The notes under the pieces are model-generated. The model saw only the letters and a program-made list of their open reading frames with translations, did no database searches and was not told where the DNA came from. A DNA stretch of 36,363 bases, taken from Gammaproteobacteria bacterium. GTDB lineage: Bacteria > Pseudomonadota > Gammaproteobacteria > Steroidobacterales > Woeseiaceae. Where the stretch lies: contig JAUHZT010000017.1 of the NCBI GenBank assembly GCA_030425905.1, positions 1 through 36,363 on the forward strand, in the 5' to 3' direction. Positions 1-36,363 of this stretch are shown here, piece by piece (position 1 is the stretch's first letter; the number at the start of each line of letters is the position of its first letter). The translations under genes and the position numbers were made by a program.

Positions 1-721
1 GGTTATTTCTATCGAGCGGCACGACATCGGCGACGGTGCCCAGTGCAACGAGATCGAGGTACTTCGCCGCAACACGCTGTGCGCCTTCATGACCTTCGGC
101 AGCCAACCGCTTGCCCAGCATTGCGAGCACGTAAAATGCGACGCCTACGCCGGCCAGATTGCGGCTGGGGAACCGGCTGCCGGGCAAATTCGGGTTCACA
201 ATTACCGCAGCGGCAGGCAACTCGTCGCCCGCAAGATGATGGTCGGTGACCAGTACCGGAATGCCGTGCTCGTTCGCGGCCGCTACGCCGGCGACGCTGG
301 AAATACCGTTGTCGACAGTCACCAGCAAGCCGGGCTTGCGGGCCGCGGCGATCTGCACAATTTCCGGCGACAGCCCGTAGCCAAACTCAAATCGATTCGG
401 CACGAGGTATTCGACATCGCTAAACCCGAAGTCGCGCAGACACCGCAGCATCAGCGCTGTACTGGTAGCGCCATCAACATCGAAGTCGCCAACGACAATG
501 ATGCGGGTATTGCGTTTAGCCAGCAGCAGATCAACGGCCGCATCTACATTGTCAAGCTGGCTGACGGGCGTCAGGTTTGCGAGACCATAATCCAGTTCCT
601 GTTTACTCTTGATTCCGCGCAAGGCATACAAGCGGGCCAACACCGGATCTATCCCCTCGAAGCCACCACTGGCGGCAGCCGACGTTTGCCGGCGAACTTC
701 GACCGGTCTTTGACCGCTCAT
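1..721 (-). CDS. recJ: Single-stranded-DNA-specific exonuclease RecJ, N-terminal part (runs off the window)
   Basis: RecJ is a 5'-3' single-strand DNA exonuclease of the DHH phosphoesterase superfamily, acting in recombinational and mismatch repair. About 240 residues are visible. They carry the metal-binding motifs in order: GDFDVDGATS (about residues 79-88; the family usually reads DADG, so one Ala is Val here), VTVDNGISS (134-142), VTDHH (158-162), NPN (177-179), LAGVGVAFY (189-197) and LVALGTVADVVPLD (224-237). The ATG lies at 721-719 and shares an ATGA overlap with the TGA of the upstream gene, so the two are probably translationally coupled. The C-terminal two thirds (DHHA1 and OB domains) lie beyond the left edge. 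Identification is firm from the motifs; the truncation is an effect of the window. Confidence 0.95.
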   Translation of the reverse strand, partial: MSGQRPVEVRRQTSAAASGGFEGIDPVLARLYALRGIKSKQELDYGLANLTPVSQLDNVDAAVDLLLAKRNTRIIVVGDFDVDGATSTALMLRCLRDFGFSDVEYLVPNRFEFGYGLSPEIVQIAAARKPGLLVTVDNGISSVAGVAAANEHGIPVLVTDHHLAGDELPAAAVIVNPNLPGSRFPSRNLAGVGVAFYVLAMLGKRLAAEGHEGAQRVAAKYLDLVALGTVADVVPLDRNN

Positions 722-1713
722 GCAGGCGCCCCGGGCTGCCCCGTGGTTCGTGGTGCTTCAAGCAAAGTATTACGGCGACGCCATACTCGCAGGCCGTGCT
801 TACGCCGCACGTCTGCGCGGATTCCGTCCCGGAACAGTAAAACCAGCGAACTTAGCCGGTCGCTGTAAAGCGCTTCTTTCAATTCCCGCAGCAATGCCTC
901 AAGGACTGCGATGTCCTGTTCAACCGCCGGCACGACCGCAACGAAGCCTGCCAGCGACTCATCGAGACACGCGGCGATACTGCCTGGCCATGACCCGACT
1001 ACACCTGTCTTGCTTGCCCAATAGCCGGCCAGCAAAGGTTCGTTCGCAAACAGTGGCGGGTGCCATTCCGTGGTCTGCTCCGGCGCCGTGCCGCCACCCC
1101 ACAACCACAGTGAATTAACCGGTTGCAGGCCGTCAGACTGGCGCTCGACGTTTACCGCGTGATCGTGCAGCGCCATCTCTATCTCTGAGACCAGCTTTCG
1201 GTGGCTGGCGGATGCTTCGCCGGCCGGGAGGTAGGCATCCGGACGCAAACCGTGAATCGCCGCCGCCGGCAGTGTGGCCGTCGCAATCGGTACCGTAGCA
1301 TTCAGATAGCCACAGGGCCCGACACGCGCGAAACTGCAGCTCGCGTCAGCGCCAAGCACAAGTTGTAAGTGATTGACGAGCTGGCGCAGTTCGCCCGGTG
1401 CGAGTTGCTGCCGCGATAAGGCATGCAAGCGCAGGTGATCGAGTTGCGGTTCGAGATAAACCGGGTCAGCCGCCGCCATCCACACCGTTGGCCGGTCCCC
1501 TGTCTGACCCCACATGCGCAGCGCGGCCAGCCCCTCGGCGGGCATCGGCTTACCTATCTCCCGCAAGATCAGTTCCAGCAGGCTGATCGGTTCCAGGTGC
1601 CGCACAAGATCTGAGCGTCCCAGCCAGGTCTGCAAGCGCCGATCCTGTAGCCTCCCGCCGCCAATAGCCGGCAGGACGACGACCGCTGTCGATTTGTCAT
1701 ATGATGCGCTCAC
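718..1713 (-). CDS. Conserved protein of unknown function coupled to recJ (COG4255-like, often labelled phosphoglycerate mutase)
   Basis: A 331-residue soluble protein without signal peptide or membrane segment. Visible landmarks are a hydrophobic N-terminal strand followed by AIGGG (about 16-20), an ADPVYLEPQLDHLRL stretch (about 81-95), and NSLWLWGGG (200-208). From memory these match a family of similar length that sits immediately upstream of recJ in many beta- and gammaproteobacteria. It is often annotated as a cofactor-independent phosphoglycerate mutase or its regulator; I see no metal-binding signature proving that activity, so function is open. The start is GTG at 1713, since an in-frame TAG lies a few codons upstream. 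The stop overlaps the recJ ATG by four bases. It diverges from the Mth938-like gene across about 50 bases, where promoters for both must lie. Confidence 0.8.
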   Translation of the reverse strand: MSASYDKSTAVVVLPAIGGGRLQDRRLQTWLGRSDLVRHLEPISLLELILREIGKPMPAEGLAALRMWGQTGDRPTVWMAAADPVYLEPQLDHLRLHALSRQQLAPGELRQLVNHLQLVLGADASCSFARVGPCGYLNATVPIATATLPAAAIHGLRPDAYLPAGEASASHRKLVSEIEMALHDHAVNVERQSDGLQPVNSLWLWGGGTAPEQTTEWHPPLFANEPLLAGYWASKTGVVGSWPGSIAACLDESLAGFVAVVPAVEQDIAVLEALLRELKEALYSDRLSSLVLLFRDGIRADVRRKHGLRVWRRRNTLLEAPRTTGQPGAPA

Positions 1714-1764
1714 GGATTTTCGCTACGCTCCTTCCAAGGCACGCAAGATTAACGGAATTTGATT

Positions 1765-2130
1765 TTGAAATTCACCCGGGAAATACCCAGCGCACTAATG
1801 ATACGCAATATCGCCGAGGGCGAGATTCGAATTGGCGAGACGATCTACCGTAACACTATCGCTCTGACCACCGAAAAAGTATTTGCGGACTGGGACGATG
1901 TAAGCGTGACAAACCTCGCCATCGAACATTTCGCGCGCGTACTTGAGACAGAACCGGAAGTGATCGTCCTCGGCACTGGTGAGCGCAATGTGTTTGCGCC
2001 GAAGGCACTTATCTTCGCGCTTGCCCGACAAGGTATCGGCCTGGAAGTCATGGACACGGCCGCAGCGGCTCGCACCTTTAATGTGCTCGCAGGGGAAGAT
2101 CGGCGAGTTGCGGCTGTCTTGTACCTTTGA
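1765..2130 (+). CDS. Mth938-like (DUF498) domain protein
   Basis: A small protein of about 121 residues with the single-domain architecture of the Mth938/NDUFAF3 family. It has an N-terminal beta-rich part, the segment EVIVLGTGERNVFAP (residues 66-80), and a C-terminal stretch LEVMDTAAAARTFNVLAGEDRRVAAVLYL-type (written here in abbreviated motif terms: MDTxxAxRTFNxL). The human relative NDUFAF3 is an assembly factor for respiratory complex I; the bacterial role is not established. Two TTG starts exist, at 1759 and 1765. I prefer 1765 because GGA at 1754-1756 then sits about eight bases upstream and the protein begins MKFTREIP, as in relatives. It converges with rpoS, with only ten bases between the two stop codons. 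No terminator hairpin is visible in that gap. Confidence 0.82.
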   Translation: MKFTREIPSALMIRNIAEGEIRIGETIYRNTIALTTEKVFADWDDVSVTNLAIEHFARVLETEPEVIVLGTGERNVFAPKALIFALARQGIGLEVMDTAAAARTFNVLAGEDRRVAAVLYL

Positions 2131-2140
2131 GCCAAACTTC

Positions 2141-3037
2141 CTAGTCGAGAATCATGTCGCTGGCAATGCCATGCGACTCCATCATTGATTTCAGGTTGCG
2201 CAACGCATCGAGCTGAATTTGGCGCACGCGTTCGCGCGTAACGCCAATGTCGGCGCCGATCTGCTCCAGCGTCGCACGGCGGCAACCGTGCAGGCCAAAC
2301 CGTCGCTCCACGACGCAACGCTGCTTTTCGTCGAGCGCCGCAACCCATTTATCGACGATCGCGTTCACGATGTCCTTCTGCGCGCAGCGGGGCGGTTCCG
2401 CGTCGCGATGTGCAGTGAGCTTATCGATAGGGCTGTCTGCATCTTCATTTCTTGCAGCACGCAAAGTGACGCGCTCGTGCAGTCCTAGCAGCCATTCCAC
2501 TTCAGTCACGTCGCGCCCCATATGAGCTGCAATATCGGCGGCGGCTGGCGCACGTTCCTGCTCCTGCCGGATCAGTCGCGCGGCCCGCAAACAACTATTG
2601 ATGTCTTTGATGACATGAATCGGCAAACGCACGGTGCCGGACTGGTTCATGATGGCGCGTTCGATCGTTTGGCGAATCCACCAGGTAGCGTAGGTTGAAA
2701 AACGAAAGCCACGTTCCGGATCAAACTTTTCGACGGCATGGATGAGGCCGAGATTGCCCTCTTCAATAAGATCCGACAATGGCAAACCGCGATGAATATA
2801 GCGGCGCGCGATATTCACGACCAGGCGCAGATTGCTCTCAATCATGCGCTGCCGTGCGACTTCGTCGCCGGCCAACGCCCGTCTCGACAGACGTTTTTCG
2901 TCTTCCGCATCCAGCAGCGGCGACAGTCCAATCTCGTTGAGGTACAGGCGCACTACGTCATGACTGTCAGCCGCAGGTTTTCGCGCCGGGCGGTCCGTCC
3001 CGGTGTTCGACCCGTATGCCTGTCGCGCTGACCCCAC
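2141..3037 (-). CDS. rpoS: RNA polymerase sigma factor RpoS (sigma-38)
   Basis: The alternative sigma factor for stationary phase and general stress. It has 298 residues, shorter than the 330 of E. coli mainly because of a brief N-terminus. Region 1.2 starts near 27 ([10 protein letters not shown]) and region 2 spans about 64-135, including [19 protein letters not shown] and [28 protein letters not shown] (137-147) begins region 3, and region 4.2 has the helix-turn-helix [15 protein letters not shown] (266-280). The start is GTG at 3037, preceded by AGGAG at a spacing of about six bases, which is a strong ribosome binding site. It follows nlpD by 69 bases, the classic nlpD-rpoS arrangement, where rpoS promoters usually lie inside nlpD. 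Synteny with surE-pcm-nlpD supports RpoS over other group 2 sigma factors. Confidence 0.95.
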
Positions 3038-3106
3038 GATAACTCCTCTTGCGAAGATGTCTGTCGAGAAGTCGCGACCCAGTTGATCGGCGGGCTCGCC
3101 GTGCAG

Positions 3107-3772
3107 TCATCGCGCTGGCAGAAACTGGCGCGGATTCACCGGTTGGCCATTGCGCCTGATCTCAAAATGCAGCCGCGGCTTGCGTTCCGGCCCCTCTCCC
3201 ATCGTCGCGATCTGCTGACCTTGCCGGATGCGGTCACCCTCTTTGACCAGCAAACGCGCGTTATACCCGTAGGCACTGAGGTAGGTGTCGTTGTGCTTGA
3301 TGATAATAAGCTGCCCATAGCCAATCAGTCCACCACCGGCATACACGACACTGCCCGCGGCCGCTGCCTTGATCGTCTGCCCCGCCCGCCCGTCGATGAG
3401 CACACCGGTGCCTGTGCCCGGTTTGCCGCCAAATTCCACGTTGATGCGGCCACTGGTTGGCCATGCAAAACCCGGTGAGGGCTGATCCGGAATTTTTGGC
3501 AGGCTGCGCGTTGCCGGCGCGGACCTGGCCGAGGCTGTCTGCCCGCCTGGCTGCGTGAGACGGATTACCTGGCCGGGGTAAATCAGCGAGCCATCGCCCA
3601 GGCGATTCCAGCGCGCGAGTTCGGCAGGCGTGTGACCGTAACGAAAAGCGATCGAATACAGCGTGTCCCCACGGCGCACCACGTGCTCGTCGGCCGACTG
3701 CCCCCAACGGACCGCCGGGCCGCAGGCCGTCAGGCACAGCAAGACAAGAATACTTAGTAGGCGCGCGATCAT
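3107..3772 (-). CDS. nlpD: Murein hydrolase activator NlpD (LysM + degenerate LytM lipoprotein)
   Basis: An outer-membrane lipoprotein that activates the amidase AmiC during cell separation. A hydrophobic signal ends in the lipobox LTAC (Cys about residue 17), so lipidation is expected. A LysM peptidoglycan-binding domain (about 30-72: HVVRRGDTLYSIAFRYG) and, after a Pro/Ser-rich linker, a LytM/M23 domain (about 107-205) follow. The active-site set is broken: the first metal ligand region reads GVLIDG without the usual His, and the middle His is Tyr (SAYGYN), while the last LHFEI is kept. E. coli NlpD is also a non-catalytic activator, so this fits. ATG 3772 is preferred over an upstream in-frame TTG at 3778. 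Either start lies right at the yqaA stop, which implies coupling. Confidence 0.9.
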   Translation of the reverse strand: MIARLLSILVLLCLTACGPAVRWGQSADEHVVRRGDTLYSIAFRYGHTPAELARWNRLGDGSLIYPGQVIRLTQPGGQTASARSAPATRSLPKIPDQPSPGFAWPTSGRINVEFGGKPGTGTGVLIDGRAGQTIKAAAAGSVVYAGGGLIGYGQLIIIKHNDTYLSAYGYNARLLVKEGDRIRQGQQIATMGEGPERKPRLHFEIRRNGQPVNPRQFLPAR

Positions 3773-3774
3773 GG

Positions 3775-4356
3775 TCAACGCAGCATAAGGTACCCGACGG
3801 CCAATGCCGAGAGCACCACGACACCCCAGCCTATGCGTTCGATGTATTTCAGCAGTGACGCCTCAAGCCGCGGGCCGGCGTAACGCACAATGCCGGCAAC
3901 CAGGAAAAAGCGCGCACCGCGACCGATCAGCGATGCGATGAAGAACCCGGGCAGCGACAGCGAGGCGACACCGGCCGCAATTGTGAAGACTTTGTAGGGA
4001 ATCGGCGAAAACCCGGCCACAAACACAGTCCATATGCCGTACTCGTCGAACCAGTTGCGTGCTGTCAGGTAAGCCGGCCAGTAGTGTGAGTCACGCAACC
4101 ACGGCTCTACCGCCTCGAAGAGCAGGTAGCCGATTGCGTAACCGGCAAGCCCGCCCAACACGGAAAAAATTGTCGCATTCAGCGCATAACGCCACCAGCG
4201 GGACGGCGTAGCCATGCTCATCGGCGCGAGCATGACATCGACCGGGATCGGGAAAAACGAGGATTCGGCGAAGCTCATGGCCGCCAGGTAGCACTCGGCG
4301 TGCCGGTGCCGCGACCAGCGCATTACTCGCTCATAGAGCGGCCCGAAGACAGCCAT
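3775..4356 (-). CDS. YqaA/DedA-type inner-membrane protein (VTT/SNARE-associated domain)
   Basis: An integral membrane protein of 193 residues in the YqaA branch of the DedA/VTT superfamily. Landmarks are FAESSFFPIPVDVMLAPM (about 28-45, the amphipathic re-entrant segment with acidic and proline residues) and GFSPIPYKVFTIAAG (about 115-129), followed by hydrophobic helices to the C-terminus. DedA proteins are linked to membrane homeostasis and lipid-carrier scrambling; the YqaA substrate is unknown. The longer reading frame extends upstream to 4575 into pcm, but the extension is Arg/Gly-rich shadow sequence. The ATG at 4356 shares one base with the pcm TGA (TGATG), which decides the start. 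Its place between pcm and nlpD differs from enterics. Confidence 0.88.
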   Translation of the reverse strand: MAVFGPLYERVMRWSRHRHAECYLAAMSFAESSFFPIPVDVMLAPMSMATPSRWWRYALNATIFSVLGGLAGYAIGYLLFEAVEPWLRDSHYWPAYLTARNWFDEYGIWTVFVAGFSPIPYKVFTIAAGVASLSLPGFFIASLIGRGARFFLVAGIVRYAGPRLEASLLKYIERIGWGVVVLSALAVGYLMLR

Positions 4357-5012
4357 CAGCGACCCGCCACCAACGGAACGAAGCTGACAGCACCGAGCGA
4401 GACTTGTTCGAAGTGATCGTCCTTGCGCGTTACAACCGTCAGGTCCTGGCGCCCCGGCGGGCCAACCGGCACAACAAGGCGCCCACCCGGTGCCAGTTGT
4501 TCCAGCAATTTCTCGGGTACCACGGCGGCGGCGGCTGCCACAATGATGCCGTCGTACGGACCGTATTTCGGCCAACCTTCCCAGCCATCACCGGGCCGGA
4601 ACTGCACATTGTAAATATCAAGATCGCGCAAGCGCTGACGCGTCTTCTGCAGCAGCTCGCGAATACGTTCAACCGAATAAATGCGTTTCACAAGCGGTGC
4701 AAGAATTGCGGTCTGGTAACCGCAACCCGTGCCGATTTCGAGGACCGACTCGCCCGTAAAGTCCGCCAGCAAGGCTTCGGTCATGCGCGCCACGATGTAG
4801 GGCTGGCTGATCGTCTGGCCGTGCCCGATGGGCAGCGCCGTGTCTTCGTACGCACGACTCGAAAGTGCTTCGTCGACAAACAGGTGCCGCGGCACTTTGC
4901 GTACCTGCTCAAGCACATCTCGCGAGCGAATTCCCTGGTCCTTGAGCCTCTGCACCAGCCGGTCTCGCGTCCGTGCCGAGGTCATGCCGATGCCTGCTCG
5001 CGCATCTTTCAC
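4356..5012 (-). CDS. pcm: Protein-L-isoaspartate O-methyltransferase
   Basis: Repairs aged proteins by methylating L-isoaspartyl residues with S-adenosylmethionine in the cytoplasm. The 218-residue product shows the family motif [19 protein letters not shown] (63-81), the SAM-binding motif [16 protein letters not shown] (90-104), the acidic post-I residue in SVERI (113-117), and [10 protein letters not shown] (175-184). The start is GTG at 5012, forming a GTGA overlap with the surE stop; an internal ATG at 4985 ([10 protein letters not shown]) is an alternative and would give 209 residues, close to many homologues. It lies in the conserved surE-pcm-(yqaA)-nlpD-rpoS group, whose members are tied to stationary-phase survival. 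Confidence 0.95.
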
Positions 5013-5752
5013 GAAACAAGCCAGTCCTTCAGTCGCGGCAGGGCATCGTGTCGGGTCAGGTCCACCTTCAGCGGCGTCACCGAAGCAGCGCCGTCCGCAA
5101 TTGCGTGGAAATCGGTGCCGTCGCCGGCATCCTGCCCTTCCCCGGCCGGCCCAACCCAGTAGATGGTGCGGCCATGGGGATCTGACGAGCGGACGATCGG
5201 CTCCGACTTATGGCGGAATCCGAGACGCGCACAACGCACGCCGCGCAGTTCCTCGAAGGGCACGTCGGGCACGTTCACATTCAAAATGATGTCCGGTTCA
5301 AGCATTGACGATTCGAGTTTTTTCACGAGGTCGCACGCGACCCTGGCCGCCGTGTCGAAATGCGTCAGCTTGCGCCCGACGAGCGACACAGCAATCGTCG
5401 GCCAGCCCAGGAAGCGCCCTTCCATTGCTGCGGCAACCGTACCCGAATAGATAACGTCGTCGCCAAGGTTCGCGCCATGGTTGATACCCGATACGACGAG
5501 ATCGGGTTCATAATCGAGAAACCCGGTGAGCGCGAGATGCACGCAATCCGACGGCGTACCGTTAACGGAATAGCGGTTTTCTCCGGTCTGGGTAACGCGT
5601 AAAGGCGAGGACAGCGTCAACGAATTGCTGGCAGCGGAACGGTTACGATCCGGGGCGACGACAACGACCTCCGCAATCGCTTCCAGTGCTTCAGTAAGAA
5701 CATTGATGCCGGTTGCCAGGTACCCGTCGTCATTACTTACGAGAATTTTCAT
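5009..5752 (-). CDS. surE: 5'/3'-nucleotidase SurE
   Basis: A metal-dependent nucleoside monophosphatase (and exopolyphosphatase in some species) linked to stationary-phase survival. The product has 247 residues. Metal ligands are visible as [11 protein letters not shown] (6-16; Asp8 and Asp9), with the usual APGI changed to [19 protein letters not shown] (33-47), [12 protein letters not shown] and [25 protein letters not shown] are all typical. The open frame reaches 5812, but ATG 5752 gives the family-standard [10 protein letters not shown] start. It is divergent from the Smr gene, so its promoter should lie in 5753-5830. No good Shine-Dalgarno sequence is visible just upstream. It overlaps pcm by four bases. 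Confidence 0.96.
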
Positions 5753-5777
5753 TATTGGTGGACGAGCGAAACTTCGT

Positions 5778-5806
5778 TTGGCGGCTAGCGACGCGCTCAC
5801 TATACT
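5778..5806 (+). promoter_or_regulatory. Predicted sigma-70-type promoter for the Smr gene
   Basis: A -35-like TTGGCG (5778-5783) lies 17 bases before TATACT (5801-5806), which matches the -10 consensus at five of six positions. The predicted start of transcription is near 5813, giving a leader of about 70 bases to the preferred TTG start at 5885. On the opposite strand the same AT-rich spot reads TATAGT and may serve surE, but it lacks a convincing -35. Prediction from sequence only. Confidence 0.5.
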
Positions 5807-5884
5807 CAACAACGGCCGCTTTCCCTAGTACTCTTGGCCCCTCTAACGGTCGAAATTGAATGTTTTGCCTGTGGGATTACCGAC

Positions 5885-6415
5885 TTGAGCGACGACGACG
5901 ACAACCTGTTCCGCAAACTGATGTCCGACACGAAACCGCTCAAGGTCGAGCCGCGCGTCGCGGCCCTCAAACGCAAGGTGAAACCACGAGCGCGCTTTAC
6001 CCGCGCTGATGAACGTGCCGCGCTGGCGGAAAGCATTGCCGGTGACATCGACGATACCGAGAAAGGCAGTGGTGAAGCGCTGCGCTTCAATCGTCCATCC
6101 GTTGGCCGCCGAACAATGCGCAAGCTTGCACGGGGCAATTTTGCGGTCCAGGCGGAGATCGACCTGCACGGCATGACGGTCGCCGAAGCGCGCCCACGAC
6201 TCGCCGATTTCATTGAAGATTCAGCGCGCAGCGGCAAACTCTGCGTCAGGGTGGTGCACGGCAAGGGGCTTGGTTCGGGAGAGCGCGGCGCTGTGTTGAA
6301 ATCGAGCGTCAACCACTGGTTACGGCGCTGGGACCGGGTGCTGGCCTTCGTTTCGACACGCCAGGTCGATGGCGGTACCGGCGCCCTCTACGTCCTGCTC
6401 AGGGGCGGTCTGTAA
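5885..6415 (+). CDS. Smr/MutS2-family small domain protein (SmrA/YfcN-like)
   Basis: A 176-residue protein with a C-terminal Smr domain, found in MutS2 and in stand-alone proteins with nuclease activity on DNA or RNA; the substrate here is unknown. Signature motifs are EIDLHGMTVAEA (about 91-102) and VRVVHGKGLGSG (about 122-133), followed by the ending GGTGALYVLLR. The N-terminus is a charged, probably flexible arm (DDDDNLFRKLM). The frame opens at TTG 5834, but TTG 5885 has GGGA eight bases upstream and matches the N-terminus of SmrA-type homologues, so I prefer it. It is the only plus-strand gene inside the long minus-strand block. It overlaps the end of truD tail to tail by 17 bases. Confidence 0.85.
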   Translation: MSDDDDNLFRKLMSDTKPLKVEPRVAALKRKVKPRARFTRADERAALAESIAGDIDDTEKGSGEALRFNRPSVGRRTMRKLARGNFAVQAEIDLHGMTVAEARPRLADFIEDSARSGKLCVRVVHGKGLGSGERGAVLKSSVNHWLRRWDRVLAFVSTRQVDGGTGALYVLLRGGL

Positions 6416-7436
6416 GCAGTTCCCGAATCACGCTCGTTGCAAAGGCTCCCTTGGGCAAGCGGAAGGACAGCCAGAAAATACCCTCGTCGAATTCCAGCGA
6501 GGTGTCGGCAAGCCGCAGGCGCAACGGGCGACTGTCAGCCGCAATGCGCGCGTTCACAAGCCCTGCACAGAGCGCCGCGTGACCTGCAACGGCCTCGGCC
6601 TCAATGGCGGCAGCGGCACCGGACGTCAGCGGCGCACCATCGCCCCACAGCGTGGCTGCAGGATGAATATCGAACGCCGCGCACCGTGCAACGAGCGTTT
6701 CATCGATTGCCGCAACGCTGAATACACTGCGTGAGCCGTCAAGATTCGCGAGATCGCCCTCAAGCAGACGGTCCCAGGTGCCCGCGCTAACGCGTGCGGC
6801 GAGAATCTCGTTGAACAGGAAAGAGCGTGCTGCGGAAATGGCGATGCTGCGTTGCTCGCGCCTGACCCGTTTGCCGGACAATACATCGCGCGCCAATGCG
6901 AGATTGTTGCCGTTACGGCCGAAGCGTTGCGGTCCAAAGTAATTGGGAATGCCGCCGGCTACGATATGTTGCCAGCGCACTTGCAATGCGGCCCGATCGG
7001 CACTCGTCAGGTCTGCGCGCAAACCGATGCGAAAGTGATTGGCGACATGGGCACCGCGTTTGAGTTTTCTATTGTGCCGCTGCACATCCAGTATCCGCGC
7101 ACCCGCAACCGAGAATGCCGCCCAGTCAGTGCCATCGCGATTCGGCCGCCGCACCGTAAATGTCTGGGTGGTGACCGCGTGCCGGTCTTTCAGTCCTGCG
7201 TACCCTACGTCAAGCGACTTGATTCCCGCATGCTGCGCGAGCTTGCGGGCCAGCCAGTCGGTGTTGGTACCCGTCTTTTCAACCGTGAGCATGTCGTGCT
7301 CACCGTCGCCGCTTGCGGCAAAACCCAGTTCTTCGACAACGCGGAATTCGTCGGGTACCGCACGCATGCGGGCAGCGAACAACGGCCCGCCGTATACGCA
7401 GGGCCAGTCAGGCAGCACACTCGGGGAATCAGGCAC
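6399..7436 (-). CDS. truD: tRNA pseudouridine(13) synthase TruD
   Basis: Converts uridine 13 of tRNA to pseudouridine. The 345-residue length fits the family. The catalytic Asp lies in GYAGLKDRHAVTTQ (about 78-91, Asp84), and IPNYFGPQRFGRNGNNLALA marks the TruD-specific insertion region. The start is GTG at 7436, 32 bases after the ftsB stop. In most gammaproteobacteria ispD and ispF stand between ftsB and truD; both are absent here. The final 17 bases overlap the convergent Smr gene, so the two transcripts are complementary at their 3' ends. Confidence 0.95.
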   Translation of the reverse strand: MPDSPSVLPDWPCVYGGPLFAARMRAVPDEFRVVEELGFAASGDGEHDMLTVEKTGTNTDWLARKLAQHAGIKSLDVGYAGLKDRHAVTTQTFTVRRPNRDGTDWAAFSVAGARILDVQRHNRKLKRGAHVANHFRIGLRADLTSADRAALQVRWQHIVAGGIPNYFGPQRFGRNGNNLALARDVLSGKRVRREQRSIAISAARSFLFNEILAARVSAGTWDRLLEGDLANLDGSRSVFSVAAIDETLVARCAAFDIHPAATLWGDGAPLTSGAAAAIEAEAVAGHAALCAGLVNARIAADSRPLRLRLADTSLEFDEGIFWLSFRLPKGAFATSVIRELLTDRP

Positions 7437-7468
7437 GGCGGCGGCTTGGCGTGTCCGGCTATGAGTTC

Positions 7469-7756
7469 TTAGTACGCGCGATCAGCGACTGATACAACCT
7501 GGTAAAAGGTCTCGCTTGCGCCAATCAGGCCAAGGTCGGTGCGCGCGCGTTCCTCCGCCGCTTCGAGCCCCTGCTTCAGATTGACAACCTCCGCATCCAG
7601 CGCGGCGTTGCGCGCGCGCAATTCCTCATTCAACGCACTTTGTTCGGCCACGGCCTCGCGCAACTTGAGCGTCTTGCGATAGCCATCGCTGGAGAACATC
7701 AGCTCGCCCAACAGAAACGCTGCCGCCGTCGCCAGGATTACGAGCATCCACCGCAT
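7469..7756 (-). CDS. ftsB: Cell division protein FtsB
   Basis: A bitopic septum protein that joins FtsL and FtsQ and helps activate septal wall synthesis. It has 95 residues: a short cytoplasmic start, one membrane segment (about 4-20), and a periplasmic coiled coil (about 30-70). The conserved C-terminal block ARTDLGLIGASETFYQVV resembles E. coli AREELGMxxxGETFxRLV. A TTG at 7765 would add three residues; ATG 7756 is preferred although no clear Shine-Dalgarno sequence is seen. It sits directly downstream of eno as in most relatives, 82 bases away with a hairpin between. It is followed by truD rather than ispD. Confidence 0.92.
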   Translation of the reverse strand: MRWMLVILATAAAFLLGELMFSSDGYRKTLKLREAVAEQSALNEELRARNAALDAEVVNLKQGLEAAEERARTDLGLIGASETFYQVVSVADRAY

Positions 7757-7780
7757 TGAACTCAAAACCGATTCCCCAAG

Positions 7781-7814
7781 CGTACAGCGCTGCCGCTGGC
7801 AAAAACGCTGTACG
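7781..7814 (-). other. Inverted repeat / stem-loop between eno and ftsB
   Basis: A perfect 9-base inverted repeat, CGTACAGCG (7781-7789) and CGCTGTACG (7806-7814), encloses a 16-base loop. No T-run follows on the minus strand (the next bases are CTTGGGG), so it is not a classical intrinsic terminator. It could stabilise the eno 3' end, be a processing site that separates highly expressed eno from ftsB, or bind a protein. The pairing is seen directly; the role is inferred. Confidence 0.5.
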
Positions 7815-7838
7815 AAACTGAACTTCTACTAGAGCCGC

Positions 7839-11789
<3,951 letters not shown>

Positions 11790-11799
11790 CTAAGGGTGC

Positions 11800-13128
11800 C
11801 TAAATTATCGCTGGCCGGTCCAGCCATTTGACAGCGTAACCGCGTTCGGCGATGCATCGAGCGTCTATCCAGAGATCCGCCACGGCCAGCAACTGGTCGC
11901 CAGCATACACGAGTGGCAGCTCATCGCGGCGCCACGGCAGTACGCCGTCCTGTTGAAGTAATTTCTTCAGTTTACTCGTATGTGCATGACCTGAAAGCTT
12001 TATCTGCTCTCCACCCTGACGCTGCCGCAACACTAGACCAGCGCTCACCAGGGCAGGATCGATGCCGGGCCCGCCGGCATCAAGGAGCACGAGGCGGCCC
12101 AGGCCGGGGCCCAGCGGCACAGGCTCGGACACGCCGAGCGCCGCGCCGTCGAAATTTGCCGGCCCCGTTTCCGGCAGCAGAAAAATTTCGTCCCGGTAAC
12201 GTCGCAGCTCGGCACCGCGCCAACGCACGACCGGCTCCGCATCCTGCCGCGCACCCAACAGGCTGTTACCGAGTTCGGCAACCCGGGTCGCGGGCGGCGC
12301 CGGGAGCGCGGCGAGTTGGCAGGCGCGGCGCAACAGGTTGGCGCGCCGCGACGCCGACAATTCACGCAACACCTGCACCCGCAAACGGCCTGGTGCTGCC
12401 GGGCAGCGCGCCAGGTCGAGATCGGCCAATTCTGCCAACAGGTCGCTCGCGTCGCGTGCGAGCGATGCACTGCGTACGAGGCGCTCTTGCGCCGTCGGCC
12501 AGCGCTGACTGATGAGTGGTAACACCTGCCGACGCAAGAAGTTGCGATCGAAGCGCGGATCCTGATTGCTGGGGTCTTCCTGCCAGGCAAGCCCTTGCTG
12601 CTGCGCGAAGGACTCGAGCTCAGCCCGCGTAGTATCGAGCAGCGGCCGCACCTGCCAGCCAGGGCCGAAACGGCGGATCGACTGCATCGCGGCCAGGCCC
12701 GCCGGGCCGCTGCCGCGTAGCAGGTTCAGCAGCAATGTTTCAGCCTGGTCATCGGCATGGTGTGCGCACAATAGCCAGTCATCCGGGTGCATACAGGCGC
12801 GCAAGGCAAGGTAGCGAGCGTCGCGCGCCGCCGCCTCGGGTCCGGCCCCTGCGGCAACCTCGACCTGCCTGGCTTCGAATGGCACGCCGTACGTGGCCGC
12901 CACCGACGCGCAATGGCTGGCCCATGCGCCCGACTCTGCGTGGAGTTGGTGGTCAACGTGCACGGCAAGCAGCGACACTGCGTGTTGCGTTTGGGTTGCC
13001 GCGAGCGCATGCAGCAGCACCGTGGAATCGAGGCCACCGCTGAAGGCCAGTACGTAGCGCGCAGGTCCCGTGGCGTTGTCCTGCAGCGCCCGGAGCCGCG
13101 ACAGTACATCGTCGGGGCTAAAGCTCAC
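11800..13128 (-). CDS. tilS: tRNA(Ile)-lysidine synthase TilS
   Basis: Attaches lysine to cytidine 34 of the tRNA that reads AUA codons, using ATP. The 442-residue protein has the N-type ATP pyrophosphatase P-loop [14 protein letters not shown] (about 29-42), the [20 protein letters not shown] block, and [14 protein letters not shown]-terminal domain with [23 protein letters not shown] near the end is typical of TilS C-terminal domains. It starts with GTG at 13128 and overlaps the accA stop by four bases (GTGA), which indicates coupling. The accA-tilS order is common in gammaproteobacteria. Confidence 0.95.
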
Positions 13129-14084
13129 CCTTCCTTGAATTGCCCGAAGCTGGCCAGACGCCGCTGGCGATTTTCAAGCAGGGTGTCCAGGGGCAATTTT
13201 TCCAGTTCGTCGAGGTTTCGCGCCAACGCATTGCGAATGACTTCAGCCATGCCGGTCGGGTTCCGGTGCGCCCCGCCGAGCGGTTCTTCGAGAACCTCGT
13301 CGACCAACCCGAATTTGTTCAGGCTCTCGGCGGTAATGCGCATGGCCTCGGCGGCATCCTCGGCACGTTCGGCGCTTTTCCACAAAATTGAGGCACAACC
13401 TTCGGGCGAAATAACCGCGTAGACGCCGTATTGCAGCATCAAGAGCCGGTCGCCGACTCCAATTGCCAAAGGACCGCCCGAGCCGCCCTCGCCGATAACC
13501 ACGCTGATGATCGGAGTCTTCAGGCTGGCCATCTGGTACAGGCAATAGGCTATCGCTTCACTCTGGCCGCGCTCTTCGGCACCGACACCCGGGTACGCGC
13601 CCGGGGTATCGATAAATGTCACCACGGGCAATTTGAATTTTTCTGCGAGCCGAAACAGGCGCTGTGCTTTCCGGTAGCCCTCCGGCTTTGGCATGCCGTA
13701 GTTGCGCCGCACACGCTCTTTGGTATCGCGACCTTTCTGGTGGCCGATAAAAAGCACTGAGCGGCCGTCCAGCCGGCCAATGCCGCCGATGATGGCCGGG
13801 TCATCGCCAAACATTCGGTCGCCGTGCAGCTCCTGGAAATCCGGGGCTATTGCCGCCAGGTAATCCAGCGTATACGGACGGCTTGGGTGGCGTGCCACCT
13901 GGGCAATTTGCCATGCCGATAACTTCGAAAAAATACTCTTGGTCAACGACTCGCTTTTGCCGCGCAGCCGTGCCACCTCTTCGTTGATGTTGATCTCGGA
14001 ATCGTCACCCACAAAGCGCAGCTCATCTATTTTCGCCTCAAGCTCGGCGATCGGCTGCTCAAAATCGAGAAATTTCAAGTCCAT
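13125..14084 (-). CDS. accA: Acetyl-CoA carboxylase carboxyltransferase subunit alpha
   Basis: The alpha half of the carboxyltransferase that moves the carboxyl group from biotin to acetyl-CoA, the first committed step of fatty-acid synthesis; it works with AccD. The length of 319 residues equals that of E. coli AccA. Opening residues [18 protein letters not shown], then [45 protein letters not shown], and the crotonase-fold oxyanion region [17 protein letters not shown] are all diagnostic. It begins 31 bases after the dnaE stop and overlaps tilS. Confidence 0.97.
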
Positions 14085-14115
14085 AAATGTTCTTGTTCGT
14101 GTCGGGTGTCAAACC

Positions 14116-17100
14116 TTACATGATTTCGCGGCCCGGGGTGTACAGCAAACGTACATTATTCGACCCCAGGAGTTCGTTGAGCTTGTCGCGCAATTCGCGA
14201 CTCGGTCGCACAGACCATTCCGGGCCCAGGTTCAGCCGCGCCGCCGCCGAACTGCCGTAATACTGCACGGCGACATCGCAGTTGCCCTCGCGGTACGGCA
14301 ACAGGACATCGTGCAACCGGGCCAGTAGCTGCTCGCCCTGACCGTTTGGCGCCAGTCGCAACAGCAGGCTTTTCGCACGGCTTTCGATAACCCTGTCGAT
14401 GTGCAGCACCGTCTTGGCGTTCACGGACCAGGCGCCCAGGAAATCGTCGTAGCGCAGTGAACCACCAATCACCACAATCTCGTCCTTGACCAGCAGGTGC
14501 CGGAAATTCTGAAACGCCTCACTGAACAGGCTGACCTCCAGCCGGCCGCTGTCGTCATCGAGCACAACGCTAACCCGGTTACCGCGTTTGCGCACATCGA
14601 CGATCAGGCCTGCCACATTCACTTCGCGGCGCGCCTGTGCGAAGTTGCGTTCGCCCTGCGCTTTTGCAGGCGGCGCCTCAGCCGCGATTTCACCCAGCTT
14701 GCCGTCGGCAAAGTACTGGGCGTCGAAACTGACCGAATGAAACGGGTGCCCCGTCAGGTACAGGCCAAGCGCCTCTTTTTCGTTGCTGAGCAGGAGCCGT
14801 TCCTGCCATTCGTCCAGTTCGACCGGCGCCGCCGTGGCTTCGACCGGCGCGGGCGCCTCAAGGCCGAACATGTCGTTCTGCCCGGCCGCAACCGCGCGCG
14901 CATACTGGTCAGCACTTTGCAGCGCCTCGGGTACCTGGTGCATCAGGCTGCGACGGGTCATGCCAAAGGTATCCATCGCGCCGGACTTGATCATCGCCTC
15001 CAGCGAGCGGCGATTAACTTTGTCGTGATCAACCCGGCGACAGAATTCAACGAGGCTGGTAAACGGCCCGTGTCTTTCGCGCTCCGCAATCAGCGATTCC
15101 ACCGCACCGCGCCCTACGCCCTTGATGGCGCCGAGACCATACAGGATGCTCGAACTTCCCGAGACGCTGAAGTGATACGACGACTCGTTAATGTTCGGTG
15201 CCAACAATGTAAGCCCGAGTTGCCTGCAATCGTCTTTGAGGGTTACGAGACGATCGGTATTGTCGAGATCGGCGCTCATCACGGCTGCCATGAACGCGGC
15301 CGGATAATGCGCCTTGAGGTAAGCCGTCTGATAAGACAGCACGGCGTAGGCAGCGGAGTGCGACTTGTTAAAGCCGTAGCCCGCAAACTTCTCCATCAAG
15401 TCGAAGATGCGTGTAGCCGTTGCCTCCGGCACGCCGCGTTCGGTCGCACCACTGACGAAGATCTCGCGCTGCTTCGCCATCTCTTCGGGCTTCTTCTTGC
15501 CCATTGCGCGGCGCAGCAAGTCGGCACCACCCAGCGTATAGCCAGCCAGGACCTGTGCAATCTGCATTACCTGTTCCTGGTACAGGATGACGCCGTAGGT
15601 CTCCTCGAGTACCGGCTTAAGTTCCGGGTGCAGGTAGTCAATGTCGGTCTGGCTGGTCGCGTGCTTGCGAGTGATGAAATCGTCGACCATGCCGGACTGC
15701 AACGGGCCGGGCCTGAACAATGCTACAAGCGCCACGAGGTCATCAAAGTGATCAGGGCGCAAGCGCTTGATCAGGTCCCGCATGCCGCTGGACTCCAACT
15801 GAAAAACGGCCACCGTGCGCGGATCGGGCTTGGTGCGCAGTAGCTGGAACGTTTTCTCGTCGTGCATCGGGATCTTGCTGATCTCGAGCGCTGTCTCGGG
15901 TTGGCTCTCGTTGATAATGCGCACGGCCCAGTCGATGATCGTCAGCGTTTTCAGACCGAGAAAGTCGAATTTGACGAGGCCGACAGCCTCTACATCGTCC
16001 TTGTCGAGCTGGGTGACGAGATTGCCGCCGCCGTCTTCGCAGTACAACGGCGTGAAGTCAGTCAATGCGCCTGGTGCAATAACCACCCCCCCGGCATGCT
16101 TGCCCGCATTGCGCACCAGCCCTTCGAGGTCTTTGGCGAGATCGATCAGCGCGGCCACTTCTTCGTCGTCGCGATACATGCTTGCGAGTTCGTCGGACTG
16201 TTCGAGCGCCTTGTCGAGTGTCATGCCAATTTCGAAAGGCACCTGCTTTGCGATTCGATCCACGAAGCCGTACGGCTGCCCCAGAATTCGGCCCGTATCA
16301 CGTATTACTGCTTTCGCCGCCATGGTGCCGAAAGTAATGATCTGGGCAACGCGATTGCGGCCATAGCGTTCCGCCACATAATCAATTACGCGGTCTCGTC
16401 CCTCCATGCAGAAGTCGACATCAAAGTCGGGCATCGACACACGTTCGGGGTTCAGGAAGCGCTCGAACAGCAGATCATGTGCGAGCGGATCGAGGTCGGT
16501 AATACCGAGCACCCAGGCTACCAGCGACCCTGCACCCGAGCCGCGCCCTGGACCCACCGGTACGTCGTTTTCGCGCGCCCAGCGAATGAAGTCGGCGACA
16601 ATCAGAAAGTAGCCGGGAAAACCCATACTTCGCACGACATCCAGTTCACGGTGCAGGCGCTCGTAATAAGGCGCCGCTGCCGCTTCCCGTTCCTGTGCCG
16701 GAAGATTCTCGGCAGCAAACTTTTCTTCCAGCAAGCGTTGCAGGCCGGCCAGCGCCTGGGATTCCAGGAACGCCTCTTCTGTTTGCCCGTCCGGAACCGG
16801 GAATGCCGGCAACACGCTGGTGCCGAGTTGCAGGTCGAGGTTGCAGCGTTGCGCGATCGCTACCGTATTGCTCAGTGCCGTCGGGATATCCGCAAACAGC
16901 TCTGCCATTTCGGCCGGGCTCTTGAGGTACTGCTGATCGCTGTAGTGCTTGGGCCGGTCAGTGTCGGCAAGACTGCGGCCTTCCCGAATACACACGCGCG
17001 CTTCGTGGGCGTAATAACCGTCATCGTCGACAAAGCGTACGTCATTGCTAGCGACCACGGGCACCGATTCCTTGCTGGCCAAGGCCAGCGCGGCCTGCAC

Positions 17101-17667
17101 GTGCGGTTCTTCCTGTGGCCGCCCCGTGCGCATGAGTTCCAGGTAGAAGCGTCCGGGGAAAATCTTCTGCCAGGCGTGCAGGCGTTTCCTCGCCAGCGCC
17201 GGATTCTTGTTCAGCAAGGCCTGTCCGACGTCACCGCGCGGACCGCCCGACAAGGCTATGAGTCCGGCACAACTTGTCTCGTCCAGCCACTCTGCCTTCA
17301 GCATAGGCTGGCCGCGACGCTGACCTTCGAGATACGCCCGCGACAGCAACTGCGAGAGGTTCCGGTAACCAAGCTTGTCCTGGCACAGTACAACGAGTTG
17401 ATACGGGCGTTCTGCTTCGTCCTGGTTTGCAATCGTAAGGTCTGCGCCGATCAGCGGCTTAATGCCCGCGGCGATCGCCTTTCGATAGAATTTGACAAGG
17501 CCAAACAGGTTATTCTGATCCGTTAAAGCGACCGCCGGCATCCGGCTTTGCGCACAGGCCTTCATCAGGTTGGGGATGCGTACCGTACTGTCAACGAGCG
17601 AATACTCAGTGTGTACGTGCAGGTGTACGAACGCGGGCGCACCGGTACTGCTGGCGGCTGTACTCAC
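14116..17667 (-). CDS. dnaE: DNA polymerase III alpha subunit
   Basis: The catalytic subunit of the replicative polymerase; 1183 residues against 1160 in E. coli. The N-terminal PHP domain keeps its first motif HLHVHTEYS (about 14-22). Later metal-site positions are altered (TDQNNLFG instead of TDHGN, and NDVRF instead of NDVH), so PHP nuclease activity is unlikely. The polymerase palm carries GPGRGSGAGSLVAW and the catalytic aspartates in PDFDVDFCMEGRD. Finger residues, a tandem helix-hairpin-helix region (YGLGAIKGVGRGAVE), an OB fold (VNVAGLIVDVRKRGNRVSVVLDD) and a C-terminal tau-binding region follow. It starts with GTG at 17667 and shares a GTGA overlap with rnhB. Long open frames on the opposite strand are shadows. 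Confidence 0.98.
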   Translation of the reverse strand: MSTAASSTGAPAFVHLHVHTEYSLVDSTVRIPNLMKACAQSRMPAVALTDQNNLFGLVKFYRKAIAAGIKPLIGADLTIANQDEAERPYQLVVLCQDKLGYRNLSQLLSRAYLEGQRRGQPMLKAEWLDETSCAGLIALSGGPRGDVGQALLNKNPALARKRLHAWQKIFPGRFYLELMRTGRPQEEPHVQAALALASKESVPVVASNDVRFVDDDGYYAHEARVCIREGRSLADTDRPKHYSDQQYLKSPAEMAELFADIPTALSNTVAIAQRCNLDLQLGTSVLPAFPVPDGQTEEAFLESQALAGLQRLLEEKFAAENLPAQEREAAAAPYYERLHRELDVVRSMGFPGYFLIVADFIRWARENDVPVGPGRGSGAGSLVAWVLGITDLDPLAHDLLFERFLNPERVSMPDFDVDFCMEGRDRVIDYVAERYGRNRVAQIITFGTMAAKAVIRDTGRILGQPYGFVDRIAKQVPFEIGMTLDKALEQSDELASMYRDDEEVAALIDLAKDLEGLVRNAGKHAGGVVIAPGALTDFTPLYCEDGGGNLVTQLDKDDVEAVGLVKFDFLGLKTLTIIDWAVRIINESQPETALEISKIPMHDEKTFQLLRTKPDPRTVAVFQLESSGMRDLIKRLRPDHFDDLVALVALFRPGPLQSGMVDDFITRKHATSQTDIDYLHPELKPVLEETYGVILYQEQVMQIAQVLAGYTLGGADLLRRAMGKKKPEEMAKQREIFVSGATERGVPEATATRIFDLMEKFAGYGFNKSHSAAYAVLSYQTAYLKAHYPAAFMAAVMSADLDNTDRLVTLKDDCRQLGLTLLAPNINESSYHFSVSGSSSILYGLGAIKGVGRGAVESLIAERERHGPFTSLVEFCRRVDHDKVNRRSLEAMIKSGAMDTFGMTRRSLMHQVPEALQSADQYARAVAAGQNDMFGLEAPAPVEATAAPVELDEWQERLLLSNEKEALGLYLTGHPFHSVSFDAQYFADGKLGEIAAEAPPAKAQGERNFAQARREVNVAGLIVDVRKRGNRVSVVLDDDSGRLEVSLFSEAFQNFRHLLVKDEIVVIGGSLRYDDFLGAWSVNAKTVLHIDRVIESRAKSLLLRLAPNGQGEQLLARLHDVLLPYREGNCDVAVQYYGSSAAARLNLGPEWSVRPSRELRDKLNELLGSNNVRLLYTPGREIM

Positions 17668-18266
17668 AACAGCTTCCTTACCGGTGCGAAACTGTGCCGG
17701 TGTTCAGGACAGGGCCCAAGCGCCTGCAATTGTTCGCGATGTTGCGCTGTTCCATAGCCCTTGTGCTGCGCGAATCCATAGCCCGGATAGCGGCTGTCAA
17801 TTGCCAGCATCATCTCATCGCGCGCGGTCTTCGCAAGAATGGACGCGGCGCTGATTGCAGCAATCTTGCCGTCGCCGCCCACGATCGCTGCGCCCGGAAT
17901 GCGCGTGCCGTCGATGTCCAGATCAGGCAGGCGGTTGCCATCGACCTGCACGGCACTCGGCAACACCTTGAGGCCAATGATCGCGCGACGCATCGCAAGC
18001 ATTGTTGCTTGCAGAATATTGAAACTGTCGATCTCGGCCCGGCTGGCTACGGCTATCGACCAGGCCAGTGAATGCGTGCGAATGTCTTCCGCCAGCCGTT
18101 CACGCCGCCCGGCGCTGAGCGCTTTGGAGTCTTTGTAGTGCTGCGTATCCTGTCCGGGTGCGAGAATCACAGCGGCCGCAACGACCGGTCCGGCGAGCGG
18201 ACCACGGCCAGCCTCGTCGATACCGGCGACAAGCCCGCTTGTGTCAATCAGGTTGTTTAGCTGCAT
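17664..18266 (-). CDS. rnhB: Ribonuclease HII
   Basis: Removes single ribonucleotides and RNA from RNA-DNA hybrids. It has 200 residues. The active-site acidic residues are visible in VAGIDEAGRGPLAGPVV (about 13-29), VDGNRLPDLD (Asp near 108) and the second helix SILAKTARDEMM; YPGYGFAQHKGYGTAQH closes the signature. The ATG at 18266 lies 23 bases inside the end of lpxB, an unusually long overlap for this locus, and the start gives a short non-conserved lead before VAGIDEAG. It is coupled downstream to dnaE by four bases. The order lpxB-rnhB-dnaE is the usual one. Confidence 0.96.
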   Translation of the reverse strand: MQLNNLIDTSGLVAGIDEAGRGPLAGPVVAAAVILAPGQDTQHYKDSKALSAGRRERLAEDIRTHSLAWSIAVASRAEIDSFNILQATMLAMRRAIIGLKVLPSAVQVDGNRLPDLDIDGTRIPGAAIVGGDGKIAAISAASILAKTARDEMMLAIDSRYPGYGFAQHKGYGTAQHREQLQALGPCPEHRHSFAPVRKLL

Positions 18267-19401
18267 GTTGGATCAGGCCCAGCACGGCGTCCGCGGCGCG
18301 CTGATTGGAATCGAGTGCCAGTTCGCTGCGCAGTTTAGCAAATCTGCCAGCAATCGCGGCACGCCGTTCAGGATCGCCGAGCAGCGCCGCGACTTCGTGA
18401 GCAAGCGCCTCAGGGCTTGCGTCTTCCTGTATCAATTCCGGGATCAGGGCGCTTTCAGTCATTTGATTGGGCAAGGTAAATTTGTCGACCTTCAACAGGC
18501 CAAAAGCGCGCACGATAACCGCTGTGGATGCGGCCACCCGGTAGGCCGCTACGGTCGGTTTCTGCAGCAAAGCCGATTCCAGCGCCGCCGTTCCCGATGC
18601 CAGCAGCACAACATCGGCAGCACTCATCGCGGTATCCGACTGGCCTTCGAGAAGCAGGAAAGCGTCATACACACCGGCTTGCCGGAGTGCCGCCTCAATC
18701 GGCCCCTTGAGCGCCGGCGTCGCCACCGGCGTCACAAATTGCAATGCCGGGCTGTCCTGCAACAACAACGCAGCGCTTTCGGCGAACATTGCCGCGAGGC
18801 GGCTGACCTCGCCCGCCCGGCTGCCAGGCAAAACGGCCACTACGGGTCGCTCCGGCGCCAGCCCGAGTCGTGCGCGCGCGCCTTGGGTATCTATGGTATG
18901 CGGTGTGTTGTCGGCCGTCGGGTGCCCTACAAATACGGCGTCGACGCCGTGCTCGTCATAGAACGCTTTCTCAAACGGCAAAATGCACAGTACCCGGTCC
19001 GTGGCAGCCCGAATCTTGGCCACCCGGCCCTGGCGCCACGCCCACACCGAGGGGCTCACGTAATGCACCGTTGGAACTCCGGCCTTTTTCAGGGACAGCT
19101 CTAGACTGAGATTAAAATCGGGTGCGTCGATGCCGACAAAAACCGACGGTGGCTCGGCCTGCCAGCGCCGCCGCAGCGCACGGCGCAGCGACAGGAGCCG
19201 TGGCACACGTTGGAGCGGCTCGACCAGCCCCATAACCGACAGCTCCTCGGCGTCCGCAAGGACTGAACAACCCACCCCGGCCATCCGCGGCCCGGCGATG
19301 CCTTCGAACTGTGCATCTGGAACACGTTCGCGAAAAGCTTCTATGAATCCGGCACCCAGCAGGTCGCCGGATGCCTCACCGGCAACCAGCGCCACTTTCA
19401 T
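18244..19401 (-). CDS. lpxB: Lipid A disaccharide synthase
   Basis: A peripheral inner-membrane GT19 glycosyltransferase that joins UDP-2,3-diacylglucosamine and lipid X. It has 385 residues, near the E. coli length of 382. The opening VALVAGEASGDLLGAG, the GIDAPDFNLSLE block, HYVSPSVWAWRQGRVAKI, CILPFEKAFYDEHGVDAVFVGHP, the VLPGSRAGEVSRL region and ASGTAALESALLQKPTVAAYRV are all standard. It starts six bases after the lpxA stop and ends inside the rnhB start region. Confidence 0.97.
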   Translation of the reverse strand: MKVALVAGEASGDLLGAGFIEAFRERVPDAQFEGIAGPRMAGVGCSVLADAEELSVMGLVEPLQRVPRLLSLRRALRRRWQAEPPSVFVGIDAPDFNLSLELSLKKAGVPTVHYVSPSVWAWRQGRVAKIRAATDRVLCILPFEKAFYDEHGVDAVFVGHPTADNTPHTIDTQGARARLGLAPERPVVAVLPGSRAGEVSRLAAMFAESAALLLQDSPALQFVTPVATPALKGPIEAALRQAGVYDAFLLLEGQSDTAMSAADVVLLASGTAALESALLQKPTVAAYRVAASTAVIVRAFGLLKVDKFTLPNQMTESALIPELIQEDASPEALAHEVAALLGDPERRAAIAGRFAKLRSELALDSNQRAADAVLGLIQHAAKQPD

Positions 19402-19407
19402 GCGCGA

Positions 19408-20181
19408 TTACCGGACAATGCCACGCTCCGAACTGCGCAGCGATTCCAGCAGTATTTCCAGTTCCGGCTGCGAGCTCGCGAGCGCCGCAATTTCTTCGAT
19501 CGCGACAGCCAGCTTCTTGCCCTGCCGGTACACGATTCGGTACGCATTCTTGATATTGCTGATCTGTTGTGCGGAAAAGTCGCGTCGCTTCAGCCCTTCA
19601 CTGTTAATACCCTTGGGTACCGTGGGCTGGCCACCCATCATCGTGTAGGCGGGGATGTCCCGACCGATGATCGAATACATGCCGAGAAACGCGTGCGCGC
19701 CAATTTTGCAAAACTGATGCACACCCGTAAAGCCGCCGCAGATAACCCAGTCGCCCACCTGCACGTGCCCGGCAAGCGTTGTATTGTTGGCCATGATGCA
19801 GTGATCGCCGACCACGCAGTCGTGCGCGATGTGCACATAAGCCATGATCCAGTTGTCGCTTCCAAGTACAGTTTCGCCGCGATCCTGCGTGGTGCCACGA
19901 CTGATCGTGCAGTATTCACGAATCGTGTTCCGATCACCGATGACCAGCCGGGTTGCTTCGTCAGCGTATTTCTTGTCCTGTGGGTCGTCACCGACAGATG
20001 CAAACTGGTAGATACGGTTGTCCCGGCCAATTGTTGTAGGGCCATTAATGACAACATGACTGCCTACGCGGGTGCCGCTACCGATTTCGACACCCGGCCC
20101 GATAACCGAGTACGGCCCAATGCTGACGTCATCGGCAATGCGGGCCGTCTCGGCAATGATTGCGGTGCTATGAATACTCAC
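19408..20181 (-). CDS. lpxA: UDP-N-acetylglucosamine O-acyltransferase
   Basis: The first enzyme of lipid A synthesis; it transfers a 3-hydroxyacyl chain from ACP to the 3-OH of UDP-GlcNAc. It is a left-handed beta-helix of 257 residues with hexapeptide repeats from the N-terminus to about 185 and a helical C-terminus. The catalytic base aligned with E. coli His125 is His120 in YVHIAHDC. The position aligned with the E. coli acyl ruler Gly173 is Met168 (FLGMYS), as in Pseudomonas-type enzymes that use 10-carbon chains. It starts with GTG at 20181 and overlaps lpxD by four bases. fabZ, normally between lpxD and lpxA, is absent. Confidence 0.96.
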
Positions 20182-21191
20182 GAGTCGTTCTCTTCCAGCG
20201 CTTTGATGCGCTCGTGAAAACTGTCCATACGCCGGAATCGCGCAACGCGTCGATTCCAGGTACGCACGTCTTCAACAGGAAAACTCGATGCGTACACGCC
20301 CGGCTTGTTGATATTTTTGGTCACCATCCCCTGTCCGTTGATCATGACGCCATCGCAAATTTCGATATGCCCGGCGATGCCAACCTGACCGGCAATCAGG
20401 CAATGCCGGCCAATTTTTACACTGCCCGCAACGCCAACCATTGAAGCCATTGCCGTGTGGTCGCCGATCACGGAGTTGTGGCCCACCATGCACAGATTAT
20501 CAATTCGAACGCCGTCGCCGAGGACGGTATCGTCGAAGGCACCGCAGTCGACTGTCGAGTTTGCACCGATCTCAACATCGTCGCCGATGCGTACACCACC
20601 CAGTTGCGGCACCTTCAACCAGCCATCCGCCGACGGTGCGTTGCCAAAACCATCGGCCCCGACAACAACGCCAGGATGGAGAATACAGCGCGCGCCAATG
20701 CTCACGTTGCGTGCCAGCGTTACATTCGCCAGCAGGCGGCTGTGCTCACCGATACGGCAATCGCGCCCGATGTAACTGCCCGGCGCGATATAGACAGCCT
20801 CGCCAATCACGGCGTTTTCCTCAATGACAACATTGGCAGCGACTTCAGCGCTGGCCGCTACGGTGGCGGAGGAATGTACAACGGCAGAGGCATGAATGCC
20901 GGCCTGCAGCGCCGGCAATGGGTTCAAAAACGTTGCGATGCGCGCAAAACATGCGTAGGGATCGGTCGTGATCAGCGATGCACAGGGCGAGTCGGTCGCA
21001 TGCTCGGCGCGCAGAATAACGGCAGCAGCCCCGGTCCGGGACAGGTGCTCTAACAAGCGGGAGTTGGAAAAAAAGCCCAGCGAACGAGGGCCGGCCTGAG
21101 TCAGCGACGCAACATTGTCGATAACGATATCAGGATCGCCATCGAGGTCGCAGCCAAACCGGGTTGCCAGTTCTCCCAGGCTGATCGGCAT
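20178..21191 (-). CDS. lpxD: UDP-3-O-acylglucosamine N-acyltransferase
   Basis: The third step of lipid A synthesis, N-acylating UDP-3-O-acyl-glucosamine. It has 337 residues. An N-terminal uridine-binding domain (to about 100, with [18 protein letters not shown]) precedes a left-handed beta-helix of hexapeptide repeats. The presumed catalytic His lies in [22 protein letters not shown], aligned with E. coli His239. The C-terminal helix ends with [20 protein letters not shown]. It begins six bases after the skp stop and overlaps lpxA directly (GTGA). Confidence 0.96.
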
Positions 21192-21197
21192 CCGCGT

Positions 21198-21737
21198 TTA
21201 GCGTTTGCTGGTAGCGTTGTAGTTTGTTTCGATGGTCCGCAGCACTTCTTCCGTAATATTCACAGCCGTACTCGCGAACAACACGCCATCGCCCACTACG
21301 AGATCGTAGCCCTGCGTTTGAGCATATCCCTGCACCTCAACCAGGAGCGCGCGCTGCAACTTGCCAAGTTCCTCGTTCTGGCGAAGATTAAGATCTTCCT
21401 GGAACTCATTCTGCAGACGTGCAACTTCACGCTGCAGGTCGCGCAGGTCTTTCTCTGCGGTCCGGCGCTCGGCCTCGCCCATGACGGCGGCGTCTTTCTG
21501 TACCTTGGCCGTCAGGTCCTCAAGCTTCTTCGCGCTGGCGGCAAACTCACGCTGACGCGGTGCGAACTCTTCCTGCAAAGCATCCATGGCAGCTTTCGTT
21601 TGCGGCGCACGGTCCATCAACAACGGTACGTTGACGACGCCAATTTTCAATTCCTGCGCTGACGCAGGCATTGCGAATGCGCATACCAATGCAATACTCA
21701 ATGCTGCTGATGCCAGACTTTGCTTTACAAAACTCAT
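21198..21737 (-). CDS. skp: Periplasmic chaperone Skp (OmpH family)
   Basis: A trimeric periplasmic holdase that carries unfolded outer-membrane proteins to the BAM complex. It has 179 residues, with an N-terminal signal peptide ending at PASAQE (cleavage after Ala about 28). A short beta-strand IGVVNVPLLMD and long charged helices (about 50-130) form the coiled-coil tentacles. The tail VEGYAQTQGYDLVVGDGVLF-type region (here VQGYAQTQGYDLVVGDGV) closes the body domain. The open frame extends to 21827, but ATG 21737 gives a proper signal peptide start and leaves a 13-base gap after bamA. The bamA-skp-lpxD order is classic. Confidence 0.94.
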   Translation of the reverse strand: MSFVKQSLASAALSIALVCAFAMPASAQELKIGVVNVPLLMDRAPQTKAAMDALQEEFAPRQREFAASAKKLEDLTAKVQKDAAVMGEAERRTAEKDLRDLQREVARLQNEFQEDLNLRQNEELGKLQRALLVEVQGYAQTQGYDLVVGDGVLFASTAVNITEEVLRTIETNYNATSKR

Positions 21738-21750
21738 ATGTGTCCAATCC

Positions 21751-24162
21751 TTAAAACGCTTGACCAATAGAAAACTGGAATCGTTCCAGTTCATCTCCGT
21801 AATACCTGTCGTTTCCATCGTACGCATTCAACGGGTACGCATAGCTGAAGCGGAACAGCCCGAGCGGCGCCAGCCATTCGACACCAATTCCAACCGACCC
21901 GCGAAGTTCATCGAATTCAGGCTTGTACTCCATTGGCGAGCCGAGCTTGTCCGTGAATTGCACCTCGCCGGTGTTAAATACGTTGCCAAAATCATAGAAC
22001 AACGTGGCTCGTGCCTGACTTGCCCACTTGTCCGGAAGCGGCAGTATAAGCTCTAGCTGGTTTGCAACCAACACATTACCGCCGTAGGGGTTGCCGCGAC
22101 TGTCGCGGGGACCGAGGTAAGACTCCCGGAAACCGCGCACAGACTGGGGCCCACCGCCATAAAACTGCTTATAGGGTGGCAACGCCGTGGTGTCACCCAT
22201 GGCCTCACCGATACCTATTTCCGAATTAAAGCGCACTACCCATTTGTTGGTGATCGGGAAGTATTTGGTAAAGCTGTATCGGGCCGTGTAGAACTCGACA
22301 TCGCTGCCCGGTACCGCCACGCTGAAGTACAATTGCTGGCGCGTGCCACGGTTCGCAAACAGGGCCCGGTTGCGGCTGTCATAGCTCCAGCCGGCCAACA
22401 GCTCGAACGTGTCGTATTCACTTCCCTGAAAGGTAAAACCGCCTACGTTTTCAACAAAGGCATTGCCGTTGCTCGATACCCAGTCAATGGCCTGCTGGGT
22501 ACTGTTCTGCGAGGTGGCAAGTTCGGCGTGCTGGTAGGACAGGCCAAGACTGATTGACTGGTACTCGCCGATCGGGTAGCCATAGTCGACCGAGGCACCC
22601 GCTGTGGTCGTCGAGAAGTCTGACGAGGCCGACGTAAACTGGGTGATATCCCGATAGCTAACTGACACCGTTCGGCGAATGCCGTCAATCGTGCGGTATG
22701 GGTCGGTATGCGAGAGGCTGTAGAGCTTCGAGTAACGCCCGGAATTCAGCTCCAGTGCCACGCGATTGCCCGTGCCGAGGAAATTGGTGTGCACGATACT
22801 GCCGTTCAGCAACAGCTTCTGCGATTCGGAATAACCAACACCACCCGAAAACTGTCCGGGCATCCGGTATTCGAGGTCAAAATCGACGTCAACAAGATCC
22901 GGACTACCGGGTACCGGTACGTTTTCGACTTCTACGTTCTCGACATACGGCAAACGCTGCAGGCGTACCTTGGAACGATCGATCAGCAGGTTTGAAAGAT
23001 AGGCGCCCTCCATCTGCCGGATTTCACGCCGCAGGACTTCGTCCTCTACCTGGTCGACACCGTTGAAATTTATTCGGCGCACATAGACCCGGCTCTTCGG
23101 GTCGACAAAGAAGGTTATCTCAGCGGTTTTTGCTTCATGGTCGAGGTCCCACACAGGCTCAACCTCGGCATTGGCATAGCCTTCTTCGCCAAGCCGCAGC
23201 GTCATGTATTCACTGGTACGTGTCAGCAGCCCCTGGTTAAACGTGGAACCCGGTTGCGCAAGTATCAGCTGGCGCAGGAAAGCCTCCGGTATCACCATGT
23301 CGCCAACCAGCTTCACGTCGGAAACCGTGTATTGATCGCCCTCTTCCACGGCAATCGTTACAAACATGTCTTTCTTGTTGGGTGAAATAGCGACCTGCAC
23401 AGATTCTTCGCGATAGTCCGCGTAGCCGCGGTCCATGTAGAAAGATCGCAGTGTTTCCAGGTCGCCCTGCAACGCTTCTTTTGAATAGCGATCGTCCTGG
23501 CGGATCCACGACAGCCAATTCGCCGTGTCGAGCGTAAAGTCCTCGCGAATCTCTTTCTCCGAGAACGAGGCATTGCCGACGATATTCACCTGCCGGATTT
23601 TTGCCCGATCGCCTTCCTTTACATCAATCTTGACGCGTACCGTGTTGTTCGGCCGGTCGAGTACCGTGGTCTTGATATCGACACCGTACTTGCCTCGGTC
23701 GTAATACTGCTCGCGCAGGAACATTTCGACGTTATCGAGCACCGAGCGGTCAAAGGTACGGCCTTTGGCCAATCCGACCCCGCGCAACGATTCCATCAGG
23801 TCCTCGGTCTTGATGTCCTTGTTGCCATCAATCTCAAAGCTCTCGATCGACGGCCGTTCATGGACAACGACCACAAGTACATCGCCGTCCTTGCGAATTT
23901 CGATATCGTCAAACAGGCCCTGGTCGTACAGCGACCGGATCGCCTCCTGCACGCGCACCTTGTCGACAGTATCGCCAATGTTGATCGGCAGGTAATTGAA
24001 AACCGTGCCTTCGGAAATACGTTGCAGGCCCTCAACACGCATGTCGCGGACTACGAACGGGCTGCTGAGTGCTGCAAATACCGGCGCCGCGATCGCCCAG
24101 AGTACGACCGCAGCGACCAGGCGCTGCAGCGGCCCTGAATGTGTGTAACGAGTTTGGCTCAT
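21751..24162 (-). CDS. bamA: Outer membrane protein assembly factor BamA
   Basis: The central beta-barrel of the BAM complex that inserts outer-membrane proteins. The signal peptide (LVAAVVLWAIAAPVFA) leads into five POTRA domains from FVVRDMRVEGLQRISEGTVF (about 36-55) to about 430. A 16-strand barrel follows, with the loop-6 motif QSVRGFRESYLGPRD and a C-terminal aromatic ending FSIGQAF that fits the beta-signal. The ORF could open at TTG 24180, right after the rseP TAG, but ATG 24162 (MSQTRYTHS, 803 residues) is the better start. The rseP-bamA-skp order is standard. Confidence 0.96.
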   Translation of the reverse strand: MSQTRYTHSGPLQRLVAAVVLWAIAAPVFAALSSPFVVRDMRVEGLQRISEGTVFNYLPINIGDTVDKVRVQEAIRSLYDQGLFDDIEIRKDGDVLVVVVHERPSIESFEIDGNKDIKTEDLMESLRGVGLAKGRTFDRSVLDNVEMFLREQYYDRGKYGVDIKTTVLDRPNNTVRVKIDVKEGDRAKIRQVNIVGNASFSEKEIREDFTLDTANWLSWIRQDDRYSKEALQGDLETLRSFYMDRGYADYREESVQVAISPNKKDMFVTIAVEEGDQYTVSDVKLVGDMVIPEAFLRQLILAQPGSTFNQGLLTRTSEYMTLRLGEEGYANAEVEPVWDLDHEAKTAEITFFVDPKSRVYVRRINFNGVDQVEDEVLRREIRQMEGAYLSNLLIDRSKVRLQRLPYVENVEVENVPVPGSPDLVDVDFDLEYRMPGQFSGGVGYSESQKLLLNGSIVHTNFLGTGNRVALELNSGRYSKLYSLSHTDPYRTIDGIRRTVSVSYRDITQFTSASSDFSTTTAGASVDYGYPIGEYQSISLGLSYQHAELATSQNSTQQAIDWVSSNGNAFVENVGGFTFQGSEYDTFELLAGWSYDSRNRALFANRGTRQQLYFSVAVPGSDVEFYTARYSFTKYFPITNKWVVRFNSEIGIGEAMGDTTALPPYKQFYGGGPQSVRGFRESYLGPRDSRGNPYGGNVLVANQLELILPLPDKWASQARATLFYDFGNVFNTGEVQFTDKLGSPMEYKPEFDELRGSVGIGVEWLAPLGLFRFSYAYPLNAYDGNDRYYGDELERFQFSIGQAF

Positions 24163-24180
24163 TCTCAAGTTAGGTCCCAA

Positions 24181-25536
24181 CTAGCCCAGCAAGCGGGCGA
24201 TATCATTATAAAAGGCAAAGCTCATGAGTAGCAGCAACGCAAAAATACCCACCTGTTGGCCAAGTATCTGTGCGCGCTCCGACATTGGACTGCCTTTCAG
24301 CCACTCAACGAGCTGATAAACGATCTGTCCTCCGTCGAGAACGGGCAACGGTAGCAGATTCAGCACGCCAAGGCTGATACTGACAATTGCGAGGAAGCCC
24401 AGAAAATTACCCACTCCGGCCTGCGCCGATGCACCTGCGAATTGCGCGATATTGATCGGGCCGCTGATATTCTTTATCGATACGTCGCCGGTCACCATGC
24501 GTCCGAGCATCCGCAGGGTAAAGACCGCGGTTTGCCACATTCGTTCGTTGGCATGAGCAATTGATTCCAACGGACCAAATTTGCGCAGGTAGAAATAGTC
24601 CTGGGTATTCGCCTTCGCCGCTACGCCCAATTGCCCGACCATCACGCCATCACGCTCGGTTGCGCCCAGCCGTACATCCAGCGTCAGTCGCTCCGTGCCG
24701 CGTTCAACCTCGATAACAACGTCCGCATTCGCCCGCTCGGAAACCACGGTCCGCAAGTCCGCAAAATTGCGAATCGGCAGATCGTCAATTCTTACAATCT
24801 GATCGCCTTCCTGCAGCCCACCGGCATCCGCCGCGCCGCCCGCCGTGACTTCACCGACCACCGCTGGCGGCTGCCAGGGAGCAAAGCCGAGTCCGTCGAA
24901 AAGCATGCCCGGTTCTGTCAGACGCGTTGCGTCGTTGCCGACATTGATAGTTGCCGAACGCTGGCTGCCAGATTCATTCTGCAAGCGCAACTGCACATTG
25001 CCACTGGCCACCATCTGGTCGAGCATGTTGACCAGCGCCGATTCCCAGTTGTCTGTTGTGACCGAACCGACCGCGATAATACGGTCACCTTCGCGCAGGC
25101 CCGCTTCGGCAGCGTACGAGCCCGGCTCCACTTCGCCAATGGCCGGGCGCAAGGTAGGAATGCCGTACACAAACAACATCCAGTACGCCAAGATGGCGAA
25201 CAGGAAATTGAACATCGGCCCCGCAAGCAACACGGCTATGCGTGCCGGAATGGATTTCTGATTGAAGGCGCGGCCCTCGTCACGGGGCTCGATATCCGCT
25301 TCACGGCTATCGAGAAAACGGACGTACCCACCCAGTGGAATTGCCGAAATGCAATACTCGGTGCGGTCCTCTCCGGCGCCAATGCGGGTCCAGAGTGGCT
25401 TGCCAAAGCCGATCGAGAAGCGCAGTACTTTCATGCCCATCCATCGACCTACGATGTAGTGCCCGTACTCGTGGACCGCAACCAGAATACTGATGGCCAC
25501 AATGAATGCCACGAGGCTGCTGACGGCGTCTCCCAT
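24181..25536 (-). CDS. rseP: Site-2 intramembrane protease RseP
   Basis: An inner-membrane zinc metalloprotease that cuts anti-sigma factor RseA in the sigma-E envelope stress response and clears signal-peptide remnants. It has 451 residues. Zinc motif HEYGH lies at 22-26 in the first membrane helix; the second metal motif is NLLPLPVLDGG near 400. Two periplasmic PDZ domains lie between (each with AGLREGDRI- or GGLQEGDQI-like loops). It has four predicted membrane segments. The ATG at 25536 has an excellent AGGAGG ribosome binding site about seven bases upstream. dxr, usually just before rseP, is missing; a 35-codon ORF occupies the gap after cdsA. Confidence 0.96.
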   Translation of the reverse strand: MGDAVSSLVAFIVAISILVAVHEYGHYIVGRWMGMKVLRFSIGFGKPLWTRIGAGEDRTEYCISAIPLGGYVRFLDSREADIEPRDEGRAFNQKSIPARIAVLLAGPMFNFLFAILAYWMLFVYGIPTLRPAIGEVEPGSYAAEAGLREGDRIIAVGSVTTDNWESALVNMLDQMVASGNVQLRLQNESGSQRSATINVGNDATRLTEPGMLFDGLGFAPWQPPAVVGEVTAGGAADAGGLQEGDQIVRIDDLPIRNFADLRTVVSERANADVVIEVERGTERLTLDVRLGATERDGVMVGQLGVAAKANTQDYFYLRKFGPLESIAHANERMWQTAVFTLRMLGRMVTGDVSIKNISGPINIAQFAGASAQAGVGNFLGFLAIVSISLGVLNLLPLPVLDGGQIVYQLVEWLKGSPMSERAQILGQQVGIFALLLLMSFAFYNDIARLLG

Positions 25537-25554
25537 ATTCAGTTCCTCCTGACC

Positions 25555-25662
25555 CTAGCTATTAAGTGGACTTGCAAGCGGCACCGCAGTTCCCGGCACA
25601 CGAAATTTCATCGTGGCCAAAACCGCATGAACGGTTCCTGAACGATCTGCAACGTTGCTCAT
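25555..25662 (-). CDS. Possible 35-residue ORF in the slot normally held by dxr
   Basis: On the minus strand an ATG at 25662 overlaps the cdsA stop (ATGA) and opens a 35-codon frame ending with TAG at 25557-25555, 18 bases before rseP. The peptide starts MSNVADRSGTVHAVLATMKF and ends PLASPLNS. It has no membrane segment, signal peptide or recognised motif. It may be a real coupled micropeptide, a leader that keeps ribosomes moving into rseP, or chance. I see no similarity to the DXR N-terminal GSTGSIG motif, so it does not look like a dxr remnant. Low confidence as a gene. Confidence 0.3.
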   Translation of the reverse strand: MSNVADRSGTVHAVLATMKFRVPGTAVPLASPLNS

Positions 25663-26444
25663 GTAAGCCCCAGATACGTCAGGCCCAACGCAAACAACGG
25701 CGCCGCGGCCGCAACACTGTCAATGCGATCGAGCACGCCACCGTGCCCGGGAAACAGCGACCCACTGTCTTTCACGCCGGCGGTACGCTTGAACATGCTG
25801 ACGGTGAGATCACCGACAATCGAAATGGCCGCCACGGCCAGGCAAAACGGCACCAGCACGGCAAGATCGCCCGGGACCCAGATACTGCGCACAATGATAA
25901 CGAGAACCACCAGCAGCAAGCCACCGATAACGCCCTCCCAGGTCTTGCCCGGGCTGATGCTTGGCGCCAGCTTGACCCGGCCAAAGCGCTTGCCCACGAA
26001 AAATGCACCAATATCGGCTGACCACACAATCATCAGCGCGAGCAGGAGCAACATCGCATTTTCGTTGTAGAGCAGCACCAGGGCGGCATACAGGGGCACC
26101 AGCACGAGGGCACCGCCAAGCCAGCGCAACAGCACCGGAATACGCGTCGGAAAGACGAAGGTCCAGATCAGCGCCAGCATCCACCAGCCCAGTGCAAGCA
26201 GCAGCACCCATTCCACGCCCTGCGACCAGACCAGGCCGATTCCGGCCATACAGGCGGCGATGAAGCTGACGTATACCACGCGCACCGTCGTGGAACCCGA
26301 CTCAAGAAATACTGACCACTCCCACGCGCCGGCAATGATCACGAGCGCAATGAAGAGTTCAGCTATTGCCCCCGGCAACACGAACAGCACCAGGAACAAT
26401 GCAAGTAGCGCAATCACGGCGGTGATGATGCGTTGCTTCAGCAT
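25659..26444 (-). CDS. cdsA: Phosphatidate cytidylyltransferase
   Basis: Makes CDP-diacylglycerol from phosphatidic acid and CTP, the branch point to all phospholipids. It is an integral membrane protein of 261 residues with about seven or eight hydrophobic segments. The C-terminal family signature is clear: SPGKTWEGVIGG, then MFKRTAGVKDSGSLFPGHGGVLDRIDS. A longer open frame reaches 26588, but ATG 26444 (MLKQRIITAVIAL) is the natural start and overlaps the end of uppS by seven bases. Downstream the usual dxr is absent and rseP follows. Confidence 0.95.
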   Translation of the reverse strand: MLKQRIITAVIALLALFLVLFVLPGAIAELFIALVIIAGAWEWSVFLESGSTTVRVVYVSFIAACMAGIGLVWSQGVEWVLLLALGWWMLALIWTFVFPTRIPVLLRWLGGALVLVPLYAALVLLYNENAMLLLLALMIVWSADIGAFFVGKRFGRVKLAPSISPGKTWEGVIGGLLLVVLVIIVRSIWVPGDLAVLVPFCLAVAAISIVGDLTVSMFKRTAGVKDSGSLFPGHGGVLDRIDSVAAAAPLFALGLTYLGLT

Positions 26445-27187
26445 TCCAGTGCCTCCAGTTGCTCGCCGGTATGCCCGTAACGCCGTTGCCGGCAAGCAAA
26501 AAATTCGATGGCCTTGTCGAGTTCCTGCTCCCCGAAGTCGGGCCATAATGTGTCGCAGAAATAAAGTTCTGCATAGGCCAGATTCCACAACAGAAAATTA
26601 CTGATGCGCTGTTCGCCGCCAGTGCGAATCAGCAGGTCCGGATCCGGCAAGCCCGCAAGCTGTAATTCGCCCGCTATCACGTCCTCATCGACATCGTCGG
26701 CCGCGATACTGCCGTCTGCAACTCGGCGCAGGACCCGTCGTGTCGCTTCGGTGATATCCCAACGCCCGCCGTAGGCAATAGCAACATTCAGGTGCAGACC
26801 GGTATTGCCGTGCGTGTGCGCCTCGGCGGATTCAATCTTGCGTACCAGGCTCGCCGCAAGGCGGCTACGGTCGCCGACAAATTCAAGCCTCACATTATTA
26901 CGATGCAGCTCGTCCACTTCCCGTTGCAGGGCTTCGACAAACAATCCCATCAACTTGCTGACTTCGTCAGCGGGACGACGCCAGTTTTCGCTGCTGAACG
27001 CGAAGAGCGTGAGGTACGGGATACCGCGACGTGCCGTGTGTTCGATGGTGCGACGAACGGATTTTACGCCGGCCCGGTGTCCGGCATGCCGCGGCTTGGC
27101 CCGGTTCCGCGCCCAGCGCCCGTTGCCATCCATGATGACCGCAATGTGAACCGGCAGGTTCGAGTCTGTAGCGGCAGGCTCCTGCAC
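26438..27187 (-). CDS. uppS: Undecaprenyl diphosphate synthase (cis-prenyltransferase)
   Basis: Extends farnesyl diphosphate with eight isopentenyl units to make the lipid carrier for peptidoglycan and O-antigen. It has 249 residues. The catalytic Asp is Asp20 in HIAVIMDGNGRWA; GHRAGVKSVR binds the diphosphate. FAFSSENWRRP and the C-terminal RTGGEQRISNFLLWNLAYAELYF complete the signature. It starts with GTG at 27187 directly after the frr TGA and overlaps cdsA by seven bases. It requires IPP, so an isoprenoid pathway must exist although the MEP genes usually found in this region are missing. Confidence 0.96.
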   Translation of the reverse strand: MQEPAATDSNLPVHIAVIMDGNGRWARNRAKPRHAGHRAGVKSVRRTIEHTARRGIPYLTLFAFSSENWRRPADEVSKLMGLFVEALQREVDELHRNNVRLEFVGDRSRLAASLVRKIESAEAHTHGNTGLHLNVAIAYGGRWDITEATRRVLRRVADGSIAADDVDEDVIAGELQLAGLPDPDLLIRTGGEQRISNFLLWNLAYAELYFCDTLWPDFGEQELDKAIEFFACRQRRYGHTGEQLEALEC

Positions 27188-27745
27188 TCAGATTTCCAGC
27201 AGCTCGGCCTCTTTCTCGGCCAGAACCTGATCGATCTCGGCAATGTACTTGTCGGTGATCGTCTGGATTTCATCTTCTGCGCGATGCTCATCGTCTTCGC
27301 CGACCAGCTTTTCCTTGAGCAGGTCCTTCAGGTCGCCGATAGCGTCACGCCGCACATTACGAATGGCAATCCTGCCGCCTTCGGCCTCGTTGCGCACTAC
27401 GCGAATCATGTCCTTGCGTCGCTCTTCGGTCAGCGGCGGCAACGGCACGCGAATAACGGTACCGGCGGACTGTGGATTGAGACCGAGGTCTGAATTGATG
27501 ATCGCCTTCTCGACGACCGCGACCATGTCTTTTTCCCACGGTGTGACGATAAGCGTTCTTGAGTCTTCCACCCCGACATTCGACACCTGGTTCAGCGGTG
27601 TCTGGCTGCCGTAGTATTCGACAGTGATGTGATCGAGCAGACTCGTGTGCGCACGGCCCGTGCGAATCTTGGTCATTTCGTGCTTCAGCGACGCAACGCT
27701 CTTGGACATACGATCGGCTGCGTCCTTTTTAATCTCTTCCAACAC
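27188..27745 (-). CDS. frr: Ribosome recycling factor
   Basis: Splits the post-termination ribosome together with EF-G. The 185 residues match the family length exactly. Typical blocks are [10 protein letters not shown]-like [68 protein letters not shown] and the C-terminal helix [23 protein letters not shown]. The start is GTG at 27745 with AAGGAG seven bases upstream. It lies 11 bases after pyrH and ends right before the uppS start. Confidence 0.96.
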
Positions 27746-27756
27746 GATGTCTCTCC

Positions 27757-28479
27757 TTAAGCTTTGACTAGCGTACCAATTTCAGCGCCGGACATCGCCT
27801 CGACCATTGCATTGGCACGCCCGAGGTCGAAGATACGCAATGGCAGGCTGTTGTCGCGGCACATGACGATTGCGGTGGCGTCCATCACCGCCAGCTTGTC
27901 TTCAATCACCTTGTCGTAAGTAACCGAGGTAAAACGTTTTGCATCCGGATTGCGCACAGGATCCGAGTCGTACACGCCGTCTACCTTGGTCGCTTTCAAC
28001 AATACATCCGCACCGATCTCAATGGCGCGCAGGCTGGCTGCTGTATCTGTCGTAAAGAACGGGTTGCCCGTGCCCGCGGCCATGACCACAACGCGACCCT
28101 TTTCCAGGTGACGGACCGCACGGCGACGAATGTAATCTTCACACACATCGTGAATTTGCAGTGCGGACATGACACGTGCAAATACATTCTGCGACTCGAG
28201 CGCGTCCTGAATGGCAAGCGCATTCATTACGGTCGCGAGCATGCCCATATAGTCGCCGGTAACACGGTCCATACCGGCTCGCGCCAGGCCCGCGCCGCGG
28301 AAAATATTGCCACCGCCTACGACGATGGCAATTTCGATTCCGGCACGTTGCGCCGTAGCGATCTCGGCCGCCAGTCGCTTGATAACCTTCGGTTCAATGC
28401 CGTAGTCCAGATCACCCATCAGCGCTTCCCCGCTGAGTTTCAGCAGAACGCGGCGATAGCGAGCTGGATTATCGGACAT
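27757..28479 (-). CDS. pyrH: UMP kinase
   Basis: Phosphorylates UMP to UDP; in bacteria it is a hexamer of the amino acid kinase fold, activated by GTP and inhibited by UTP. It has 240 residues. [58 protein letters not shown] and [13 protein letters not shown] are standard. The ATG at 28479 lies immediately after the tsf TAA, with AAGGAG about eight bases upstream inside the tsf end. With pyrG in the same gene block it covers two steps of pyrimidine nucleotide supply. Confidence 0.97.
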
Positions 28480-29355
28480 TTACTGCGCTCCTTTAACCTG
28501 CGCCATCACTTCTTCGACAAAGTTATCGGCCTTTTTCTCGATGCCTTCGCCCACTTCAAAACGAATGAACGAAGTGACCGATGCGCCGCGGCTCTTGAGC
28601 AACTGGCCCACTGTCTGGCTGTCGTCTTTAACGAACGGCTGGCCTACCAGCGTGATTTCCTTAAGAAACTTGTTGATTCTGCCAGTCACCATTTTCTCAA
28701 CGATCTCAGGCGGCTTGCCGGATTCGGCAGCCTGCTCAGAGAAGATGCGACGCTCGCTTTCCAGCGTCTCAGCCGGTACGCCGGATTCGTCGATGCAGGT
28801 CGGGTTGATAGCCGCAATGTGCATTGCGATATCCCGTGCCAGTTCCTCGTCGCCGCCGGACAAAGCCACGACTGCGCCGATTTTTGCACCGTGCGTGTAG
28901 AAGCCAACCGGCCCGTCGCTCTCAACCTGGGCAATGCGTCGAATAGAAATATTCTCGCCTACCTTGGCAACCAGGTCAGCGCGCGCCTGTTCAATTGAGC
29001 GGCCATCAGCCAGCGTTTCCTGCGACAAGGCTTCGGGACTCGTTGCGCCCGAACTCAGCGCTGCCGCCGCGACAGCTTCAGCGAAAGAGTTGAAGTTATC
29101 GTCCTTGGCGACGAAGTCCGTTTCAGAGTTGACTTCGACGGCAACGGCCCTGGAGCCATCCGCCTGTATGACGATCCGCCCGTCAGCCGCAACCCGGCTG
29201 GACTTCTTGTCAGCCTTTGCCTGTCCTGACAGGCGCAGATTTTCTGCCGCCGCGTCCATATCGCCGTCGGCTTCAACAAGTGCTTTCTTGCACTCCATCA
29301 TGCCGACGCCAGTGCGCTCGCGCAGTTCTTTTACCATTGATGCACTAATAGCCAT
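28480..29355 (-). CDS. tsf: Translation elongation factor Ts
   Basis: The nucleotide exchange factor for EF-Tu. It has 291 residues. The N-terminal UBA-like domain reads VKELRERTGVGMMECKKALVEADGD; the core motif is NSETDFVAKDDNF; subdomains with GARIGVVV-like GAKIGAVVAL and MHIAAINP follow. Two adjacent ATGs exist (29358 and 29355). The second has GAGGAA at the better spacing of about seven bases and gives MAISASMVKEL, so it is chosen. It is the second gene of the rpsB-tsf operon, 34 bases after the rpsB stop. Confidence 0.97.
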   Translation of the reverse strand: MAISASMVKELRERTGVGMMECKKALVEADGDMDAAAENLRLSGQAKADKKSSRVAADGRIVIQADGSRAVAVEVNSETDFVAKDDNFNSFAEAVAAAALSSGATSPEALSQETLADGRSIEQARADLVAKVGENISIRRIAQVESDGPVGFYTHGAKIGAVVALSGGDEELARDIAMHIAAINPTCIDESGVPAETLESERRIFSEQAAESGKPPEIVEKMVTGRINKFLKEITLVGQPFVKDDSQTVGQLLKSRGASVTSFIRFEVGEGIEKKADNFVEEVMAQVKGAQ

Positions 29356-29389
29356 CATTCATTTCCTCGTATTCGTTTATTGCGTTGCC

Positions 29390-30406
29390 TTACTCGGCCG
29401 CCGTATCAGCTTCGGCTGCGTCAGAATCAGCCGCTTTCTTGGCAGTCTTCTTGGCGGTTTTCTTGGCCGCAGGCTTTGCTGCCGGCTGCGCATCAGCTGC
29501 TGGCGCTTCATCGGCTTTCGCTTCGGGCTGCTCGTCAGCCTTCGCGTCTGCATCGGCGCTCACTTCTGCGGCGTCGTCAGCGGCTTTCTTAGCCGGAGCC
29601 TTTTTCTTGACGGCCGCTTTCTTGGCCGGGCGCTTGCTGGTTTTCTTGCGAGCACGCGTCTTTTTCACATTGCCCGCTTCGTCGAGCTCGACAAATTCGT
29701 CTTCGCCAAGCGCAACTTCAGGCAGTGAAGCCTTGCCGTCGTCTACCGCATCGGCGACCAGCGCCGTATACAGGTTGATCGCGCGCATTGCATCGTCGTT
29801 ACCCGGAATCACGTAATCAACGCCTTCGGGTGAGCAATTGGTATCGACGATCGCAACCACCGGAATACCGAGCTTCTGCGCTTCGCGAATAGCGATGTCT
29901 TCGTGTTCGACATCAATCACAAACATGACGTCGGGCAGCGACTTCATTTCCTTGATGCCGCCAAGTGAGCGTTCCAGCTTGTCACGCTCTCGGCTGAGGC
30001 CAAGCACTTCTTTCTTGGTCAGGCCTTCGAACGCGCCTTCCTCTGCCATTTTCTCAAGCGTCAGCAAACGCTTCACTGACTGCCGGATGGTCTTGTAGTT
30101 GGTCAGCATACCGCCCAGCCAGCGCTGGCTGACAAAGGGCATGCCGCAACGGCCGGCCTGCTCGCGCACGGCTTCACGCGCGGCGCGCTTGGTACCAACA
30201 AAGAGGATAGTGCCGCCGTCAGCGACAGTGGCCTTGATAAACGCGTACGCTTCGCGCGCAAGCGGCAGGCTCTTTTCGAGATTGATGATATGAATCTTGT
30301 TTCGTTCGCCGAAGATGTAGGGTGCCATCTTCGGGTTCCAGAAACGGGTCTGATGACCAAAATGCACGCCAGCCTCTAGCATCTGGCGCATGGTTACGTC
30401 TGCCAT
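29390..30406 (-). CDS. rpsB: 30S ribosomal protein S2 with long Lys/Ala/Glu-rich C-terminal extension
   Basis: The S2 core (residues 1 to about 235) is orthodox: [85 protein letters not shown]. coli S2 stops at 241 residues, while this one has 338. The extra 98 residues are low-complexity: a basic block (about 248-276, many KK pairs), an acidic Ala-rich block (277-305), a second basic block with two KKTA repeats (311-325), and an acidic end. This resembles histone H1-like tails and is probably disordered and nucleic-acid binding. ATG 30406 has GGAG eight bases upstream; the longer frame to 30448 lies in the leader. Confidence 0.97.
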
Positions 30407-30433
30407 AGTATTTCTCCGGGTTATGCCTCCGCT

Positions 30434-30468
30434 TGCCCCATCCCGCAACCCCTTGTTTTAGTGGGGCA
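30434..30468 (-). promoter_or_regulatory. Inverted repeat in the rpsB leader (candidate S2 autoregulatory element)
   Basis: The rpsB leader carries a perfect 7-base inverted repeat, TGCCCCA (minus strand 30468-30462) and TGGGGCA (30440-30434), around a 21-base loop that holds a GGGG run. In E. coli, S2 represses rpsB-tsf through a structured 5' leader, so this is a candidate for the same element. The pairing is seen; the regulatory role is inferred from position. Confidence 0.45.
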
Positions 30469-30521
30469 CCCAGCAGAATGTGACGACAAGCGTGTGGATT
30501 AATTGCCTCTTGGGCGCGCGC

Positions 30522-30550
30522 TTTATACCATAGCCGGCCGCGACCAACAA
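30522..30550 (-). promoter_or_regulatory. rpsB-tsf promoter with extended -10 and GC-rich discriminator
   Basis: On the minus strand TTGTTG (30550-30545) is separated by 17 bases from TATAAA (30527-30522). A TG dinucleotide one base upstream of the -10 makes it an extended -10. The next bases, GCGCGCGCCC, form a very GC-rich discriminator, a feature of promoters repressed by ppGpp during the stringent response. The predicted transcript starts near 30515, giving a leader of about 110 bases. The arrangement resembles the conserved rpsB promoter of gammaproteobacteria. Confidence 0.75.
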
Positions 30551-30690
30551 CGCGGAAAATCAGCATTTTTTCGGATCGGACCGCTGCAGCACGAAAAGCC
30601 CGGGGTTTGGGACGCTCTCGCTCCCCGGCTGGACGTGCGCTCCGGCTTTTCCTGTGGGCAACAATTCAAGACCAACAACCTGGGCAAGTA

Positions 30691-31479
30691 ATGACCGTAA
30701 CTATCAAGACCAAAGAAGAGCAGGACAAAATGCGAGTCGCCGGGCGGCTGGCCGCCGATGTGCTTGACATGATCGGAGATTATGTAAAACCGGGTGTCAC
30801 CACGGGCGAATTGGACCAGGTATGCCATGACTACATCACGGGCACGCAGAACGCAGTACCCGCCCCGCTCAATTACCGGGGATTTCCCAAATCCATCTGT
30901 ACTTCGGTCAATCACGTTGTTTGCCATGGCATCCCGGGCGACAAGACGCTCAAATCCGGCGATGCCGTCAATATTGATATCACCGTGATCAAGGACGGTT
31001 TTCACGGTGACACGAGCCGCATGTTTTTCGTCGGCAAGCCGGGCATCCAGGCGCAGCGCCTGTCTGACGTGGCCTTCGAGGCAATGTGGCTCGGCATTCG
31101 CGAACTTGCGCCGGGCAAATTTCTTGGCGACGTGGGCGAAGCTATTCAAACCTTTGTTGAAAAAAACCGCTTCTCGGTCGTCCGGGAATACTGCGGCCAC
31201 GGCATCGGTCGGGTTTTTCATGAGGACCCGCAAGTCCTGCACTACGGTCATCGCGGTGCCGGAATGGAATTGCGTGAGGGTATGACGCTGACCGTCGAAC
31301 CCATGGTGAATGCCGGCAAACGGCAGGTAAAGCTGCTGAACGATGGCTGGACCGTGGTAACCAAGGATCACAGCCTGTCTGCCCAGTGGGAGCACACGGT
31401 GCTGATTACCGCCGATGGTTTCGAGGTATTGACACTGGGTGCCGAAGCCCGCGCAAACCTCGCCAAAACCGGCTCCTGA
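30691..31479 (+). CDS. map: Type I methionine aminopeptidase
   Basis: Removes the initiator methionine from nascent proteins. It has 262 residues. All five metal ligands can be placed: Asp96 (NIDIT), Asp107 (HGDTS), His170 (GHGIGRVFHEDP), Glu203 (TVEPM) and Glu234 (WEHTVLIT); His79 (CHGIP) is the substrate-site His. The open frame begins at 30607, but ATG 30691 gives the family start MTVTIKTKEE. It diverges from rpsB across a 284-base gap, the usual arrangement. That gap holds the rpsB promoter and leader; a clear promoter for map is not visible. The glnD ATG follows its stop codon directly. Confidence 0.97.
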   Translation: MTVTIKTKEEQDKMRVAGRLAADVLDMIGDYVKPGVTTGELDQVCHDYITGTQNAVPAPLNYRGFPKSICTSVNHVVCHGIPGDKTLKSGDAVNIDITVIKDGFHGDTSRMFFVGKPGIQAQRLSDVAFEAMWLGIRELAPGKFLGDVGEAIQTFVEKNRFSVVREYCGHGIGRVFHEDPQVLHYGHRGAGMELREGMTLTVEPMVNAGKRQVKLLNDGWTVVTKDHSLSAQWEHTVLITADGFEVLTLGAEARANLAKTGS

Positions 31480-34083
31480 ATGCTCGCGGTTCCTGAAAGA
31501 CGCGCAGCGCTCGACGCCGCCGACGCCGACCTGAAACAGCGCTTCCTTGACGGTGAGTCAGTCGTGCACCTCGTGCATGAACGTGCCGTCATTGTTGACA
31601 AGGTACTGATCGATCTCTGGCACGAGCATGCCGTGGATCTCGCCGGTGACGCGGCGCTCGTTGCCGTGGGTGGCTATGGTCGTGGCGAGCTGCACCCCTC
31701 CTCAGACGTTGACATCATGGTGCTGCTGCCCGAATCCTTCGACCCGGCAGGCAATGAACAACTGTCGGCGTTCATCACGTCCCTGTGGGATGTAGGGCTC
31801 GAGATAGGTCACAGCGTACGCACGGTAAAGCAGTGCCGCAGCGAGGCTGAGGCCGACCTCAGCGTTGCCACCACACTGATGGAATCGCGCCTGCTGGATG
31901 GCCCCGCCGAATTGTTTGCCGAGATGGAACAGGCGGTCGGACCCGATGAGATCTGGCCGTCAAACCGCTTCTTCGAGGAAAAGCGCAAGGAACAGATTGC
32001 ACGGCACCATCGCTACGACGATACCGCCTACAACCTCGAACCGAATGTCAAAGGCAGCCCGGGCGGCCTGCGCGACATCCAGATGATCGGCTGGGTCGCC
32101 AAACGGCATTTTGACTGTTCCACCTTTCGCGAACTCGTGGACCACAAATTTCTGACCCAGGGACAACTCAAGCGGCTGCAGGAAGGGCGCAATTTTCTCT
32201 GGCGGGTGCGCTTTGCGCTGCACGTGCTCACCGGGCGTCAGGAAGACCGGATCTTGTTCGACTACCAGATCAAGCTTGCGGAAATGCTGGGCTACGAAGA
32301 CGCGAGCTATACGCTTGCCGTCGAACAACTCATGCAGCGCTATTACCGGACCGTTATGGACCTGTCGCGCCTGAATGAAATGCTGCTGCAGTTGTTCGAA
32401 GAAGCTATCCTGATGGACCCGGACGCCGCGGCGCAACCGCTGAATGCGCGCTTCCAGGTCAAGAACGGCTTTCTGCAAACGGCGCACAACAAGGTCTTTA
32501 CCAACCACCCGTCTGCCTTGCTGGAGCTGTTCCAGGTACTGCAGGAACACCCTGAAATTCGTGGCGTCAGCGCGTACACGATCGGGGCAATAAAACGTAA
32601 CCTGCACCTCATCGACGAAGGCTTCCGTCAGAATCCGCGCAACCATCGCCTGTTTCTTTCAATTCTACGGGCACCCGAAGGTGTAACCCATGAACTGCGG
32701 CGCATGAACCTCTACGGCGTACTGGGACTTTATATCCCGGCGTTTGGGCGGATCGTCGGACGCATGCAGTACGACCTGTTCCATGCGTACACGGTCGACG
32801 AGCACACATTGTTTGTCGTTAGCAATTTGCGCCGCTTCGCGCTCAGCCGTTTTGACCATGAGTACCCGCAGTGCAGCCGTATAATGCAGTCGCTCGACAA
32901 GCCCGAGCTGCTGTATCTCGCAGGCTTGTTCCATGACATTGCAAAAGGCCGTGGCGGCGACCATTCGGTTGTCGGCGCCGTCGATGCAGAGTCATTTTGC
33001 CTGGAAAATGGCATCGGCAAGTACGATGCAGCCACGGTTGCCTGGCTCGTCCGTCAGCACCTGGCTTTATCCACAACCGCACAGAAGAAGGATATCGGCG
33101 ACCCCGACGTTATTAATGAATTTGCCGCGCTGGTGGGCGACCAGCTGCATCTCGACTATCTCTACCTGCTAACCATCGCCGATGTACGAGGCACAAACCC
33201 GAAGCTATGGAACTCCTGGAAAGCCTCTTTGTTTCAGGACCTGTATGACCTGACATCGCGTGCATTACGGCGCGGGCTTGAGAACCCTATCAACCGGGAA
33301 CTCCTCGCCGCCGAAACCCAGGCGGAAGCCCGCGAAGCCCTGCATGCCCTGAATCTCGATGATGAGAAGATCGATGCGGTCTGGGCAACGCTTGATGAAG
33401 ATTACTTCATTCGCCACAAGAGCGACGAAATTGTCTGGCATACCGAATGGCTTGCAGGCTCTGACACGGGTTCTGACAATGGGTTGATAGACGTGCGCAA
33501 AAAGCCCGGTGGCGACGGCATCGAAGCCGTTCTCTACACACCGCGGACACACCACACATTCGCCCATACAACAGCCGTGGTCGATGAACTCGGCATGACG
33601 ATTGTCGATGCACGCATCGTGCCGCTGCAAAACGACTATAGCCTCGACTCGTACATTTGCATGGAGCTGGACAAGCGCATAGAGATCGACGAGGCGCGCA
33701 TCAGTAAAGTGCGGCGTATGCTTACCGGGATTCTTACCGCCGCCGACCACGAAGTTACAAAAGTGACTCGCGCCGTACCGCGGCAGGCTCGCATGTTCAA
33801 GACTGAAACGACCATCGATTTCCTGCGCGTATCGCGCCAGGGCCAGAACGTTATGGAACTCGTTGCAGCCGACAGGCCTGGCCTGCTCAGCAAGGTTGGC
33901 CAGGTCTTTATCGAACTGGGCATAGACATCCACACAGCCAAAATTATGACCATCGGCGAACGTGCGGAAGACGTCTTTTACATTACGAACGAATCCGGAC
34001 TACCGCTTGATGAGGCTGCACAGCAAACGCTGCGCGCCAGGCTCATCGAAAAACTCGACAGCAAACAGGCAGCGAATCGCTGA
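31480..34083 (+). CDS. glnD: Bifunctional uridylyltransferase/uridylyl-removing enzyme GlnD
   Basis: Senses glutamine and adds or removes UMP on the PII proteins, setting nitrogen control. It has 867 residues (E. coli 890). The nucleotidyltransferase motif GGYGRGELHPSSDVD (64-78) is intact, and KGSPGGLRDIQMIGW marks the linker domain. The HD hydrolase motif LFHDIAKGRGGDHS lies at about 481-494. Two C-terminal ACT domains follow (about 690-765 and 795-865; the second has VAADRPGLLSKVGQVF). It abuts map with no spacing and is 12 bases before dapD. All functional domains look complete. Confidence 0.97.
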   Translation: MLAVPERRAALDAADADLKQRFLDGESVVHLVHERAVIVDKVLIDLWHEHAVDLAGDAALVAVGGYGRGELHPSSDVDIMVLLPESFDPAGNEQLSAFITSLWDVGLEIGHSVRTVKQCRSEAEADLSVATTLMESRLLDGPAELFAEMEQAVGPDEIWPSNRFFEEKRKEQIARHHRYDDTAYNLEPNVKGSPGGLRDIQMIGWVAKRHFDCSTFRELVDHKFLTQGQLKRLQEGRNFLWRVRFALHVLTGRQEDRILFDYQIKLAEMLGYEDASYTLAVEQLMQRYYRTVMDLSRLNEMLLQLFEEAILMDPDAAAQPLNARFQVKNGFLQTAHNKVFTNHPSALLELFQVLQEHPEIRGVSAYTIGAIKRNLHLIDEGFRQNPRNHRLFLSILRAPEGVTHELRRMNLYGVLGLYIPAFGRIVGRMQYDLFHAYTVDEHTLFVVSNLRRFALSRFDHEYPQCSRIMQSLDKPELLYLAGLFHDIAKGRGGDHSVVGAVDAESFCLENGIGKYDAATVAWLVRQHLALSTTAQKKDIGDPDVINEFAALVGDQLHLDYLYLLTIADVRGTNPKLWNSWKASLFQDLYDLTSRALRRGLENPINRELLAAETQAEAREALHALNLDDEKIDAVWATLDEDYFIRHKSDEIVWHTEWLAGSDTGSDNGLIDVRKKPGGDGIEAVLYTPRTHHTFAHTTAVVDELGMTIVDARIVPLQNDYSLDSYICMELDKRIEIDEARISKVRRMLTGILTAADHEVTKVTRAVPRQARMFKTETTIDFLRVSRQGQNVMELVAADRPGLLSKVGQVFIELGIDIHTAKIMTIGERAEDVFYITNESGLPLDEAAQQTLRARLIEKLDSKQAANR

Positions 34084-34095
34084 ACGGACGACAGC

Positions 34096-34914
34096 ATGCA
34101 AGAACAAAAAGCACTCATAGAAAAAGCATTTGATTCAGGATTGGACAATATCGATGCGGCGGAACTGAAAGCCGCCGTCGATGACGCCATTGGCTTGCTC
34201 GATTCCGGCGAGGCGCGGGTCGCTGAGCCAACAGCCAGTGGCTGGCAGGTGAACCAGTGGCTCAAGAAGGCTGTTCTGCTCAGCTTTCGCCTTAGCGACA
34301 ACAAGCTGATTGAAGGCGCGCACAGTCGTTTTTACGACAAAGTCGACATGAAATACGCAGACTACACACAGGCGGACTTTGCCAGCGACGGCGTGCGTGT
34401 GGTGCCGGACGCCATCGTGCGCAAGGGTGCTCACGTGGCCAGTGACGTTGTACTGATGCCGAGCTATGTGAATATCGGCGCCTACGTTGACAGTGGCACG
34501 ATGGTTGACACCTGGGCAACCGTCGGTAGCTGTGCGCAGATAGGTAAGAACGTCCATCTTTCCGGCGGCGTTGGTATTGGTGGCGTGCTCGAACCGGTAC
34601 AGGCAGGTCCAACCATTATTGAAGACGATTGCTTCATCGGTGCCCGGTCGGAAATAGTTGAAGGCGTCGTGGTCGAGAAAGGCTCGGTTATTTCAATGGG
34701 CGTTTACATCGGACAAAGCACGAAGATATACAATCGCGAAACGGACGAGATCAGCTACGGTCGCATCCCGGCCGGTTCTGTGGTCGTTTCCGGCAGCCTG
34801 CCTGCCGCAAACGGCAGGTACTCGCTATACTGTGCCGTAATCGTCAAAACGGTCGATGCGAAGACACGGGCCAAAACCGGGCTGAACGAGTTATTGCGTA
34901 ACGCACAACAATAA
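34096..34914 (+). CDS. dapD: 2,3,4,5-tetrahydropyridine-2,6-dicarboxylate N-succinyltransferase
   Basis: Succinylates tetrahydrodipicolinate in the succinylase branch of lysine and meso-diaminopimelate synthesis. It has 272 residues (E. coli 274). An N-terminal helical domain ends near 90; then a left-handed beta-helix runs through [49 protein letters not shown]-type repeats, of which [15 protein letters not shown] is the most diagnostic part. The end [19 protein letters not shown] is standard. The map-glnD-dapD order is common; dapC and dapE, which often accompany it, are not here. Confidence 0.97.
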
Positions 34915-34936
34915 GACACATATTCGAGGCAAATGA

Positions 34937-35296
34937 GTGTTAAAGGTTTACGGAATCAAGAGTTGTGATACCTGCCGCAAGGCCATGACGTTTCTCACAA
35001 ACAAAGGCATTGAGTTTCAGTTTCATGATGTGCGAGAAGACGGTCTGAATATTCAGATGCTCGAACGCTGGGCTGATCGAATCGATTGGCAAAAACTGCT
35101 CAACAAGCAAAGCCTGACGTGGCGCAAAGTGCCGGAAGCCGATCGGGCGGACATGAACCGCAACAAGGCGCTGGCAACGATGCTCGACCAGCCAACGCTG
35201 CTCAAGCGACCGGTCTTCGAGCACGACGACTATATTGCAGTTGGCTTCTCCGAGGCACGATTCGGCGACTTTCTGGCAAAGCAATCAAACGGGTAA
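34937..35296 (+). CDS. ArsC/Spx-family thiol protein (YffB-like)
   Basis: A 119-residue thioredoxin-fold protein of the ArsC/Spx family closest to YffB. The N-terminus VYGIKSCDTCRKAMTFL carries Cys10 and Cys13 (CxxC), whereas E. coli YffB has a single Cys there. FHDVREDGLN, the TWRK segment and LLKRPVFEHDD (Lys-Arg-Pro, family hallmark) are present. True arsenate reduction is unproven for this branch; a glutathione-dependent reductase role is often suggested. The start is GTG at 34937 with CGAGGC about eight bases upstream. The dapD neighbourhood is the usual location, often followed by dapE, which is absent here. Confidence 0.85.
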   Translation: MLKVYGIKSCDTCRKAMTFLTNKGIEFQFHDVREDGLNIQMLERWADRIDWQKLLNKQSLTWRKVPEADRADMNRNKALATMLDQPTLLKRPVFEHDDYIAVGFSEARFGDFLAKQSNG

Positions 35297-35303
35297 TCAG
35301 TTC

Positions 35304-35735
35304 ATGGTGTCCAATTTGACCAAGCTCGGTGTTTTCGGAATAACCGTACTGGCTGCGCTATGCCTCACTGAGCCAGCTTCCGCGCACCATGGCTGGGGCG
35401 GTTATTCCGTCGAACTGAATGAGTCGATGACGGTTACAGAGGTGCGATGGATCAACCCGCATGACATCGTGATTGCCAAAGATGCCAGCGGCAAGGAATG
35501 GCGATTGCTGCTCGCACCGCCGCTGCGCAACCGCCGCTTTGGCTTCGGGCCGGGCACCATTGAAGTGGGTGATGTCGTGCAGATTCTCGGTGCCGCACAC
35601 GCATCGCGCGCTGAGGCAAAGGTGCATGTCATCACACGCAAGGATGAAGAGGTATATCGCTACTACTACGACAGCGGCCTCGACAGCCAGGAACGAATTG
35701 GCGGCACCGTCCAGCAACCGCGCAACAACAAGTAA
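35304..35735 (+). CDS. Exported DUF6152-like protein
   Basis: A 143-residue protein with a signal peptide (VFGITVLAALCLTEPASA, cleavage before HHGWGG). The mature N-terminus HHGWGGYSVE, then the strand VTEVRWINPHDIVIAKD and GDVVQILGAAHA, are the pattern of the DUF6152 family of small periplasmic beta-rich proteins. The exposed His-His pair after cleavage could bind a metal, but no function is known to me. The start ATG 35304 is chosen over an upstream in-frame ATG that would place a polar stretch before the signal. It lies seven bases after the ArsC-like gene and converges with the symporter gene across 12 bases. No terminator with a T-run is seen. Confidence 0.75.
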   Translation: MVSNLTKLGVFGITVLAALCLTEPASAHHGWGGYSVELNESMTVTEVRWINPHDIVIAKDASGKEWRLLLAPPLRNRRFGFGPGTIEVGDVVQILGAAHASRAEAKVHVITRKDEEVYRYYYDSGLDSQERIGGTVQQPRNNK

Positions 35736-35747
35736 TAACGCCGCGTT

Positions 35748-36363
35748 TCAGGCGGTACGCTTGTCGAGGATAGCCGCCAGCGCGAGTACGGCCGGAATCA
35801 CCAGCAGGCTTGCCATGGCGGCAGAAACCCCGGGGTTTGCAAAGATCATCGTTGCGCCTGAAAAAAGACTGTCTCCGAAGAACACGAGCACCACGTAGAG
35901 CAGAAACGCAAGCGCGGAACTGCACCAGGCAAGAATCAGGCGCGGCGCTGTAAACAACACGCCTAACAGCAAGGGTGGCGCACTGGCCACCGCCATGCCA
36001 TAGACGCCCGTCTGACCAAAGATCCCCAGCAAGCGCGGCGGTTGCAGGTTTATCAGGAAGGCAGCGACGGCAATTACCAGCAAGACGACATGGCTTGCGC
36101 GCAGCGCAAATGCCATGCGTTGCTCTTCACTGCGCTGATCACCCTTCGCCTGCAGGTTCAGTACCAGATCGTTAGCCGCAATCGTTGACAGTGACACGAG
36201 CAGCCCGTCCAGCGTGGACATAGCGGCGGCAAGCAGGACGACACTGATTATCGTGAACACCCACTCCGGGAACACGGACTTCAGGTACATCGTCATCACG
36301 AGGTCCTGGCGGAACTGCCCCGATGTCGCGTCAACAAGGGCGGCATCCGGCACTGCGAAGTGG
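35748..36363 (-). CDS. Sodium:solute symporter family protein, C-terminal part (5' end outside window)
   Basis: About 205 residues of the C-terminal half of a membrane transporter of the SSS family. The signature AAAMSTLDGLLVSLSTIAANDLV (approximately the family motif MSTxDSxLxxxSTxxxxDL, here with Gly for the second Ser) is followed by six hydrophobic segments. A GTG at 36353 could look like a start, but the frame stays open to the window edge (residues HFA before it), so the gene continues to the right. The substrate cannot be told from this part. It is convergent with the DUF6152-like gene and belongs to a different transcription unit from map-glnD-dapD. Confidence 0.88.
   Translation of the reverse strand, partial: HFAVPDAALVDATSGQFRQDLVMTMYLKSVFPEWVFTIISVVLLAAAMSTLDGLLVSLSTIAANDLVLNLQAKGDQRSEEQRMAFALRASHVVLLVIAVAAFLINLQPPRLLGIFGQTGVYGMAVASAPPLLLGVLFTAPRLILAWCSSALAFLLYVVLVFFGDSLFSGATMIFANPGVSAAMASLLVIPAVLALAAILDKRTA

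Follow-up and report, generated by a model that had tools for sequence, protein, structure and literature searches.

The window, by which we mean the whole stretch of 36,363 nucleotides that was analysed, sits on contig C220 of a 3.38-Mb draft genome (240 contigs, 88.8% complete, 4.9% contaminated) of a gammaproteobacterium of the family Woeseiaceae. Genes in the window were named by NCBIfam models; for cdsA, ftsB and truD the name is that of the best-matching model, whose curated cut-off the score does not reach. The window carries a frr-uppS-cdsA-rseP-bamA run on the minus strand and a second region that holds eno, ftsB, truD and surE (Table 1). For cdsA, the start was placed at the beginning of the family match, the mechanical open reading frame extending to 26588.

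Table 1. Features flanking the two empty slots in the window, and the mevalonate gene cluster on contig C187 (locus L013) of the same genome
Feature	Location	Strand	Family match (bits; curated cut-off)
truD	window 6399..7436	-	PRK00984, 393.6 (below cut-off 413)
empty ispD-ispF slot (32-bp ftsB-truD gap)	window 7437..7468	.	
ftsB	window 7469..7765	-	PRK00888, 82.1 (below cut-off 101)
bamA	window 21751..24180	-	TIGR03303, 763.2 (cut-off 297.15)
rseP	window 24181..25536	-	TIGR00054, 354.6 (cut-off 147.55)
empty dxr slot (122-bp cdsA-rseP gap)	window 25537..25658	.	no dxr remnant
cdsA	window 25659..26444 (stop at 25659)	-	PRK11624, E 9.7e-49, 166.3 (below cut-off 385), ORF residues 49-301
uppS	window 26438..27187	-	TIGR00055, 284.3 (cut-off 109.55)
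frr	window 27188..27745	-	TIGR00496, 231.4 (cut-off 149.1)
HMGS-like	C187 5286-6827	+	best family TIGR01835, 160.8 (below cut-off 360.35)
IDI type I	C187 6824-7399	-	TIGR02150, 151.6 (cut-off 105.8)
HMGR-MvK fusion, 763 aa	C187 7396-9687	-	HMGR part TIGR00532, 364.4 (cut-off 259.95)
MvK part of fusion	residues 463-733	-	TIGR00549, 226.6 (cut-off 163.05)
PMK-like	C187 9602-10507	-	best family TIGR01220, 95.8 (below cut-off 165.7)
MDD	C187 10504-11541	-	TIGR01240, 241.6 (cut-off 171.35)
FPP synthase	C187, ends 12510	+	NF045485, 331.8 (cut-off 275)

The initial annotation had observed that dxr is missing from an otherwise ordered run, and this was borne out, all other genes of the run being present in order with only the 122-bp gap between cdsA and rseP. 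Furthermore, relatives belonging to other families of the order show the arrangement that it had taken as usual, uppS-cdsA-dxr-rseP, at all 10 dxr loci detected in them. Nucleotide and six-frame comparison of the gap with the dxr loci of these 10 relatives revealed no dxr relic beyond chance: the lowest E value against the loci (0.004 over 22 residues) falls outside the dxr part, and against dxr proper the lowest values were 0.049 opposite to the operon orientation and 0.73 in the right orientation. A search of the rest of the window with the DXR of one relative gave nothing (best E 0.26), and a comparison of cdsA-uppS with E. coli DNA likewise found nothing. The empty cdsA-rseP junction of a mevalonate genome was read in the window only.

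The absence of ispD and ispF from the window, also claimed earlier, holds as well: eno, ftsB, truD and surE are present, and just 32 bp separate ftsB from truD. The order eno-ftsB-ispF-truD, with ispF between ftsB and truD, was found in seven of 10 ispF loci of relatives from other families of the order; of the remaining three, two show no truD inside the fetched 4 kb and one starts at a contig end. Comparison with these relatives shows the dxr and ispD-ispF absences to be losses rather than an alternative ancestral arrangement. An SmrA/SmrB-like endonuclease gene (below cut-off) is located between truD and surE on the opposite strand (window 5834-6415, plus strand).

Families of the MEP pathway were sought singly by profile across a panel of 60 genomes, comprising the window's own genome (G000), 36 other members of its genus and 23 genomes from 15 other families of the order. 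The match limit was E 0.001 for DXR, IspG, IspH and IspF, and DXS was counted as present only above its cut-off of 465.95 bits. In the window's genome DXR (TIGR00243, 0 candidates), IspG, IspH and IspF gave no match and DXS none above cut-off, and the same held for all 37 genus members, of which 10 have a listed completeness of at least 95%. DXR, IspH and IspF were present in 10 panel genomes each (one IspF being a fragment below cut-off), and IspG and DXS in 11 each. The positives always came from the same 11 genomes (G037, G039, G042, G044, G045, G046, G049, G052, G057, G058 and G059), with single misses in G042 for DXR and IspF and in G052 for IspH. Weak DXS matches occurred in all 60 genomes, as expected because DXS is a relative of transketolase; outside the 11 MEP genomes the best of them reached 173 bits, against the cut-off of 465.95. 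From these searches the MEP pathway, with DXR, IspF, IspG, IspH and DXS all missing, appears to have been lost in the lineage of the window, and uppS is kept in the window although the pathway is gone. In this genome the loss extends to dxs, which bears on vitamin B6.

The initial annotation had allowed for a simple relocation, with an intact dxr and the other MEP genes elsewhere in the genome and no mevalonate genes. The fragmentation of the draft into 240 contigs could have hidden such genes in assembly gaps. However, the absences recur throughout the genus, its 10 most complete listed members included, applied to other families the same searches recover MEP genes in 10 or 11 genomes, and mevalonate genes are present, so that the relocation reading fails on both halves and is hardly credible.

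Its preferred proposal, that the MEP route had been lost and that mevalonate or another source supplies IPP, is in agreement with both the missing MEP matches and a mevalonate gene cluster found in the same genome. This cluster contains an HMGS-like gene, HMGR, mevalonate kinase (MvK), a PMK-like kinase, diphosphomevalonate decarboxylase (MDD) and an isopentenyl diphosphate isomerase (IDI), which is of type I (Nudix) and not of the type II that had been suggested. Because the HMGS-like and PMK-like proteins score below curated cut-offs, they were assigned by best family and position, and for the latter also by weak homology to solved kinases. The HMGS-like protein scores above cut-off for Pfam PF01154 and PF08540 and gives a partial alignment to solved HMGS; the PMK-like protein gives a weak match to solved Lin0012 and PMKs. 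HMGR and MvK are joined in a single protein. Its HMGR part aligns with solved class II HMGR over 420 residues and keeps the catalytic Glu, Lys, Asp and His of HMGR, which are invariant in six fusions, and its C-terminal part aligns with solved mevalonate kinases. Among the structure matches listed there was no solved chain spanning both HMGR and MvK domains.

HMGR (PF00368) was found in 51 of the 60 panel genomes: in 48 of the 49 without MEP genes, the miss being a genus member that is 73% complete (G025), and in three of the 11 MEP genomes (G039, G044 and G045), in frames of 391-453 aa. HMGR frames of at least 617 aa, long enough for the fusion, were present in 46 of the 49 genomes without MEP genes and in none of the 11 with them, so that MEP and long-framed HMGR exclude each other cleanly across the panel. 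The fused MvK itself was read in seven of these 46 (G000, G026, G029, G040, G041, G050 and G056), and the others were judged by frame length. In G006 and G019 HMGR was found in two pieces on different contigs. Eight genus members (G022, G036, G012, G029, G023, G035, G015 and G002; loci L001, L002, L004-L007, L010 and L012) carry extra HMGRs in frames of 389-479 aa, which outscore their long-framed HMGR. In G056 (L018, 8671-12066) PMK-like, HMGR and MvK matches lie in one 1131-aa frame, apparently a three-enzyme fusion, and the HMGR of G043, which belongs to the family of G056, lies in a frame of 1413 aa.

In order to place the fusion, named genomes were scanned with the alignment of the six fusions, which yielded at least 578 stretches that code for a protein related to the query. 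Since the patterns used for scanning fall within HMGR, some of these stretches may encode unfused proteins. The best 80 of the at least 578 matches align over both domains. The closest among these 80 come from Woeseiaceae and gammaproteobacterial bins (up to 62% identity), and the other hosts include Wenzhouxiangella, Dyella, Rhodanobacter, Nevskia, Salinisphaera, Pseudomonadales bins and Calditrichota. Oddly placed bins named Nakamurella, Planctomycetota and Melioribacteraceae may represent mis-binned contigs and were set aside. In a protein tree of 78 of 87 loci (seven from the panel and 80 named ones preselected for matching the fusion) the window genome's fusion groups with UBA1844, inside the group of Woeseiaceae and gammaproteobacterial bins; the other nine loci (L031, L062, L078, L084, L085, L101, L105, L108 and L109), for which a motif filter detected no single frame with both motifs, were left out. 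HMGR and MvK lie side by side in all 87 loci, as follows from how the loci were chosen, accompanied by PMK in 73, IDI-1 in 73, MDD in 70, HMGS within reach in 28 and FPP synthase in 23, counts to be read with many loci ending at contig ends. Of the 73 loci with PMK, all but L077 have the PMK match beside HMGR (72 loci).

DXS was tested in 20 of the 80 named fusion genomes, and none was detected above cut-off in 14, among them three Wenzhouxiangella strains and Salinisphaera halophila. The six with DXS were three Dyella, Rhodanobacter lindaniclasticus and two bins, so that the operon and at least DXS occur together in some hosts. In Rhodanobacter lindaniclasticus and Dyella (G063-G066), which have both the HMGR-MvK operon and DXS, the two routes may coexist.

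It is also conceivable that isoprenoids are scavenged and that the mevalonate genes serve another role, such as mevalonate breakdown. The matched HMGR model bears the name 'degradative', extra HMGRs in shorter frames occur in some genus members, and HMGS and PMK score below cut-off, all of which would suit such a role. The presence of MDD and IDI in the cluster points instead to synthesis; an FPP synthase gene adjoins them, uppS is retained, and a long HMGR frame and the MEP pathway are mutually exclusive in the panel; we therefore regard scavenging as very improbable.

We are strongly confident in the explanation that a mevalonate operon was acquired in the ancestor of the lineage and that the MEP pathway, including dxs, disappeared, so that IPP would now be derived from acetyl-CoA; the gene content, the cluster, the fusion and their distribution are observed, and the order of gain and loss, like the activities of the enzymes, is inferred. 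Upon this loss the conserved slots of dxr and ispD-ispF would have been vacated, and the genes on either side would have moved together. In the predicted route, HMGS would make HMG-CoA starting from acetyl-CoA, and the fused HMGR-MvK would convert it to mevalonate and then to phosphorylated mevalonate. The PMK-like kinase would put on the second phosphate, and MDD would form IPP, from which the type I IDI would produce DMAPP. Both products would be consumed by FPP synthase and UppS.

The loss of DXS raises a question on vitamin B6, as passages of two papers describe DXP, the product of DXS, as feeding the MEP pathway as well as vitamin B6 and thiamin synthesis (PMC13001223, PMC9997740). Replacement of PdxJ by PdxST might have been expected after DXS loss, and the opposite was found. 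DXS was above cut-off in none of the 49 genomes without MEP genes. PdxJ was above cut-off in 57 of the 60 panel genomes and in 47 of the 49 DXS-less ones (misses G006 and G054, the third miss, G042, being an MEP genome), PdxA in 58 of 60 and in 47 of 49 (misses G048 and G054), and both together in 46 of 49. The DXP-independent PdxS was above cut-off in none of the 60 genomes, and six of seven weak PdxS matches overlap ThiG genes. Among control genomes PdxJ was detected in four, all of which were also positive for DXR. In the genome of the window PdxJ scores 297.9 bits (cut-off 192.75), with matches to solved PdxJ structures across nearly its whole length, and PdxA 378.4 bits (cut-off 290.35). 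In an alignment of PdxJ from 16 genomes, the proteins of six DXS-less genomes (G000, G033, G034, G026, G050 and G048) resemble those of five MEP relatives, with ungapped motifs, and a divergent PdxJ type is present in DXS-less G040, G043, G051, G055 and G056. In G002, G004, G007 and other genus members the PdxA model was matched in two pieces with profile positions of about 46-64 missing, likely a shared deletion of some 20 residues.

ThiG also uses DXP. Full ThiG (366-374 bits) was found in DXS-less G040, G043, G051 and G056 and in MEP genomes G046 and G059; fragments barely above a low cut-off were found in DXS-less G038 and G050, and no genus member was above cut-off. The four DXS-less genomes with full ThiG (L145, L148, L149 and L150) also carry the divergent PdxJ (L158-L161), as if both had been acquired later.

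Candidates for another source of DXP were examined. Of the two weak DXS-like matches in the window's own genome, one proved to be a transketolase (TIGR00232, 978.8 bits) and the other an E1-beta-type protein. In G014 (L167), G038 (L168) and G043 (L169) the C-terminal half of DXS was matched at 140-173 bits by frames of 358-370 aa, the strongest matches apart from true DXS; these look like split transketolases because the adjacent gene matches Transketolase_N in all three. No such match was among those listed for the other DXS-less genomes, and such pairs were rejected as a general source. The neighbours of pdxJ in the window's genome are ordinary, namely recO, a predicted 3'-5' exonuclease (alike in G026 and G050), rlmD, nagZ and methylthioinosine phosphorylase.

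The source of DXP for B6 would be a side reaction, a dedicated enzyme or an outside supply, and at the level of sequence the gap is real. We favor a small supply for PdxJ from a source other than DXS, most likely through a side reaction of an enzyme that uses thiamine diphosphate, for instance pyruvate dehydrogenase. According to passages of one study, E. coli without DXS still holds trace DXP, though not enough to support growth that depends on isoprenoids, and its level can be increased by mutant forms of pyruvate dehydrogenase or RibB (PMC3424233). We would expect B6 to need far less DXP than isoprenoids. An unrecognised dedicated enzyme is a possible alternative toward which we lean less. 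The near-universal retention of PdxJ and PdxA in DXS-less genomes with no PdxS above cut-off, the alignment, ungapped in the motifs, of PdxJ from six DXS-less genomes with those of five MEP relatives, the own PdxJ passing its cut-offs, and full ThiG in four DXS-less genomes all speak for it. It is opposed by the lack of a candidate among the own DXS-like matches or the genes beside pdxJ, and by the trace DXP that E. coli forms without DXS (PMC3424233).

A survey of MEP species identified 181 candidates lacking Dxs and judged the existence of an alternative probable, with no word beginning pyridox or thiamin in its main text (PMC10663253). A B6 pathway survey discussed holes at Epd, PdxB, SerC and PdxH and, in 12 of its 22 passages, none at Dxs, and the word mevalonate is absent from its main text (PMC9997740). 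The present genomes resemble those MEP species in having DXP-using enzymes without DXS, which implies another DXP source (PMC10663253, in part). They differ in that DXP serves isoprenoids there and, because the MEP pathway is gone, vitamin B6 (and thiazole in a few) here.

Mevalonate use by a minority of bacteria, operon clustering and suggested transfer are known (PMC13001223, in the sections seen). As in the classical bacterial pathway of Staphylococcus, Streptococcus and Borrelia covered there (PMC13001223), HMGS-like, HMGR, MvK, PMK-like, MDD and IDI genes are clustered and MEP genes were not found. Unlike in that pathway, HMGR and MvK here form a single protein of 763 aa, the HMGS and PMK sequences are divergent, and the genes reside in a gammaproteobacterium whose order also includes relatives that use MEP. 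Enterococcal mvaE is a thiolase-HMGR fusion. The present protein is similar in that HMGR is fused to another pathway enzyme, but its C-terminal partner is mevalonate kinase, which acts in the following step. In Legionella, PMK and mostly HMGS were lacking by homology criteria, as stated in part of the same review (PMC13001223); the divergent HMGS and PMK in this genome suggest that such criteria can miss proteins of this kind. Among titles and abstract openings, with incomplete coverage and hence little weight, no report was found of mevalonate use in Woeseiaceae, of an HMGR-mevalonate kinase fusion, or of PdxJ without DXS in mevalonate bacteria.

Pathway replacement itself is a known kind of event, and the points of interest are the fused operon and the DXP gap. 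Within one gammaproteobacterial order, an essential pathway appears to have been exchanged completely and exclusively, and as MEP and mevalonate members occur even within one family (f4, with G039 and G053, respectively), gain and loss could be ordered. The HMGR-MvK fusion is a predicted two-step enzyme of possible use in engineering. With DXS lost and both PdxJ and PdxA retained, alternative DXP synthesis becomes a testable question, to which the strain-named fusion genomes without DXS above cut-off, those of the three Wenzhouxiangella and Salinisphaera halophila, may be relevant. We suggest tentatively, while holding it somewhat doubtful, that across a large group of DXS-less, mevalonate-using gammaproteobacteria PdxJ is supplied by a dedicated enzyme that forms DXP; if so, such genomes would be a natural screen for the 'alternative to Dxs' predicted by others.
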